From Syntrophales bacterium (GTDB taxonomy: Bacteria; Desulfobacterota; Syntrophia; Syntrophales; UBA8958): a stretch of 64,000 bases of DNA. The notes under the pieces are model-generated. The model was not told the DNA's origin. It did no database searches and saw only the letters and a program-made list of their open reading frames with translations. Location: the NCBI GenBank assembly GCA_026417625.1, contig JAOACW010000003.1, positions 1 to 64,000 on the forward strand, written 5' to 3'. Shown here one piece after another: positions 1 through 64,000 of the stretch (its first letter is position 1; every line of letters begins with the position of its first letter). Both the position numbers and the translations under genes were made by a program.

Positions 1-849
1 GATGAGTTGAGGGCTGATGTGGTAATGGCGTGTGATGGTGTTCTTTCAGTGATTGCGGAAAAGGCAGGTATCGGTAAAGAAGCGCATGTTAGGAGTTTTG
101 CTATTGGTGTTAAAGAGGTGATAAAACTCGATGAGGGAACCATAAATGAGCGTTTTAACCTCAAAGGTTTGGATGGTGCTGCCCATCTTTACATAGGAGA
201 CGTAACCCAAGGACGTTTTGGAGGGGGCTTTTTGTATACGAACAGGGATAGTCTCAGTTTGGGTATTGTTTTGGGTCTGGGTGTTGCTGAGGAAGATGTG
301 TTGGATTTTGATATCCCATCGCTATTGGAAGATTTTAAGTTGTCACCGGCAGTGGCGCCCTTAATTAAGGGTGGAACAACTGTGGAATATGCGGCCCACC
401 TGATCCCGGAAGGTGGCTTTTGGGGTCTGGGTAGATTGTTCGGTGATGGGATAATTGTGGCAGGGGACGCTGCTGGGTTCGCGCTTAATCTAGGGTTTAC
501 AGTGCGAGGCATGGAATTTGCGATGGCCTCCGGTTGCCTGGCGGCAAAAGCGTTCCTGGAGGCTAGGAAAAAGGGAAGGTTTGATGCGGATGCCCTTTCG
601 TGCTATAGGGAGTTACTCGAAAACTCGTTTATTATGAAAGATTTTAAAAGGTTCAGAAACAGTGCCAGAGTTGTTATGAACCCCCGATTTTTTACCTACT
701 ACCCTGAGAAACTCACTCAGATTGCAAGGGAAATGTATACAGTAAGTGAGACAGGGAATGTTAGACTTTTCGATCTTGTGAGGAAACATTTTACTTGGCG
801 GGATCTTTGGATGGTAGCGAGGGATGTTCGCGATTTTATGAAAATGTGA
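1..849 (+). CDS. fixC: FixC-like electron-transfer flavoprotein:quinone oxidoreductase (5' partial)
   Basis: Flavoprotein expected to take electrons from an FixAB-type electron-transfer flavoprotein and pass them, with FixX, to quinone or a low-potential acceptor at the membrane. The reading frame is open from base 1, so the N-terminal FAD dinucleotide fold lies outside the window; about 282 codons remain. Visible is the second FAD motif (GDGIIVAGDAAGF, ending near base 480) followed by a helix-rich C-terminus typical of the FixC/geranylgeranyl-reductase superfamily. There is no fused ferredoxin domain, which fits a separate fixX 12 bp downstream. The downstream acyl-CoA dehydrogenase and etfBA on the same strand support the FixC assignment over other FAD oxidoreductases. 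Confidence 0.88.
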   Translation, partial: DELRADVVMACDGVLSVIAEKAGIGKEAHVRSFAIGVKEVIKLDEGTINERFNLKGLDGAAHLYIGDVTQGRFGGGFLYTNRDSLSLGIVLGLGVAEEDVLDFDIPSLLEDFKLSPAVAPLIKGGTTVEYAAHLIPEGGFWGLGRLFGDGIIVAGDAAGFALNLGFTVRGMEFAMASGCLAAKAFLEARKKGRFDADALSCYRELLENSFIMKDFKRFRNSARVVMNPRFFTYYPEKLTQIAREMYTVSETGNVRLFDLVRKHFTWRDLWMVARDVRDFMKM

Positions 850-861
850 GGCAGTAAGTGG

Positions 862-1146
862 ATGGACGAGGGAATTTTGAAAGCAAAACTCGGTTTGAAT
901 GTTTTTAAGCTGGGTGGTGGTCCACCCCATATCAGTATTAGAAAAGGAATGGAAAAGACCCGCAGACTTCGTCATATGGTTTCCCTGTGTCCCGCAGGTC
1001 TTTATCGAGAACAACCTTCTGGAGAGGTTACCCTTCAGCTTGAAGGCTGTTTAGAATGCGGTACATGCCGTATTGTGTGTGGGAACTCGGTGCTTGAGTG
1101 GGATTATCCGGAAGGGGGTACTGGTGTGCAGTATCGTTTTGGATAA
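862..1146 (+). CDS. fixX: FixX-like ferredoxin subunit
   Basis: Small ferredoxin-like partner of FixC, 94 residues, as expected for the family. Cysteines form C63-x2-C66-x2-C69-x3-C73 (CLECGTCRIVC), a [4Fe-4S] pattern, preceded by the CPAG motif at C43 that is characteristic of FixX. It starts 12 bp after fixC and is followed after 43 bp by the acyl-CoA dehydrogenase. Role inferred from family: electron relay from the flavin of FixC. Confidence 0.88.
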   Translation: MDEGILKAKLGLNVFKLGGGPPHISIRKGMEKTRRLRHMVSLCPAGLYREQPSGEVTLQLEGCLECGTCRIVCGNSVLEWDYPEGGTGVQYRFG

Positions 1147-1189
1147 CAACCGTAAATCGCCATACAAATAGAAAAGGGAGGGTATAAAG

Positions 1190-2329
1190 ATGAACTTCAG
1201 GTTAACGGAAGAACAAGAGCTGATAAGAAAGAACATGAGGGAATTTTGTGAGAAGTATGTTGATCCAATTGCGGCAGAGATTGACGAGAACAGTCGTCAT
1301 CCAAAAGAGGTGTTTGATAAACTTGCTGAGGGTGGTTGGATGGGTATTCCTATACCAACGGAATACGGGGGGGGAGGATCGGATTATCTCACTCACATAA
1401 TAGCTGTAGAGGAACTTTCACGTTCCTGTGCGTCAACAGGGTTTACTCTCTCTATCCATGTCGGTATTGCGTGTATGCTCCTTTTACTTTTTGGCAATGA
1501 GGAACAGAAGAAGAAATATCTCGTTTCTATGGCGAAGGGGGAAAAGTTAGGAGCGTTTGTTCTTACGGAGCCGGGAGCGGGCACGGATGTTATGGCTGCC
1601 CAGTCGACGGCTGTAAAAGATGGTGACTTCTATGTCATCAATGGTAACAAGACTTTTACATCAAACGGTCCCATCGCCGATGTTTACTTCGTTTTTGCCT
1701 GGACAGACAAGAGTGCGGGACGGAAGGGAATGAGTGCTTTTATAGTTCCTCGGGGAACAGAGGGTATGACGGCGGGTAAGCATTTTGCGAAGATGGGTCT
1801 GCGATCCTCCCAGACCTCCGAGATGATATTCAAGGATTGCCGTGTGCCAAAAGAAAACCTCTTAGGGGTAGAAGGAAATGGCCTTGCAATGGCGATGACT
1901 GGATTTGATCACGGACGTGTGGGTATTGCAGCACAATGTGTGGGTATTCTTCAGGCAGCTCTGGATGAGTCCATACGATACTCAAAGGAGAGGGTGCAGT
2001 TTGGTCAACCTATTGCTCGTCATCAGGCTATATCCTGGATGATTGCGGATATGGCAACTGATCTCGCTGCAGCCAGAATGCTTACTTATCATGCCGCTTG
2101 GTTAAAGGATCAGAATCAGCCTTTCACGAAAGAGGCTTCGATGGCTAAGCTTTTCGCGTCTGAAGCAGCCATGCGCCACACTATCAAAGCAGTGCAGATC
2201 CAGGGTGGTTATGGCTACTGCAAAGGTGCTAAAGTGGAGAGACTGATGCGGGATGCGAAGGTGACAGAAATTTATGAAGGAACCTCCGAGGCCCAGAGAA
2301 TGGTGATTTCCGGTAATTTACTACGGTGA
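1190..2329 (+). CDS. Acyl-CoA dehydrogenase
   Basis: FAD-dependent alpha,beta-dehydrogenation of acyl-CoA, with electrons passed to an electron-transfer flavoprotein. At 379 residues it has the normal length of short/medium-chain enzymes. The substrate-binding segment LTEPGAGTD near residue 130 and the C-terminal IYEGTSEAQR are present; E363 of YEGT is at the position of the catalytic base of butyryl-type enzymes. A strong ribosome site (GGGAGGG, 1176-1182) precedes the ATG. Its place inside the fixCX-etfBA operon says the ETF encoded next door is its partner. Chain-length specificity cannot be read from the sequence; short-chain acyl-CoA is a guess. Confidence 0.93.
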   Translation: MNFRLTEEQELIRKNMREFCEKYVDPIAAEIDENSRHPKEVFDKLAEGGWMGIPIPTEYGGGGSDYLTHIIAVEELSRSCASTGFTLSIHVGIACMLLLLFGNEEQKKKYLVSMAKGEKLGAFVLTEPGAGTDVMAAQSTAVKDGDFYVINGNKTFTSNGPIADVYFVFAWTDKSAGRKGMSAFIVPRGTEGMTAGKHFAKMGLRSSQTSEMIFKDCRVPKENLLGVEGNGLAMAMTGFDHGRVGIAAQCVGILQAALDESIRYSKERVQFGQPIARHQAISWMIADMATDLAAARMLTYHAAWLKDQNQPFTKEASMAKLFASEAAMRHTIKAVQIQGGYGYCKGAKVERLMRDAKVTEIYEGTSEAQRMVISGNLLR

Positions 2330-2345
2330 GTGGAAGAGATTCGAT

Positions 2346-3110
2346 ATGCTTAACATAATAGTTTGTTTCAAATGGGTTGTTGATGAGTTGTACATCAGGA
2401 GAACGGCCCGAGGTGAATTAGATTTTTCTAACGTTGATTACAAGATAAGTGATTACGATCGTAATGCTATAGAGGAAGCCGTTCGGCTAAGGGATGTTCA
2501 TGGTGGTAGGATTCTGGGTGTGACTGTGGCTTCCACCGACATAGGAAAAGGGGTAAAGGATGCGTTATCTAGGGGTTTAGATGAGGTTTTTGTAGTGGTG
2601 GACGAACGCCTGACCGGTATCGATCCCCACGTTACTGCTTCCATTATAGCGCGTGTGATAAATTCTCGAATGAGTCCTTTCGATTTGATCCTGTGCGGGG
2701 AAGGGTCGAGTGATGTGTATGCACAACAAGTGGGTCCAAGAGTGGCAGAACTCTTGAACATCCCTTGTGCAACTTCTGTGTCTTCACTCAAATTCTATGA
2801 TGGTAAAATCTATGTGGATGTGCGGACTGAAGAAGGTTTGGAGGAATGGGAAGTCGAGTGCCCAAGTTTGGTCACAGTTTTGCCCGAGATTAACACACCG
2901 CGCATACCCGGAGTCAAAGATACTCTTTTAGCTTCAAAAAAGCCTTTTGTGAGGTTGAGTTTGGATGATCTTAACCTGCAAGAAGAAGCACCTTTGAGGA
3001 CGCTGCATATGGTGGGCGCACCAATTGAGCGCGTTTGTGAGAAATTTGGCACAAAAGATGAAGATATCAATCGATTTATCGATGCTTTGAAACGAAAGGG
3101 TGTTTTATGA
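2346..3110 (+). CDS. fixA: Electron transfer flavoprotein beta subunit (FixA-type)
   Basis: Beta subunit of a heterodimeric ETF, 254 residues, matching EtfB/FixA length. It begins MLNIIVCFKWVVDE, the usual EtfB N-terminus, and carries the conserved CGEGSSD and ATSVSSL segments of the nucleotide-binding fold. It starts 16 bp after the acyl-CoA dehydrogenase stop and is followed after 24 bp by the alpha subunit. Together with FixB it should carry electrons from the dehydrogenase to FixCX. Whether this ETF bifurcates electrons, as in FixABCX complexes, cannot be settled by eye. Confidence 0.92.
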   Translation: MLNIIVCFKWVVDELYIRRTARGELDFSNVDYKISDYDRNAIEEAVRLRDVHGGRILGVTVASTDIGKGVKDALSRGLDEVFVVVDERLTGIDPHVTASIIARVINSRMSPFDLILCGEGSSDVYAQQVGPRVAELLNIPCATSVSSLKFYDGKIYVDVRTEEGLEEWEVECPSLVTVLPEINTPRIPGVKDTLLASKKPFVRLSLDDLNLQEEAPLRTLHMVGAPIERVCEKFGTKDEDINRFIDALKRKGVL

Positions 3111-3134
3111 CCACGGATTTTCAATGGTGATTAT

Positions 3135-4082
3135 ATGGCTGGGGTTTGGATTTTTTCGGAAGACAGACGTTTGGTTTTGGAGATGCTTCACATTGGCCGT
3201 AGGCTTAATGATGCCTTTGGGTCAGCAATTACCGTTTTTACTCCGGCTTCTCGTGAGGAGACACAGGTTTTCTTTGAATATGGTGCCCATGAGGTGGTTA
3301 TTCTTCCCCCTCTACCTGAGAAACGGACCATCAGAGACTATGCAGTATCTCTAGCTGATGAGGCTGAAAGATGTAGTCCTAACGTTTTTCTCTTCGGTTC
3401 TACGTACATAGGGAGAGAAATGGCGGCCCGGGTTGCGGCAAGATTGAAAGCTGGGCTCTGTAGTAACTGCATTCATGTAGAATGTAATCGGGAGTCAGGA
3501 ACGATCATTATGGAACGTTATCTTTACGGTGGTATGGCTATACAGAGGCTCGTCTGGGATCGGGTTCCGATAATGGCCACTGTTCCGCCCCGTGTTTTCC
3601 CTTCTGCCACACCTTTGGAAGCGGGCGAGGGTACAGTTAGAGAGTTGTTACCTCCACCTGCTTCTTCAGTTAAGGTGTTGACGAGAAAAATAAAACCAAA
3701 GGAAACACGAGATATTACGGGGGCGAAGGTCATAGTCGCAGCCGGGAGGGGTGTAGAGAAAAAAGAAGATCTTGATCTTGTGCAAAAACTTGCGGATTCT
3801 TTGGGTGGTGAATTGGCCTGCACTCGCCCCCTTGCAGAGGAGTTAAACTGGTTACCTGCGGAACTCTGTATCGGTCTTTCGGGTGTTACGGTAAAACCAG
3901 AATTGTACGTTGGTGTAGGTGTTTCAGGTCAGGTACAGCATATGACAGGTGTTAGAAATGCGAAAGTAATTTGTGCAATAAACAAAGACCAAAATGCCCC
4001 GATTTTCACGCAGGCTGATTTGGGGATAGTTGGTGACTTATACGACGTTTTACCCAAACTGATCGAAGCGTTGAGGAAGTGA
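3135..4082 (+). CDS. fixB: Electron transfer flavoprotein alpha subunit (FixB-type)
   Basis: Alpha subunit of the ETF, 315 residues. The C-terminal FAD domain shows the hallmark GVSGQVQHMTGVRNAKV near residue 262, followed by INKDQNAPIF and the terminal DLYDVLPKL. The N-terminal domain is diverged but in frame with EtfA proteins. It is the last gene of the + strand run and ends 26 bp before the convergent D,D-carboxypeptidase gene. Confidence 0.92.
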   Translation: MAGVWIFSEDRRLVLEMLHIGRRLNDAFGSAITVFTPASREETQVFFEYGAHEVVILPPLPEKRTIRDYAVSLADEAERCSPNVFLFGSTYIGREMAARVAARLKAGLCSNCIHVECNRESGTIIMERYLYGGMAIQRLVWDRVPIMATVPPRVFPSATPLEAGEGTVRELLPPPASSVKVLTRKIKPKETRDITGAKVIVAAGRGVEKKEDLDLVQKLADSLGGELACTRPLAEELNWLPAELCIGLSGVTVKPELYVGVGVSGQVQHMTGVRNAKVICAINKDQNAPIFTQADLGIVGDLYDVLPKLIEALRK

Positions 4083-4098
4083 GTAGGTGTATGGGAGT

Positions 4099-4117
4099 GG
4101 GGCTGACATCACGCCCC
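4099..4117. terminator. Possible bidirectional hairpin between fixB and dac
   Basis: GGGGC (4099-4103) can pair with GCCCC (4113-4117) around a 9-base loop, overlapping the stop codon of the convergent carboxypeptidase gene. There is only a very short T stretch after it on the + strand, so it is a weak candidate terminator. Confidence 0.3.
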
Positions 4118-4981
4118 CTTGCCATTCATTCTCAGGAATCCTAAGTCAAGAAGGCGTGTTGTTTCTTTCACTCTTACCCATGGGTCAGATGCACCCATCA
4201 CAACTGCGATTATTCTTACATTGCCTCTTTTTGCAGTGGCGGATATGTTGTAACCTGCTTTGGCTACGTAACCAGTTTTTATTCCATCCGCACCCGGATA
4301 GGTACCGAGAAGGCGGTTTCGGTTCCTTAGCCTTACTCCTGCGTATGTGAAGTACTTAATGGAGTGGATGTGGAGGGAGTTGGGAAACCTCTTCAGATAA
4401 GCCCGCGAAAGTATCAATAGATCTTTGGCAGTTGTCACTTGGCCTTTTGCTGGAAGTCCATTTGAGTTTCTGAAACAGGTGTTGAGCATACCTAATTGTT
4501 TTGCTTTTTCATTCATGAGAGATACGAAATTTTCCACACTTCCGGATAAGTGTTCGGCTATCGCAGTAGCTCCATCGTTGGCAGAGGCAATGGCAATACC
4601 TTTGATGAGGTCATTTATCGTAACCAGATCATGGGCCCTTAGATTCATTCTTGTGCCTTTTGTATTTGCAGCTCTTTGACTGACATGCACGAGGTCGGAA
4701 CCTTTGATTTTCCCGGATTCGAGGCTTTCGAATACTAAGTACAAAGTCATGATTTTCGTCAAAGATGCTGGGGGAATGGGTTTATCTGGGTTTTTTGAGT
4801 AAAGGATCGTCCCTGTTTCCATATCGGCAACAATAGCTGATTTAATGGAGGGTGAAGAGTGGGTTTTCGCTTTGTGGTGTTTTGTACATTTTTCTCTGCG
4901 TATTTCCCGTTTCCCCCAAGCATCTGGGACGCCAGAGGTTATCAGTAGAGTAATAACCAGATAGAATGCCCACCGTTTCAT
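4109..4981 (-). CDS. D-alanyl-D-alanine carboxypeptidase (DacF/PBP5 family)
   Basis: Serine-type D,D-carboxypeptidase that trims the terminal D-alanine of peptidoglycan stem peptides in the periplasm. The 290-residue protein has an N-terminal signal-like hydrophobic stretch (residues 3-16) and the three penicillin-binding motifs: S73-L-T-K76, S133-A-N135 and K235-T-G237. It lacks the C-terminal PBP5 beta-domain and membrane-anchoring helix found in 390-residue homologues, so it is probably free in the periplasm or tethered by an uncut signal. It starts 3 bp after the carbonic anhydrase stop and is the last gene of the long minus-strand run. Confidence 0.92.
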   Translation of the reverse strand: MKRWAFYLVITLLITSGVPDAWGKREIRREKCTKHHKAKTHSSPSIKSAIVADMETGTILYSKNPDKPIPPASLTKIMTLYLVFESLESGKIKGSDLVHVSQRAANTKGTRMNLRAHDLVTINDLIKGIAIASANDGATAIAEHLSGSVENFVSLMNEKAKQLGMLNTCFRNSNGLPAKGQVTTAKDLLILSRAYLKRFPNSLHIHSIKYFTYAGVRLRNRNRLLGTYPGADGIKTGYVAKAGYNISATAKRGNVRIIAVVMGASDPWVRVKETTRLLDLGFLRMNGKGA

Positions 4982-4984
4982 TGG

Positions 4985-5605
4985 TTATTTGTTGCTTTCC
5001 TGTTCGCTGTATCCTTTTGCGAAGGCAGTGTTTACGTGCACTACTCCTTTGTTAAGATTTAAGAATGGGTAATCTTCGGTGATGATGGGAAGGGAGTCAG
5101 CCTGATTCTGCGTTGTAACTGTACTTCCTGCAGGAACATATCTGTTGTCACTTATGCGAACGCCGATTATGGTACTTCCCGGTTCAAGAACACAGTTTTT
5201 CCCCACGAAGGATCGGAAAACAAGAACCTTCATACCCACGAAAGTGTCATCCAGAACGACGGCTGGACCGTGAATTTGGCATTGATGGGCTAGAGATACC
5301 CGATTGCCTATAAACACCGCATATTTTTTTCCTTCTATTTCGTATAGATTTTTCTCAACAGGTTTACCATCAGTCTCCGTTTCTAAAGCATGAATCACCA
5401 CGCCATCCTGCACGTTGGAATTGTCTCCAATGTAGATGGGTTGTCCTTCGTCCCCTCTTATGGATGCAAAAGGTGCCACAAATACATGTTTACCGATTAA
5501 TACGTTTCCTATAACAGCGGATAAAGGATGGATAAATGCTGATGGATCTACGGAAGGAGTGGAGATTTTTGAGCTGAAATCCGTTAATACGTTTTTCCCA
5601 ATCAT
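4985..5605 (-). CDS. Cam-type gamma-carbonic anhydrase
   Basis: Left-handed beta-helix (hexapeptide repeat) enzyme likely to interconvert CO2 and bicarbonate. The three metal ligands are visible as H72, H107 and H112, with nearly the same spacing as in archaeal Cam. The segment after the first ligand, HALETETDGKPVE, contains the acidic loop that carries the proton-shuttle glutamate in Cam and that most gamma-class homologues lack. There is no signal peptide, so it is likely cytoplasmic. It overlaps the coaE stop by 4 bp (ATGA) and is co-transcribed with CoA and biotin genes, which would fit bicarbonate supply to biotin-dependent carboxylases (inference). Confidence 0.87.
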   Translation of the reverse strand: MIGKNVLTDFSSKISTPSVDPSAFIHPLSAVIGNVLIGKHVFVAPFASIRGDEGQPIYIGDNSNVQDGVVIHALETETDGKPVEKNLYEIEGKKYAVFIGNRVSLAHQCQIHGPAVVLDDTFVGMKVLVFRSFVGKNCVLEPGSTIIGVRISDNRYVPAGSTVTTQNQADSLPIITEDYPFLNLNKGVVHVNTAFAKGYSEQESNK

Positions 5606-6270
5606 CTACTATACCTCCTTGTTGTTATGATATTTTTAGGGACCGGATTTTTTCCATGTCTTTTCTTTTCTTCTAACGCGAGGAGATGTTGCCAAACCGT
5701 ATTTACTGTTTCCTTTGTTTCTTCAATGGATCCGTTGTTGTCAATCACAATGTCTGCTCGTTTAATTTTTTCGTAAATGGGTAACTGGGAGTTCAGACGT
5801 GCTCTGGCCTGTTCTAATGTGTATCCATTGCGTGACATCAGTCGTCTGATCTGTTCTTCGGGCGAGGCGTAGACAACGATCACAACGTCAAAATAACTTT
5901 GCATGTTTATCTCGAAAAGAAGAGGGACGTTGGAGATCACAATTGCGGTGGGGTGTTCCACCTGAATTGCTTTAAGCCGTTTTTCCCATATATTGATAAC
6001 CGCAGGATGAACGATGGTGTTCAACAGTTTAAGTTTATCCCAATCTCCAAAAACGATCTCCCCCAATTTTCCCCTGTTGATGGATTTATCTTCTCGCAGT
6101 ATTTCTGTCCCGAAATTGTTAACTATGGTGTACCACACTTCACTGTATGGTTCGGCTACTTCATGTGCTATTCTATCGAAATCGAGGTGAAAAGCTCCTT
6201 TTTGGACAAACATATCGGCTACTGCGGATTTCCCAGAGGCGATTCCTCCCGTAAGACCCACGTTAAGCAC
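5602..6270 (-). CDS. coaE: Dephospho-CoA kinase
   Basis: Last step of coenzyme A synthesis: phosphorylates the 3'-hydroxyl of dephospho-CoA with ATP. The P-loop GGIASGKS lies at residues 8-15, followed by the family segments FHLDFDRIAHE and VPLLFE. Length 222 residues against the usual 200-210; the tail is rich in basic residues. It sits 6 bp after coaX, so two steps of CoA synthesis are adjacent, and it overlaps the carbonic anhydrase start by 4 bp. Confidence 0.94.
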   Translation of the reverse strand: MLNVGLTGGIASGKSAVADMFVQKGAFHLDFDRIAHEVAEPYSEVWYTIVNNFGTEILREDKSINRGKLGEIVFGDWDKLKLLNTIVHPAVINIWEKRLKAIQVEHPTAIVISNVPLLFEINMQSYFDVVIVVYASPEEQIRRLMSRNGYTLEQARARLNSQLPIYEKIKRADIVIDNNGSIEETKETVNTVWQHLLALEEKKRHGKNPVPKNIITTRRYSR

Positions 6271-6276
6271 TTTGAT

Positions 6277-7044
6277 TCACCTGTTCCGCTGGTAGATTAT
6301 TTTCAGGCCTTCAAGTGTAAGCAGATCATCCACGACCTCTATGGTTTTTGTCTCAGGGGCAATGATTCTTGCCAGTCCGCCTGTGGCGATTACTTTAGGA
6401 TTTCCTTTTGATTCGCTACGCATACGTTCTACTATCCCGTCCACCAGACCAGCATATCCGTACATGATGCCCGCCTGCATGCTGGTCACTGTGTCTTTGG
6501 CGATTACCGTTTTTGGTGTGCACAGTTCCACCCTGGGAAGTTTTGCAGCTTTTTGAAAAAGGGCTTCGCAGGAAATCATTATTCCCGGTGCTATACATCC
6601 ACCCATGTACTCTCCCTTTGGTGAGATGTAGTCAAAAGTGGTTGCTGTGCCGAAATCCACTATAATGAGTTCTTGGCGGTATTTTTCATATGCGGCTACA
6701 GCATTGACGATACGGTCAGCACCCACTTCTTTGGGGTTATCGTAATATATAGGCATTCCTGTCTTTATCCCAGGTCCTACAATGAGTGGCTTCAGGTTAA
6801 AGTACTTCTCACACATGGGGATCAGTATGTTTAGCATTGGTGGGACAACACAAGAGATGACGATCGCAGAAACTTTACGGGAGGTGCTTATACGGCTTGA
6901 TTTGTACAGATTGTATATCAGCATGCCGTATTCGTCTACTGTATGATCCGTTACCGTTCGTATACGCCAGTCATGTATAAGAATATCACCGTCAAAAAGC
7001 CCGAGAACTGTATTTGTATTTCCTACGTCAACGACGAGAAGCAT
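6277..7044 (-). CDS. coaX: Type III pantothenate kinase
   Basis: First committed step of CoA synthesis, phosphorylating pantothenate; the CoaX type is insensitive to CoA feedback and needs a monovalent cation. The ASKHA phosphate motif [12 protein letters not shown] is at the N-terminus, and DFGTATTFD and the GGLA segment follow. I place the start at the ATG at 7044: GGAGGT lies just upstream, whereas a longer reading from 7056 would put that Shine-Dalgarno inside the gene. The protein is then 255 residues, normal for CoaX. It lies between birA and coaE in the same operon. Confidence 0.93.
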
Positions 7045-7058
7045 CATTACCTCCATCT

Positions 7059-7835
7059 TTATTCAAAGAAAATATCGCCTGATGTTATTTTATGGACTTT
7101 GCCTGTATCATCCTGAATCATAAGACAACCTTCGTTATCTATTCCCAGAATGTTCCCGCTTAGTGTTTCTTGTCCGTAAGTTGCCCGGATTCTTCCACTT
7201 CTTTTTGCATATTTTTCCCATTGTTCCTTTATGCATCCGAAACCTTGAAGGATGAAAACTTTATACCACTTTCCCAAGCCGTTGGCGAGTCCTTCTGTGA
7301 GCTTTAACAGGTCAATCACTTGTCCAGTTTCTATAATCAGAGATGTAGCTTTAGATTTAAGCTCTTCCGGCATATCTGCATAAACCATGTTTACGTTGAT
7401 ACCTATACCGATTATCACAAATTCCACTTTCGAGGCAGTAGTTTTACCTTCTGTGAGAATTCCACATATTTTTTTCCCCTTCACAATTATATCGTTGGGC
7501 CATTTTATTTCTGCTGCACAAAATGAAGATAGGAGTTCGGCGACAGCTACCCCTGCCACAAGTGTGAGTAGCGGGGCGTCTTTCGGTGGCATGTCCGGCC
7601 GTAGGAGGAACGATCCGTAAAAGTTACCCTTGGGGGGAGATTGCCAGGAATGACTAACTCTCCCTCTACCTTTTGTTTGCTCCTCAGCGATGACTACTGT
7701 TCCTTCGGGAGCTCCTTCTAGAGCGAGACGGTAGGCCTCAAGATTTGTGGAGTCTATGCTTTTGTAGAAGTGAACGTATGGAAAAGGGGTTGCCCTGAGA
7801 ACTTTAGTAAGGTTTGGTCCGTCGAATGGTCTCAC
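7059..7835 (-). CDS. birA: Biotin--[acetyl-CoA-carboxylase] ligase, without DNA-binding domain
   Basis: Activates biotin with ATP and attaches it to the lysine of biotin carboxyl carrier domains. The catalytic loop [12 protein letters not shown] (near residue 56), the KWPNDI motif and the small C-terminal SH3-like domain are visible. The 258-residue protein starts directly at the ligase domain and lacks the winged-helix repressor domain of E. coli BirA, so it should not regulate biotin genes. It overlaps the nadC stop by 4 bp. The substrate is likely the biotin carrier of a carboxylase or decarboxylase, of which a carboxyltransferase gene occurs at 28471. Confidence 0.93.
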
Positions 7836-8674
7836 GGTACAATTTTTAGCGATATATCAGCAGCTTTCACGGAGTGTGTCAGAGCACCCACAGATATAAA
7901 ATCCACACCAGTCATGGCAATATCCCTTACATTTTCAAGAGAAACATTACCAGAGGCCTCCAGTAGCACTCTACCTCTAGTAATCCGCACTGCTTCTCTC
8001 ATTTCTGGAACGGTCATGTTGTCCAACATTACGATATCTGCTCCGGCTTCAATGGCTTCCACCAGTTCCTCCGTATTCTTAACTTCCACTTCTATCTTAA
8101 TATCTGAGTGTACAGCCGCTCTTGTTCTTTTGATCGCTTCACTGATACCACCGGCCGCGGTGATGTGGTTGTCCTTTATCAGAACACCGTCGTAAAGCGC
8201 AAACCGATGGTTCATTCCACCACCACAACGGACTGCGTATTTGTCCAGGATTCGTAACCCCGGATTTGTCTTCCTTGTATCGAGTATTTTCGCATTTGTT
8301 CCTACAACTGCCAGGCAAAACTGCCTTGTAAGGGTAGCAATGCCCGACATCCTTTGTAGGAAATTTAGGGCTGTGCGCTCTGCCGTTAAGATGGACGCTA
8401 ATTTTCCTTCCACGTATGCAAGTACGGTATCTGAAAAGACTTCCTGACCGTCCTCAACTTCGGTTTTTACCGTGAGAGTATTGTCCATTGTAAGAAATAC
8501 TTCACGGAATATGTGAATTCCTGAAACTACGAGGTTTTTTTTTGCGATGGCTTTTGCTCTTCCCTTTTCTCTGCCAGTGAGGATAGACTTCGTGGTTATA
8601 TCACCACTTCCTATATCCTCCTCGAGAGCTTTTTCGATAAGTGGGCGAACGGAATTTATGTCAAAATTAACCAT
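7832..8674 (-). CDS. nadC: Nicotinate-nucleotide pyrophosphorylase (quinolinate phosphoribosyltransferase)
   Basis: Converts quinolinate and PRPP to nicotinate mononucleotide, CO2 and pyrophosphate in de novo NAD synthesis. At 280 residues it has normal length. Conserved segments are EDIGSGDIT at the N-terminus, ERTALNFLQRMSGIAT in the middle, DTRKTNPGLR, and the C-terminal barrel with SVGALTHS. It overlaps the 3' end of valS by 8 bp and birA by 4 bp. No nadA or nadB is visible in this window. Confidence 0.94.
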   Translation of the reverse strand: MVNFDINSVRPLIEKALEEDIGSGDITTKSILTGREKGRAKAIAKKNLVVSGIHIFREVFLTMDNTLTVKTEVEDGQEVFSDTVLAYVEGKLASILTAERTALNFLQRMSGIATLTRQFCLAVVGTNAKILDTRKTNPGLRILDKYAVRCGGGMNHRFALYDGVLIKDNHITAAGGISEAIKRTRAAVHSDIKIEVEVKNTEELVEAIEAGADIVMLDNMTVPEMREAVRITRGRVLLEASGNVSLENVRDIAMTGVDFISVGALTHSVKAADISLKIVP

Positions 8675-11327
8675 AAAGTTCTGTAACCTTACGCAGGGCT
8701 TCCTCCAGTATTCTAAGTTTTTCCGTTAATTCCTTATGTCTTTCTTCTTCTCTGGTTACAACTGAAGCTGCTGCCCGTGTACGGAACTCCGGGTTCTCCA
8801 GTTTTTGTGAGCAAATTTTGAGGTCCTTTAAAACTTTGTTTAGTTCTTTTTCGAGACGGGTTTTTTCCATTTTGGGGTCAATGACACCTTCTAATGAAAC
8901 ATGTACTTTTACGTTTGAACCAGCCACGCCTGTAGCTACATTTGGTGGTTCCGGTAAATTTTGTCCGATTTGAAGATCTTTCAATCCGGCTAGGTTGAGA
9001 ATGTAAGATCTTCCATCTAAAAGAATTTTCTCTGTGAGCCCATCGTTGGTCGATAAAACAACCTCAAGTTTCTTTGAGGGGGGTATCCTCATTTCTCCCC
9101 TAATGTTGCGAATCCTTGTGATGACATCCATGATTAGCTCCATATGCTGTTCTGCTTCTTCATCTACTTCAAAGCCATTGGGTACTGGGAAAGGACTCAC
9201 CATAATTGAAGTTCCATCACCTACAATATTTTGCCACAATTCTTCAGTTACAAAAGGCATGAATGGATGAAGTAGTTTGAGAGATGTTTTTAAGACTTGG
9301 TATAGGGTATCCTGAGCTGCAAGGCGCTTACTTTCATCCTCACCACGGTACAGGACTGGTTTTATCATCTCGAGATACCAGTCACAAAGTTCGTACCAAA
9401 TGAAATGGTAGGTGGTGGAAGCAGCTTCGTTGAATTTGTATTCATCTAGACCTCTGATGACACCACTTATTGCCCTGTGCGCTCGAGAGCGAATCCAGCG
9501 ATCGTGGAGACCAAGGTCTTTTTTATGTATAATTTCACCTTCATTGTAGTCACTCAAATTCATCAGGGCAAACCGGGCAGCATTCCATACTTTATTAACG
9601 AAGAATTTGTAGCCCTCTATCCGCTCTTCAGACATGCGGATATCCCGACCCTGAGCGGTAAATGCGGCAAGTGTAAAACGAAAGGCATCCGCACCGTATT
9701 TCTCTATCATTTCTATGGGGTCAATGATATTTCCTCTAGATTTACTCATTTTCTCGCCGTGCTCATCACGCACAAGAGCATGGAGGTACACATCCCTGAA
9801 AGGAACATCCTTCATGATATATAGACCCATCATCATCATTCTGGCTACCCAGAAGAAGAGTATATCAAAACCTGTGATGAGCAAGGAAGTTGGGTAGAAC
9901 GTTCTTAATGCAGGTGTGTCATCAGGCCATCCGAGAGTGGAAAAAGGCCAGAGGGCGGAACTGAACCATGTGTCTAGGACGTCTTCGTCTTGCCTCAGAT
10001 CACTGTTATTACAATTTGGGCAGTAATCGGGATCCTCCACTTGAACTATGGTATTACCGCAATTATCGCAGTACCAGACTGGTATCCTGTGTCCCCACCA
10101 AATCTGGCGTGAAATGCACCAGTCACGGATATTTGCCATCCAATCGAAATACGTGGCTTCCCACATCGAAGGTACTATTCGCGTTTTTCCTGTTACCACA
10201 GCAGCTGTTGCCTCACGGGCGAGAGGACCAACTTTCACAAACCACTGTTTTGATATGAAAGGCTCGATCACAGTTTTGCAGCGGTAACAGTGACCTATGT
10301 TATGGGTATATGGTTCAACTTTAATTAAATAGCCCTTTTCCTTGAGATCCTGAACCACCTTTTCTCGGCAGATGTATCTGTCCAAACCTCTGTACGGTCC
10401 ACCATTTTCATTAATTACAGCGTTACCATCCATTATCTTTATGATTTCCAGGTTATGACGCCCCGCAATGAGAAAATCAGCGGGGTCACAGGCAGGGGTA
10501 ATTTTTACAGCTCCAGAACCAAAATCCATGTCCACGTATTCATCGGCTATTACTGGGATAGGCCTATCCATTAATGGTAGTATAACTTTCTTACCAACTT
10601 TGTCTCTGTAGCGAGGATCTTTGGGATTTACCGCAACCGCCGTGTCACCAAGCATCGTTTCAGGCCTGGTTGTTGCAACCACAATACTTCCACTTCCGTC
10701 TGCGAAGGGATAGCGGATGTGCCAGAGATGACCCGCTTCTTCCTCGTACTCCACCTCCAGGTCGGAGATCGCAGTGTGGCAACGGGGACACCAATTTACA
10801 ATGTAGTCTCCCTGATAGATTAGACCATCGTTGTATAGGCGAACAAACACCTCTCGTACTGCACGTGAGCAACCTTCGTCCATTGTGAAACGCTCTCTGT
10901 CCCAATCACATGAACAGCCTAGACGTTTAAGCTGGTTGATGATTACGTTTCCATATTTTTCCTTCCACTGCCAGACCCTCTCCAAAAACTTTTCCCGACC
11001 GAGATCATTCCGTGTAAGTCCTTCCTTAGCCAGTTCCTGCTCCACTACGTTTTGGGTCGCAATGCCCGCATGATCGGTTCCTGGCAGCCATAGGGCATTG
11101 TAACCCTGCATTCTCCGGTACCGTGTCATGATGTCCTGAAGGGTGTTGTTGAGAGCGTGTCCCATATGAAGCATGCCTGTTACGTTGGGAGGTGGTATAA
11201 CTATACAGAAGGGTTTTTTCTCACTTACATCCTCAGCACGGAATAGTTTTTTTTCCAGCCAGTATGAATACCATTTAGCTTCCGATGTATGGGGATCGAA
11301 ATTATTGCCTAAGGTTCCTCGTGCCAT
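8667..11327 (-). CDS. valS: Valyl-tRNA synthetase
   Basis: Charges tRNA-Val and edits misactivated threonine. The 886-residue protein has the class I signatures PNVTGMLHMGHALN (HIGH-type motif HMGH, near residue 56) and GEKMSKSRGNII (KMSKS), the editing (CP1) domain with ATTRPETMLGDTAV, two zinc-ribbon-like CxxC pairs (YCDNCGN and YCPNCNN), the anticodon-binding domain, and a C-terminal coiled coil (about residues 815-880) that is typical of ValS. It lies 35 bp after the lipoprotein gene. No T-box leader is apparent in the short upstream gap. Confidence 0.97.
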   Translation of the reverse strand: MARGTLGNNFDPHTSEAKWYSYWLEKKLFRAEDVSEKKPFCIVIPPPNVTGMLHMGHALNNTLQDIMTRYRRMQGYNALWLPGTDHAGIATQNVVEQELAKEGLTRNDLGREKFLERVWQWKEKYGNVIINQLKRLGCSCDWDRERFTMDEGCSRAVREVFVRLYNDGLIYQGDYIVNWCPRCHTAISDLEVEYEEEAGHLWHIRYPFADGSGSIVVATTRPETMLGDTAVAVNPKDPRYRDKVGKKVILPLMDRPIPVIADEYVDMDFGSGAVKITPACDPADFLIAGRHNLEIIKIMDGNAVINENGGPYRGLDRYICREKVVQDLKEKGYLIKVEPYTHNIGHCYRCKTVIEPFISKQWFVKVGPLAREATAAVVTGKTRIVPSMWEATYFDWMANIRDWCISRQIWWGHRIPVWYCDNCGNTIVQVEDPDYCPNCNNSDLRQDEDVLDTWFSSALWPFSTLGWPDDTPALRTFYPTSLLITGFDILFFWVARMMMMGLYIMKDVPFRDVYLHALVRDEHGEKMSKSRGNIIDPIEMIEKYGADAFRFTLAAFTAQGRDIRMSEERIEGYKFFVNKVWNAARFALMNLSDYNEGEIIHKKDLGLHDRWIRSRAHRAISGVIRGLDEYKFNEAASTTYHFIWYELCDWYLEMIKPVLYRGEDESKRLAAQDTLYQVLKTSLKLLHPFMPFVTEELWQNIVGDGTSIMVSPFPVPNGFEVDEEAEQHMELIMDVITRIRNIRGEMRIPPSKKLEVVLSTNDGLTEKILLDGRSYILNLAGLKDLQIGQNLPEPPNVATGVAGSNVKVHVSLEGVIDPKMEKTRLEKELNKVLKDLKICSQKLENPEFRTRAAASVVTREEERHKELTEKLRILEEALRKVTELYG

Positions 11328-11362
11328 TTATGCACTCCTTGTTTTCAGTTTTTATCCTGGAT

Positions 11363-12565
11363 TTAGAAGATCTTAAGCTCTTCCTTGAATTTCTTTATTA
11401 TTAGAAGTGCTTCTACACCCGAGACCTTATCCAGCGGAGCAAACTCACCTGTGGATATGTTTTTCGCCTGCATAACGCCCCTTGAGGTGACTACCATTAC
11501 AGCGTTGAAATAGGGTAAATCGGAGCGTAAATCGGGGAAGGGTGAGGGTGAACCAATGTATTTTGTAGCCAGCGTATTGTCGCCTGTAATCTTTATGAGG
11601 ATATCTTCTATCATCATAGCATAGGTAGCCCTGTCCACAAATTCATTGGGGTAGAAGTTTCCATCGGGATAATTTTCCAATCCTCGAACGCCAATCTGGA
11701 GTATACCTTCAATATCGGCCTTTAATGGATGTTCCGCAATGTCATTGGCTGTTACTGGTTTCTTGGTTTCCGATTGGTATTTTTCTGGTTCTTTAAATGA
11801 GGTATCAAAGGTCTTTGGTGTTCTTTTTTTGTACAGCACATCGATTTTCATTTCCTCCATAAAAAGTGCAGCCGCATCGGCACGAGTTATTTTCTCCAAA
11901 AGGGCGATTTTTTTACCAGTTACAGTTCCAGGCATTGCACGTTGTATATCTTGAACGATTTTCCACTGTTTTTCCGCTTCTGCCGTTAACTCCCCTTTTA
12001 AATCCATGACTTTGGAGAACATCTCTCCGGCTCGATGGAAGTCCAGTGCTGTTTTATAAGCAAATCCCATCCAGTAAAATGCGGGTGCGTATTTTTGATC
12101 AAGTTCTATTGCTTTGTGAAATTCCTCTTCACATTTATCGAGCCAGCTTTTATCCTGTTCGCAATCAGTTCCGATCTTTGTGCACGCTATTTTGCTCAAT
12201 GTGTTTACTCTTATGAATCCAACGTGAATAAAACACTTTTCTTCATTTGTCTTCGCATATTTCCACCCTTTTTTCAGGTTGTCAAAAGCAGCTTTATAAT
12301 CCTGAAGATAGGCCTTAACTAGAGCGAGTCCTCCGTAAGCTTTTGAAAAACTTGGTGATAGTTCAATGGCTCTGTTAAATTCTTTTTGTGCTTGCTCGAA
12401 TTTTTCCTCGTCGAGAAGTTTCATCCCTGTGTAAAAATGATGCTCTGGTGTGTCCATTTCTGCCAAAGGTTTTGCTGGTTTTGGGGGTGCACAGGAAATG
12501 AACAAAAGAAAAAATCCCAAAAGACATAGCACTGATAAGAGATGGGTTTTACGGAGATTTGACAT
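11363..12565 (-). CDS. TPR lipoprotein with C-terminal S-layer-homology-like region
   Basis: Exported lipoprotein of unknown role, 400 residues. The N-terminus is a lipoprotein signal peptide with cysteine in FISCAP at about residue 26. Two to four tetratricopeptide-like repeats follow (residues 40-210, for example the segment KFEQAQKEFNRAIELSP). The last 180 residues contain two stretches with the SLH pattern, one around KITRADAAALFMEEM and a clearer one with LENYPDGNFYPNEFVDRATY. SLH domains normally bind cell-wall-linked polymers, so the protein may bridge the outer membrane and the wall (inference). It is embedded between miaA and valS in a housekeeping operon, which gives no clue to function. 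Confidence 0.8.
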   Translation of the reverse strand: MSNLRKTHLLSVLCLLGFFLLFISCAPPKPAKPLAEMDTPEHHFYTGMKLLDEEKFEQAQKEFNRAIELSPSFSKAYGGLALVKAYLQDYKAAFDNLKKGWKYAKTNEEKCFIHVGFIRVNTLSKIACTKIGTDCEQDKSWLDKCEEEFHKAIELDQKYAPAFYWMGFAYKTALDFHRAGEMFSKVMDLKGELTAEAEKQWKIVQDIQRAMPGTVTGKKIALLEKITRADAAALFMEEMKIDVLYKKRTPKTFDTSFKEPEKYQSETKKPVTANDIAEHPLKADIEGILQIGVRGLENYPDGNFYPNEFVDRATYAMMIEDILIKITGDNTLATKYIGSPSPFPDLRSDLPYFNAVMVVTSRGVMQAKNISTGEFAPLDKVSGVEALLIIKKFKEELKIF

Positions 12566-12635
12566 ATTATTCTCCTTTCTAAGGTAAATGAAATTGATTT
12601 TCTTTTAAACTTTGACTATTTAGGTGGAAGCGATT

Positions 12636-13571
12636 TTATAATTCGCGGTCTATGAAGTCAAGGATTTTCCCCATTATTTTTTCTGTATCTTCTACGTGAT
12701 ACCATTGTATGTCGCTTTCCTTGTTGAACCAGGTCCACTGTCTCTTTGCAAGGTGCCGGGTGTCTCTGGACATGAGATGTATGGCTTCATCCAAGGAGAT
12801 TTTCCCTTCCAGATAAGATATAATATGCTTGTAGCTGAGGGACTGGAGTGGTTTTAGTTGAGGATCGTACCCCATAGATAACAGGCATTCAGTTTCTTCG
12901 ACCAATCCTCTACTCACCATATCTTGACAACGTTTTTCAATACGTTTGTAAAGCTTCTCTCTCTGTATATTTAGACCGAGGAATAGATAATTGTATCGTT
13001 TGTTTTTAAAACCGTGCGCTTTTTGAAACGTCTTTATGGATATACCCGTCGATAGAATCACTTCCAGTGCCCTTATAATGCGCACCCAGTCGTGGGGGTG
13101 GATGTGTTTGGCTGCTTCAGGGTCTTCCTTTTTGAGAAGTTCGAAGAGGGAATGCGTTCCTTCCTTTTCCATAAGTTCTTTCAGATGTTGCCGCAACGTT
13201 GGGTTTTGACCAGCTCCCCAAAATATACCCTTGATAAGGGCTCGAATGTAGAGGCCTGTTCCGCCAACGACGAATATATTCTTTTTTTCGTTCCACAGTT
13301 TTTCGATAGTTTTATCCGCCTCTTTGACGAAGCGTGCCACATTGAAATCATCACGGGGATCAGCAACATCTATTAAGTGATGGGGTACAATGGCGCGTTC
13401 TTCCGGAAGAGGTTTTGCTGTGCCTATATCGAGATAGCGATAAACTTGCATAGCATCTGCGCTGATTATTTCCCCTCCAATCTTTTTGGCAATAGATATG
13501 GCCAGTTCTGTCTTTCCAACGGCGGTTGGACCCGCAATGATAATGAGACGGGGAGATGATTTCTCTGCCAT
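12636..13571 (-). CDS. miaA: tRNA dimethylallyltransferase
   Basis: Transfers the isopentenyl group from DMAPP to adenosine 37 of tRNAs reading UNN codons. The P-loop GPTAVGKT is at residues 14-21, followed by ISADAMQVYRYLDIGTAKP, which is diagnostic for MiaA, and the FVVGGTGLYIRALI segment. Length 311 is typical. It lies 9 bp after mutL; the mutL-miaA pair is a widely conserved order. Confidence 0.96.
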   Translation of the reverse strand: MAEKSSPRLIIIAGPTAVGKTELAISIAKKIGGEIISADAMQVYRYLDIGTAKPLPEERAIVPHHLIDVADPRDDFNVARFVKEADKTIEKLWNEKKNIFVVGGTGLYIRALIKGIFWGAGQNPTLRQHLKELMEKEGTHSLFELLKKEDPEAAKHIHPHDWVRIIRALEVILSTGISIKTFQKAHGFKNKRYNYLFLGLNIQREKLYKRIEKRCQDMVSRGLVEETECLLSMGYDPQLKPLQSLSYKHIISYLEGKISLDEAIHLMSRDTRHLAKRQWTWFNKESDIQWYHVEDTEKIMGKILDFIDREL

Positions 13572-13580
13572 ATTGAGTGC

Positions 13581-15341
13581 TTAACGGCGTAGGAAGGATG
13601 CTTCAATATTCCGTAAAGATAGATGAATTAAAGTGGGTCGACCGTGGGGACAGGTTAAAGGAGTTCTCGCATGGGAGAGTTCTTCCCACAAATTGCAGGC
13701 CTCTTCGGGAGACATGGGTTCTCCCGCTTTAATTGCACCTCTGCAGGCAAGGATACGGGTGATATCTAGTTTGATTTTTTCCAACCTGTTCTCAGTCTCT
13801 AGACCGTTTTCACATTCAGCAAGTATATCAAATATTGCATGCTCGATGTTTAAATTTGGTGTTTCTGATGGAACACTCCTTACGATCAGGGTATTTTCTC
13901 CGAAAATTTCCACGCTTAACCCTATTTTTTCAAACGTGGGTAAAATTCGTGTTATCTTTTCCATGCAGTGGGGAGGAAGGGTGATTGTCTCCGGGATGAG
14001 CAAGTGCTGAACCATGCCTGGAGATGAGGTAAGTTTTTTGTTGAGTTTGTCGAAGATGATCCGTTCATGGGCGGCATGTTGGTCAACTAAAATGATTCCC
14101 CGGTGGGTTGTGAAGACGAGATACGTGTTCTGGAGACTGCCGAGGTACTGTACATCAGAGGAAAAAAGCGTAAATACATCCATATCGGTTGGGGTATCAG
14201 GGTTGGGTAGCAACTCCAGTGACTGAAAGGAGAGAAAGTTCTCAGTGTTCAAGTAGGAGGTCTTTGGTTCGCATACGCTATCAACGTCTATTTTGGAGTG
14301 GGTAGTGTATTTCTCTTTTTGAAGTGGATAAACGTTACCTTTAAGTGAAAAAGTGCTACTAGAGAGGGCTTGAGATACGAGTTCCAGGATCAAGGAGTAG
14401 ACTGTAGAGGGGTCACGGAAACGAACTTCTGCCTTTGCAGGATGAACATTGACATCAACTTCTTGAGGAGAGATGTTGACATGCAGGATGGCGACGGGAT
14501 AACGCCCTGTGGTGAGGTATCCCCTGTAGGAGTTCATAAGGGCTTGGAGTAAAATATTATCTCTAACAGGCCGGCGGTTTACGAAGAAGTGGATAAACCG
14601 TGTGGAGTTTCGAGAGAGAGATGGATGGCCAATGAAACCTTTGAGATGGATTCCTTTTTTTTCGCCTTGTATTTCTAAGAGTTTCTTTGATATTTCTGGT
14701 CCTAAAACGAAGAACACTCTGTCCGCTAAGTTATAAGCGGTAGGTATGGTGAGGATGGTTTTGCCCTTACCCTTTACCTCAATACGTACATTCGGTACTG
14801 CTAGTGCTATTTTCGTGATCCTATCGAGACAGTAGCTCTGCTCTGTTGCCGCGGATTTCTGGAACTTCCTACGGGCAGGGACATTCTCGAAGATTTTGTC
14901 CACGGAGATTCGTGTTCCAAAAGGAGCATCCACGTCCCACACATCTATTATTTTTCCATTTTCTACCATAACACGGACCCCAAGGGGCATGTTTCTTGGT
15001 CTGGTTGTCATCTCCACACGGGCTATGGCTGCAATACTCGGTAAAGCTTCGCCTCTGAAGCCGTACGTATTTATGTTGAAAAGATCATCCACTCGGGAGA
15101 TTTTACTTGTGGCAAAACGCTCAAATGCCAGAATTGCTTCTTGACGTGTCATTCCCTCTCCGTTGTCAATAACACTGATACTTTCCAGCCCACCATTTTC
15201 CAGAGTTATACTTATGTTTGTGGCACCTGCATCCAAAGAATTTTCAAGAAGCTCTTTTACAATGGACGCGGGTTTTTCTATAACCTCACCTGCGGCTATT
15301 TTGAGGGTCAGGTCATGGGGAAGAATTTTAATACGCGTCAT
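13581..15341 (-). CDS. mutL: DNA mismatch repair protein MutL
   Basis: Mismatch-repair ATPase that links mismatch recognition to strand incision. The N-terminal GHKL ATPase shows ELLENSLDAGAT, DNGEGM and GFRGEALPSI. The C-terminal domain keeps the metal-site motifs of nicking MutL proteins: VDQHAAHERIIFD (DQHAx2Ex4E with aspartate at the last position), ACRGAIKAGEPMS and CPHGRP. This suggests an endonuclease-type MutL as in bacteria without Dam/MutH. At 586 residues it is slightly short, with a compact linker. It starts 15 bp after the J-domain gene. Confidence 0.95.
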   Translation of the reverse strand: MTRIKILPHDLTLKIAAGEVIEKPASIVKELLENSLDAGATNISITLENGGLESISVIDNGEGMTRQEAILAFERFATSKISRVDDLFNINTYGFRGEALPSIAAIARVEMTTRPRNMPLGVRVMVENGKIIDVWDVDAPFGTRISVDKIFENVPARRKFQKSAATEQSYCLDRITKIALAVPNVRIEVKGKGKTILTIPTAYNLADRVFFVLGPEISKKLLEIQGEKKGIHLKGFIGHPSLSRNSTRFIHFFVNRRPVRDNILLQALMNSYRGYLTTGRYPVAILHVNISPQEVDVNVHPAKAEVRFRDPSTVYSLILELVSQALSSSTFSLKGNVYPLQKEKYTTHSKIDVDSVCEPKTSYLNTENFLSFQSLELLPNPDTPTDMDVFTLFSSDVQYLGSLQNTYLVFTTHRGIILVDQHAAHERIIFDKLNKKLTSSPGMVQHLLIPETITLPPHCMEKITRILPTFEKIGLSVEIFGENTLIVRSVPSETPNLNIEHAIFDILAECENGLETENRLEKIKLDITRILACRGAIKAGEPMSPEEACNLWEELSHARTPLTCPHGRPTLIHLSLRNIEASFLRR

Positions 15342-15356
15342 ATGTGAGTATAAATT

Positions 15357-16088
15357 TCAGCGTGTTTTTTTAGAATTTTTTATAGACGTTACCATCCAAT
15401 TATGTAAAATATGATCTCTTAAGAGTTTTTTCAACTGTTCATGGGATATCAGCCCGTTTTTGACGAAGTATGATCCTATCTTTGGTTGGAGTAGTTGCTG
15501 TTTTCTCAGAAGTATTTGCAGTTGACGTTCGCTTAGGTACCCCAATCTGATAGCGCAAGCTCCGAACTTTTCTCGAGGTTTCTTAATTTTTAGGATGTGT
15601 GTTATTTCCCGATCGGAAATCAAACCGGCATTTCGGGCAAGTTGTCCAAGAGGAGGTCTTTGCCTTCTCTGCCAAGTGATGGCGTTTATCAGGGACTGAA
15701 AACTTACAATACCTGCGAAATAGAGATATCGACCGAACGGTAGTATTGTCTGTGGAATGCGACCTGTATAATAGTTTTGACTAGAGTTCCAATGGATGTT
15801 CTTTGTGAAGTTTTTGAAGCGATTTTTTTGGTCACGAGCCAATATGAATTTTTTTAGCTTTTCAAATGCTTCGTTTAATCGTTTTGTTTTTTCCTCCAAA
15901 ATGGTGTTATCAATCTGCACGCTTTGGAAGAGATCTGGGTGACATTCCTTGATACGTTGCCGATAAGCGCTTTTTAAGCCTGAGAGTTGAAGCGAATGGT
16001 AAAGGAAGTTAGTGGGAAGATCATGTTCAATCCCAAATACTATTTTGCAGGCCTCTTTTAAATCGCTTGATGAATGTACAACACTCAT
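15357..16088 (-). CDS. J-domain-containing protein with C-terminal MshEN/GspE-N-like repeats
   Basis: The N-terminal 90 residues resemble a J domain: an amphipathic helix, then AYRQRIKECHPDL with the HPD tripeptide needed to stimulate DnaK, then a lysine-rich helix. The C-terminal half holds two or three copies of a short pattern of the form LG-x(n)-GLIS-x-(E)-(Q/L), such as LGQLARNAGLISDREI and GSYFVKNGLISHEQL, which resembles the N-terminal helical repeats of type II secretion/type IV pilus ATPases. No signal peptide. Function not known; a DnaK co-chaperone acting on an unidentified client is the best guess. The 34 bp upstream lie against a strong terminator. Confidence 0.65.
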   Translation of the reverse strand: MSVVHSSSDLKEACKIVFGIEHDLPTNFLYHSLQLSGLKSAYRQRIKECHPDLFQSVQIDNTILEEKTKRLNEAFEKLKKFILARDQKNRFKNFTKNIHWNSSQNYYTGRIPQTILPFGRYLYFAGIVSFQSLINAITWQRRQRPPLGQLARNAGLISDREITHILKIKKPREKFGACAIRLGYLSERQLQILLRKQQLLQPKIGSYFVKNGLISHEQLKKLLRDHILHNWMVTSIKNSKKTR

Positions 16089-16110
16089 GCGACAAACAGT
16101 TCATCCGTTT

Positions 16111-16148
16111 AAAGAAAACGATCCCCCTTGTGGGGATGAACAAGGGGG
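16111..16148 (-). terminator. Rho-independent terminator of the FlgT/CsgG-like operon
   Basis: On the minus strand a perfect 9-bp stem (bases 16140-16148 against 16123-16131) with an 8-base loop is followed by ATCGTTTTCTTT. It lies 22 bp downstream of the last gene of the 25400-16171 operon and separates it from the J-domain gene. Confidence 0.82.
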
Positions 16149-16170
16149 TGGGTTTCTAAGTTGTTTTGTT

Positions 16171-17082
16171 TTAGTCTAGTACGATCATAACGCGGCATTT
16201 TTTCATGAAGTCTATATTTTCTTTTGACGCTAGAAGTTTTGCTGCATCTTGATTGTTGATCTTTAGGTCAGATTTGGAAGCACCTGCTGTAGAAATTGCT
16301 TTGATTGTTATGGGATTTGTGGCAACTCTGGGGTTTATCTGCGCAGCTGTAAGATCTCTCGCGTATCCGCTTATTCCCTGCTGTACGGCGTACTCTTTGC
16401 TGACGAGCAAGGATCCGTATACCTCTCTTCCTTCTTCGTCAAATATTTTGGGGGACATGGCTGGACGAGCGCCTAAGCCACGGGCATCGATTACAAGGCC
16501 TGTATACACTTCCGCACCGGGAGGTGTTTCTATAGGCTTTACTTTGGGCGGAGGAGTGGCTGTTTTTTTAGCGTCGTCTATAGCTTTAGGAATGATCGTC
16601 TGCATGAATGGACCTCGCATAGACATACGGTATTTGACCTCACAGGTACCATCTGAAAGGTAGATAGGTTCGCCAACCTGCTGAATATTTTTCACAATTC
16701 CATTAACCGTAGCTTTAATGGTATCAGATTCCACGACATAGTCCTTCACAGTAGTTTCGGAATCGATTCTAACACCCTGGATGATTTCGAGAATGTCTCT
16801 CATAGCCACCACCTTAGAAGCACGTATGCACATTGGTCGAGCTTGAGGTTTACCATAGTATCTTTCTGGTGGTGCACCAATGGCGATTACTTCTATGTAC
16901 TGATCCTCGTAGTTAACAAGCCCCTTATCCCCAATCCTTTCAGCAACTTTGTTCTCTAGAATTGTTGTCCACTCTTTCATACTCACCTGGGCATCTTTTT
17001 CCTGTGCCCAGATGTTGCCAAATGCCAGTGTTAAAATGATCATTGTCAGACCAATTGATAAACCAAAACTTCTGCGCTTCAT
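16171..17082 (-). CDS. Exported LPP20/FlgP-like protein
   Basis: Secreted protein of 303 residues with a cleavable signal peptide ending at WAQ-E (about residue 27). Residues 60-165 have the look of LPP20/FlgP-type domains: IRASKVVAMRDILEIIQGVRI, then a run of alternating strands (TVKDYV, IKATVNGIVKNI) and CEVKYRMSM. The C-terminal 120 residues form a second domain with GLVIDARGLGARPAMSP and a conserved-looking ILD-type ending. The cysteine typical of LPP20 lipoproteins is absent. It is the last gene of the operon and sits directly before the terminator. Function unknown; an outer-membrane-associated assembly factor is plausible. Confidence 0.68.
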   Translation of the reverse strand: MKRRSFGLSIGLTMIILTLAFGNIWAQEKDAQVSMKEWTTILENKVAERIGDKGLVNYEDQYIEVIAIGAPPERYYGKPQARPMCIRASKVVAMRDILEIIQGVRIDSETTVKDYVVESDTIKATVNGIVKNIQQVGEPIYLSDGTCEVKYRMSMRGPFMQTIIPKAIDDAKKTATPPPKVKPIETPPGAEVYTGLVIDARGLGARPAMSPKIFDEEGREVYGSLLVSKEYAVQQGISGYARDLTAAQINPRVATNPITIKAISTAGASKSDLKINNQDAAKLLASKENIDFMKKCRVMIVLD

Positions 17083-17138
17083 GCGAGCCTCCTTCTTTTT
17101 TTAAATCTTATTAAAAGAAAAGCACGGGCAATGCAATG

Positions 17139-17427
17139 CTATTTTTCAGCTTTCTCTTGTTTGCCAGAATATGCTCTCTCTTCTCGTGCTTCGAGCCATG
17201 GTTTTATGTTTACATTTGTTTCCAGGTCACCAATAATCATGGATTCATCAGGAGGGGATTTTCCCCACCAGTTGTTGCGGGCATCGATGTAAATGGTAGA
17301 GCGGGCCTGTATGGCGAAGTCATTTTCATAGATGTTGTTGTAATTGATTTTGGGTCTTGAATTCCCAACACAGGTTATTGCCCCTTCGCCGTGATTTCTG
17401 GTCAACGTGTTGTAGGTGATCGGGGGG
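17139..17427 (-). pseudogene. C-terminal end of the beta-helix lipoprotein, separated by a frameshift
   Basis: This stretch continues the parallel beta-helix of the upstream gene in another frame. It contains NTLTRNHGEGAI, NIYENDFAIQ and the repeat hallmark ARNNWWG seen in the main part (INNWWG), and ends in a lysine/glutamate-rich tail. One added base in the run of six G at 17422-17427 would restore a single 924-residue reading frame from 19912 to 17139. It is therefore not a separate gene. Confidence 0.8.
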
Positions 17428-19912
17428 CCGCGTCGTTCCGGCAGTAAATTCCTGTTTGTCCATTGTTTGCAATAAAGCAATTTGTAATCTCTAGCTCACC
17501 GAAGTGGATGTCAAAGGCTGTCTCTGCATATTGAACGTCACAGTAAGCGAAGTAGCTGCTGAGTTTGGTTTTTTTGGTAAACCGCGCCGCTGCAGAATAA
17601 AAACCAGGAGCTGGGCTTGTTGCTGCAGCGGTAAAAACTATGGGTCTATCAGGTTGCCCTTTAGCATGAATGGCCCCATCTTCTATGATAATTGCTGCTC
17701 GTTGATCGTATTTGATAACCACACCCGGTTCAATGTAAATTGTGGCACCACCATCAACTGTGACGTTACCTGTAACAAGGTATGGACTGTTAGACAAGAT
17801 TAAGAATCCATCGGATTTGATTGTTCCCTCCAACTTCGAAGGTAAAATGGGTATGTTAATTTGTTTACCCTTGGGGTAGGGAGCATCAAGAACCGAGTCA
17901 ATTCTGATGCGTCCTTTGAGGTTATTGAGGATCGCCAAGACATCCTTTGTGCCCCACCAGTTGTTAATGGCGTTTACGGGATCACCGGTCATTGACGTGA
18001 GCATATTCAGCGGCTCGTTATCGTAGATGTTGTTTTCCTGAACTGACGCTTGACTCTCGTAGACGGTTATACCTGTACCTTTATTGCCCACTATTTTGTT
18101 GCCCGAAAGTGTAGGAGCTGCGCCTTTTATGTAGATACCCTCTTTTTCGTTTTCCTTTATAGTGTTGTGCTGTACAGTGGGGTGGGCTCCGTCAGTTATA
18201 GTTATACCTGTTCCTCTGTTTTTTTGAATGACATTTTTGGTTATCATGGGAGATGAAAAAGCCCCAGTAATGAAGATAGCAGTATCGTTTTCTGTGAATT
18301 CAGATTCATTGATCACAGGTGATGATGAAAGGCATTTAACACCATGGTGGGCATTTCTTATTCGATTGAAGCGTAATATGTTTGTTTTATCCTTAGTATT
18401 TCTAAAGACAATGCCACCCCATCTTGTTCCTGTTTCAGCCGTATCCCATGTGATTATATGCTCTCCATCTCCTTCTGCAATGAGGCTGCCTTCGACAATG
18501 AGCGACCCCCCTTTTGCGTGTATTTCTGTTCCTGGTTCAACTGTCAGTGATGCTTTATCCATTATCTTCACATTTCCTTCCAATATGTAAGGACTAGCAC
18601 CGGCAAACCAGGTTGCATTGTCTTCAATATTATCTTTCACAAGTGTTGGCCCTGGCGCTACAGGAGTACCTATTCCTATTGTCTTTTCGCTCTCATTTCC
18701 CGCAGCGTCTATGGCGGTCACTGCATAGTAGTACCGAGTACCATTCGTGAGCCCTGTGTCCTTGTGTTCTGTTGTTTCAGTTTTCGCAATTTCCTGATAT
18801 CCAGTTATCGGTGTGAGACTTCTGTAAATTTTGTACCCTACAAGCTCCAAATCCTTAGAAGCTCCCCAGTTCAATAGAACGGTACCGTTACGACCTACCG
18901 TTTTCAGGTATGGCGGTTTCTCAGGCGGTGTTGTTTTAAGGGTTACCGTACCGATCGCATCAACCCATTGGGCAGTACCCCCCGCTTCGTCTCTTAAATA
19001 ACCTGTGATTACTGCCTTTCTGACGTTGTCGCCAGGTACGACCCGATAAACACCTAGATATACTCCGGGAGTGTCAGGTTGTTCGTACATTTCAATGTGT
19101 TTTTTATAATCCCCAATATCGAACCAGGCTTGCTTTTTAGGTGTTCCCTGAATTACAACCCGTATCTCATCACCAGCCTTTTTAGGGATGTTCTTTGTAT
19201 CCTGTACAAGTAGGGTAATCTCTGGGGGTCGGAGTGCGTCTGCAATACTAGGAGTAGGAATTGTCTTCACCATATCCCGGAATAGGTCATCACAGGCCCG
19301 AAGTAGTTGGATATCTCTAACGTTCATCGCCGTTGCCACAATCGTGGCAGCGATTCCAATAGGATTCAATGAAATGCCACCTTCGTGAAGCCGGACAGTG
19401 TGTTCTCCTGTCCAAAGGAGTTCCCCTGATTTTGTATCGTACATCTTAATTTTGGCGCCGACAGCTACTTGAGAGTACATCACGGCAAACAACTTGTCGA
19501 AGTTAGATATTTCCCCATAAATGACAGCGTCCACCCCTAAGATTGCTCCCAATTCCTGAGGTGTTTTCTTGTTTATCTCAATGGGATCTGTAAGTCCTGC
19601 TTTTTCGAGTAGATTGTCTACCTGTTTTAGTTCCATATCTTTGAAAGGTAATGAACTGAAATGATTGTAGAATCCCTTCCGAACTGCAGTAGCACCCTGT
19701 TGGCTTTGAGAAACATCTACAAAAGGTAATACGGCCACAGTTTTGGGCATGTGCTTTTCCATATACGGGTAAACCTTATATGTGCCGAGAAAAAAAGATT
19801 TTATTTCGGGAGAGATGACGGTTTCTTTGGTAGCAACGACACAACCATAAGTGATTAAGGTGAGGAGACAAACTGTGGCAAAAATCAACTTTAAAATATA
19901 TCTTTGAACCAT
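17402..19912 (-). CDS. GNA1162-like lipoprotein with fibronectin III and parallel beta-helix repeats (frameshifted at 3' end)
   Basis: Large outer-membrane lipoprotein candidate. Signal peptide with lipobox ITYGC at about residue 24. Residues 55-225 match the GNA1162/DUF799 family (KTVAVLPFVDVS, LGVDAVIYGEI). A beta-rich linker domain follows (about 230-330), then one fibronectin type III domain (335-415, with VGYKIYRS and RYYYAVTAIDAAGNES), then many parallel beta-helix turns (from 430) with hallmarks such as NTIKENEKEGIYI and INNWWGTKD. The 836-residue frame stops prematurely because of a likely 1-bp deletion in a six-G run. Fourth gene of a five-gene operon of exported proteins. Role unknown; such proteins often bind or build surface polymers. 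Confidence 0.8.
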   Translation of the reverse strand: MVQRYILKLIFATVCLLTLITYGCVVATKETVISPEIKSFFLGTYKVYPYMEKHMPKTVAVLPFVDVSQSQQGATAVRKGFYNHFSSLPFKDMELKQVDNLLEKAGLTDPIEINKKTPQELGAILGVDAVIYGEISNFDKLFAVMYSQVAVGAKIKMYDTKSGELLWTGEHTVRLHEGGISLNPIGIAATIVATAMNVRDIQLLRACDDLFRDMVKTIPTPSIADALRPPEITLLVQDTKNIPKKAGDEIRVVIQGTPKKQAWFDIGDYKKHIEMYEQPDTPGVYLGVYRVVPGDNVRKAVITGYLRDEAGGTAQWVDAIGTVTLKTTPPEKPPYLKTVGRNGTVLLNWGASKDLELVGYKIYRSLTPITGYQEIAKTETTEHKDTGLTNGTRYYYAVTAIDAAGNESEKTIGIGTPVAPGPTLVKDNIEDNATWFAGASPYILEGNVKIMDKASLTVEPGTEIHAKGGSLIVEGSLIAEGDGEHIITWDTAETGTRWGGIVFRNTKDKTNILRFNRIRNAHHGVKCLSSSPVINESEFTENDTAIFITGAFSSPMITKNVIQKNRGTGITITDGAHPTVQHNTIKENEKEGIYIKGAAPTLSGNKIVGNKGTGITVYESQASVQENNIYDNEPLNMLTSMTGDPVNAINNWWGTKDVLAILNNLKGRIRIDSVLDAPYPKGKQINIPILPSKLEGTIKSDGFLILSNSPYLVTGNVTVDGGATIYIEPGVVIKYDQRAAIIIEDGAIHAKGQPDRPIVFTAAATSPAPGFYSAAARFTKKTKLSSYFAYCDVQYAETAFDIHFGELEITNCFIANNGQTGIYCRNDAAPRSPTTR

Positions 19913-19953
19913 CTTATACTCTTCACTTTCCTTTTTGTTCTATCTATGATTTG

Positions 19954-22254
19954 TTAATCTCTTTTTACTACAATGTCCTCACTTAGGTCACTTTCTAAAC
20001 CATCCGCATCCACGGCGGTAACCACATAAGTTCTCTCTTTGCCTTTTTTCAAGGGCCGTTCGTCTTTATATATGGTATCTTTTAGCCCTTGAGCCAAAAG
20101 TTCAACTCTTAGGAAACCTTTTTCATAGATATTATAACCCACAATATCCTTTTCCTTCCCGTGTTGCCATCTCACTTCAATGAAACCGTTTTTGATTGTT
20201 CCCGAAATTGGCTTTGGAGGTTCAGGTCGCGGCTTCGTTGTTGCCACTACTTCTTCAGAGTATTCACTTTTAAGCTCGTCTTTGTCTTCAGCTAGTATTC
20301 TGTACCTATAAGTGCGACCGTCTTTAAGTTCCTGATCGACGTATGACGTTTTGTTTTTTACCTTTGCGATTAGGTTGAAGTGGTTTCCTATCTTCTCTTC
20401 AGTTCTGTATATGTGATAAACTGCAATATCCTTTTCAGGGTTGGGTTCCCAATGAAGAGGAATCATGCGTACTTTGCCACTTTCTGCCTTCAATCCTTTG
20501 GGTTTAACCGGTTTCGGTTTTGTGGTTGCAGATACGACGTTGGAAATGTCGCTTTCTACGGCTACTTTATTGAAACTTTTAAGTACATAGTGATAGGTAA
20601 CGCCATCTTCTAATTTAGATGAACCTTCTTCTTCATCTGTGTAACTTGAGACTTCTCGCCCTCTTATCCTTTTGACCTCCAAAAATTTACCGCTTCTATC
20701 CCGTGAACGGAATAGGATGTAACCTTCTACATCGGGATCAGTGAGGGGCGTCCAAGAAAGTTCAACCTTTTTGACGAGGCCGCTAACTGCAGTGAAACCT
20801 GTTGGAACTGGTGGTTTGCCTTTTGTTATGGCGGAAACCGTAATTGACGGGGTAGTTTCTGTATCAGGAGTTTCAAAGGCTGTAACACGGTAGTAGTACC
20901 GGGTTGCGTCGGCAAGACCCTCTTTATCCATATATACGATCTTTTTTACATCAGTTGATGGCGCATCGAGACGTTTTATTTTGATGAAGCCTGAATCTGG
21001 TGACGTGCTTCTGTATACGTAGTACCCTTTTATGTAAGGATAATTGAGATTATTCCAGGTCACTTCTATTTCGCGAATCATATCTCCCTTTGCCGAAAGA
21101 CCTTCTACTGGCGGGATCGTTGTCCCTTTTAGAGCCTTTGAAAAGTCACTCTCTATTCCTTTCTCGTTGTAGGCTGTTATTTTGTAATAGTAATCTTCCC
21201 CGTCGGCGAGATTGCGGTCAGTGTAGGACACTCGTAGTAGTTTGTCTAAAGCGGTATCGAGACCAAGTCCTACGTCTCTACCCATGATATTACCGATTTC
21301 TTGATATGGCCCTTCTTCCACCTTTGACCTGTAGATTTTGTAACCTTTCAGTTGTAGGGGATCATCCGAAGGCATGGGGTTGGGAGACCAGGTTATTGTT
21401 ATACTTTTTACGTGACTTTCCGTTAACAAAATCACTGGGGGATTTGGCGAGGGAGCTGTTTCCGCTGTCACGATATTTGAGTATTCACCAGTAACACCTT
21501 GGATGCTTATCGGTCGAATTTTATAGTAATACGTTTTGTTCCTCTCAACGTTCTCATCAGTAAATTCAGGTTTCACAACTTGTCCCACTTTAGCGAAAGG
21601 TCCTGCCTCTTTGCTTGCGCGAAATACTTCATAGCCACTCACCTGGATGGGCAGTGGATTCCATTTAAGAAATACACGTTTGCTTCCGGGTCTAACTGTA
21701 ATCCCCTCGGGACCTTTCAATCCTTCTTTTTCCTCTTCGTGTTGTACCCGTAAATTATGGGCTACAGCCTTTTTAATATCATCACTTAGCTTCCTTACTT
21801 CCGATAGAAGGGCTGCATCGCCTAAAACATTGATTTTTCTTCTGTAGATCGGGCGCCTTTTAGCGATGTCTATAACACTTGCCCTTATATCAATTATGGT
21901 TCCTCTTTTCTCAACTGATCCTGTTATTATAATATCTAACCCGAGGCGGGAACCTATGTTGAGAACATTCTGAAGGTCATCGTTTTGCTGTAAGTCATTT
22001 AGTGCGAGGAAGGATTCCAGTTCTTTTTTTTCCAAGATGTTAAAAGTAGCTTCACTACTCAAGGAGTTTGTTAACATATTCGATACTGTAGTTCCATAGC
22101 CGGCAGCTTCTATGTTAGTTGCCACAAAATTGAAAATGGATATTTTGACCTGCGCAGGCTGTGGATGGGCTGCTCGGGTAAGTGGCCAGCTTAGGAAAAA
22201 AATAAGAGATATTAATGTGGTTACAATCTGTACTTTTCTGTTTGTAAGTATCAC
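19954..22254 (-). CDS. Exported CsgG/FlgO-like protein with six fibronectin type III domains
   Basis: 766 residues with a signal peptide (hydrophobic residues 9-25, cleavage near TRA-A). Residues 35-165 resemble the CsgG/FlgO fold (VKISIFNFVATN, FNILEKKELESFL, LGLDIIITGSVEK). Six fibronectin III repeats follow from about residue 180 to the end; each carries a strand such as GYKIYRS, GYYVYRS or VYHIYRT and ends in a TTKP-type hinge. The architecture suggests a periplasmic or surface rod anchored on a CsgG-like head. Third gene of the operon, 31 bp after its neighbour. I know no characterised protein with this arrangement. Confidence 0.78.
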   Translation of the reverse strand: MILTNRKVQIVTTLISLIFFLSWPLTRAAHPQPAQVKISIFNFVATNIEAAGYGTTVSNMLTNSLSSEATFNILEKKELESFLALNDLQQNDDLQNVLNIGSRLGLDIIITGSVEKRGTIIDIRASVIDIAKRRPIYRRKINVLGDAALLSEVRKLSDDIKKAVAHNLRVQHEEEKEGLKGPEGITVRPGSKRVFLKWNPLPIQVSGYEVFRASKEAGPFAKVGQVVKPEFTDENVERNKTYYYKIRPISIQGVTGEYSNIVTAETAPSPNPPVILLTESHVKSITITWSPNPMPSDDPLQLKGYKIYRSKVEEGPYQEIGNIMGRDVGLGLDTALDKLLRVSYTDRNLADGEDYYYKITAYNEKGIESDFSKALKGTTIPPVEGLSAKGDMIREIEVTWNNLNYPYIKGYYVYRSTSPDSGFIKIKRLDAPSTDVKKIVYMDKEGLADATRYYYRVTAFETPDTETTPSITVSAITKGKPPVPTGFTAVSGLVKKVELSWTPLTDPDVEGYILFRSRDRSGKFLEVKRIRGREVSSYTDEEEGSSKLEDGVTYHYVLKSFNKVAVESDISNVVSATTKPKPVKPKGLKAESGKVRMIPLHWEPNPEKDIAVYHIYRTEEKIGNHFNLIAKVKNKTSYVDQELKDGRTYRYRILAEDKDELKSEYSEEVVATTKPRPEPPKPISGTIKNGFIEVRWQHGKEKDIVGYNIYEKGFLRVELLAQGLKDTIYKDERPLKKGKERTYVVTAVDADGLESDLSEDIVVKRD

Positions 22255-22285
22255 AACCCATCCTCCCTTTTTGTGAGGGACTACG

Positions 22286-24277
22286 TCAGATTCTCAGCGA
22301 TGATTTGATAATCTCATCGATCGCTTCCTGGGATTTTTTGGATATTGGGGTATTTATACCTTTGAGTTTTTCATCGTATACAGCGTCAATGTACTTTTCG
22401 ATAGCGGATTCGAAATCCCTCCTTTTTTGGAGCAACTGTGCTTCGTTAAAATAAACTGTTTCTAGACTCTGAAAGTGTTTGAGGACACTCTGTCCAATTT
22501 CCTTGATCTTTTCGTTGGTTAGATCATCAAGAACCTCTGTTTCGGTGGGTAGTTCTAGTGGATCATGAGGAATATTGGCTACAGGTACGGCGTCTTGGTA
22601 TTTATCCTCTTTAACCACTCTGCCTGATATGGTGTTCGTAAAGATATTTTCTCCGGTGAACGTATCAACTAATTTGTAGGACACTTCTATTATAGCGTTT
22701 ACCTTTGCCACACCTTGCCTGTATGAGATAAACTGATAGTTTCTCTTTTTAATCGTTTTGGGTGGGGCAAGTTTCCACTCTTCCTCAGTAGGTTTCGGAT
22801 GTTGCATTAACCATAGACTAAAGTCGGGGTTCGCTACATCCTCCTCGTCCACGAGGACTTTGGCCACAGAAGTACTCGGAGTATCTGTCATTTTGGAGGA
22901 GTAGTGAAGGACGTTTCCCATGATAAATGTATCAATTCCTCTCATCTTACCCACTGCCTGGGCTGATTTTATGTCCACAATGCCCGTTTGACCAAGTTGA
23001 AGTTCTCGGAGGATGGATTGTAAACTTTCCCTTTCGATAATGCGTATGTCGCCACTTGCGTTTTTATGCAAAAAAGATATCAGTTTGTCCGCAACAATAC
23101 GACCGGCGTCTTTATTTGTGGCTGGACTCCCAAAGTCCACCACTGCTATGGATCTCCTGATACGTTTGTTTATTCTATCCTTCACGTCGATTATCTTCTG
23201 AAAGAGATCGGGATCTCCTGGGTTTAGTAATTCTGCCTTTTGCAACCAGACAAGGGCGTTACCCCACATTTCTCTGTCAATGTATTTGTTTGCCCTTTCT
23301 TTTAATTTATCGACAATAAGCTTCGCGGTGCTTTTATACAATGGATCATGAGTAATCACTGGTACATAAGACTTAGCCAATTCCATCTGCTTTACAGCCT
23401 CAGATAGCGGTCCCGTTTTTGCGAGCTGCACACTCTCTTCGAGGCATGTTTTACCTGCTTCTTCCTTGATTTTGTCTAGTTCAGATGCTAGTTCACCATT
23501 TTCGGGCTGGTACTCCAATGCCTTCTCCATAAGTGTAACAGCACGGGACCATTGTTTTTTCTGGGTGGCAGTTTTGGCTGCATTTCTGTAATAGTCAACA
23601 TTGTCCTTATTTTTTGCATCTTCGTAGAGTTTAGCTGCATCCATATAATTGGGGTTAATGTCCAAAATGGCTTTAAAGGATTGCGCAGCTAATCTCCATT
23701 CCTCCTGAGATGCCATTTGAAGGCCCTGTTTGTACAGTTGCTTACAGCCCTCCTGCTCAGCCTTCGATAACTGAGTGCTAGTATCTTCATAGTTGGGAAA
23801 CACCTGGTTTATTCGGCGGAGCTTTGTTATAGCGGCAAGCCAGTCTTCTTTTGATATGTCTTGCATTGCCTGGGCGTAGGTGGTTTTCAAAAATTCCTGC
23901 GTGCTTTTTATTTTGTCCTGAATTTTTTTGTTAAGGGCTACAATTTCCGGATTTCTGGGGTCGTAACTAAGAGCTTTATCGGAATGTTTCGCTATAGTTT
24001 CCAGATCTGCCATTGTGGGATCTGCAATCGATTCGAATTTCTCTTTTGCCCTTCTGTGAAAAATTATTGCTGCCTCCATCTTTGCTTTTGCAAGAGCGGC
24101 TTTGTACTCCTCATTTGCTGGGTCTTCTTTTAGGGCCTGTTCGAAATAACCAACAGCTTCATCTGGTCTGTTCTGGGCCATCATGTCCTGCCCTATTTTG
24201 TAAAGTTCACTCGGTGCACAGGCAAAACACATCAAACTAACGGAAATAAGAAGCAAAATTCTAAAATAATTTTTCAT
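22286..24277 (-). CDS. TPR lipoprotein with C-terminal CsgG-like domain
   Basis: Lipoprotein (lipobox CFACAPS) of about 663 residues. The first two thirds are tetratricopeptide-like helices (for example RPDEAVGYFEQALKEDPANE and the YQPENGELASELDKI region). From about residue 385 a CsgG-like domain begins with RSIAVVDFGSPATN and continues with IRIIERESLQSILRELQLG and IDTFIMGNV. I prefer the ATG at 24277, because GGGGGC lies five bases before it; an in-frame ATG also exists at 24289. Second gene of the operon. CsgG-like modules form outer-membrane secretion rings in curli systems, but curli subunit genes are absent here. Confidence 0.8.
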   Translation of the reverse strand: MKNYFRILLLISVSLMCFACAPSELYKIGQDMMAQNRPDEAVGYFEQALKEDPANEEYKAALAKAKMEAAIIFHRRAKEKFESIADPTMADLETIAKHSDKALSYDPRNPEIVALNKKIQDKIKSTQEFLKTTYAQAMQDISKEDWLAAITKLRRINQVFPNYEDTSTQLSKAEQEGCKQLYKQGLQMASQEEWRLAAQSFKAILDINPNYMDAAKLYEDAKNKDNVDYYRNAAKTATQKKQWSRAVTLMEKALEYQPENGELASELDKIKEEAGKTCLEESVQLAKTGPLSEAVKQMELAKSYVPVITHDPLYKSTAKLIVDKLKERANKYIDREMWGNALVWLQKAELLNPGDPDLFQKIIDVKDRINKRIRRSIAVVDFGSPATNKDAGRIVADKLISFLHKNASGDIRIIERESLQSILRELQLGQTGIVDIKSAQAVGKMRGIDTFIMGNVLHYSSKMTDTPSTSVAKVLVDEEDVANPDFSLWLMQHPKPTEEEWKLAPPKTIKKRNYQFISYRQGVAKVNAIIEVSYKLVDTFTGENIFTNTISGRVVKEDKYQDAVPVANIPHDPLELPTETEVLDDLTNEKIKEIGQSVLKHFQSLETVYFNEAQLLQKRRDFESAIEKYIDAVYDEKLKGINTPISKKSQEAIDEIIKSSLRI

Positions 24278-24305
24278 TTTAGCCCCCATTTGGCTTTGTA
24301 CTTTT

Positions 24306-25400
24306 TTACTGAAGTTTCATTTCAGCATTTATTCTGTTTGATGAAACTCCCGTAATAAAAATTTTCTTGTTACCGATCTGGACCTGTAATAGATCATCTG
24401 CCAGTCCCTGTAGTGTTCCCCTTATCTCCAGATCCATCTCGAGCATACCGTTACTGTAGTTGCGCTGATAAATTGCTTTTAGTCCCTTGACCTTTTCATT
24501 TAGCTCGCTTTTGAGCTTATAAATATCAGAGAAGTCATTAAGTCCGGAAAGGACAAGCTGTACTTTTAGAACGTTTGCTAATTCTGACGACCACCGTTCT
24601 ATTATATCTTCGTATATCTGTTTGGAGGCATTTTTACTGGCTGTCTCTATGGCTGTTATGAAGTCACCCTTTGCATTTTTACTTCCGGCGGTTATTATTT
24701 CACCAGTGTCCCCATATATGATCTTGTAAGAAACGGTTACATCATGAGTGGTTAGTTCTATTTCACCCATTTTGAAAGTCTTTGAAGTGTCATCGGATGA
24801 GAGCAGAACAAGCACCTCTGCCCCATGACGTTTTGCAAAATCTGTGGCGAAATTGCGATTCGCTGTTATAGCTTTATAATCATCAACGCCTCGGGAGGTG
24901 TAGTCTTTTAGAGTGAAACCCCTTTCAATAAAGAACTTGGTTACAACGGCCTCTGTATGTAGGTCCTTCTTCTCTTTGCCGTGTGTAATGAACATCAGAC
25001 GAGGTTTGTCCTTGCGGACAGTTATTAATTGCGCTGCCTCTAATTTATCTTTCAATCTACCACTTTCCACCTCCGCCTCCACTGTAACTCTGTACACGGA
25101 TCCTTCTCGTCCCTCGGAGATTATCCGGTAATTCTTTATAAAACCCTTTGATTCAGCGAGGATTTGGTCCATTTTTACCTGAAAGTTTTCCACTTCTGTG
25201 AAGCCTGAGATCATCGTGCCTGCTTTCTGCTCGACGGCGTTGCGGAGGGCGTTGTCTAGTGCTTTGTCACGGGCAATATCAATTAAATTTCCCGTAATGG
25301 TAGCCATGCCTGTGGACTGCACAATTTCCTGGGTGAGCGCAATTTTGGGCAAGTATGGTACTATGAAGAGAATGAAGGCAATGATTAGGCTCTTTTTCAT
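24306..25400 (-). CDS. FlgT-like exported protein
   Basis: First gene of the five-gene envelope operon, 364 residues, with a signal peptide (hydrophobic residues 4-22). Residues 28-115 match the FlgT N-terminal pattern: a strand with TGMATITGN, the helix ARDKALDNALRNAVEQKAG, then NYRIISEG and YRVTVEAEV. In Vibrio, FlgT forms the H ring of the flagellar motor with FlgO and FlgP, but no flagellar gene is seen here. The middle part (AEVLVLLSSDD, EIELTTHDVTVSYKI) resembles a CsgG-type beta-sheet domain. The operon is likely driven by a promoter at 25436-25462. Confidence 0.75.
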   Translation of the reverse strand: MKKSLIIAFILFIVPYLPKIALTQEIVQSTGMATITGNLIDIARDKALDNALRNAVEQKAGTMISGFTEVENFQVKMDQILAESKGFIKNYRIISEGREGSVYRVTVEAEVESGRLKDKLEAAQLITVRKDKPRLMFITHGKEKKDLHTEAVVTKFFIERGFTLKDYTSRGVDDYKAITANRNFATDFAKRHGAEVLVLLSSDDTSKTFKMGEIELTTHDVTVSYKIIYGDTGEIITAGSKNAKGDFITAIETASKNASKQIYEDIIERWSSELANVLKVQLVLSGLNDFSDIYKLKSELNEKVKGLKAIYQRNYSNGMLEMDLEIRGTLQGLADDLLQVQIGNKKIFITGVSSNRINAEMKLQ

Positions 25401-25435
25401 TTTAGTAAAATACCATTTAGGGTGTTTTGGTAAAC

Positions 25436-25462
25436 AGTATACGATATGAACCTTAATGTCAA
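25436..25462 (-). promoter_or_regulatory. Candidate sigma-70 promoter of the FlgT/CsgG-like operon
   Basis: Read on the minus strand, TTGACA (25457-25462) and TATACT (25436-25441) are separated by 15 bp, a little short of the optimum. The site overlaps the 3' end of rmlD and lies 36 bp before the first gene of the operon. Confidence 0.6.
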
Positions 25463-26331
25463 TGAGGTAGAGTATTGACCCTAAAATTTTTTGTGAATTT
25501 TTTTAAAAATTCTTCCAGTGCGAATTGCCAAAATCGTAGTGTTTTTCCTGTTGCTTCCGCAAATTTTCGGTTACTCAACACGCTGTACTGAGGTCTACGG
25601 GCAGGTCTGTTGAGTTGCACCGAAGAAATGGGTTCTACTTGTACGTCTGTTACTCCAGCGAACGCAAGTATTTTTTTGGCGAACTCATACCAGCTGCACG
25701 ATCCGCGATTTGTTATATGGAAGATCCCTCTTTTGTTCCCTTCTAGGAGGAGCTTCACAGCACCTGCAAGATCCCATGTCCAGGTTGGGGATCCGAATTG
25801 ATCACTAACAACCCTTAAGTTTTTCTTTTTTTGCGCCATTTCCAGAATAGTTTTCACAAAATTGCGCCCGTTTTGGCCGTATAGCCAGGCTGTTCTTATA
25901 ATAAGGAAGTCTTTACAGTATTGAACTATGTATTTTTCACCTGCTGCTTTTGACAAGCCATATACGTTTACAGGATTAGGTGTATCCTCTTCTGTATAAG
26001 GTATGGACTTGGTTCCATCGAAAACGTAATCGGTGCTGAAGTGTACAAGAGGGATCGCTTTATCACCACATAACATCGCAAGATGCTTTACACCCTGAGT
26101 GTTTACTTGAAAACAATTTTCTCTGTCATTCTCTGCTTTATCAACGTCTGTATATGCCACTGCATTGATTACAATATCAGGTTTTGCCTCTCTTAAAATT
26201 TTTTCACATGAAGGCAGGGAGGTGATGTCAAAATAATCTCGGCCTATACCTGTCACTTCATAGTCAATCGACAGTCTCTTTGTAAGATCACTTCCTAACA
26301 TTCCTCTGTGACCAAGAATGAGAATTTTCAA
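25459..26331 (-). CDS. rmlD: dTDP-4-dehydrorhamnose reductase
   Basis: NAD(P)H-dependent reduction of dTDP-4-keto-L-rhamnose to dTDP-L-rhamnose, used for O-antigen or capsule. It shows the Rossmann motif GHRGMLGSDL at residues 7-16, the STDYVFDG motif and YGLSKAAGEKY with the catalytic Tyr and Lys. 290 residues, normal length. It overlaps truA by 4 bp. rmlA, rmlB and rmlC are not in the window, so it may work with genes elsewhere or be a related sugar-nucleotide reductase. Confidence 0.9.
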   Translation of the reverse strand: MKILILGHRGMLGSDLTKRLSIDYEVTGIGRDYFDITSLPSCEKILREAKPDIVINAVAYTDVDKAENDRENCFQVNTQGVKHLAMLCGDKAIPLVHFSTDYVFDGTKSIPYTEEDTPNPVNVYGLSKAAGEKYIVQYCKDFLIIRTAWLYGQNGRNFVKTILEMAQKKKNLRVVSDQFGSPTWTWDLAGAVKLLLEGNKRGIFHITNRGSCSWYEFAKKILAFAGVTDVQVEPISSVQLNRPARRPQYSVLSNRKFAEATGKTLRFWQFALEEFLKKFTKNFRVNTLPH

Positions 26332-27077
26332 TAGATTACCTCTTTTAGAAATAGTCCTTTAGCTGGGGCTGTAGGTCCTGCCTTCGTTCTATTACGAGCG
26401 GCGAGTATTATGGGTATGTCATCAGGCGGCATTTTTCCTCTGCCCACTTCTACGAGGGTTCCGGTAATGATGCGCGCCATGTAACGTAAGAATCCATTTG
26501 CTTCCATTGTGATATGTATTCTGTTGTCGTTGAGCTTATGTATTTCTAACTTACTTAGAGTTCTCGTTGAGGAGCAGAGATGTGTATGGGTGGAACAGAA
26601 TGAGGAGAAGTCGTGTGATCCAACCAGGTAAGAAGCGGCAACTTGCATTGCTTTCAAATCCAGGGGATACAGGACGTACCAGCTGAAATTTCTCCAGACA
26701 GCCGAACGGGTTGGTCCGTTGTATATCTGGTAGAGGTAAACTTTTGCCCTTGCATCTTTTCGGGGATGAAAGGTAAGTGGTGCTTCTTCTGTTTGTTTTA
26801 TAACTATATCTGAGGGGAGCAGACTGTTAACACCGGCCGTTATATTTTTGCAGGGAAGATTGGATTGTGTCCGGAAGACTGCCACCTGATTCAAGGCGTG
26901 AACACCTGCATCAGTTCTGCCCGCACCAATTATTTTAACCTGTTCACCAGTGACGATTGCAACTTTTTCTTCCAGCACCTGTTGAATTGATAAACCCGTT
27001 TTCTGCCGCTGCCACCCCTGGTAGTTTGTTCCTTCGTATTCGATGATCATCCTGATGAGGCGTTCCTTTGTCGCCAT
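26328..27077 (-). CDS. truA: tRNA pseudouridine(38-40) synthase
   Basis: Isomerises uridines 38-40 in the anticodon stem of many tRNAs. The catalytic aspartate lies in GAGRTDAGVHALNQVA (residues 52-67), and YEGTNYQGWQRQ at the N-terminus and the FLRYMARIITGTLVEVG segment are typical. 249 residues, normal length. It lies 14 bp after pgk and overlaps rmlD by 4 bp. Confidence 0.95.
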   Translation of the reverse strand: MATKERLIRMIIEYEGTNYQGWQRQKTGLSIQQVLEEKVAIVTGEQVKIIGAGRTDAGVHALNQVAVFRTQSNLPCKNITAGVNSLLPSDIVIKQTEEAPLTFHPRKDARAKVYLYQIYNGPTRSAVWRNFSWYVLYPLDLKAMQVAASYLVGSHDFSSFCSTHTHLCSSTRTLSKLEIHKLNDNRIHITMEANGFLRYMARIITGTLVEVGRGKMPPDDIPIILAARNRTKAGPTAPAKGLFLKEVIY

Positions 27078-27091
27078 GGGGCTAATGCTTA

Positions 27092-28279
27092 TTATTCAGT
27101 ACATTTCTCAAGTGCAGCTACAGCTGGAAGCTTTTTTCCTTCAAGTAGTTCCAGGAAGGCACCTCCTCCCGTTGAGATATAGGTGATTTTGTCACTTTCT
27201 CCTGTTTTGTGGACGGCCACGTCTGTGTCTCCGCCTCCCACTATGGTTATCGCATAGGAATTTGCTATGCTATGAACAAGTGCCGAAGTTCCGCGACTGA
27301 AAGCGTCAATTTCAAAGACGCCCATCGGACCGTTCCAAACTATGGTTTTTGCGTTACTGAGTGCTTCTGTGAACAGCGTTATAGTGGCGGGACCGATATC
27401 CAGTCCCATCCAATTTGCATTCATCTCCTGTATGGGAACGATTTTAGTTTCTGCGTTGGGACTCATATTTTCGGCCATTACGCAATCGACGGGAAGATAG
27501 AAACGCACCCCTAATTCTTTTGCTTTGTTCATGACCTCTTTTGCCGCTGGGATGAGGTTGTCCTCCACAATTGACCTTCCTACTTCGTATCCCTGTGCTT
27601 TTAGGAATGTGAACGCCATCCCACCACCGATTATCATTTTATCCACCTTGGTTATTAGGTTAATTAGAGTCGCAAGTTTGTCTGATACTTTAGATCCACC
27701 AATTATGGCAACGAAGGGTCTTGCGGGATTTTCAAGACAGCGCTGAAAGTAATTCAGTTCTTTTTTCATTAGAAAACCACCAGCGCATTCTTTGACGAAC
27801 TTTGTAATAGCCACGTTTGACGCGTGGGCTCTATGGGCGTTGCCGAAGGCATCGTCAATGTAAACGTCCGCTAATGAGGCGAGTTTCTTCGCAAATTCGT
27901 CGTCGTTTTGTTCCTCTTCAGGGTGAAATCGGAGATTTTCCAGCATTAACACATCCCCTGGTTTCATAGATTCAACGAGATGTTCTACCTCTGGTCCAAT
28001 GCAATCGTTTGCCATTTTTACTTCTTTTTGCAGAAGCCGGGACAGACGTTTACATACGGGGAGGAGGCTTAATTCGGGTTTCCTTTTACCCTTGGGACGC
28101 CCTAGGTGGGAGATTATTATCACCTTTGCTCCTTCGTCGAGAGCATAGTTTATTGTTGGTAAACTTGCACGTATGCGGGTGTCATCCGTTATGTTTTGCA
28201 TGGCATCGAGGGGTACATTGTAATCAAATCTGCACAGCACTCTCTTTCCTTTGAGATCCAATTGATCTATGAACTTCAT
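27092..28279 (-). CDS. pgk: Phosphoglycerate kinase
   Basis: Reversible phosphoryl transfer between 1,3-bisphosphoglycerate and ADP in glycolysis and gluconeogenesis. Conserved RFDYNVPLD (near residue 17), [19 protein letters not shown], the hinge region and the C-terminal nucleotide site with WNGPMGVFE and GGGDTDVAV are all visible. 395 residues, as expected. A Shine-Dalgarno-like AAGGAGG precedes the ATG. The next glycolytic enzyme, phosphoglycerate mutase, is also in this window at 37729, in an unusual permuted form. Confidence 0.96.
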
Positions 28280-28326
28280 AAGGCCTCCTTATTTAATCTT
28301 CGTTGCATAATTGGGAAAAACTGGAT

Positions 28327-28417
28327 ATTATAATTTTCAAATTTGGCTTAACGCCCTGTGGGGATTTGGGCCACATACTTTCGAACTTTTTGTTCCTATA
28401 CCTAAATACGGTAATAG
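28327..28417. promoter_or_regulatory. Divergent intergenic region of pgk and the carboxyltransferase gene, with candidate promoters
   Basis: The 191-bp gap must hold both divergent promoters. Toward pgk there is a TATAAT (minus strand, 28327-28332) but no convincing -35. Toward the carboxyltransferase, TTGTTC (28390-28395) and TAATAG (28412-28417) are 16 bp apart, a weak match. The rest of the gap shows no clear structure. Confidence 0.35.
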
Positions 28418-28470
28418 GTCAAGCGTATATATGCAAAGCGGTCAAAAAATAATTAGGAGAGGGTTGTTTT

Positions 28471-30039
28471 ATGGCGAAAGAGGTACTTAAGAAAACGGAA
28501 GAGAAAATTCGAGAATTCGAAGCCCGCAGGGATGCCCTTATGCGTATGGGTGGCGAAGCAATGATTGCCAAGCAGCATGAATTGGGCAAATTAACAGCGC
28601 GTGAACGTCTGGATCTGCTTTTTGACAGGGGATCGTTTCAGGAAGTTCAGCTGTTTGTGAAGCACCGGTCCACACTTTTTGGGCTGGACAAGAAGGTGAT
28701 TAACGCCGATGGAGTTATCGTGGGTTTCGGTACTGTGAATGGAAGAACAGTTTTCGCTGCAGCACAAGATTTTACGAGTGCCGGTGGTAGTCTCGGTGAG
28801 ATGCATGCAAAGAAAATATGGAAGATAATGGATATGGCAATGGCAGCTCGTAAACCCTTTGTCTCTCTGAATGATTCAGGAGGAGCGCGCATTCAAGAAG
28901 GCGTACCAGCTCTTGATGGTTACGGCGGTATCTTTTACAGGAACACGCTGTGTTCGGGGTATATTCCTCAGATTACCGCTATAATGGGGCCAACAGCGGG
29001 AGGTGCTGTGTATTCTCCAGCCCTCACCGATTGGGTCTTTATGGTGAAAAAAACATCATACATGTACATTACTGGGCCTGATGTCATCAAAGCTGTGATC
29101 GGTGAGGAGGTGACCCATGATGAGTTGGGAGGAGCTCTGGCCCATGCGACAAAGAGTGGGGTATGTCATTTTGCAACAGAAAACGATGTGGATTGCATTG
29201 AGAAGATAAAGAAGCTGTTATCATACCTGCCCGATAGTTGCCACAGTCCTTTGCCCGTTATACCAAGCACGGATAATCCCGATCGGGAATGTCCTGAGCT
29301 TGACAAGATCATTCCCGACAGACCCACACGCGGGTATGATATGAAGGAGGTTATAAAGGCAGTGGCTGACAATAATGAGATTTTCGAGCCCCATGAACTC
29401 TGGGCACGAAACATCATTGTTGCATTCATAAGGATCATGGGTATGCCAGTTGGTGTGATCGCAAATAATCCACGATACAATGCAGGTGTGCTTGATGTTA
29501 ATGCTTCTGACAAGGCGTCCCGTTTCATCCGATTTTGCGATGCCTTTAACATTCCCCTTCTTACTTTTGCCGACGTTCCCGGATATATGCCCGGCACTGA
29601 GCAGGAATGGTCGGGTATTATAAGCCACGGGGCAAAACTCCTTCATGCCTATTCGGAAGCCACTGTTCCTAAGATTACAGTTGTAACTAGAAAGGATTAC
29701 GGTGGCGCGTACATAGGTATGTGCAGCAAATATCTAGGTGCGGATTATGTTATGGCCTGGCCTACTGCAGAAATCGCCGTTATGGGAGCGGAGGGAGCTT
29801 GCAACATCATATACAGAAGGGAGATTGCCAGTGCGGAGGATCCCGAGGCGAAGAGGTCAGAGTTGATTGAGGCATATGAAGAACAGTTTAATAATCCCTA
29901 CTTTGCCGCGAGCATCGGTAGTATTGACGAGATAATCGCCCCACGAGATACACGCAAGAGAGTAGTTGTGCTACTTGAGGCGTTAAAAGACAAAAAAGAA
30001 ATTAGGCTTCCCAAGAAACACAACAACATTCCCCTTTGA
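28471..30039 (+). CDS. Acyl-CoA carboxyltransferase (propionyl-CoA carboxylase beta / methylmalonyl-CoA decarboxylase alpha family)
   Basis: Carboxyltransferase subunit of a biotin-dependent enzyme acting on a short acyl-CoA, 522 residues. Both crotonase-fold halves are present, with the oxyanion-hole glycines in GPTAGGAVYSPAL and in the C-terminal KDYGGAYIGM. Position 415 is isoleucine, where propionyl-CoA carboxylases usually have aspartate (GGAYD); GGAYI is more usual in decarboxylase and transcarboxylase relatives. Propionyl/methylmalonyl-CoA is the likely substrate but the direction is open. It is a single gene with its own terminator; no biotin carboxylase, biotin carrier or membrane decarboxylase subunit is adjacent. 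Confidence 0.88.
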   Translation: MAKEVLKKTEEKIREFEARRDALMRMGGEAMIAKQHELGKLTARERLDLLFDRGSFQEVQLFVKHRSTLFGLDKKVINADGVIVGFGTVNGRTVFAAAQDFTSAGGSLGEMHAKKIWKIMDMAMAARKPFVSLNDSGGARIQEGVPALDGYGGIFYRNTLCSGYIPQITAIMGPTAGGAVYSPALTDWVFMVKKTSYMYITGPDVIKAVIGEEVTHDELGGALAHATKSGVCHFATENDVDCIEKIKKLLSYLPDSCHSPLPVIPSTDNPDRECPELDKIIPDRPTRGYDMKEVIKAVADNNEIFEPHELWARNIIVAFIRIMGMPVGVIANNPRYNAGVLDVNASDKASRFIRFCDAFNIPLLTFADVPGYMPGTEQEWSGIISHGAKLLHAYSEATVPKITVVTRKDYGGAYIGMCSKYLGADYVMAWPTAEIAVMGAEGACNIIYRREIASAEDPEAKRSELIEAYEEQFNNPYFAASIGSIDEIIAPRDTRKRVVVLLEALKDKKEIRLPKKHNNIPL

Positions 30040-30060
30040 TAGAATTGACATATGAATGGG

Positions 30061-30093
30061 AGAGGGGCTTCGTTAAGCGTGCCCCTCTTTTTA
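30061..30093 (+). terminator. Rho-independent terminator of the carboxyltransferase gene
   Basis: AGAGGGGC (30061-30068) pairs with GCCCCTCT (30081-30088) around a 12-base loop, and TTTTATT follows. It lies 21 bp after the stop and directly abuts the end of the convergent gltX. Confidence 0.88.
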
Positions 30094-31536
30094 TTGCTTA
30101 AGCGACATTTCAAGGCGTTTTTTTATCAAGTCGAGAGGGAGAAGGGGGAAAATCCTATCTAGTTCAGGCCCGTGGAGACGTCCGGTAAGCACAACCCTTA
30201 TGGGAAGGAGCAAATCTTTACCTTTTAATCCTGTTTTCTTGGTGAGATACTCAACTAACTTTTGGAATGTCGGGTCACTTGTTTCCTCTAAATACTCTTT
30301 CATATGAGAGATAACCATGCGAGATGAGATGCTTTTTATAATGGGTAACGCACCGGTTTCAATGGAATAGGATTTATCGCTGAATATTTGCATATAGGAT
30401 TCCACATCTCTCAATGTTGCAGCATTACCCAAAACAACGCTAACCATCTTTTCAATTTTCTCGTTTTCGTTCGAGAAAAATTCTGTGTTTTGTTGGTTCA
30501 GGGCCAATAATCGCCGCAAAACTTCCTGTGGCTTCAATTGTCGTAAGTGCTGAACATTGAACCATTTTAACTTTTGTTCATCAAATATCGCTCCACTTTT
30601 ACCTATGTGTTTCAGATTGAACGAATGAATTATCTCCTGCAAATTCTTTATTTCTTTCCCGTTTTTCGAAGCAACTCCCAATGTAGACAGATAGTTCACG
30701 AAAGCTTCTGACAGGATTCCTTTATCGCGAAAGTGGTGAACTGATGTTGCTCTCTCACTTTTGCTGAACTTCGTTCCGTTTTTATCTAGAATTAGTGCAT
30801 GGTGGGCGAAAAGGGGAGGGACCCAATTAAAAGCCTTGTATATCATTAATTGATAAGCGGTGTTGGTAAGGTGGTCCTCTCCTCTGATTACGTGAGTTAT
30901 TTTCATGAGATGATCATCTACTACACAGGCGAAATTGTAGGCAGGCGTTCCGTTGGATCGGATGATTATAAAGTCGCCCAGGGTTTCCGAGTGAAATCTC
31001 ATCGATCCGCGGATGAGGTCCTGGAAGGTGATTGCTCCCCCATCTATTTTAAATCGCCAGGTGTGTTTTACTCCTTTTTCCGTCAGTTTTAATCTTTCGT
31101 GATCGCTTAAATTCCTGCATTTACCGGAATATCGCGGTGGTTGCCCACGGGCTAGCTGTACTTTTCTTTCCATTTCCAGTTCTTCTTCTGAGCAGTAGCA
31201 TGGATAGACTGCGTCCTTTTCCTGAAGTTGGCGCAGGTACAGTTTGTATATGGGTAGTCTTTCGCTCTGGCGGTATGGACCGTAAGGCCCACCGATATCT
31301 GGACCTTCGTCCCAAAACAGACCCATCCATCGAAGGTCTTCCATGATCTGCTTTTCATAAAGAGGGTCTGTGCGTGTTTGATCTGTGTCTTCGATGCGAA
31401 GTATGAATTGCCCGGTGTTTTTTTTAGCGAACAACCAGTTGAAGAGGGCTGTTCTTGCGTTGCCAATGTGCAAGTTCCCTGTGGGAGCGGGTGCGAAGCG
31501 AACTCTGACCTTTTCCATGGAGTCAATCATTTTCAC
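30091..31536 (-). CDS. gltX: Glutamyl-tRNA synthetase
   Basis: Class I synthetase charging tRNA-Glu (possibly also tRNA-Gln if non-discriminating). HIGH-type motif in FAPAPTGNLHIGNART and KMSKS-type motif KFSKSERATS are present; total about 481 residues. The start is uncertain: GTG at 31536, ATG at 31530 and ATG at 31518 are all in frame, and homologues usually begin near the last one (MEKVRVRFAP). It overlaps the end of ispF. The downstream end meets the terminator of the convergent gene. Confidence 0.95.
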   Translation of the reverse strand: MKMIDSMEKVRVRFAPAPTGNLHIGNARTALFNWLFAKKNTGQFILRIEDTDQTRTDPLYEKQIMEDLRWMGLFWDEGPDIGGPYGPYRQSERLPIYKLYLRQLQEKDAVYPCYCSEEELEMERKVQLARGQPPRYSGKCRNLSDHERLKLTEKGVKHTWRFKIDGGAITFQDLIRGSMRFHSETLGDFIIIRSNGTPAYNFACVVDDHLMKITHVIRGEDHLTNTAYQLMIYKAFNWVPPLFAHHALILDKNGTKFSKSERATSVHHFRDKGILSEAFVNYLSTLGVASKNGKEIKNLQEIIHSFNLKHIGKSGAIFDEQKLKWFNVQHLRQLKPQEVLRRLLALNQQNTEFFSNENEKIEKMVSVVLGNAATLRDVESYMQIFSDKSYSIETGALPIIKSISSRMVISHMKEYLEETSDPTFQKLVEYLTKKTGLKGKDLLLPIRVVLTGRLHGPELDRIFPLLPLDLIKKRLEMSLKQ

Positions 31537-32005
31537 ACTTTACGGTAACCACGGCCATGGCTGCAACACCTTCACCTCGACCAATGAAACCCATGCCTTC
31601 GTTAGTTTTTGCTTTAATGCTGATGCGGTTCTTATCAATCATCACGATTTTAGACAGACTATCGATCATTTCTGGTATATATTTTTGAAGATGGGGATGT
31701 TCAAGAATAACAGTTACATCCATATTGTTGATACGGTAGCCTTTTTTTCGCGCAATGTCACATATTTTGCTGAGGATTACCGTACTGGGTGCATCTTTCC
31801 AACGGGGATCATTAGGTGGGAAGTGAGATCCTATATCACCTTCACTGATTGATCCTAAGATGGCATCACCGATAGCATGACAGATCACATCGGCATCGGA
31901 ATGACCCAACAAACCCGAATTTGAAGGTATTTCTATACCGGCCAAAATCAATTTTCTTCCAATTTGCCAGCGGTGGCTGTCGTATCCAATGCCAACCCTA
32001 ATCAT
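31523..32005 (-). CDS. ispF: 2-C-methyl-D-erythritol 2,4-cyclodiphosphate synthase
   Basis: Zinc enzyme of the MEP isoprenoid pathway that cyclises CDP-ME 2-phosphate with loss of CMP. The metal-binding GYDSHRW (residues 8-14), the GHSDADV motif and KTNEGMGFIGRGEGVA near the end are visible. 160 residues, normal length. It overlaps ispD by 8 bp; ispD and ispF are separate genes here rather than fused. Confidence 0.96.
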   Translation of the reverse strand: MIRVGIGYDSHRWQIGRKLILAGIEIPSNSGLLGHSDADVICHAIGDAILGSISEGDIGSHFPPNDPRWKDAPSTVILSKICDIARKKGYRINNMDVTVILEHPHLQKYIPEMIDSLSKIVMIDKNRISIKAKTNEGMGFIGRGEGVAAMAVVTVKCEND

Positions 32006-32705
32006 GATATTTCTCTAATCCTGAAAGTATCAAATTCGCATGTATCAGATCGTAGGGAGTGGTGATTTTGATGTTTGTCGATTCACCTCGTATTATCTGT
32101 ATGGGGAAACCGATTCTCTCCACTAGACTTGCGTCGTCCGTCCCATATATCCCATTTTTTAGAGCCTGGGTATACGCTTGCATAATGATCTCCCGACGGA
32201 AGGCTTGGGGGGTCTGAGCGATCCACAGGTTGTCGCGTGGTACTGTTCCCACAACAATCCCTTCATTAGAGCAGGTTTTTATGGTTTCATGGACGGGCAA
32301 ACCCACGATTACTGCTCCTTTAACAGCGGCCAGTTTTATGCATTCTTCAATTGTCTTAGCGGTAATCAGAGGCCTAACTCCATCATGTATAACTATCACA
32401 TCGGCATCAGGATCTGTTGCAAGAAGTCCATTCCACACGGAATCCTGCCTCTTTTTCCCTCCAGGTACTATTGCTCTTATTTTTGATAGGTTGTGAGGGA
32501 TAACTATGTCTACTTTGAATTTCTCTTCATCTTCAGGGGGCACTACCACTATCACACTTTCGATTGATGGCGACGATTCAAAGTGTTTTAAAGTATGAGC
32601 TAATATGGGGATTCCTTTTAGAAGAAGATATTGTTTAGGTTCCAGTGAACCCATCCTCTCACCGGAACCCCCTGCAACTACTACCGCAACAGCTTTTAAA
32701 TTCAC
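31998..32705 (-). CDS. ispD: 2-C-methyl-D-erythritol 4-phosphate cytidylyltransferase
   Basis: Third step of the MEP pathway, coupling MEP with CTP. The nucleotide-binding loop AGGSGERMG (residues 11-19) is followed by KQYLLLKGIPILAHTL; HDGVRPL and the TPQAFR segment are also typical. 235 residues. It lies 40 bp after the PIN-TRAM gene and overlaps ispF by 8 bp. The order carD, PIN-TRAM, ispD, ispF, gltX is widely conserved in Desulfobacterota and Firmicutes. Confidence 0.96.
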   Translation of the reverse strand: MNLKAVAVVVAGGSGERMGSLEPKQYLLLKGIPILAHTLKHFESSPSIESVIVVVPPEDEEKFKVDIVIPHNLSKIRAIVPGGKKRQDSVWNGLLATDPDADVIVIHDGVRPLITAKTIEECIKLAAVKGAVIVGLPVHETIKTCSNEGIVVGTVPRDNLWIAQTPQAFRREIIMQAYTQALKNGIYGTDDASLVERIGFPIQIIRGESTNIKITTPYDLIHANLILSGLEKYHD

Positions 32706-32745
32706 GTGACTTAATGTATTATACTCTTCTCCTTTGCAGTAAAAT

Positions 32746-33792
32746 TCAAGATTTAACCGCGGCGAGCCCCATTGTTTTCTTATCAGCTGGCGACGATTTG
32801 AGCTCTGTGAATATCATCCTTCCCGCTGCTGTTTGTAAAACACTTGTAACAGTTACTTCAACGGTCTGACCTATGTAATTATGGCCCTGGTCAACTATGA
32901 TCATTGTGCCATCGTCCATATAACCAACACCCTGACCTGGCTCTTTACCTTCCTTTATAATTTTAACACTCATGGATTCACCCGGTAGGACTACAGGTCT
33001 TAGGGCATTTGCTAATTCGTTTACGTTCAGTATTTTGACTCCCTGTAATTCTGCCACCTTATTGAGATTGAAATCATTTGTTAAGATCACACCCCTCAGC
33101 TTCTGAGCCAATGCTACAAGTTTAGCATCAACGCCCTTGATTTTGGGAAAATCCTGATCAACTATCTCTATGCTTATTCCGGGAATCTTCTGCATGCGGT
33201 TCAGTATGTCTAATCCTCGGCGTCCTCTTGCTCTTTTAGTAGAGTCGGAAGAATCAGCGATGTGTTGTAGCTCGTTCAACACAAAACGAGGTACAAGCAA
33301 TGTCCCTTCTATAAATCCAGTGGCGCAGATATCCGCAATTCTCCCATCGATAATCACGCTCGTATCCAAAATACGGGCCTGTTGTGGACTTTGGAGGCGA
33401 TCCAGCACGAAGATGTTTATCTCCTCTACCTTTTTTGCGCCTATGACCAATCCTAAATAAGCCATAATTCCGGATAGAAGCACGTAAACCCAAGGTATTA
33501 TAGCTTGATTCTCCTTGATTTTCCCAACGAAGTTCAGTCCGTGTGCTAAAAGAAGCGCTATGACTAAACCAATGATCATCCCACTCACACCACCCAGGAT
33601 TACCCTGAGGTTGAGTTTTCTGATATCCTTTTCAAGTTTAATTACAAAGAGTGCTATTAACAACCCTGCAATGAATCCAATGGGTTTTGCCCACCAGCCC
33701 AACGTAGGGAACGGACTGGACGGGGATGAAAAATAAGCGATAAAAAAGCCACTAATAGAGCATGCCAAAACAAGAATTAAACGTATTACCAC
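32746..33792 (-). CDS. Membrane PIN-TRAM domain protein (YacL family)
   Basis: 348 residues with four predicted membrane helices in the first 120 residues, then a PIN nuclease-like domain starting RILDTSVIIDGRIADI with acidic residues (D in LDTS, E in LNELQ, D in ILTNDFNL) as in active PIN domains, and a C-terminal TRAM domain (GQGVGYMDDGTMIIVDQG and QTVEVTVTSVL) that should bind RNA. Start is GTG with a very strong Shine-Dalgarno (AGGAGGTGA). Molecular target unknown. It stands between carD and ispD. Confidence 0.9.
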   Translation of the reverse strand: MVIRLILVLACSISGFFIAYFSSPSSPFPTLGWWAKPIGFIAGLLIALFVIKLEKDIRKLNLRVILGGVSGMIIGLVIALLLAHGLNFVGKIKENQAIIPWVYVLLSGIMAYLGLVIGAKKVEEINIFVLDRLQSPQQARILDTSVIIDGRIADICATGFIEGTLLVPRFVLNELQHIADSSDSTKRARGRRGLDILNRMQKIPGISIEIVDQDFPKIKGVDAKLVALAQKLRGVILTNDFNLNKVAELQGVKILNVNELANALRPVVLPGESMSVKIIKEGKEPGQGVGYMDDGTMIIVDQGHNYIGQTVEVTVTSVLQTAAGRMIFTELKSSPADKKTMGLAAVKS

Positions 33793-33934
33793 CCCTATTC
33801 ACCTCCTTTCTTGGAATTTTCTTCTAAATAGCATGTTATTGTATTGAACTTACTCCTCTTTGGGTTAGTTTACAAGTGAATATTTGGGTAGGAATCTTAC
33901 TAATTAACTCTTTAATATCGTTGCAATCTGGGGT

Positions 33935-34420
33935 TCATTGCAATGTGAAGATAGACTTTATATCCTGTTCTACCTTTTCCTCGTCAGAATTTGTTGCAAT
34001 TGATATTTCTTTTACGAGAAGTTTTTTAGCTGTGTCTAACATTTTCCTCTCTCCGAAGGAGAGATTCTTGTCATTTTTCAGAATCGCAAGGTCCCGGAGA
34101 ACCTTTGCAATTTCATAAACGGAACCTGATTTTATCTTTTCTAGATACGATCTGTAACGCTTATTCCAGGTTTGTTTATCAATAGTTACGTCTTTGCTTT
34201 TTAGAATCTCGTAAATTTTTGGTATTTCAGATTCAGATATGACTTCTCTGAGGCCTACAGATTTCGCACTTTTCACAGGTACCATTATCTTCATGCCATT
34301 TCCCATTATCTTTATTACATAAAACTCTTCTTTGTTTCCCATGATTTCCTTTTTTTCGATTGCTTCAATTACACCCACGCCTTGGGCTGGATAAACAGCT
34401 AAATCTCCTACCTTAAACAT
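33935..34420 (-). CDS. carD: CarD family transcription regulator
   Basis: Binds RNA polymerase beta through an N-terminal Tudor-like domain and stabilises open promoter complexes. The start FKVGDLAVYPAQGVGVIEAI is the classic CarD RNAP-interaction domain, followed by a helical DNA-binding domain with the conserved W in QTWNKRYRSYLEKI and VLRDLAILKNDKNLSFGERKML. 161 residues, normal. It has its own near-consensus promoter upstream. Confidence 0.95.
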   Translation of the reverse strand: MFKVGDLAVYPAQGVGVIEAIEKKEIMGNKEEFYVIKIMGNGMKIMVPVKSAKSVGLREVISESEIPKIYEILKSKDVTIDKQTWNKRYRSYLEKIKSGSVYEIAKVLRDLAILKNDKNLSFGERKMLDTAKKLLVKEISIATNSDEEKVEQDIKSIFTLQ

Positions 34421-34457
34421 CCCCTAACCACCGAATTTTATTTATTTCGAATTAGCT

Positions 34458-34487
34458 ATTTTATAATTAAAATCCAATAATTGTCAA
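34458..34487 (-). promoter_or_regulatory. Sigma-70-type promoter of carD
   Basis: On the minus strand a perfect TTGACA (34482-34487) is followed after 18 bp by TAAAAT (34458-34463), or after 16 bp by the overlapping TATAAA. The AT-rich leader to the carD ATG is about 38 bp. It lies directly after the end of the radical SAM gene. Confidence 0.75.
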
Positions 34488-34489
34488 GA

Positions 34490-35641
34490 TCATATATACC
34501 TCTCTTTTATGTAATCCAGATCTCTATCCAAGCGTTCAGGCTCCCCGCTGCTGTAAGAATCTATTATATTTTTTATTCGCTGGTAGATGTATTTGTCGTT
34601 AATATCGGATAGTTTTCCCCATACCCCCATACGTCTTCCCACGCGGAACACCAGTCTATCCTCGGGGGATAAATCAAAGTATTTGTCAATAACCTCGATC
34701 ATTTTTTCTTTGTCTCCCGGCAGTTTCCCCTCTATCTCTTCAAGAAGGTTAAGGATATGATCACTTACGACCCAACTTGTGATGCCTTCTAGTCTTGTTA
34801 GAAAATCTTTTATTTCCAGGAGTGTTTCATCCTCATTCAATTTTTCGAACTCTCCTTTCTGGAACTTCTCGTAAAGGGGAGTTCCCTTTACTATCTGGAG
34901 TGTTCTGAGTCTTATGAAATCGGGATTAATAGCATTTAGCACTTTTGCTGTGTCTGCAGCGTGGGCAGCGCTCCACGTTTTGCCACCAAGGCCAGGCATA
35001 ACGTATTCCGAAAGTTCAATTCCTGCTTCTTTTATTTTTCTGCTCCCCTCAATGATTTCCCTTGCAGTTACACCTTTGTTGATAAAGTTAAGTACCTCAT
35101 CGTTCCCGCTCTCCATCCCTATGTGGATTCGGGAAAGACCTGCGCTTTTTAAACGTTTCCACTCTTCTGTGGATTTCCGTGAGGCTGTTTTAGCACGGCA
35201 GTAAGATGTTATACGTTCCACGTAAGGGAAGGATGTTCTTATGTACTCAAGTATCTCTGCCAGATCGTCAGTTTTTATAATCGGGGAGTCAGCATCTTGA
35301 ATGAATACAGTTTTTCCCCCTGAGTATAGCCAAAAACAGACGTATCTGTGAGGTTCACCGTACTTTTCTTCGTTAGTGTACACTCTCCTGAGAACGGAGT
35401 TGGTGATGTGACCACCTTCACCTATACTCCATGAGAGTGTTTTTATTTCATCAACTATAGCCTTCACGGTATCTATATCTCTTTTTATTTCCTGAACGGT
35501 ACGTAGTTCAAAGCGTTGTCCTTTGTATGTATGGCAGAAGGCACATCTGTTCCACGGGCAATTTCTCGTTACTCTTATTAAGAGACTTTCCGATTCACTG
35601 GGTGGGCGAATTGGACCAACCTCAAAAGATAAATGACACAA
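34490..35641 (-). CDS. Radical SAM protein with CX4CX2C cluster motif
   Basis: 383-residue radical SAM enzyme of unknown substrate. The cluster motif at residues 28-36 reads CPWNRCAFC, giving CX4CX2C instead of the usual CX3CX2C. Further radical SAM features are the WSIGEGGH segment, the SRIHIGMESGNDEVLNFI strand (typical of B12-independent oxidoreductases) and YVMPGLGGKTW. The start is a TTG, chosen because an in-frame stop lies directly before it and GGGAGG is nine bases upstream. Likely cytoplasmic. It follows the LysM/M23 gene by 43 bp. Confidence 0.8.
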   Translation of the reverse strand: MCHLSFEVGPIRPPSESESLLIRVTRNCPWNRCAFCHTYKGQRFELRTVQEIKRDIDTVKAIVDEIKTLSWSIGEGGHITNSVLRRVYTNEEKYGEPHRYVCFWLYSGGKTVFIQDADSPIIKTDDLAEILEYIRTSFPYVERITSYCRAKTASRKSTEEWKRLKSAGLSRIHIGMESGNDEVLNFINKGVTAREIIEGSRKIKEAGIELSEYVMPGLGGKTWSAAHAADTAKVLNAINPDFIRLRTLQIVKGTPLYEKFQKGEFEKLNEDETLLEIKDFLTRLEGITSWVVSDHILNLLEEIEGKLPGDKEKMIEVIDKYFDLSPEDRLVFRVGRRMGVWGKLSDINDKYIYQRIKNIIDSYSSGEPERLDRDLDYIKERYI

Positions 35642-35684
35642 TTATTCATCCCTCCCTATCTTCGATATTTAGACTAATATAAAG

Positions 35685-36536
35685 TTATCCCGGCAAAAAG
35701 GAAAGGGGGTTTTGAGGTTTGTTGTTGTACCTTATTTCGAAGTGAATGAACGATTCTCCTTTTCTATTTGAGGGACTTGCTGTCCCTATTATCTCACCCT
35801 TTTTCACTCTCTGTCCTGTTCTAACTTTCAGATGCTTAAGGTGGGTGTAGACAGTAGCATAGCGTTCATCATGCTTAATAATAATGGTACCACCGAAGTC
35901 TTTAAGGAAATTTGAAAAGATTACTTTACCAGATGCAGCAGCATGAACCGAATTGTCAGACTGTGTCGTGATACAGATGTGGTTGTGGATGGTTCCATCT
36001 GGTTGGAGACCGTAACGGGATGTTACCTTCCCTTTGATGGGCCATATAAATTCTACCTTTCCTGGAGATTCCCGCCTCGTTTTATCAACCTCTGGTGTTA
36101 TTTTTGGAGGTTTCTCTTCTGGTAGTTGTGTATGATGTTTATTTGATACCGCATCTGAAACAGCTTGTTTTTCCTTTGTATGAACTGTCGAATTTGTTTT
36201 CTTTGCTGTTACCACCTTCTTTGGGGTTTGGGGATCTTTTTTCTGTGGCTTGCCATTTGTGATACGACTCCCCGTTTGGGGTATGAAAAGTACCTTACCT
36301 TCCTTGAGTGTTTCTGTATTTTTGATTCTATTAATCCGGGAAATCTCTTCGGGACTTACGTTATAATTCTCTCCTATATCCTTCAGAGTTTCGCCGCTTC
36401 TAACCACGTGGTAAATTCCTTTTACATTTGAACTGCAGCAGGCGATAGGAACTGTGAAGATAACTATTAGTAAAGCTTTTGCGAATTTTGATATGATCTG
36501 ATTGAAGTACTTGCTTTTCAAAGATTTTGCACTCAT
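35685..36536 (-). CDS. nlpD: LysM and degenerate M23 peptidase lipoprotein (NlpD/EnvC-like amidase activator)
   Basis: 283 residues. A hydrophobic N-terminus ends in a lipobox-like VPIACC (C33/C34). A LysM domain at about 42-86 (YHVVRSGETLKDIGENYNVS) should bind peptidoglycan. The C-terminal M23 domain has lost metal ligands: the HxGxD site reads HNHICIT, with Cys where Asp should be, and the HxH site reads FIHFE, with the first His replaced by Phe. As in E. coli NlpD and EnvC, it is probably an activator of cell-wall amidases rather than a peptidase. It follows pcm by 21 bp; pcm-nlpD is also the E. coli order. Confidence 0.85.
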   Translation of the reverse strand: MSAKSLKSKYFNQIISKFAKALLIVIFTVPIACCSSNVKGIYHVVRSGETLKDIGENYNVSPEEISRINRIKNTETLKEGKVLFIPQTGSRITNGKPQKKDPQTPKKVVTAKKTNSTVHTKEKQAVSDAVSNKHHTQLPEEKPPKITPEVDKTRRESPGKVEFIWPIKGKVTSRYGLQPDGTIHNHICITTQSDNSVHAAASGKVIFSNFLKDFGGTIIIKHDERYATVYTHLKHLKVRTGQRVKKGEIIGTASPSNRKGESFIHFEIRYNNKPQNPLSFLPG

Positions 36537-36557
36537 CAGAAAAGGGAAAGGTGGTTT

Positions 36558-37214
36558 TCAGCCTTTCCATCCGTATTCGCCTATAAGGTCCACGAAACGG
36601 CATCCACAGAGGTGTTCTTTAATTATATCATCGGAGTTTTCCGATTTTTTTGTTATCTTTATGAGCTCCTGCGAGAACCTTCCACCAACAGGGATGACCA
36701 TTCTCCCCCCAGTGACCAGCTGTTCCACTAAGGTTTTGGGGATACGTGGCGCTCCTGCGGTGACTATTATCGCATCAAAAGGGGCTTCCTCTTTCCAGCC
36801 GAGTGTGCCATCCCCCACCCTTATAGCAACGTTATAGTAACCAAGCTGGTCGAGTATCTTTCTGGCTGCATTTGCCAGGGATGCAATTCTTTCAATACTG
36901 AATACGGAATCGCAGAGTTCAGCCAGAATAGCTGTCTGGTAACCTGAACCAGTGCCGATCTCGAGCACCTTTTCCTTCCCCGTGAGGGCGAGGGCTTCTG
37001 TCATTAGAGCAACTATATATGGTTGAGATATGGTTTGCCCTTCTCCAATTGGGAGGGGATTGTCGTTATAAGCTTGATCTGCAAGGGCTTCCTCAACAAA
37101 GAGATGTCGGGGAATTTTTTCCATTGCAGAAAGTACCCTCTCATCCCTTATGCCCCGGGCCCTGATCTGTGTTTCTACCATTTTTTGGCGCTGTTTTCGG
37201 AATCGGTCAATCAT
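36558..37214 (-). CDS. pcm: Protein-L-isoaspartate O-methyltransferase
   Basis: Repairs isoaspartyl residues in aged proteins using S-adenosylmethionine. The SAM-binding [18 protein letters not shown] (near residue 80), the [15 protein letters not shown] segment and [13 protein letters not shown] are typical. 218 residues. It starts 2 bp after the coiled-coil gene and precedes the NlpD-like gene, a conserved pairing. Confidence 0.95.
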
Positions 37215-37216
37215 TA

Positions 37217-37600
37217 TTATTTTTTTTCAATGTATCTCATTTTCGGTGGTATCTTATAAATCTCTTCTACTCTGTGGTGGCGTCGAAAACCCAGGGCCTC
37301 TCTCGTTACAATTAAATAGTAGTAGCGTAGTTTGGCGTATTCCCTCTGCTTATTGTATACTTGTATATCGCGATTAATCGCTTCGATTATCTTTCCCCTC
37401 AATTCTTTTACTTCTAGATCGCTATTCGCATGGATTTCTTCTAGCTTCTCGAGAGCTAGTTTTCTTTCCTTGATAATTTCTTCAATTTGTTTGAGCTTTA
37501 AAAGGGCTTCGTCTAATTTTGAACCTGTACGGCCGAGGACCTCCGCTTTTTCTTTTAGAATTTCTTCCTGGATTTTCTCCTCTGGAGACTTGTCTGTCAT
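37217..37600 (-). CDS. Small coiled-coil protein of unknown function
   Basis: 127 residues, highly charged, almost entirely predicted helix. A coiled coil is suggested for residues 8-65 by leucine and isoleucine repeats ([20 protein letters not shown]). The C-terminus has an unusual aromatic and basic patch ([20 protein letters not shown]). No signal peptide or known domain. It is the first gene of the pcm operon and is transcribed away from the permuted phosphoglycerate mutase. A real gene by its tight 2-bp spacing to pcm. Confidence 0.65.
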
Positions 37601-37652
37601 TTTACATTATGATTTTTTTAAGATTACTAACATTTTATAGTGGAACGTTCAA

Positions 37653-37682
37653 CCCCAAAACTCATTCTTCACTCTTTTGGGG
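37653..37682. repeat. Perfect 8-bp inverted repeat in the divergent gap
   Basis: CCCCAAAA (37653-37660) and TTTTGGGG (37675-37682) flank a 14-base spacer between the coiled-coil gene and the phosphoglycerate mutase gene. No T-run follows on either strand, so an operator or leader hairpin is more likely than a terminator. Confidence 0.5.
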
Positions 37683-37728
37683 ATCTGTTGTATTGCAAAA
37701 TAAAACTTTGAGGAATCTTTGGTGGGTT

Positions 37729-39312
37729 ATGGTGTCTTTTCACTCTAAGTGTGCAATGGCTGACGCAGTTAAAAGAGCTTACATGATGGGAGAAGAAGAT
37801 GAAACGCTTGAGCCGCGGGTGCTCGTAGGGGATTCAGGTCCTTTAGGACGAGTTAGGGATGGTGACGCAGTTATTTTTTATAATATAAGAGGGGAGAGGG
37901 AGATAGAACTAACAAGGTGTTTTGTGGATAGAAATTTCGATGTTTTCCCCATTGTCAAGTTTAATGATCTACTATTCGCTACAATGATAGAGTATGCACC
38001 AGAGCTGCCAGTAGAGGTTATTTTCCCAAGCGAAGGGCCAATCTGTGAAACACTATGTGAAGTTTTGTCCATTGCCGGCAAGAGGCAGGTCAAGATCACG
38101 GAAGCCGAAAAGGCTATTCACATAGGTTATTTTTTTAATGGTAAGAGATGGGAACATTTTGAGGGAGAGGATCGAATTATAGTTCCTACGAGGAAGGATG
38201 TGGTTCTTTTCGATGAGGCACCAGAAATGTCTATTCATGGAATAATTGAGAAAACGTTAGGGGTCCTCGAAGATTCTATTTACGACTTTATTGTGGTTAA
38301 CTTTCCGAATGTGGATGTAGTAGGACACGTGGAGAACAGAGAAGCGATTTTGAAGGCTGTAGAAGCGGTTGATAAAGCGACAGGTACACTTGTCGAAGCG
38401 GCAAAGCAACAGGGAGTATGGGTAGTCATAACAGCTGATCACGGTACCGTGGAAAAATGGTTATATCCCGATGGAAGTGTTGACACGGGACACACGGATA
38501 GTCCTGTACCGTTTATCATTGTCCCGCCCTCTGGTATTGTAGATGTCATACCTGAAGGGTCTCTGATTGATGTGGCTCCAACGGTTCTAAGCTTGTTTGG
38601 TCTTGAGAAGCCCCGCTTAATGACGGGTAGGTCGCTTATTAGAGGCTCCTACGGATGTTCTGGTTTTAAGTGTATTTTGATGATAATACTCGATGGATGG
38701 GGATATCGGAAAGGGAAAAAGGGTAATCTCATTGCATCCGCCCACACTCCTGTTATGGATCATCTCTTGAACAGCTATCCTTTTTCACTGCTTAAGGCAG
38801 CGGGCGAATATGTGGGACTACCCCCTGGCACTGTAGGAAATTCTGAGGCTGGTCATCTCCACTTGGGTGCGGGGAGAGTGATTCTATCGGACCGCCTCAA
38901 AATTGACAGATCGGTGGAGCGGGGTCATATTTACAAGAATGAAACCCTCAAGAGGATAATGGCTGCTGTAAAGGAAAGAGCATCGGCGCTACATCTTATG
39001 GGTATAGTTTCTTTTTTCAGTTCCCATGGTTCACTTAAACATCTTTATGCTCTGTTGGAAATGGCAAAACAGGAGGGTATTGAAAAAGTGTACATCCATG
39101 CTATGCTGGGAAGGAGGGGAGAGCTGCCAGAGAGTGGGACGCGGTACATCCGTGATCTGGAAATGTTTTGCAAAAAGATAGGTGTGGGTAAAGTAGTGTC
39201 CGTGATTGGTCGCTACTGGTCATTAGACAGGGAGGAGAATTGGGATCGTATTGAAAAGACGTACAGAATGTTAGTCTATGGTGAGGGTTTTCCCGTTTTT
39301 GAATCAAATTAA
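37729..39312 (+). CDS. gpmI: Circularly permuted cofactor-independent phosphoglycerate mutase
   Basis: Predicted to interconvert 3- and 2-phosphoglycerate. Normal iPGM order is reversed: residues 9-304 match the usual C-terminal part (DGDAVIFYNIRGERE, EAEKAIHIGYFFNG, NFPNVDVVGH, ITADHGT, TGHT, MTGRSLI), then a linker of about 8 residues, then residues 314-524 match the usual N-terminal part (MIILDGWGY, VGNSEAGH, GRYWSLDREENWDR). Metal and nucleophile residues are kept: D196, H200, D237, H238, H255, D322, S372. Substrate residues R54, R57, K128, H433, R495 and R501 are also kept, but the usual DGRD reads GRRG (461-464). Length 527 is close to normal iPGM. Start is ATG 37729 or 37756; an open frame continues upstream but overlaps the divergent gene and lacks homology. 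Confidence 0.88.
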   Translation: MVSFHSKCAMADAVKRAYMMGEEDETLEPRVLVGDSGPLGRVRDGDAVIFYNIRGEREIELTRCFVDRNFDVFPIVKFNDLLFATMIEYAPELPVEVIFPSEGPICETLCEVLSIAGKRQVKITEAEKAIHIGYFFNGKRWEHFEGEDRIIVPTRKDVVLFDEAPEMSIHGIIEKTLGVLEDSIYDFIVVNFPNVDVVGHVENREAILKAVEAVDKATGTLVEAAKQQGVWVVITADHGTVEKWLYPDGSVDTGHTDSPVPFIIVPPSGIVDVIPEGSLIDVAPTVLSLFGLEKPRLMTGRSLIRGSYGCSGFKCILMIILDGWGYRKGKKGNLIASAHTPVMDHLLNSYPFSLLKAAGEYVGLPPGTVGNSEAGHLHLGAGRVILSDRLKIDRSVERGHIYKNETLKRIMAAVKERASALHLMGIVSFFSSHGSLKHLYALLEMAKQEGIEKVYIHAMLGRRGELPESGTRYIRDLEMFCKKIGVGKVVSVIGRYWSLDREENWDRIEKTYRMLVYGEGFPVFESN

Positions 39313-39332
39313 ATTATCGAAGGGGTGAAACG

Positions 39333-39863
39333 GTGGAGTTTAAAGTTGGAAAAGCGGTGATTTCACTTGTTCAGGGTGATATTACCAAAGAGGAGACAGA
39401 GGCAATTGTAAACGCGGCAAATTCCAGCCTTGCTGTTGGTGGGGGGGTAGATGGAGCCATCCATCGCGCTGGCGGGCCGGCTATCATGGAGGAATGCAGA
39501 AAGATTGGAGGTTGTCCTACGGGACAGGCTGTTATTACCACTGGGGGGAATTTAAAAGCGCGTTACGTGATACATGCCGTTGGTCCCGTTTATCAAGGGG
39601 GGAACAAGGGGGAAGCAGAGCTTTTGAGTAGTGCCTATCGCTCGAGTTTAAAAATTGCGCAGGAGAGGAACCTTAAGAGCGTTGCATTTCCTGCTATTAG
39701 CACAGGAGCTTATGGCTATCCCGTGGATGAGGCAGCCCGGATCGCTCTTAAGACAGTTATTGAGTTTCTTAGGGAACACGAAGGTATTGAGCTGGTCAGG
39801 TTTGTTCTGTTTGATAAAAAGACGTACGATGTTTTCGTTTCAGAACTCTCAAAGTTGATTTGA
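39333..39863 (+). CDS. Macro domain protein (YmdB-like ADP-ribosyl/O-acetyl-ADP-ribose hydrolase)
   Basis: Single macro domain, 176 residues, expected to bind ADP-ribose and hydrolyse O-acetyl-ADP-ribose or mono-ADP-ribosyl groups. The catalytic-loop region VNAANSSLAVGGGVDGAIHRAGG and the second loop PAISTGAYGYP are intact. Start is GTG 39333 with AGGGG eleven bases upstream. It lies 20 bp after the permuted phosphoglycerate mutase and overlaps the 3' end of the convergent endonuclease III-like gene by 15 bp. Confidence 0.93.
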   Translation: MEFKVGKAVISLVQGDITKEETEAIVNAANSSLAVGGGVDGAIHRAGGPAIMEECRKIGGCPTGQAVITTGGNLKARYVIHAVGPVYQGGNKGEAELLSSAYRSSLKIAQERNLKSVAFPAISTGAYGYPVDEAARIALKTVIEFLREHEGIELVRFVLFDKKTYDVFVSELSKLI

Positions 39864-40538
39864 AGGCAGGAGGTCATTTAGGGGACAACTTTCACATTTA
39901 GGTTTCTTATTGCAGTACTGTTTGCCTGTCTCTACGAGAAGGGCGTGGTATTGTTTGAAGAGCTGGGCATCTAGGGGCAAGTTTTCCGTAAATAGCAATT
40001 GAAGAGTTCTATAGGGTGTATTTTCTGGCATTATTTTGTGTCTATCCAGTATCCGTCGGGTATACGAGTCGATTACAAAAACTGGTTTCTCACCTGCATA
40101 TAGAAGAATGCTGTCTGCTGTTTCGTCACCAATGCCTTTGATTTGGAGGAGCTTTGAGCGAAGAACAGGGGCATTTTCTTCAAACATCTTCTCTAACCTT
40201 CCTTCGTAGTGTTCGTAGAGCCAGTGCACAAAATTTTTTAACCTTATAGCTTTTACGTTGTAGAACCCGGCAGGGCGGATGAGATTTTTAAGCCTTTCGA
40301 GGGAGATATCCAGGAGTGACTGGGGGAATAAGACTTCGTGTTTCTTGAGATTTGTTATGGCTTTTTCCACGTTACTCCACGCGGTATTTTGCGTAAGTAT
40401 AGCACCTACTATTATCTCTATTTTAGAGTCTCCAGGCCACCAGTGAAGATTTCCAAAGTGCGCATCCATCCTATTAAAGGCGACATTGATCCACCTTTTT
40501 ATCTTTTGACTCTCTGACATGGTTCTGGAGAACCTCAA
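39849..40538 (-). CDS. Endonuclease III-like DNA glycosylase (HhH-GPD)
   Basis: Base-excision-repair glycosylase. The helix-hairpin-helix LLQIKGIGDETADSILLYAG and the following catalytic aspartate in VFVIDSYTRR are clear. In EndoIII the HhH is followed by Lys for beta-elimination; here the aligned position is in DETADS, so a monofunctional glycosylase is more likely. The C-terminal iron-sulfur motif is reduced: C-x5-C-x2-C, with leucine at the fourth cysteine. This fits MagIII-like 3-methyladenine glycosylases rather than classic Nth. 229 residues; it lies 5 bp after degP. Confidence 0.85.
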   Translation of the reverse strand: MRFSRTMSESQKIKRWINVAFNRMDAHFGNLHWWPGDSKIEIIVGAILTQNTAWSNVEKAITNLKKHEVLFPQSLLDISLERLKNLIRPAGFYNVKAIRLKNFVHWLYEHYEGRLEKMFEENAPVLRSKLLQIKGIGDETADSILLYAGEKPVFVIDSYTRRILDRHKIMPENTPYRTLQLLFTENLPLDAQLFKQYHALLVETGKQYCNKKPKCESCPLNDLLPSNQL

Positions 40539-40543
40539 GAGGT

Positions 40544-42013
40544 CTATCTTTTCAGGACTACGTAGAAGGTTGCCGATCCTCTCTGTATGCGCAACATTAC
40601 TGATTTTTTGGCCGCCGGTTTTGATATCTCCCGGTTGTATTCTTTTGTGGAATTAACTTTCACTTTGTTCACTTCAAGTATGACGTCACCAGGTTGGATT
40701 CCCACTTCGTCTGCGATACTGTGCCTTTTCACTTTGACTACAACTACTCCACTTTTTCTAGAGATGCCGAAGTATTGGGCGATTTCCGGTGAAATGTCCT
40801 CCACTATTAATCCCAAATCATCCTTTGTACCCTTAGAGATAACTAATTCAGGGTGTTCCGGTCTTTCGGCCACCACAACGTTCACTGTGAGTTCCTTACC
40901 ATCCCTAAGTACTTTGACGTTTATAGTTTCACCAACACGACAAGATGCGATTATTAAAAGCAATTCGTGGGAATTTTTTATTTTTTTGCCGTTGATCTCT
41001 GTAACTATATCTCCGGCTTTCAAGCCGGCCCGTTCGGCTGGCTCACCTTGAAAAACTTCCGAGATTATTGCACCTCTGTTTTCTTTTAGATTTAAGGCAC
41101 GGGCTATGTCATCGGTTACATCCTGGACTGAAATGCCGAGCCAACCGCGGGTCACTTTGCCCTTCGATTTCAAGTCCGCAAGGATGTTCTTTGCCATGTT
41201 TATGGGGATCGCGAAACCTATGCCCTGGGCATTGGCGACTATCGCTGTGTTGATACCTACGACCTTACCTTCCATGTTAAAAAGTGGACCCCCGCTGTTT
41301 CCGGGGTTAATGGAAGCATCGGTTTGAATAAAATCATCGTACGGTCCTGCTCCAATTACGCGCCCTTTAGCGCTTACTATGCCGGCTGTAACTGTGTGTT
41401 CTAGACCGAAGGGATTTCCGATGGCGATTACCCACTCACCTACACGGAGTTTATCCGAGTCTCCCAATTCTGCTACAGGCAACGTCTCACGAGGCTTGAT
41501 TTTTATGAGAGCTATATCTGTTTTGGAATCACGGCCAATGATCTTGGCCTCGTATTCCTGTCCGTTAGACAGTTTTACAATTATTTTGTCAGCTCGCTCC
41601 ACAACGTGATTATTCGTGAATATGTATCCATCGGAGCTTATGATGAATCCTGAACCTAGACTGTGTTGTTTGAATTGACGTCTAGGTACGTCGCCAAAAA
41701 ACCGTTCGAAAAATTCATCGCCGAAAAAGAATTTATCAAAAGGGAAATCCCAGAAAGGAGAAGGGTAACGGCGTTCCTTTATGATCTTGGTTGTGCTTAT
41801 ATTTACCACCACAGGCTTTACTTTTTCGGCGAGATCGGCAAAAGACAGGGGCCTGCTACTGTCCCCAGATATAGCCGAAGCTGACTGAACATCAGGGCCT
41901 ACTGGAGTCTGGAAGGTTGATCGGAGAACCTCAACAAGGGACACAATAGTGAACCCAACGAGGCACGCCAGTAGAAACATCAAAAAGGTAGTTTTTTTAT
42001 TGCGCTGAGACAT
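40544..42013 (-). CDS. degP: DegP/HtrA-family (Do) periplasmic serine protease
   Basis: Periplasmic protease and chaperone for misfolded envelope proteins. 489 residues: an N-terminal hydrophobic segment (11-28), the trypsin-like domain with triad H136 (TNNHVV), D166 (KTDIAL) and S240 (GNSGGP), then two PDZ domains (about 285-375 and 400-485), as in Do proteases. It is likely membrane-tethered or secreted. A promoter with consensus -35 lies directly upstream. The gene is followed after 5 bp by the endonuclease III-like gene. Confidence 0.95.
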   Translation of the reverse strand: MSQRNKKTTFLMFLLACLVGFTIVSLVEVLRSTFQTPVGPDVQSASAISGDSSRPLSFADLAEKVKPVVVNISTTKIIKERRYPSPFWDFPFDKFFFGDEFFERFFGDVPRRQFKQHSLGSGFIISSDGYIFTNNHVVERADKIIVKLSNGQEYEAKIIGRDSKTDIALIKIKPRETLPVAELGDSDKLRVGEWVIAIGNPFGLEHTVTAGIVSAKGRVIGAGPYDDFIQTDASINPGNSGGPLFNMEGKVVGINTAIVANAQGIGFAIPINMAKNILADLKSKGKVTRGWLGISVQDVTDDIARALNLKENRGAIISEVFQGEPAERAGLKAGDIVTEINGKKIKNSHELLLIIASCRVGETINVKVLRDGKELTVNVVVAERPEHPELVISKGTKDDLGLIVEDISPEIAQYFGISRKSGVVVVKVKRHSIADEVGIQPGDVILEVNKVKVNSTKEYNREISKPAAKKSVMLRIQRGSATFYVVLKR

Positions 42014-42054
42014 ACTGTTATTTTCCTCACCAGCAGATAAATATATTTAAACAA

Positions 42055-42082
42055 AATATATGCACGTTACTTGGCATGTCAA
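42055..42082 (-). promoter_or_regulatory. Candidate sigma-70 promoter of degP
   Basis: On the minus strand TTGACA (42077-42082) and TATATT (42055-42060) are 16 bp apart, 41 bp upstream of the ATG. No sigma-E-like pattern was recognised. Confidence 0.65.
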
Positions 42083-42100
42083 ATACTCATATATTTGTTT

Positions 42101-42904
42101 TCATTTTTCTCGAACCACTGGGTTAGTAAGACTACCAAGGTGTTCGATCGATACCGTCACTGTATCCCCCTCTTTCAGAAAGACGGCTGGTGTTCTCGTG
42201 AAACCTACGCCTTCGGGAGTTCCTGTGAGAATGACGGTTCCTGGAAGCAGGGTTAGGGAACGACTCAAGTCTGATACAATCGCAGGGATGGAGAACAAAA
42301 GTTCGGCTGTGGAGGCATCCTGCATAACCTTTCCGTTTAGTATTGTTTGAATTCTCAAATTGTGAATATTTTCTATCTCGTCTTTAGTAACAAGGAAAGG
42401 ACCTAAGGAACAAAAGGTATCAAAACTCTTACCCCTAGTCCACTGTCCCTCCTGTTTTTCGAATTGCCAATCTCTTGCACTAATGTCATTTGCACACGTA
42501 AATCCCAAAACATAATCCATTGCTTCCGAAGGATTTACGTTTTTTGCACGCCGGCCTATAACGACAGCCAGTTCACCTTCGAAATCTACCTTTTCCGGGC
42601 CAGCCAATGGGAGTAATATGGGGTCATTGTGGCCGATGACGCTGGTTGTGGCTTTCATGAATACAACTGGACTTACAGGCTTAGCTGTGCCTGTTTCTTC
42701 CGCGTGTTTTCCGTAACTGAATGCCAGGGCAAACACGTTAGGAGGTAGCACGGGGGGTAGCAACTTTGTTATACTATATTTTTTATTTGTTACCTTCCAA
42801 TCCCCGAAAATGTCACCTTCGATGATGTATGCGTATCCCGGATTTTCTGGATCAACTGTTCCCAAGAATACTTTACTCTTTGATTCAAAACGGCATATTT
42901 TCAT
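42101..42904 (-). CDS. Fumarylacetoacetate hydrolase family protein
   Basis: Metal-dependent hydrolase or decarboxylase of a 2-oxo acid or acylpyruvate-like substrate. The conserved FEGELAVVIGRRAKNV metal-binding segment, GFTCANDISARDWQ and the C-terminal GTVILTGTPEGVGFTR are present. I choose ATG 42904 (267 residues, MKICRFESKSKV) over a TTG 39 bp upstream because homologues begin there. Exact substrate unknown. It is divergent from mlaE. Confidence 0.88.
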   Translation of the reverse strand: MKICRFESKSKVFLGTVDPENPGYAYIIEGDIFGDWKVTNKKYSITKLLPPVLPPNVFALAFSYGKHAEETGTAKPVSPVVFMKATTSVIGHNDPILLPLAGPEKVDFEGELAVVIGRRAKNVNPSEAMDYVLGFTCANDISARDWQFEKQEGQWTRGKSFDTFCSLGPFLVTKDEIENIHNLRIQTILNGKVMQDASTAELLFSIPAIVSDLSRSLTLLPGTVILTGTPEGVGFTRTPAVFLKEGDTVTVSIEHLGSLTNPVVREK

Positions 42905-43002
42905 GTTCGTGTGCCCTATAGATGGTTTTTCCAGTTTCGTCAATGAATTCTTAGGTGCCGTTTGCCAATCGAGGGGCGATATGGTAATGATTCATAAATT
43001 AT

Positions 43003-43827
43003 TTGGTTAAGTTGGGGTCTGGCGTAGTGAGAGACTTGATTGAAAATGTGGGAAAGGGGGCTATAAGCTTCGGCCAATTATGGTACGAAACCTTCTTTTT
43101 TTCTATTTTAGTTTTGCGCCGAATGATATCGCCTGGAACGTATAATAGTGCTGTTTGGATGGTGTTGATTAACCAGATTTACTTTACTTCTATCCAGATT
43201 TTGCCGCTTTTTTTATTTGTCTCTGTCATTTTTGGGATTGTTTTTATTGGTTTTCTGGGACATTATCTGAGGGAGATAGGGCTCTTTGGATTTTTTGGTC
43301 ATATGTTGATGGTTTTCGTCGTTAGGGAGTTTGCACCGTTTATTACTGTCTTGCTTGTTGCCCTTCGTTCAGGGTCGGCTATCAATACGGAGATGGCGGT
43401 TATGAAGGTCAACAGAGAAATAAAATCTTTGGAGTTATTTGGTATTGATCCTCTGAACTACCTCTACGTGCCTCGAGTATTGAGTGGGATAATTTCCATC
43501 TTGCTCCTCAGTGCTATATTCTCCATAGTGGTCATTGTCAGTGGTATCTTCTTTTCGAATGTGTTTTTCGATATGAGTATAAGCGACTATACTTCCATAT
43601 TGGTGGAATCGGCGTCTTTTACCGATATTTTGGTGATGTTTGTTAAGTGCGCCATCTTTGGATTTTTTATAGTTTTGATTCCCCTTCGTTTCGGTTTGCA
43701 AGCAACCCAGGAGTTGACCAGTATTCCCATTTCAGTGTTGAATGGTATGATAAATGTGTTCATTGCAATAGTTTTTATTGAGGTGTTCTCATTAATTCTC
43801 GGATCCTTGCTAGAAAAGTTGAGCTGA
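43003..43827 (+). CDS. mlaE: MlaE-family ABC transporter permease
   Basis: Inner-membrane permease of a phospholipid or hydrophobic-compound transporter between inner and outer membranes. About 274 residues with five to six hydrophobic segments. The MlaE core is clear: FVVREFAPFITVLLVALRSG (near residue 108), AINTEMAVMKVNREIKSLELFGIDP and the YLYVPRVLSGII stretch. The start codon is uncertain (TTG at 43003, or GTG at 43027). First gene of a compact mla operon. Confidence 0.9.
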   Translation: MVKLGSGVVRDLIENVGKGAISFGQLWYETFFFSILVLRRMISPGTYNSAVWMVLINQIYFTSIQILPLFLFVSVIFGIVFIGFLGHYLREIGLFGFFGHMLMVFVVREFAPFITVLLVALRSGSAINTEMAVMKVNREIKSLELFGIDPLNYLYVPRVLSGIISILLLSAIFSIVVIVSGIFFSNVFFDMSISDYTSILVESASFTDILVMFVKCAIFGFFIVLIPLRFGLQATQELTSIPISVLNGMINVFIAIVFIEVFSLILGSLLEKLS

Positions 43828-43904
43828 AGCTTTTTGACAACGAAGAGTCTCTGGATCAGGCTCTTAAGGAGATTTTAGAAGAAAGACCGCCCAATCTTGG
43901 TCTG

Positions 43905-44297
43905 GTGTCACTGGACGCGCCTCTTATTTCTAATCTGAATGTGATTGACAATATCGCACTTATCCTTCAGTATCATGGGAAAATGTCCCAGAAGCACGCG
44001 TATGCGGAGGTAATGAGATATCTTGCGGTTTTAGGTTTAGAGGGGATTGCGGGAATACGCAACAGTTTCCTGAATGACAGGGAGAGATTCGCTGTGATGT
44101 TACTGAGGGCTGTTATGGTTCATGAAAATTACGTAGTGATCGATAGGCCTTTTAAAATAATGCCCAGTTTGGTTGATTGTAGATATGTTATTGAGTTACT
44201 AAAAAAAATCGATGATCGACTGCATAGGTGTTTGATTATGGATTATTCATGGAACGAGGGCCGATACATGGGGATTGAAATATGTCCAGAGAGCTAA
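43905..44297 (+). CDS. Degenerate MlaF-like ABC ATPase (no Walker A)
   Basis: Occupies the MlaF position between mlaE and mlaD but is only about 130 residues. It aligns with the middle of ABC ATPases: LISNLNVIDNIALILQYHGKM matches the segment after the Q-loop, then a helical domain. Key motifs are absent: no Walker A, the LSGGQ signature is replaced by NSFLNDRERFAV (53-64), and the Walker B end reads VVIDRPF, with Arg for the catalytic Glu at 81. The frame is open upstream to 43782 without ATG, GTG or TTG. It overlaps mlaD by 16 bp and has no internal stop, arguing for a maintained gene rather than decay. A structural pseudo-ATPase is the best guess. Confidence 0.65.
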   Translation: MSLDAPLISNLNVIDNIALILQYHGKMSQKHAYAEVMRYLAVLGLEGIAGIRNSFLNDRERFAVMLLRAVMVHENYVVIDRPFKIMPSLVDCRYVIELLKKIDDRLHRCLIMDYSWNEGRYMGIEICPES

Positions 44298-45208
44298 AGG
44301 TAGGACTGTTTGTTGTCGTCACGTCGGTTCTTATAGTAGCTGGAGTTGTTTTTATGGCTTACAAAAAGGGTCTTTTCCAGGCAGAGATAACCTATCATCT
44401 TGCATCCAGAACGGGCAGCGGGTTGACTGTAGGAATGCCCCTTATGTTTTCAGGATTTAAGATAGGTAAGGTTGTCAACCTGGAACTGAATGATCAGGGC
44501 ATCGTAGTGGTAACTATTCGAGTTCCCTCCCAGCATAAGAAGTGGTTACGCAAGGACAGTAAATTCATTTTGGAAAAACCGCTGATCGGATCACCACAGT
44601 TGAAGGTTGTTACAGTAAACATGGACAGCCCTCTTCTTTCCGCACATGAGGTGCCCACAATATATGAAGTGGACGATATCAATGATGCAATAAAGAAGTT
44701 TCAACCGATAATCGAGAAAGTTACGCTTATAACAGAACATATCGAAAGGATAACGGCATCCTTAGCTGATCCCCATGGTGATGTGCGTAAGATTCTACGC
44801 CATTCGGGTGAGGTTACAGAGGCACTTGCTCAGAAAAAGGGACTTGTGGATTTTGTACTAGGTGAGAAGGAAAGTGTTGAAGCTGTTCATGCCACGCTAC
44901 GTAATGCCCGCACTATCTCTGAACAGGTAAGTGTCTTGTTAAAGAAAACGGATGAAGAGATTTACGGGAAAGAAGGGGTTATTTCTATTGTCATTAAAGT
45001 TCTTAAGGAGGTCACTGTCAATCTTACCAAGTTGGGTAGGGTGATGGATAACGTTATTAAAATAAGTGGGGACACCGCAGAGGCGACAAAGGATCTAAAA
45101 CTGTTGAGACATGAACTGGACATAACGGTGAATTCATTGAACGAGCTTATAAATGAGCTCAACCGAAAGATACCGTTCAAATTGGAACCGGAGATAAAGT
45201 TGCCATGA
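44282..45208 (+). CDS. mlaD: MlaD-family (MCE domain) lipid-binding protein
   Basis: 308 residues: an N-terminal membrane anchor (residues 6-26), an MCE domain at about 36-115 (YHLASRTGSGLTVGMPLMFS and FILEKPLIGSPQLKV), then a long helical region (125-300) with heptad-like patterns that may form a tube or needle as in other MCE proteins. It should bind the lipid substrate in the periplasm on top of MlaE. It overlaps the degenerate ATPase by 16 bp and the next gene by 4 bp. Confidence 0.92.
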   Translation: MSRELKVGLFVVVTSVLIVAGVVFMAYKKGLFQAEITYHLASRTGSGLTVGMPLMFSGFKIGKVVNLELNDQGIVVVTIRVPSQHKKWLRKDSKFILEKPLIGSPQLKVVTVNMDSPLLSAHEVPTIYEVDDINDAIKKFQPIIEKVTLITEHIERITASLADPHGDVRKILRHSGEVTEALAQKKGLVDFVLGEKESVEAVHATLRNARTISEQVSVLLKKTDEEIYGKEGVISIVIKVLKEVTVNLTKLGRVMDNVIKISGDTAEATKDLKLLRHELDITVNSLNELINELNRKIPFKLEPEIKLP

Positions 45209-45912
45209 ATGTTTCTCCATTGAAATCTACAGGTTTTTTTTGTGATCTCATAAGATTCTTTTTTTTAGTTTTTTTGTCGTTTTCGCTTTATTCTTGTGGA
45301 GGAGGTCGGGAGGTACCCAGTTGGACCGTCGCGGGGTACAATTATCTTGAGGGTTTCAAGAAGAGTTACATGGGGGGGAATGAGGATCATGCGGATTTGT
45401 ACTTCCGTCGGGCACTTGAGGAAATCAAGAAAAGTGGTGATTTGGAAACGCTAGCCAGGGCCTTTCTTATACGTATGGCGCTTCAGCGGGCTGTTTTGTC
45501 TAGGGTGGAAACTGAAGAGTTTGTTAAGATCGCGGAACTTTCTCCCAACGAAAGAAACGAAACTTATTTTTATTTTCTCCTGGGGGAGACGGACAAAGTA
45601 AAACCTAATCTTCTTCCCGGTTATTACATAACTTTTTTCGAAGCTCTTTCTAAACCCGACGCTCTTCAAGTGGTTCGGAGTGTGGGTTCCATAGATGACC
45701 CTCTTTCCCGTTTAGTTGCCTGTGGGATTGCCGTGGAGAAAGGAATTGTGTCAGAGGACCTTCTAAAAATTGCGATCAACACTGCTTCCCATATGGGATG
45801 GAAAAGGGCTCTTGTCTCATATATGAAGTTCACGGTTGATTTTTACGAAAAGAGGGGCAAGAAAGAGCAGGCGGAGAATGTCAGGGCGCGGTTGAAAATC
45901 ATCGAGAAGTAG
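45205..45912 (+). CDS. Lipoprotein of unknown function in the mla operon
   Basis: 235 residues with a lipoprotein signal (hydrophobic residues 11-29 and lipobox LYSCGGG, Cys at about 32). The remainder is mostly helical and TPR-like (for example ADLYFRRALEEIKKS and AENVRARLKIIEK). No known domain recognised. The 4-bp ATGA overlap with mlaD says that they are made together; it may be an outer-membrane acceptor or scaffold for the lipid pathway, in place of MlaA or MlaC (inference). Confidence 0.72.
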   Translation: MNVSPLKSTGFFCDLIRFFFLVFLSFSLYSCGGGREVPSWTVAGYNYLEGFKKSYMGGNEDHADLYFRRALEEIKKSGDLETLARAFLIRMALQRAVLSRVETEEFVKIAELSPNERNETYFYFLLGETDKVKPNLLPGYYITFFEALSKPDALQVVRSVGSIDDPLSRLVACGIAVEKGIVSEDLLKIAINTASHMGWKRALVSYMKFTVDFYEKRGKKEQAENVRARLKIIEK

Positions 45913-45928
45913 ATTTGGAAGTTACCAA

Positions 45929-46567
45929 TCAACACACACGGCAGTACTTAGTCCAAGAAGTCAAGGTCCATGAGTCGTCTTTATAATAGGGCAAATCCGG
46001 CACAGTAATACCGCATTTCAAAGCAAAGTATCGATGAAAGGCGAGGGATTCTGTCATTTCTGGATGAAACACTGTTGCTAATGCTCCTTCTGATTCTGCA
46101 GCGGCTATGTAATCTTCCAACTGTAAGAGGACCCGCACACCAGGACCTACAGCTTTAATTTTGGGAGCTCTGATGAAAGTTAGAGGGATTGGTTCATCGG
46201 ATACAGCAGGGATACTGGCGTAGGTGAAGAAACTGTCCAGTTGGCTCCCGAAACTATTTCTCTCCACCACTATGTCCATTAAGCCAAGATAAGGTTTTTC
46301 GCCTATGATAGATGTGGCGATAATTATGGCACCCGCACATGTCCCCCACACCTTCATACCTTTGTTGAAAGCTTTTTTAATAACTTCGTCGAGGCCAAAA
46401 GTTTTCAAAAGTCGCCCGATACAGGTGCTTTCACCGCCCGGTATTATAAGCCCCTTCAGTCCTTCGAAATCAGCGGGTTTTTTTACCCTGATATTTCTTA
46501 TACTTAGGCGGTCCAGATGGTCCAAATGTTCAACTACGTCTCCCTGGAGATCAAGCACGCCAATCAT
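45929..46567 (-). CDS. pdxT: Pyridoxal 5'-phosphate synthase glutaminase subunit
   Basis: Class I glutamine amidotransferase that supplies ammonia to PdxS. The GLIIPGGEST oxyanion segment, the nucleophile in VWGTCAGAII and the His-Glu pair in VFHPEMTE are visible. I set the start at ATG 46567 (212 residues, MIGVLDLQGDV) with GGTGG eight bases upstream; a GTG at 46579 would overlap pdxS. Directly downstream of pdxS. Confidence 0.94.
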   Translation of the reverse strand: MIGVLDLQGDVVEHLDHLDRLSIRNIRVKKPADFEGLKGLIIPGGESTCIGRLLKTFGLDEVIKKAFNKGMKVWGTCAGAIIIATSIIGEKPYLGLMDIVVERNSFGSQLDSFFTYASIPAVSDEPIPLTFIRAPKIKAVGPGVRVLLQLEDYIAAAESEGALATVFHPEMTESLAFHRYFALKCGITVPDLPYYKDDSWTLTSWTKYCRVC

Positions 46568-46572
46568 AACAA

Positions 46573-47457
46573 TTACCACCCTCGGGTCGCGAGTCTTTTT
46601 TCTTCGGGTATTGTTTTGATTTCCAGTCCAAGCATTGGATCACCCAAATCCATCGAAACTTCAAGCAGCTTCTGTGGATCGTTGTAATACGCTGTGGCTT
46701 TTACAATAGCTTCAGCTCTTTTTGCGGGATTGGCAGATTTGAAGATTCCAGAACCCACAAAGATACCGTCACAACCCAACTGCATCATCAGTGCGGCATC
46801 GGCAGGCGTGGCTATACCACCCGCTGCAAAGTTCACAACGGGCAGTCTGCCCAGTTCTCTTACCTGAAGTGCTAACTCATAGGGTATTCCGTTCTCTTTG
46901 GCGTATCCCATGACTTCTTCTTTTGACATCACTCTCAATTGGCGGATTTCACGATTTATGGTCCTTATATGGCGTACCGCTTCGACGACATTGCCCGTTC
47001 CAGCTTCTCCCTTCGTCCTGATCATTGCGGCACCTTCAGCGATTCTTCTTAGAGCTTCACCAAGGTTGCGAGCACCACAGACAAAAGGAATGGAGAATTT
47101 TGTCTTGTCAATATGGCACTCTTCATCTGCAGGTGTTAGTACTTCGCTTTCATCGATGTAGTCTATTTTTAAAGCTTCAAGTATCTGTGCTTCCACAAAA
47201 TGTCCTATTCGCACTTTGGCCATTACCGGTATGGAAACCGCCTTTTTGATCTCCGCTATTAGCGCTGGATCAGACATTCTAGCTACGCCCCCCTGAGCTC
47301 TGATATCCGCAGGCACCCTCTCCAGCGCCATCACCGCCACTGCTCCGGCTTCTTCAGCAATTTTTGCCTGCTCTACGCTGGTGACGTCCATTATGACACC
47401 ACCTTTTAACATCTGGGCAAGCTGTATGTTTAATTCGTGTCTCTTTTTACTATCCAC
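46573..47457 (-). CDS. pdxS: Pyridoxal 5'-phosphate synthase synthase subunit
   Basis: Builds PLP from ribose 5-phosphate, glyceraldehyde 3-phosphate and ammonia. [41 protein letters not shown] and [16 protein letters not shown] are signature segments. A GTG start at 47457 gives 294 residues, the normal PdxS length; GGAGG lies eleven bases upstream. Longer readings to 47520 add 21 residues without homology. pdxS and pdxT are adjacent as usual, so this organism uses the DXP-independent B6 route. Confidence 0.95.
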
Positions 47458-47541
47458 TATGGTTTTAGCCTCCTTTTCGGGGTTTTTTATAAATTTATGA
47501 CAGGATAGTTTGAGCGTCAAGATTATTTGTTGTGGAAAAAA

Positions 47542-48564
47542 TCAATTAATTCTCAGGACTTTTGCTCCCCTGATGCTACCTTTCTTCAAATCCCATATAG
47601 CTCTGTTAGTTTCTCCGAAGGGATACACTTCTACTTCAGGTTTAATGGGGATCTGTGAGGCAATAGATAAAAATTCTTCAATGTCTTTCCGAGTTACGTT
47701 AGCTACGCTCTTTATCTGTTTCTCCATCCAGAGGTGTAGAGGATAGGTAAGGCTCAAGAGTACGTGCTTATCTGTGTCTTCTTTTCGGATGGCGTTTATA
47801 ATGAGACGACCACCTGGCTCCAGATTTTCCAGGGCTTTCAGGACAGGTGTCCACGCAGGTGTTGTGTCGATTATGGCCTTCAATGGCTCCGGAGATTTTT
47901 CTTCTGTGTGGCCAGTCCATACAGCTCCCAATTCTTTTGCAAAAACCCTCTCTCTGGGATTCCTTGCGAATACAAAAATTTTTGTATCGGGTAATAGGTA
48001 CTTTGCCAATTTGACAACCAGATGGGCAGAAGCGCCGAAGCCCGTTAACCCCAGATGCTCGCCATTTTTTATACCTGTAAGGCGTAGAGATCTATATCCA
48101 ATGGCACCGGCGCAGAGCAGTGGTGCAGCCTCTTCATCTGTGTATATTTCGGGAATAAGGTATGCGAAATCTTCAGGGACGGACATATACTCTGCGTACC
48201 CACCGTGTTTATCTCTTCCAGTAGCAATGAAGGATGGGCAAAGGTTTTCTTGCTCTGACATACAAAAAGAACAGGTTTTGCATGCAGAGTATATCCAACC
48301 TACCCCTACTCTTTGACCAACTGTGAAGCGGTTTACCTTTGCCCCCCGGAAAACCACCCTTCCCACTATTTGATGACCGGGAACTACGGGAAGATAGGGT
48401 GGTGGAGTACGTCCCTCAATTTCGTCCAATTCAGTATGGCAGACACCACATACAGATATTTTTATAATGATATCCTTTTCGCCAGCTACTGGTTCCGGTA
48501 AATCTACCTGTAGGAGAGAATTTTCATCTACTGTTTTGATGCGCTCAATTACATACGCTTTCAT
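47542..48564 (-). CDS. Zinc-dependent alcohol dehydrogenase
   Basis: Medium-chain dehydrogenase, 340 residues. Catalytic-zinc motif CGVCHTELDEIEG with PGHQIVGRV downstream, structural zinc site CKTCSFCMSEQENLC (four cysteines) and the cofactor fold around LTGFGASAHLVVKLA. The last motif lacks the strict GxGxxG glycine run, as in the AdhA/zinc alcohol dehydrogenase subgroup. Substrate unknown. It lies 6 bp before hisF in operon order, but no functional link is obvious. Confidence 0.9.
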   Translation of the reverse strand: MKAYVIERIKTVDENSLLQVDLPEPVAGEKDIIIKISVCGVCHTELDEIEGRTPPPYLPVVPGHQIVGRVVFRGAKVNRFTVGQRVGVGWIYSACKTCSFCMSEQENLCPSFIATGRDKHGGYAEYMSVPEDFAYLIPEIYTDEEAAPLLCAGAIGYRSLRLTGIKNGEHLGLTGFGASAHLVVKLAKYLLPDTKIFVFARNPRERVFAKELGAVWTGHTEEKSPEPLKAIIDTTPAWTPVLKALENLEPGGRLIINAIRKEDTDKHVLLSLTYPLHLWMEKQIKSVANVTRKDIEEFLSIASQIPIKPEVEVYPFGETNRAIWDLKKGSIRGAKVLRIN

Positions 48565-48569
48565 ATTGA

Positions 48570-49349
48570 TTACCAGTTTAGGCGCACCTTAATATCTTTT
48601 TCAGCAAGATACTTCTTTATTTCGAAGATTGTATACATTTTGAAGTGCACGATTGATGCCACTAAAGCGGCATCAGCTTTACCCTCCGTGAGGATTTCTG
48701 CGATGTGTTCAGGTCTGCCTGCTCCACCTGATGCTATTACGGGTATCTTCACGGTATCAGAGATCATACGGGTAAGTTCAACATCGTAGCCTTCTTGTGT
48801 TCCGTCGGCATCTATGGAGTTCAAACAAATCTCTCCAGCTCCTCGGGATTCCCCTTCCTTTGCCCATTGCAGGGCATCCTTACCTGTGGATGTCCGTCCA
48901 CCGTGGATGTATATTTCAAATCCCGAGGGGATGGATTTTGAAGGGGGGACCCTTTTCACATCCATTCCGAGAACGATGCACTGACTTCCAAACATACGTG
49001 CACCCTGATTTATAAGCTCTGGATTTTTTACTGCCTCTGTATTTATACTTACTTTGTCTGCCCCTGCTAGTAGTACAGCTCTCATATCCTCGATGGATCC
49101 GATTCCTCCACCTACTGAAAAAGGAATAAATATGGTTTCGGCGACACGCTCGACCATATCGAGCGTTACCTTTCTGCCTTCGGGGGAAGCGGTAATATCG
49201 TAGAAGACTATTTCATCAGCCCCTTGTTCGTAGTACAATTTTGCAGCTTCTACAGGATCACCGATATCTACGTTGTTTTTAAATTTTATCCCTTTCGTAA
49301 GTTTACCATCCCTTACATCTAAGCAGGGTATTATTCTTTTACTCAACAT
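48570..49349 (-). CDS. hisF: Imidazole glycerol phosphate synthase cyclase subunit
   Basis: Beta-alpha barrel that, with ammonia from HisH, makes IGP and AICAR in histidine synthesis. [16 protein letters not shown] (catalytic Asp in CLD), [22 protein letters not shown] (catalytic Asp) and PVIASGGAG are all present. The start is ATG 49349 (259 residues) with AAGGGA upstream; the longer open frame to 49433 overlaps hisH and is not homologous. Partner hisH is adjacent; other his genes are not in this window. Confidence 0.94.
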
Positions 49350-49992
49350 CAGTTCCCTTCCATTTGCTGAAATTAGATAAGAGATGAAGTCCCCACCGCC
49401 CACTCTTTTCAGGGTGAAATTGAACGGCGGCAAGGTTTTTTCGTCTGAGGGCAGAACAGAATTTAACGCCGTAATCAGTTATGCCTATTACTGTTGCAGC
49501 ATCTTCTGGTTCAGGGTGGTATGAATGTGCGAAGTAAAATTCCGTCCGGTCCGGTATTCCTGAAAATAGAGGATGTTGCTTTTGAAGATGAACTGCATTC
49601 CAGCCCATGTGAGGCACCTTTATGTCCCCGCCAGGTGATTGGAGTCTACGCACCGTTCCCTCGATGAGGCCAAGGCAAGGTGTGTGGTTTTCCTCGCTTC
49701 TTTCAAGGATGATCTGTGAACCAAGACATATACCGAGAATTGGTTTCCCCTCCCAAAACCACTGGTAAATCCACTTGGCTAGACCTGTATTCTCTAAATT
49801 TTCCATGGCTTGTCCAGCGGCTCCCACACCAGGAATAATTATTCTTTCACATTTATCCAGAACTTGCCCCTCGTGGGATATCACGTAGGACAACCCTAGA
49901 TAATCTAAGGCGTTAGATATACTTTTGAGATTACCCGCCCTGTAATCTATGACACCGATCTTGTATGACCCGAATATTTTATTCCTTGCCAC
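49339..49992 (-). CDS. hisH: Imidazole glycerol phosphate synthase glutaminase subunit
   Basis: Glutaminase partner of HisF. The catalytic Cys lies in [12 protein letters not shown] and the His-Glu pair in [22 protein letters not shown] provides the oxyanion strand. About 217 residues with an N-terminal extension of a dozen residues over the usual [10 protein letters not shown] start. No better start codon lies between, so it overlaps the upstream radical SAM gene by 46 bp. It overlaps hisF by 11 bp. Confidence 0.93.
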
Positions 49993-50960
49993 GAATTGCG
50001 CCTCTTTAATTCTTTATCTATGCTATTTAGGACATCCATCTTATTTACAGCCCATTGGGGACCAAGAAAAATATCTTTGTACCCATCTGCTGTGAGGCGT
50101 TGGATAACCATTGTCGGTGGAAGTATTTCAAGAATATCGCATACAGTGTCAATGTACTCCCTTTTGCTCATCAATGATATTTCCCCATTTTCATACCAAT
50201 CACCGAGTTTTGTCCCTTTAAGTGCTAACAACGAATGAATTTTAATACCGTCTATGGGGAGAGAAGCGATAACCTTCGCAGTTTGTAGGATATCATCCCT
50301 TGTTTCTCCAGGTAGTCCCACGATTATATGAACGCAAATATGAATACCCCGACCTGCTGTGCGCATTATAGCGTCTATGAAAGTTGCAGCGTCGTGGCAC
50401 CTGTTGATCAGAGTAAGGGTCCTGTCATGAATGGATTGTAGGCCATATTCAACCCATACGTGGTATTTTTTTGCGTAACTTTCTAATAGATAAAGTACTT
50501 CTGGTTGAACACAATCCGGCCGTGTGCCTATGGAAATACCTATGACATTCTCTTGATTCAGCGCTTCGTCGTACAGTGCTTTCAAATGTGTGAGGGGACC
50601 GTAGGTGTTTGTAAAAGTCTGAAAATAAGCGATGAATTTCCCAGCCTGTTTGTGTGCTGAGTAGTAAGCTTTACCTTTGGCTATTTGATCAGTAATCGAA
50701 GGTAGAGGACCTTTCTGTCTCAATTGGGATCCTCTGCCATCACAGTAAACACACCCTCCCCATCCTACCTTTCCATCTCGATTCGGGCATGTAAATCCAG
50801 CGTCGATGGGAAGCTTGTAGACGTTGCAACCGAATTTGTTTTTCCAGTAACTTTTCAGGTCGTAGTAACGCTTGCTGTTATTCCAGAATGAAGGACGAGT
50901 GTCGTTTTTTTCACTTTTATTAACGGTTATTTTTATGTTTTCACCTGGGCGTTCGTTCAT
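49947..50960 (-). CDS. YhcC-family radical SAM protein
   Basis: Radical SAM protein of the YhcC/TIGR01212 type, 337 residues. The cluster motif starts at LPIDAGFTCPNRDGKVGWGG and completes in GCVYCD, the long C-x11-C-x2-C arrangement seen in this family. FIAYFQTFTNTYGPL, GISIGTRPDCVQ, YGLQSIHDRTL and HIIVGLPGETRDD follow in the normal order. In other bacteria YhcC relatives are implicated in tRNA or Fe-S processes, but the reaction is not established. Located between ogt and hisH. Confidence 0.88.
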   Translation of the reverse strand: MNERPGENIKITVNKSEKNDTRPSFWNNSKRYYDLKSYWKNKFGCNVYKLPIDAGFTCPNRDGKVGWGGCVYCDGRGSQLRQKGPLPSITDQIAKGKAYYSAHKQAGKFIAYFQTFTNTYGPLTHLKALYDEALNQENVIGISIGTRPDCVQPEVLYLLESYAKKYHVWVEYGLQSIHDRTLTLINRCHDAATFIDAIMRTAGRGIHICVHIIVGLPGETRDDILQTAKVIASLPIDGIKIHSLLALKGTKLGDWYENGEISLMSKREYIDTVCDILEILPPTMVIQRLTADGYKDIFLGPQWAVNKMDVLNSIDKELKRRNSWQGIKYSGHTRSVS

Positions 50961-50965
50961 GGTTG

Positions 50966-51556
50966 TTAGAAATCAAACAGATAATTCTCCATTCGGATTC
51001 TATCTTTGCTAATGTATATCCCTTCGTTTTTCAGAAGCCAAAGCTTCATATCCTTCCCGGCACTGAACCCACCGATATAACCATTAAAGTATACAACACG
51101 ATGACAGGGGATTACAATAGGAAAGGGGTTTTTTGCCAGCGTTTGCCCAACTGCCCTGGATAGGCGCATGTCTCCTAGATGTTTGGCAAGAGTTCCGTAG
51201 GTGATCACTTTACCTCTGGGAATAGTAGTACAGGCCATAAATACTTGTCTCTGAAACGGGCTACATATGTCGTAGTGGAGCAAATGAAGGGGAAAATTGA
51301 CGTCTTGTCCCTGGAAGTATTGTTTTAGTGTTTCGCACAGCGACATAAGATCTGTCGGTATATTTTTTTTTACTGGTATACGTGTCACATAGTTGTCTAC
51401 CTCACTTTTGGAGGGAAGTACTAGGCGGATCACTTTGGTTAGATTTTCCTTCTGGAACCACAGAATTGAGAGAGAACCCTTGAGGGTGTCAACGTTCAAG
51501 CGGTAAATTTTTTGAGGTGATTTTTTGTTATAAGATTCAAACAGGAATAGGGACAT
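50966..51556 (-). CDS. ogt: Methylated-DNA--protein-cysteine methyltransferase
   Basis: Suicide repair of O6-methylguanine. The acceptor cysteine is in PIVIPCHRVV, preceded by the helix-turn-helix RAVGQTLAKNP with the arginine finger region, and followed by IGGFSAGKDMKLWLL. The weakly conserved N-terminal domain is present; total 196 residues. It starts at the stop codon of the DUF6178-like gene (1-bp overlap). Confidence 0.93.
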   Translation of the reverse strand: MSLFLFESYNKKSPQKIYRLNVDTLKGSLSILWFQKENLTKVIRLVLPSKSEVDNYVTRIPVKKNIPTDLMSLCETLKQYFQGQDVNFPLHLLHYDICSPFQRQVFMACTTIPRGKVITYGTLAKHLGDMRLSRAVGQTLAKNPFPIVIPCHRVVYFNGYIGGFSAGKDMKLWLLKNEGIYISKDRIRMENYLFDF

Positions 51557-53265
51557 TATTTTGAACTAGCGATCAGTAAATATGGGGAATACCTACTATC
51601 GAGGTGTTCTTCTCGAATGTTTTCATACTCTTCGCAAAAGATATTCCAGATGAAATTCAGCGCATCTTTTAATGAATTTTTCTCCATCTCAGAATATTCG
51701 TAGGCTCCCTCCATTAAGGCAGTTATGAAATGTTCGCGGAATTCGTCCATTCTATAGGGTGGTGCGGACTGCCCCTTCCTGACTATTCGGAAGAATTGCT
51801 GGGCTTCCTCAATGCTCAGGGGATCCTCTTTTGCTTTTTTGCCCAAAATGCTCCGTGCCCAGCGGTTGAAAATAAGGGGGTAAAAGGTTCTGTAAAGTTT
51901 GCGTGCTTCACTCTGGGTTATGGAAAGTGTCATTCTGGATAATAGTTTGTCAAGTGCCTGTATCTGCCTGCATCTATGCCGTGCCGAATCGATTTCCTCT
52001 TTACTTTGAAAGTCACGGTGCAATTCTTTGTTTTTCTCAATTGTGTAAAAGAGGGGTCGTATTGCAAGAAGCCCATTTAGCGTTTCTTCCCAGGGTTTAC
52101 CCCAGAAATCAATGTTCCACCCCATATTGTGGAACCAGCTTTCACGGCGCCAGTTCTTTATTTCTCTTTGCAGTTTAACGGCGAAACCATAACCTACTCT
52201 GAATAGAGAGATTATATTGTGAATTTTCAAAAGCAACGCCGCCTCATCCTCGTCTTTGGAGAGAAATTCTAAGGCAATATTGAGGTATCCACTTGCCCTC
52301 TGACAGTAGAAACTTAGGATTTCACGATCTTCAACTTTAAAGCCATCGGCCGCAATTAGACTGTTGCAGAGATTGGAAAATTCAAGGCGGAGACGGTCTA
52401 CGATTAGTGAGTCTTCTATTTTTTGTATTGCTTTAGTTAGAAGAGTTTTGCCACGAATATGCGCTAACGGTAATACTGGAACCGATGTTGCTTCTTCTGT
52501 CGACGTTAATCTACCAGGTAGTACTGATGAAGATTCTCTTTGTAACTCGTGAGGTTCCATAGGGGCATAAACAGCGAGTGCCTCTTCATAGGGCACGAAG
52601 CCATATTCTGCGAGTCTTGAATTCCTCATGCGGTAGAGTTCCTCTTCTGATTCTGCTGGGATAACAGAGGCTAGTGCAAGAAGAAATTTTTGGTATCCAA
52701 TGTGGTTTTTATGAGCAAGTAAGCTTAAGAGATATTCAATCCGTTGTTGATCATCATCTTTAATGGATCGGATGTAGTACCTTCCATCTAACGTGAAGTA
52801 TCCTTCAGGGATAACAGCTTCAGCATCATCGTCTACTATAATTACATGGGCACGTCGAACGAGAAGTAAGGAAAACAGAGTGCCACCCTCACTTAAGATC
52901 CAATCGGCCAATCTTTCCGGATCGGCATCACCGAGACAGCTCAACCAGGAGAGGGTTTTGTCATGGTTTATGAGGTCTTTGTCCCAGATCTCGAGGTCTA
53001 AAAGGTATTGCCATTGTTCCTCTGAGGCGAGTTTTAAGATTATGGCGGAGTCTTCCATTCCCACTTTTTTGATCATCCAGTAGAAATCTTCAGCAGGCAA
53101 TTGTCTAACAACTTCTTCGGGATTGTCATGTTTCAGTAACCGGTTCAAAAGGGTACTCCCCGAGAGGGATAAAATGTCCTTCTGTAAAGCCCGTATACCA
53201 ACTTTTTGTTGAATTGGACGTTCCGAGTTTCCTCTTACTTTCTTCCTTTCTGCTTTTTTTGGCAT
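51556..53265 (-). CDS. DUF6178-like protein of unknown function
   Basis: 569-residue soluble, largely helical protein that resembles the DUF6178 family found mostly in Desulfobacterota. It has acidic regions (VDDDAEAVIPEGYF), no signal peptide and no membrane segment. N-terminal residues are basic. No catalytic motif recognised. It lies 22 bp after the GH130/GT4 operon on the same strand and may be read through from it; whether it belongs to that system is unknown. Confidence 0.65.
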   Translation of the reverse strand: MPKKAERKKVRGNSERPIQQKVGIRALQKDILSLSGSTLLNRLLKHDNPEEVVRQLPAEDFYWMIKKVGMEDSAIILKLASEEQWQYLLDLEIWDKDLINHDKTLSWLSCLGDADPERLADWILSEGGTLFSLLLVRRAHVIIVDDDAEAVIPEGYFTLDGRYYIRSIKDDDQQRIEYLLSLLAHKNHIGYQKFLLALASVIPAESEEELYRMRNSRLAEYGFVPYEEALAVYAPMEPHELQRESSSVLPGRLTSTEEATSVPVLPLAHIRGKTLLTKAIQKIEDSLIVDRLRLEFSNLCNSLIAADGFKVEDREILSFYCQRASGYLNIALEFLSKDEDEAALLLKIHNIISLFRVGYGFAVKLQREIKNWRRESWFHNMGWNIDFWGKPWEETLNGLLAIRPLFYTIEKNKELHRDFQSKEEIDSARHRCRQIQALDKLLSRMTLSITQSEARKLYRTFYPLIFNRWARSILGKKAKEDPLSIEEAQQFFRIVRKGQSAPPYRMDEFREHFITALMEGAYEYSEMEKNSLKDALNFIWNIFCEEYENIREEHLDSRYSPYLLIASSK

Positions 53266-53287
53266 TTCGATTTCTTTCTAGTTTTCC

Positions 53288-54238
53288 TTAATAACCCAGA
53301 GGAGGACGTGGATTTTGGAGACACATTTCTACAAGTTCTGTAATCTTCGCAGTGCCCGCGCAAACTACAGTGTCTGCTCCTCCCCAGTATATTTTTAATG
53401 TTCCATCGTCTTCAGGAACAGCTCCGCAGGAGAATACCACATTATGAACATATCCCGTTATCTCCCAAGGATCCTCAGGTTGCAGTACCCATTCATCTGC
53501 CACGCCTATTAATCGCGAGGGATCTTTTAGATCGTGTAATGCTACGCCCATTCTATATATGGAACCATCCATTGTTTTGAAAACTCCGTGGAACAAATTA
53601 AGCCATCCCTTTTCCGTTTTAATGGGTGTTGCTCCTGGACCTACTTTCATTTCATCCCAGTGGTACCTTAGAGGTTTTATGAGAATCTTTGAATCCCCCC
53701 AGTGAATAAGATCGGGGGAATAAGATATCCATATGGACCACGGTGAAACCTCCGTATGAGGTCTGTCAAGACGAATGTATCTGTTGCCTATTTTTTCTGG
53801 AAAGAGTACCACATTACGGCAGTCAGCTTGGGTAATAATGGCTATGCGTTCCAAGTTTTCAAAATCTTCAGTTGCGGCAAGTACAACACGGATCCCATGC
53901 CTGGAGTAAGCGCTATACGTAATAAGATATCGTCCTTCCATGAAACATATGCGTGGGTCTTCAACCCCATATTCTTCATAGGTAGCGAACGGCTCCTCCT
54001 CTGCGGGTATAATAAATGGTTTTTCACTAACTCTGAAGGAAAACCCATCTTCACTCTCTGCCAGTCCGATGATTGAGCGGCCATTGCGGAGGTGGGATCT
54101 AAAGAGCATGATGTATTTACCGTTGTACTTTGTAACCCCGGCGTTATGTACCGTTTCTACCGGGTAAGGAACATCGTGTTTCGTGAGAATGGGATTTTTA
54201 TTGTATCTTTTTATAACGGCTTTTTCAGGCCCTCCCAT
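53288..54238 (-). CDS. GH130 family glycoside phosphorylase/hydrolase (copy 1)
   Basis: Five-bladed beta-propeller enzyme of family GH130, whose members cleave beta-mannosides, often by phosphorolysis to mannose 1-phosphate. About 316 residues. Hallmarks: NPIL and ETVHNAGVTKYNGKYIML at the start, YGVEDPRICF with the catalytic Asp, IWISYSPDLIHWGD, and the phosphate-side segment KVGPGATPIKTEKGWLNLFHG. The start is set to ATG 54238 with GAGG six bases upstream; a longer frame overlaps the preceding gene by 74 bp. No signal peptide, so intracellular. Last gene of the glycan operon. Exact linkage unknown. Confidence 0.88.
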   Translation of the reverse strand: MGGPEKAVIKRYNKNPILTKHDVPYPVETVHNAGVTKYNGKYIMLFRSHLRNGRSIIGLAESEDGFSFRVSEKPFIIPAEEEPFATYEEYGVEDPRICFMEGRYLITYSAYSRHGIRVVLAATEDFENLERIAIITQADCRNVVLFPEKIGNRYIRLDRPHTEVSPWSIWISYSPDLIHWGDSKILIKPLRYHWDEMKVGPGATPIKTEKGWLNLFHGVFKTMDGSIYRMGVALHDLKDPSRLIGVADEWVLQPEDPWEITGYVHNVVFSCGAVPEDDGTLKIYWGGADTVVCAGTAKITELVEMCLQNPRPPLGY

Positions 54239-55577
54239 AATCATCCTCAGCTCTCTCAATGTCGTCTTCTCCAAAGTAATCACCCGTTTGTACCTCAATG
54301 AACACGAGTTTGTCCTTCCCGTTATTTTGTATCCTGTGCCATGCTCCTACGGGGATATTTACCGCGTCACCTGGGGACATAGATCTTTCAGTACCATCGA
54401 TGGTTACTGTGCCACTTCCTGAGATAACATACCAGTGTTCGGAACGGAATTTGTGTCTCTGATAACTTAAACGCTCCCCTGGGTATACTGTAATTCTTTT
54501 GACTTTATGGTATGAATGGTCGGACAGAATTTCATAGAACCCCCACGGTCGGTGGTCCTCTCTTTTTCTGCATTCCAGGATTTTCTCGTACACTTTAATG
54601 TAGTCATTTACCATCCTATCCACACTGAAACGTTCTTCTACCCAGAGACGGCATTGGCTCCTATCGAGGTACTGGACTAGGGGGACTTTTTCTAGCATCT
54701 CATCCACATTGGTTGTCAGAAACCCGGTGACACCATCAACAATCACCTCAGGCATACTACCTCTGTTGATGGCGATAACTGGTGTTCCGCAGGCCATTGC
54801 TTCTACTACAGAAAGACCAAACGGTTCATTGAAGTTTATGGGGTGTAAGAGCGCATAAGCACCTCCAAGGAGACGATCTCTCTCCTGGGGCCCTGCACTA
54901 CCAACGTAAACTATATCTATACCATTTAGTTTTGGTTTCACGTAGAGGTTGAAATAATCTTCATCCTGAATGATTCCTGCTATGATGAGTTTAAACCCAG
55001 TTTTTTCTGCGATTTCTATACATTCCCTCGTTCCCTTTTCGTGGTGAATTCGACCAAAAAAAAGGAGATAATCTCCTGGATCTTTCTGAAATGTGAATTT
55101 TGTTAGATCTATACCATGATGAATTGTGGCGATGTAATCAAGGGAAGGGTGTTTATCAGCCTCACTGATAGCGACGTAGAATGTTTTATTATTGTATTTT
55201 TGGTAGACAGGCAAGATCTTCGGGGAGGAAAAACCATGGATAGTGGTAACCACGGGTGTACCTGTTAGTCCGGAGTATGTGAGAGGCAGAAAATCGAAAT
55301 GATTGTGGATTATATCGAATTCATTACTCCTTTCAAAAACCTCCGATATATGTAGACATTCCCATACTTTTGGTAAAATTGATTTGTCTTCTTCGTATCC
55401 CCGAGGGCATACGCTCACCAATTTCCCCTTTGTTTGGGAATCACCTGTGGCAAATAGTGTCACGTCTATGCCTTTTTCTACAAGACCCTCTGTGAGTAGA
55501 GAAACTACGTATTCCCAGGGACCATAATGTCTAGGAGGAGTTCTCCACGCTATTGGTGCCAACATTGCAACTTTCAT
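54225..55577 (-). CDS. GT4 glycosyltransferase fused to a mannose-6-phosphate-isomerase-type cupin
   Basis: 450 residues in two parts. Residues 1-335 form a GT-B glycosyltransferase of family GT4: APIAWRTPPRHYGPWE at the donor/acceptor cleft, LLFFGRIHHEKG, and FNEPFGLSVVEAMACGTPVIA with the EX7E pattern. Residues 345-440 form a cupin like the isomerase part of type II mannose-6-phosphate isomerase/GDP-mannose pyrophosphorylases: SYQRHKFRSEHWYVISG with metal-site His and Glu, and IPVGAWHRIQN. The fusion suggests that the transferase uses or senses mannose. It overlaps the GH130 start by 14 bp. Confidence 0.88.
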   Translation of the reverse strand: MKVAMLAPIAWRTPPRHYGPWEYVVSLLTEGLVEKGIDVTLFATGDSQTKGKLVSVCPRGYEEDKSILPKVWECLHISEVFERSNEFDIIHNHFDFLPLTYSGLTGTPVVTTIHGFSSPKILPVYQKYNNKTFYVAISEADKHPSLDYIATIHHGIDLTKFTFQKDPGDYLLFFGRIHHEKGTRECIEIAEKTGFKLIIAGIIQDEDYFNLYVKPKLNGIDIVYVGSAGPQERDRLLGGAYALLHPINFNEPFGLSVVEAMACGTPVIAINRGSMPEVIVDGVTGFLTTNVDEMLEKVPLVQYLDRSQCRLWVEERFSVDRMVNDYIKVYEKILECRKREDHRPWGFYEILSDHSYHKVKRITVYPGERLSYQRHKFRSEHWYVISGSGTVTIDGTERSMSPGDAVNIPVGAWHRIQNNGKDKLVFIEVQTGDYFGEDDIERAEDDYGRA

Positions 55578-55587
55578 TGAGGTACCC

Positions 55588-56529
55588 TTAACCCTGTTGC
55601 GCTAAATAATCCAGTAAGTCCGATAGTTTGGCGGTCGCAAGAGAAATGCTTTTGTCTGCCCCTCCATAATATAAGCGGATTTCGCCGTCCGTCAATATCC
55701 AACCACAGGGAAACACAACTTTATCGACATCTCCTACCATTTCATAAGGCTCTTCCGGCGCAAATATCCATTCATCTGTTCTGGCAAGAACTCGGGTAGG
55801 GTCCTTCAGATCGAGAAGAGCAAGTCCTAGACGATAAATGCAACCACTCACCGTGGTTTTCACTCCGTGGTATAATATGATCCATCCTTTTTCGGTTTTT
55901 ATGGGAGGGGGGGATAGTCCGATTTTTCGCGCATCCCACCAAGCACCTTCTCTTGCCATGAGAAGAACCTTGTGTTTACCCCAGTGGATTAGGTCTGGAG
56001 AATAGGAAATCCACATATGTGCCCCTAGACTTGGAAATGTTGATACAGGACGGTGGATCATAATCCAGTTCCCGTTTATTCTTTCCGGAAAGAGAGCGGC
56101 GTCTTTGTTTTCCGGAGGTAGGATTACGCCGTGTCGCTCGAAGTTATTAAAGTCTTTTGTTGTCGCCAGAGAAACCACAGGGCCTAGGCGAGAGTATGCT
56201 GTGTAAACAATTGCCCAGCAGTTTTTTTCTTTAAGGTAGGTAATTCTCGCATCTTCAATCCCCCATTCCTCTTCAGGATGTCTTTTGGGATCAGGTATCA
56301 ATGTGGGTTTAGGGTCTATCGCCCAGTTTTTTATGCCGTCTTGGCTCCTTGCTGCAGTAAAATGAGAAATACCACGTCGGTCCTCCACCCTCATTAAAAG
56401 GAGAGTGGCTCCGTCGACAAGTGTAGCTCCCGCGTTGAATACTGAGTTTGCTGAATATGGAAGATCATCTACCTGTATTATAGGATTTCCAGGATATCTT
56501 ACGAACAGCTCTTTCTTCGTGTACTTCAT
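55588..56529 (-). CDS. GH130 family glycoside phosphorylase/hydrolase (copy 2)
   Basis: Second GH130 enzyme, 313 residues, clearly paralogous to copy 1. NPIIQ, ANSVFNAGATLVDG, WGIEDARITYL (catalytic Asp; Ala replaces Pro of copy 1), MWISYSPDLIHWG and KIGLSPPPIKTEKGWIILYHGV are visible. No signal peptide. The two copies probably differ in chain length or linkage preference (inference). Located between two glycosyltransferases; 10 bp before the cupin fusion gene. Confidence 0.88.
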   Translation of the reverse strand: MKYTKKELFVRYPGNPIIQVDDLPYSANSVFNAGATLVDGATLLLMRVEDRRGISHFTAARSQDGIKNWAIDPKPTLIPDPKRHPEEEWGIEDARITYLKEKNCWAIVYTAYSRLGPVVSLATTKDFNNFERHGVILPPENKDAALFPERINGNWIMIHRPVSTFPSLGAHMWISYSPDLIHWGKHKVLLMAREGAWWDARKIGLSPPPIKTEKGWIILYHGVKTTVSGCIYRLGLALLDLKDPTRVLARTDEWIFAPEEPYEMVGDVDKVVFPCGWILTDGEIRLYYGGADKSISLATAKLSDLLDYLAQQG

Positions 56530-56589
56530 GTTAATTTTATACTTCTTTACTTTTAGAGAACTACCGAGTATTAGACATTTGGTAATAAC

Positions 56590-57831
56590 TCAGAACTCTG
56601 ATTCCAACTCCACAGGTTTGCCCGTTTTTACAGCTTTGTTGGCGAGTTCGTAAGCCTCATTGTACTTCTTTGCGATTACTTCCCAGGAGACAACGTTTTC
56701 GAGGTAATGTTTTAAATTTTTTCTGAGCTTCAGGCGGAGTTCCTCACATGAGGCTAGGAGAACGATTTTATCCTTTAGCATTTCTCTATTTGTGAACAAG
56801 AGTCCTCCTTCGCTTTCAATTGTTTGTGCCGTTAAACCTTCCATCGGGGCTGTTGTTATGTACGGCCTGTTGACCGATATTATTCGCGCTAATGTTCCGG
56901 ATTGTGTTTCATCAACCGTGGGTAGTACTACAAAATCACAAACTGCTATCATTTTGTAGTAATCGTCACCACGGGGTATGAATTCTCTGTAGTGGGCAAT
57001 GCCTTTTTTCTCCAGGTATTTTAGTTCTTGTGTCCAGACTTCGTAATCGCTTCGATGTGCGGGATCGCGCATAGCTCCCGCCGCCAATAAATCCCAGTCT
57101 TTACCCGTTTTTTCTTTCAGAATTTGGTAAAGTTCCTCCCACATTTTCAGTAAGATGTCCCATCTTTTATTCGACTGTATCCATCCTACCATGCCCACTA
57201 TATTCTCTGCCATTCCTACTAGATCCAGTCCGAGTTCCTTTCTAAGAAGAGGGATTTCTTCGTCGCTCCACTGTTTATCAGGTCGAGCCCCGTGAGGAAC
57301 TACCATTATGTTCTGTGGTATGGGCCATTCTCTGCACCGGAAGTTCCAGTCAAGTCGCCATCTCTGGTAGTGGCATTTAAAAAGGACTACGTGGCTTCGT
57401 TGACATACTTTGAATATAAAATCTGCTTCAAAATCGCTGAGTCTACCGTGTACTGTATGGGGCTCAACTACGATAGGACGGTCTCCTATGGCTTCCAGCA
57501 GGGCAAGAAAACCATCATTGCCATCACCTATGCCACGGCTATCACAGTGTTCATACAGGCCGTATTCGTGTTGGATGTGTACTACGTATGGGTCCAGCTC
57601 TTTAACTTTATCGGCAACTGGTTTCCACCAGTTGCTCTGCTTGGGGTCTATAATTGGAAAGACCCCATCGCCTTCTCCATCGGTGTGGCTTATGACAAAC
57701 ACTGCGCGATGGGGATTTGCTTTCTGGATGAATTCCCTTGCCTCTTCGCAGAAAGTGGCTATTCCACATAATCTGGGAGGATATGAGCTAATCATGATAA
57801 TGGGCTTATTTCGCAATGGCAAATCCCTCAT
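56590..57831 (-). CDS. GT4-like glycosyltransferase
   Basis: About 413 residues with GT-B fold features. The N-terminal SSYPPRLCGIATFCEEAREF resembles the start of the next protein (PRRCGIATFTTDLL), so the two are paralogues. VVHIQHEYGLYEH, EPHTVHGRL, MVVPHGARPD and GMVGWIQSNKRWDILLKMW match retaining GT4 enzymes. The C-terminal EX7E-like site is modified around DETQSGTLARIISV. Start codon uncertain (ATG 57831 chosen; TTG 57843 and ATG 57795 possible). Donor unknown; GDP-mannose would fit the operon. Confidence 0.82.
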   Translation of the reverse strand: MRDLPLRNKPIIMISSYPPRLCGIATFCEEAREFIQKANPHRAVFVISHTDGEGDGVFPIIDPKQSNWWKPVADKVKELDPYVVHIQHEYGLYEHCDSRGIGDGNDGFLALLEAIGDRPIVVEPHTVHGRLSDFEADFIFKVCQRSHVVLFKCHYQRWRLDWNFRCREWPIPQNIMVVPHGARPDKQWSDEEIPLLRKELGLDLVGMAENIVGMVGWIQSNKRWDILLKMWEELYQILKEKTGKDWDLLAAGAMRDPAHRSDYEVWTQELKYLEKKGIAHYREFIPRGDDYYKMIAVCDFVVLPTVDETQSGTLARIISVNRPYITTAPMEGLTAQTIESEGGLLFTNREMLKDKIVLLASCEELRLKLRKNLKHYLENVVSWEVIAKKYNEAYELANKAVKTGKPVELESEF

Positions 57832-60157
57832 TGGTGTTTTCAAATTTGTTGGAAAATTTGTTCTCTAATTTGTCCTCAGCCTCCACAGAAATCTGTACGC
57901 TCCTGATCTGGTACATCGTCATAAAGGAAAGAAAGCATGCCAAAGTTGATTCGGCGCCCTGATTACGGTTGGGTCCATCAGCATGGAGTCCGTCGCAACA
58001 ACCACCTGTGCGGTGATCGTAGAGAGGTACGTTGAGATCGTTTCTTCCTAGGAACCATTCCAAACACAGCTGGGCTTTATCTATCCATCGGGGGTCCTTA
58101 GTAATGTTGTAAGCCTCTCTACAGGCGACAATGATATTGAAGGCCTCTATGGGCTGCTGATCAAAACGGGCCTTTGGACCTCCTTTGCAGTACCAACCGT
58201 TGTTTCCAATGGGAACAAAGTGCCCTTTTGAATCTGTCTGGATATCGATGAGCCATTCCAGTGAACGTAGACCAGCTTCTACCATATCCTGTCTTTGCAT
58301 GGCGTGTCCCGATATAAGTAACGCGTGGGAGATCCTTCCATTCGCGTATGTCACTTTTTCTTCGATCCATGGCCAACCGTCGGAGGCATTTTGCTGATAC
58401 AACTGAAATAGTTTTTCTGCAACTGTATCTCTTATACGACGTACTTCACTCGCCCCGCCGAATCTCTTCAAATATGCATTTATGCCCGTTAGTGCGAAGG
58501 CCCAAGCCCTAGGTGAGCTAAAATCCTTCAATGCAGGTAAAGCCATCTCAAATAGCATTTGTGCTGCACACCGAATGTCATCAGAATCGGAAATAGCAAC
58601 TGTTTCTCCAAGTGCCCAAAGAGCACGACCGTGGCTATCTTCTGACCCGACTTCTTCCATCCATTGTCTGTCGTATCCCATGAAATTACGGAAACAGCGT
58701 TTCTCTTTATTGAAGGCATGGAGCAGGAAACTTAGGTAAGTGCAAGCCAGGTTCGTAACCGTGAGGCTATCAGCTATGAGATCGTTTGCCATGAGAACTG
58801 CAATTAAAGCTCGGGCATTGTCATCCGTGCAGTAACCGTAGTATCGGTCGGGCACGATATACTTGGCATGCTGCATGATGCCTACGTTGTCCGTTAGTCT
58901 AATTATGTGATCCAGCTTTATCTGTGGTATTTCCCGAGGTATTGCTGCCATGGTTTTGGTCTGGAAAACAGGTCGCGGGGTTCTTTCCCTTTCCTGTTTC
59001 ACTTCACTCAGTACTTCGAGATACTTTCTCGCCACTTCTTTCCATACCATATTCCTGCAAAAAGTGTAGGCCCGCTTACGGACTGCGTGACGTTCTACTT
59101 CGTTTTGGAGAAGATCATTTACCTGCTCTGCAAGTGCTTCTGGATTCTGAAAGGGGACGAGGCGTCCCCGTCCTTGGGCAAGCATCTCCTCGGCGTACCA
59201 GTAAGGAGTGGAAATGGTTGCTTTTCCACATCCTAGGGCGTAAGCCAAAGTGCCTGAGACAATCTGTTCTTTGTTTACATATGGTGTCACGTAGATATCT
59301 GCTGTGCCTAAGAATTCGCACAGTTCTTTCAAGTCTACGAATCGGTTGTGAAAGATGATATGTTGAGCAACGTTGTTTTCCCGCGCTTTTCTCTGGAGAA
59401 ACAGGCGATAAGCCTCACCTTGTTCTCTCTTTATATGCGGATGTGTTGCTCCAAGCACTATGTAAACAACGTCGGGGTGCTCTTTAACTATGTAGGGTAG
59501 GGCGTCTATCATGGTTTCGATTCCTTTACCTGGTGAAAGCAGACCGAAGGTAAGTATGACTTTACGCCCTTCAACACCAAACTGATCTTTGTAGAAATTT
59601 GGATCTATGAAGGGCACATCTGGGATTCCGTGATGTATCATCACAATCTTCTCTCGCGGAACTTTGTAGACGTCCATCAGGATGTCAATTGCTCTATTAC
59701 TCATGACTACGAGTTTATCCGAAAATTGCGCTATGTGTTTCATTACGCTTAACTGACCTGGAGACGGTGAGCTTAAAACCGTATGAAGGGTTGTTATCAC
59801 AGGCATTCTGAGTGTGGCCAGTAGCTCCAGTATGTGGGAACCGTACTCTCCTCCGAAAATTCCGTATTCATGCTGGAGACAAACAACGTCCACTCTGTTC
59901 ATATTTAGAAAATCGGCGGCTAATCTGTACTCATCTAGCGCCCATTGATTCACTTCAAATCGTACCTGGGGTGGATATTGATAACCTTCGGGAATGTCAT
60001 TCATAACTACCGCCCAGCATTCAAGGTAGGGATCTTCCTCCTTGAGAGCAGTGAGAAGATCGGTGGTGAATGTAGCAATGCCACAACGGCGTGGTATGAA
60101 GTTGCCTATCATAACTACTTTGCGTAAATTAGACTGATAAATCGAAGACTTCAGCAT
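57806..60157 (-). CDS. Two-domain protein: GT4 glycosyltransferase plus C-terminal (alpha/alpha)6 glycosidase-like domain
   Basis: 783 residues. Residues 12-400 are a GT4 glycosyltransferase (GNFIPRRCGIATFTTDLL, LQHEYGIFGGEYG, HHGIPDVPF, TFGLLSPGKGIETMIDALP). Residues 430-760 are a helical domain with six-hairpin features: CTDDNARALIAV, GSEDSHGRALWALGE, DGWPWIEEKVTYANGRISHALL, and TGGCCDGLHADGPNRNQGAES, with acidic residues that could be catalytic. A chain-making and a chain-trimming or chain-binding activity would thus be in one polypeptide. First gene of the operon, with strong AAGGAGG and a consensus-like promoter upstream. Confidence 0.82.
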   Translation of the reverse strand: MLKSSIYQSNLRKVVMIGNFIPRRCGIATFTTDLLTALKEEDPYLECWAVVMNDIPEGYQYPPQVRFEVNQWALDEYRLAADFLNMNRVDVVCLQHEYGIFGGEYGSHILELLATLRMPVITTLHTVLSSPSPGQLSVMKHIAQFSDKLVVMSNRAIDILMDVYKVPREKIVMIHHGIPDVPFIDPNFYKDQFGVEGRKVILTFGLLSPGKGIETMIDALPYIVKEHPDVVYIVLGATHPHIKREQGEAYRLFLQRKARENNVAQHIIFHNRFVDLKELCEFLGTADIYVTPYVNKEQIVSGTLAYALGCGKATISTPYWYAEEMLAQGRGRLVPFQNPEALAEQVNDLLQNEVERHAVRKRAYTFCRNMVWKEVARKYLEVLSEVKQERERTPRPVFQTKTMAAIPREIPQIKLDHIIRLTDNVGIMQHAKYIVPDRYYGYCTDDNARALIAVLMANDLIADSLTVTNLACTYLSFLLHAFNKEKRCFRNFMGYDRQWMEEVGSEDSHGRALWALGETVAISDSDDIRCAAQMLFEMALPALKDFSSPRAWAFALTGINAYLKRFGGASEVRRIRDTVAEKLFQLYQQNASDGWPWIEEKVTYANGRISHALLISGHAMQRQDMVEAGLRSLEWLIDIQTDSKGHFVPIGNNGWYCKGGPKARFDQQPIEAFNIIVACREAYNITKDPRWIDKAQLCLEWFLGRNDLNVPLYDHRTGGCCDGLHADGPNRNQGAESTLACFLSFMTMYQIRSVQISVEAEDKLENKFSNKFENTNEGFAIAK

Positions 60158-60230
60158 AGTGTTCCTCCTTGCGCATAGTAATGAGGAATCGTGTGTTTAC
60201 ACTACTAAAAGTGGAAGAACTCTATGCTTT

Positions 60231-60258
60231 ATGATAGGCTCCAAGTGCAGTATGTCAA
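60231..60258 (-). promoter_or_regulatory. Sigma-70-type promoter of the GT4/GH130 operon
   Basis: On the minus strand a perfect TTGACA (60253-60258) and TATCAT (60231-60236) are 16 bp apart. The transcript would have a leader of about 65 bases that holds the small inverted repeat GTGTTTACAC (60193-60202) and a strong AAGGAGG. The rest of the 180-bp gap shows only a weak imperfect hairpin after the NuoF-GltD fusion gene. Confidence 0.72.
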
Positions 60259-60337
60259 GGGTCGGCATACGAATTTGCAATTAGAGAAGAGTAGGACAAA
60301 GTTAAAATTGAACTTCACCCCCTTCACTCTCTAAGGG

Positions 60338-63300
60338 TTAAATTTCAGCGTCACATCTTAGACATCTACAGGCTTCTTTTATAGCTTTTTCTTTAGTGTA
60401 CCCCAATTCCACCTCCGAGAAGTTCCTTTTTCTTTCAACGATAGAAAGTTCCGGCATTTTTTCCTGTGGTGATTCTATAGTTTCCTCATCTATTTCGAAG
60501 GGAATTTCTATTTTCTCTTCTTCTGGTTCCTCCCAGGGAGGTTCCCCTTTTGCCTTTCTTATCTCGGCATCGATTTCCTGGGCAGCCTGTTTACCAGCTG
60601 CTATTGCTTCAATTACCGTTGCGGGCCCTGTCACCGCGTCTCCGCCTGCGTAGAAGCGTGCTGATGTGGTTTTTGTTTTACTTCCAGTTTGGATCTCAAA
60701 CAGGTTCCATCTATTTGTAGTTATACCACTTTCGGAGGGGACAAAAGATAAATCCGGTGACTGACCAATTGCGGCTATTACTGCGTCCACCGCTAGGGTA
60801 AATTCAGAACCCTTGATGGGGATAGGTTTACGGCGCCCGCTGTTATCAAAATCTCCCAATCGCATTCGCTCACAGGTGATACCTGTTACTTTTCCATCCT
60901 TTCCCTCAATCCTGAGGGGGGCCACAAGGAACTCTATTTTGATACCCTCTTCTTCTGCAGCTTTTACTTCTTCCTCTGCTGCCGGCATGTCTTTTCGTTC
61001 TCTGCGGTAGAGAATAGTGACTTCAGCACCGAGACGAAGGGCGACCCGTGCGGCATCTATAGCCGAGTTTCCTCCACCCACGACAGCCACTTTTGATCCC
61101 AAGGTCTTCTCCTTCTTCAACCACTGTTCTTCGTGTAGATTGAAATCTCTTAAGAATTCCACGCCACCGTAAACACCGTTCAGGTTCTCCCCCGGAACAC
61201 CTAGTCTTTGGCTTTTATGAGCACCCGGTGCCATAAAGACGTAGTCATAATTCTCACTTATCTTTTCAAAGGGGATGTCTTTTCCTATGCGGGTGTTGCA
61301 TATAATGTCCACGCCGAGAGCCTTAATATTTTCTATTTCCTTAGCCAATATCTCTCGTGGCAGTCGGTATGAAGGAATGGCCCATCTTAACATTCCACCT
61401 GGTTCTGGCAGCTCTTCGTAGACGGTAACTTTGTATCCTCTAATGGCGAGCTCACGCGCAGCGGTAAGTCCCGCCGGTCCAGCACCCACAATGGCGATAC
61501 GCTCTTTCCGAGTTACAGGTACCGGTTGAACCACCGGAGGCTTTGCGTTGTCTGTGATGAAGCGCTTTAGATATTTGATTGCCACAGGTGCATCCAACTT
61601 CCCTCTCCTGCATTTTGATTGGCATTTGTGATCGCAAACCCTACCGCATACTGAGGGGAACGGATTTGTCCTTAAAAGTACCTTATATGCATCGTCGAAG
61701 CGTTGAGCGCGGATCAGTGCGATGTAAGCGGGAATATCCATTTCTACCGGACAAGTATGTTGACAGGGTGATTTAAACAGGGCTCCGCACACGGCAGCGT
61801 CGCAGTGGCGATATTTGATGTGATCTTCGTATTCTTTTCTGAAATAGCGAATAGTACTTAAAACTGGATTCGGTGCTGTTTGGCCGAGCCCGCATAGTGA
61901 AGTGGCCTTAATAGTTTGAGCCATTTCTTCCAAAAGTTCAATATCTCCTTCTTTGCCTTTACCAAGCGTAATGTTTGTGAGTATCTCCAACATACGTCTA
62001 GTTCCCTCACGGCAGGGAACACACTTGCCACAGGACTCATCTTGGCAGAATTCCATGAAGAATCTTGCCATGTCAACTGCACATGTGTCTTCGTTCATAA
62101 CGATGAGCCCGCCGGAACCCATAATAGCGCCAAGTTCGGTTACCGTTTCGTAGTCGACAGGGGCGTTTAGATGCTGGATAGGAATGCATCCACCGGAGGG
62201 TCCCCCTAGCTGGGCCGCTTTAAATCTTTTCCCCTTGGGGATTCCCCCTCCAATGTCGTAGACTATGGTTCCCAGTGTCGTTCCCATGGGGACTTCCACT
62301 AGTCCTACGTTATTTACGTCTCCTGTAAGGGCGAACACCTTAGTTCCTTTGCTTTTCTCCGTACCCACGCTTGCAAACCAATGAGCGCCATGGCGGATGA
62401 TAAGGGGAACGTTGGCAAATGTCTCAACATTGTTCAGGATGGATGGTTTCTGCCAGAGACCAGAAACGGCGGGAAAAGGTGGACGCGGTCTTGGCATGCC
62501 CCTTTTCCCTTCGATGGAAGTCATAAGGGCCGTCTCCTCACCACAAACAAATGCACCTGCCCCTTGATAGATCTCTATATCGAATTCAAATCCGGTTCCT
62601 AAGATGTCTTTACCTAAAAGACCAAGTTCCTTGGCCTGGGTAATGGCTATATTTAGACGATGGATGGCGAGGGGATATTCAGCACGACAGTATATATATC
62701 CCTGTTTGGAACCAATGGCTTTTGCCGCAATTATCATTCCTTCAAGAACAGCATGAGGATCTGCCTCAAGAATAGAGCGATCCATGAAAGCCCCAGGATC
62801 ACCTTCGTCTGCGTTACATATGACGTATTTTATATCGCCTGGCGATGAAGCACAGAACTTCCACTTCAGACCCGTTGGGAAGCCTGCTCCTCCCCGGCCC
62901 CTGAGACCGGAAGCGGTAATTTCACTTATTATTTCTTCAGGGGTCATATCAGTAAGTGCTTTCGCGAGTGCCAGATAACCATCTCGCGCTATGTATTCTT
63001 CGATATTTTCAGGATCGATTAGACCTCTATTTCTTAGTACACGCAGTTCTTGAAGGGCAAAGAAAGGGATGTCACGCATTCTAGGTATAACTTCCTCTGT
63101 AGATGGTTCTTTATATAGGAGTCTTTCAAGAACCCGTCCTTTAAGGAAGTGTTCCTCCACCAGTTCAGGGATATCTTCGGGTTTAACCGTCATGTACACA
63201 ATACCCTCGGGATAAACCACCAAGATGGGACCCATTGCGCAAAAACCGTTGCAACCAGTTTCAACGACTTTGATTTCTCTGGTGAGGTTTTTCCTTTCGA

Positions 63301-63394
63301 GTTCTTCGATCAACTTTTCTCTGATCTTGATGCTACCTGACGCATGACAACCTGTACCACCACATACAAGCACATGGGAACGAAACACTCTCAT
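60338..63394 (-). CDS. NuoF/HydB-GltD fusion: NAD(P)H-dependent iron-sulfur flavoprotein
   Basis: 1018 residues with several redox modules. Residues 1-85: thioredoxin-like [2Fe-2S] domain with C11, C16, C48 and C52. About 110-440: NuoF-like FMN/NADH domain (LRGRGGAGFPTGLKWKF, GAGAFVCGEETALM) and SLBB. About 450-500: [4Fe-4S] site ESCGKCVPCREGT. About 535-620: GltD-type double cluster domain (CQHTCPVEMDIPAY, CGRVCDHKCQSKCRRG). About 630-920: FAD/NAD(P) domain (IAIVGAGPAGLTAARELA, VAVVGGGNSAIDAARVA). The C-terminus CRCLRCDAEI may bind iron. Probably the pyridine-nucleotide hub of a cytoplasmic oxidoreductase, perhaps electron-bifurcating with hydrogenase or formate dehydrogenase. Confidence 0.9.
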   Translation of the reverse strand: MRVFRSHVLVCGGTGCHASGSIKIREKLIEELERKNLTREIKVVETGCNGFCAMGPILVVYPEGIVYMTVKPEDIPELVEEHFLKGRVLERLLYKEPSTEEVIPRMRDIPFFALQELRVLRNRGLIDPENIEEYIARDGYLALAKALTDMTPEEIISEITASGLRGRGGAGFPTGLKWKFCASSPGDIKYVICNADEGDPGAFMDRSILEADPHAVLEGMIIAAKAIGSKQGYIYCRAEYPLAIHRLNIAITQAKELGLLGKDILGTGFEFDIEIYQGAGAFVCGEETALMTSIEGKRGMPRPRPPFPAVSGLWQKPSILNNVETFANVPLIIRHGAHWFASVGTEKSKGTKVFALTGDVNNVGLVEVPMGTTLGTIVYDIGGGIPKGKRFKAAQLGGPSGGCIPIQHLNAPVDYETVTELGAIMGSGGLIVMNEDTCAVDMARFFMEFCQDESCGKCVPCREGTRRMLEILTNITLGKGKEGDIELLEEMAQTIKATSLCGLGQTAPNPVLSTIRYFRKEYEDHIKYRHCDAAVCGALFKSPCQHTCPVEMDIPAYIALIRAQRFDDAYKVLLRTNPFPSVCGRVCDHKCQSKCRRGKLDAPVAIKYLKRFITDNAKPPVVQPVPVTRKERIAIVGAGPAGLTAARELAIRGYKVTVYEELPEPGGMLRWAIPSYRLPREILAKEIENIKALGVDIICNTRIGKDIPFEKISENYDYVFMAPGAHKSQRLGVPGENLNGVYGGVEFLRDFNLHEEQWLKKEKTLGSKVAVVGGGNSAIDAARVALRLGAEVTILYRRERKDMPAAEEEVKAAEEEGIKIEFLVAPLRIEGKDGKVTGITCERMRLGDFDNSGRRKPIPIKGSEFTLAVDAVIAAIGQSPDLSFVPSESGITTNRWNLFEIQTGSKTKTTSARFYAGGDAVTGPATVIEAIAAGKQAAQEIDAEIRKAKGEPPWEEPEEEKIEIPFEIDEETIESPQEKMPELSIVERKRNFSEVELGYTKEKAIKEACRCLRCDAEI

Positions 63395-63415
63395 TTTTGA
63401 TTTTGACCTCCTTTG

Positions 63416-63799
63416 CTATTTTTCCGTCTCTGTCCCTCTTGCCAGTGCAAAGGGTGTCTGAATCTCACCCCCCAAGATGTGTCTTCTGAATACCTGCCGC
63501 ATTTTGTTCGCATTCATAAGTTCGTATTTAATGGGTTCTTGACCGCGAATCTCCACAGTAACAATTGGTTCACGACTGCAAAGACCTATACATCCCGAGG
63601 TTGTAACAATAATATCCGTTGCCCCTGCCTCCTCAATTTCCTGCATAAGTGTATCAAGTACTGTTTTTGCCCCTGCTGCAAGTCCACATGTTCCCATATG
63701 GACGGTGATCTTCACTCGTTTGCCATCTTCTCGGAGGGAGGTTTGGGCCTGTATCTTTTCTTTTATCTTTTTCAAATCTTCAATGGTTATTTTAGCCAT
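63416..63799 (-). CDS. Thioredoxin-like [2Fe-2S] ferredoxin (HndB-like)
   Basis: 127 residues, soluble. Cysteines in GTCGLAAGA (near residue 38) and SGCIGLCS (near 70) form the pattern of thioredoxin-fold [2Fe-2S] ferredoxins such as HndB of NADP-reducing hydrogenases. An amphipathic helix starts the protein (TIEDLKKIKEKIQAQ). It lies between the nuoE-like gene and the NuoF-GltD fusion, 21 bp before the latter, so it should be a subunit of the same complex. Confidence 0.88.
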   Translation of the reverse strand: MAKITIEDLKKIKEKIQAQTSLREDGKRVKITVHMGTCGLAAGAKTVLDTLMQEIEEAGATDIIVTTSGCIGLCSREPIVTVEIRGQEPIKYELMNANKMRQVFRRHILGGEIQTPFALARGTETEK

Positions 63800-63818
63800 G
63801 GCGTTACCTTTCTTTTCT

Positions 63819-64000
63819 TTACGAATATTGGCTTAGTATGTCTTTTACTTTTGCGGGTTTTACGCGGCCGTGCACGTCTTTGTCCACCAATATAACAGGG
63901 CCTAGACCACAGGCTCCGAGACAACGCACCGTTTCAAAGGTGAATTTTCTGTCGGGCGTTGTTTCTCCTTCTTTGATTCCGTATGTTTTTTCTATGGTTT
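63819..64000 (-). CDS. NuoE/HndA-like [2Fe-2S] subunit (5' partial)
   Basis: Only the last 60 codons lie inside the window. They read KFTFETVRCLGACGLGPVIL, with the second cysteine pair of the NuoE/24-kDa thioredoxin-like [2Fe-2S] fold, and end in KVKDILSQYS. The gene continues beyond base 64000. It starts the set NuoE, HndB-like and NuoF-GltD, which is the usual order for NADH-linked soluble hydrogenase or formate dehydrogenase modules. Confidence 0.85.
   Translation of the reverse strand, partial: TIEKTYGIKEGETTPDRKFTFETVRCLGACGLGPVILVDKDVHGRVKPAKVKDILSQYS

Follow-up and report, generated by a model that had tools for sequence, protein, structure and literature searches.

The locus and its genes

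Within the window (the whole stretch of 64,000 nucleotides that was analysed), a single unbroken frame on the forward strand encoded a protein related to the phosphoglycerate mutase (PGM) known as iPGM, with the parts of the enzyme in permuted order (Table 1). The surrounding open frame was free of stops over 605 amino acids, and the alternative start codon matched the conserved 'MSxAVR' start region in the alignment of homologues. The first transferase segment carried the motif RGER, which holds the equivalents of R261 and R264. The major part of the phosphatase domain held TEAEKAIH (the K336 equivalent), NVDVVGH, TADHGT and DTGHT (metal ligands) and MTGRSLI, the old C-terminus.

The macrodomain gene was located 3' of the permuted gene and in the same orientation, an arrangement that the window shared with 30 further loci of its group (31 in total), often with a 4-nt overlap, and the overlap suggests co-translation of the two genes. 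In 33 loci, the permuted gene had the 127-aa protein encoded upstream of it, and NlpD and Pcm were also among the neighbours in the window's group.

Table 1. Coordinates of the permuted iPGM gene, its parts and its neighbours in the window
Feature	Position	Strand	Details
Permuted iPGM gene	37729..39312	+	527 aa plus stop; possible alternative start ATG 37756
Transferase domain, C-terminal half, now N-terminal	37765..38037	+	Residues 13-103; 1EJJ 219 to hinge-2 region near 310
Phosphatase domain, major part	38038..38640	+	Residues 104-304; PF01676 at residues 104-294
Linker RGSYGCSGF, old C- to old N-terminus	38641..38667	+	Residues 305-313
Phosphatase domain, minor part	38668..38886	+	Residues 314-386; 1EJJ 4-76; D12 (D322) metal ligand, Ser62 (S372) nucleophile
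Ser372, equivalent of catalytic Ser62	38842..38844	+	Invariant in permuted and canonical proteins
Transferase domain, N-terminal half, now C-terminal	38887..39291	+	Residues 387-521; 1EJJ 77-211; H123, R153, R185, R191
SFFSSHG motif (canonical SDGGVHS around H123)	39010..39030	+	SSHG in every tabulated permuted protein of both subfamilies
LGRRGE motif, replacing canonical LDGRD(T/V)	39106..39123	+	D151 to G, G152 to R, R153 kept, D154 to G, 155 to E
Macrodomain protein, next gene	39333..39863	+	O-acetyl-ADP-ribose deacetylase model NF001664 over cut-off
Divergent 127-aa protein, upstream of the permuted gene	37217-37600	-	No Pfam or NCBIfam match

Domain order, cut point and predicted fold

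The protein was compared with the PDB by phmmer, using 1EJJ, the structure of the B. stearothermophilus iPGM, as the numbering reference. Residues 314-522 corresponded to 1EJJ 4-211 (196 bits, the only gap being at the last residue), and residues 13-304 corresponded to 1EJJ 219-509 (191 bits). The NCBIfam model TIGR01307 matched in two stretches with 480 bits (cut-off 331), and the archaeal-type PGM model TIGR00306 yielded 51 bits, below its cut-off of 320. Both PF01676 and PF06415 matched, demonstrating homology across the phosphatase and the transferase domains. The Pfam iPGM_N profile was split, with profile positions 121-216 found at 37720-37998 and positions 1-130 at 38902-39291, while the Metalloenzyme (phosphatase) match covered residues 104-294 and its N-terminal part sat in the second half of the protein.

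The preliminary description had read the gene as a clean circular permutation of iPGM, and the two colinear blocks swapped relative to 1EJJ, together with the split iPGM_N match, confirmed this reading; the motifs it quoted were located in the permuted order as stated. Its claim that nothing was duplicated or missing held for the duplication, but the loop 212-218 of 1EJJ (seven residues) and the extreme ends were absent. The short linker that it placed between the old termini was recovered as well. The linker varies within the permuted family and mostly comprises 9-13 residues; one protein (genome G003, loci L030/L044) carried a linker of 59 residues between the old termini.

The position assigned to the new termini, an interdomain loop, had to be revised, as the iPGM_N domain is cut in its middle. 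Hinge-2 residues of the C. elegans iPGM are A333 and A336 (PMC8113725). These correspond to about 310-312 in 1EJJ, because the numbering of the metal and serine residues is offset by 23-24 between the two enzymes (PMC5382265). With the new ends at 1EJJ 211-219, the cut therefore falls within the transferase domain and not at the hinge; it divides this domain mid-way, about 95 residues before hinge 2. The nesting of the domains is thereby inverted, from the canonical phosphatase(transferase)phosphatase to transferase(phosphatase)transferase.

An AlphaFold2 model of the permuted protein, built with 28 permuted sequences, reached a pLDDT of 85.2 and a pTM of 0.82. The halves were matched to known structures separately because Foldseek depends on chain order and the permuted whole could not be scored at once. 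The larger half of the model matched 1o98/1ejj (E = 2e-18, rmsd 3.1, 300 columns). The smaller half, modelled alone with lower confidence (pLDDT 76), matched the S. aureus iPGM 4nwj with a TM score of 0.78 and an rmsd of 2.8, and the B. anthracis iPGM with a TM score of 0.77. Both halves are thus predicted to retain the common iPGM fold, in agreement with the earlier proposal that this fold allows the permutation.

Distribution and origin of the permuted family

When 84,980 species genomes were scanned, 391 candidate relatives emerged, a lower bound for the size of the family, and the best 80 were kept. All of the best 80 of the 391 public loci were permuted (80/80), the DHG motif of the phosphatase preceding the nucleophile motif NSExGH in each; the canonical order, with the transferase inserted in the phosphatase, was found neither in these loci nor in the window protein. 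The best 80 spanned about ten bacterial phyla, with record titles naming Syntrophales, other Deltaproteobacteria, Aminicenantes, Chloroflexota, Armatimonadota, WOR-3, Stahlbacteria, Neomarinimicrobiota, Zixibacteria, Eisenbacteria and Polyangiaceae. One title (L139, Clostridiales bacterium A05DMB-I-28) looks mislabelled, as the genome (G094) falls within the Aminicenantes order and the protein groups there.

The permuted gene was present in 31 of the 60 genomes of the window's group (family and order), and a full-length, colinear permuted homologue was found in 28/60 with the window's own counted, the relatives showing 56-66% identity. In the Aminicenantes order, 55 of 94 genomes carried the permuted gene and none carried canonical gpmI. 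The gene was detected in 11 of 247 genomes sampled from the window's phylum.

The window belongs to a 32-contig draft genome, in which an assembly or binning artefact, namely an inversion or rearrangement within this one gene, could have created the permuted order. The preliminary description had named such a rearrangement as a threat to its reading and had proposed a search for homologues sharing the order. Dozens of independent assemblies from several phyla, however, displayed the identical order and cut point at 51-66% identity and with a variable linker. Since the 28 colinear homologues of the window's group and the 80/80 best public contigs, all independent, agree, chance and assembly error were ruled out, and an artefact can be practically dismissed. 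A mobile or viral origin was also rejected. Phage and plasmid matches were below 60% identity, the best of them (39-43%, in two pieces) looked like ordinary gpmI, and no permuted relative was confirmed in the viral contigs searched.

A class-wide search of Anaerolineae recovered six more permuted proteins (loci L172-L177 in genomes G488, G419, G456, G552, G457 and G507) with 40-45% identity and the identical cut, here termed subfamily B. These proteins retained SSHG and RGER and carried DGRST where subfamily A has GRRGE, so that the position of D154 is occupied by Ser. Subfamilies A and B formed one clade against 32 canonical proteins (UFBoot 100, SH-aLRT 99), and trees from each half alone gave the same grouping (SH-aLRT 98), in a limited canonical sample that could miss an unpermuted sister with SSHG/RGER/GRRGE. 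Because all permuted proteins fall in one clade, a single origin suffices, and the simplest account is one permutation event, D154 having been lost and the H123 loop altered on that branch or close to it. The trees also contained a divergent iPGM of canonical order (L033, genome G058) on a very long branch, with the motifs IIRDGWG and QGSSEVGH; its genome also has gpmA and a permuted gene.

The most likely route would be a tandem duplication of canonical gpmI followed by trimming. The old termini would have been fused through a short linker, and the loop 1EJJ 212-218 within the transferase domain would have become the site of the new ends. This would leave a contiguous phosphatase domain and a transferase domain built from both chain ends.

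Active site, function and related enzymes

Ninety-five permuted proteins, re-ordered in silico for alignment only, were compared with 29 canonical proteins. The metal ligands D12, D403, H407, D444, H445 and H462 and the nucleophile S62 were present in 95/95 permuted proteins and in 34/34 of a second set, and H123, R153, R185, R191, R261, R264 and K336 were invariant in 95/95. Nine substrate contacts are described for iPGM, namely S62, H123, R153, D154, R185, R191, R261, R264 and K336 (PMC3886921). The permuted proteins keep eight of the nine and lose D154 alone, which is replaced by G in 95/95 subfamily A-type proteins and by Ser in 6/6 of subfamily B, where T rather than E follows. Further changes found in 95/95 were 155 to E, D151 to G, G152 to R, G121-V122 to SS, S124 to G, D263 to E and A265 to E. 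The canonical proteins kept D151, D154 and D263 (29/29), and D154 was present in all 32 canonical proteins tabulated. Asp154 is said to act in the acid-base catalysis of iPGM.

From the invariant residues, we infer that a two-metal site would activate Ser372, which would accept a phosphoryl group donated by a small phosphorylated carboxylate and pass it back or on. The substrate would be held by R54, R57, K128, H433, R463, R495 and R501. The acceptor pocket would be unlike that of every canonical iPGM examined, with Asp154 gone and SSHG, RGER and GRRGE or DGRS present. The sequence comparisons point to an ancient, inside-out enzyme of single origin and with a changed acceptor pocket, rather probably a phosphoserine phosphomutase or phosphotransferase acting on a relative of 3-phosphoglycerate, or else an auxiliary PGM; the phosphoserine chemistry, the acceptor change and the route of origin are the inferred parts of this reading. 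A bolder version, to which we give not quite an even chance, is that the inside-out iPGM fold left PGM for another phosphomutase or phosphotransferase reaction and founded a new enzyme family in about ten phyla, topology and active site having changed together at its origin.

Another reading would be that the loss of Asp154 halts the return of the phosphoryl group, so that the phosphoserine is hydrolysed and the enzyme acts as a phosphatase only. Membership of the fold in the alkaline phosphatase superfamily, the fully intact phosphatase half and the location of the substitutions in the transferase active site are all consistent with a phosphatase. Yet both transferase halves, H123 and the Arg/Lys anchors are conserved over wide divergence, beyond what a plain phosphatase needs, and we consider this explanation improbable.

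The genome content was examined for the role of the permuted gene in the cell. In the window genome, canonical gpmI was not found and no gpmA scored above the cut-off, whereas two archaeal-type PGM homologues were present, one of the PRK04135 class and one of the TIGR02535 ('proposed homoserine kinase') class; this answered the earlier question of a second gpmI or gpmA. Among the 60 group genomes, PRK04135-type genes co-occurred with canonical gpmI in 0/11 and with gpmA in 2/11 (combined p = 4.7e-8), while they were found in 17/31 genomes with and 17/29 without the permuted gene (OR 0.86, p = 0.8); the corresponding counts in the Aminicenantes order were 49/55 and 34/39 (p = 1), all in MAG-based tests that ignore the relatedness of the genomes. 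Canonical gpmI/gpmA and PRK04135-type genes thus exclude each other across genomes, and the permuted gene is indifferent. Such exclusion is expected of interchangeable enzymes, and its absence for the permuted gene makes an interchangeable housekeeping PGM role unlikely.

Five genomes (G012, G018, G019, G047 and G049) carried the permuted gene and no other standard PGM type, compared to two such genomes without the permuted gene. The difference was not significant, and the permuted gene as sole PGM was therefore rejected. Another genome (G044) had the permuted gene and three archaeal-type genes. In one relative of the window genome (G042, 94% complete), no PGM was found in a search for canonical, permuted, gpmA and archaeal-type genes.

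The eight retained contacts make plain PGM activity possible, and they count against a changed function, as does the invariant Glu beside the lost Asp in subfamily A, which could possibly replace it. As a true auxiliary PGM, the enzyme would tolerate its changes, with Glu155 in the place of Asp154, and interconvert 3-PG and 2-PG. The invariant metal ligands and 3-PG contacts, the score of 480 bits against the equivalog model of iPGM and the five relatives lacking another standard PGM type favour this role, and redundant PGMs are frequent in bacteria (PMC2964296). It is harder to reconcile with D154, present in all canonical proteins tabulated and lost in every tabulated permuted one, with the Ser and Thr of subfamily B where Glu would be needed, and with other PGMs not being displaced as they are between gpmA or canonical gpmI and the archaeal type. 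We regard an auxiliary PGM as a tentative alternative that deserves weight but is rather doubtful. The preliminary description had called the gene a phosphoglycerate mutase; the iPGM family match stands, by descent and architecture, but PGM activity is not claimed here, given the loss of D154 and the lack of PGM displacement.

The conserved neighbours were searched for a clue to the substrate, and none identified it. In other phyla, the neighbouring genes included ABC transporters, a histidine phosphatase, a glycosyltransferase, HAD phosphatases and a uridine-kinase/phosphoribulokinase-like gene, and in several Anaerolineae genomes the subfamily B gene adjoined HAD phosphatases or the kinase-like gene. 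Assigning a function from the neighbourhood was rejected, as no theme was shared across phyla. The macrodomain, HAD phosphatase and kinase-like neighbours suggest small phosphorylated metabolites.

TIGR01307 is the NCBI model for naming iPGMs. Because the permuted protein exceeds its cut-off, as the family does, automatic naming would probably give an ordinary iPGM. Hundreds of genomes are probably labelled as having a PGM for a protein without one of the nine substrate contacts, and automatic annotation probably hides the rearrangement and overstates the function of the enzyme. The permuted enzyme is a natural test of domain nesting as a constraint on the opening and closing of iPGM. With it, syntrophic and other uncultured anaerobes may harbour an unrecognised reaction.

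Natural circular permutations are rare among enzymes of central metabolism, and to our knowledge no other one inverts the nesting of a two-domain enzyme. The preliminary description knew of no described example, and no description of a permuted iPGM was found in the open-access literature. A TBLASTN-based survey of bacterial PGMs contains neither 'permut' nor 'domain order' and lists three archaeal-type iPGMs for S. aciditrophicus (PMC2964296), and a comparison of 338 reviewed iPGMs does not mention permutation (PMC12077085).

Among known systems, the closest is GpmI/GpmM (TIGR01307; 1EJJ, 1O98, 4NWJ), which shares both domains at about 40-45% identity per half, the metal ligands, Ser62, H123, R153, R185, R191, R261, R264 and K336. 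The permuted enzyme differs from it in the cut inside the transferase domain, the inverted nesting, the absence of D154 and the presence of SSHG, RGER and GRRGE or DGRS. The apgM archaeal-type PGMs (TIGR00306; PRK04135, TIGR02535), two of which are encoded in the window genome, belong to the same superfamily, but they are unpermuted proteins of about 400 aa with weak local similarity and are not orthologous to the permuted iPGM. PhpG (CMP-5'-phosphonoformate--3-phosphoglycerate phosphonoformyl transferase, NF038358), a member of the PGM superfamily that NCBIfam names for a non-PGM reaction, offers a precedent for a changed function; it is apgM-type and unpermuted, and the likeness is one of precedent. 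Eukaryotic glutathione synthetase is another natural circular permutation (PMC2876114), an unrelated enzyme that, like the permuted iPGM, kept its fold and active site.
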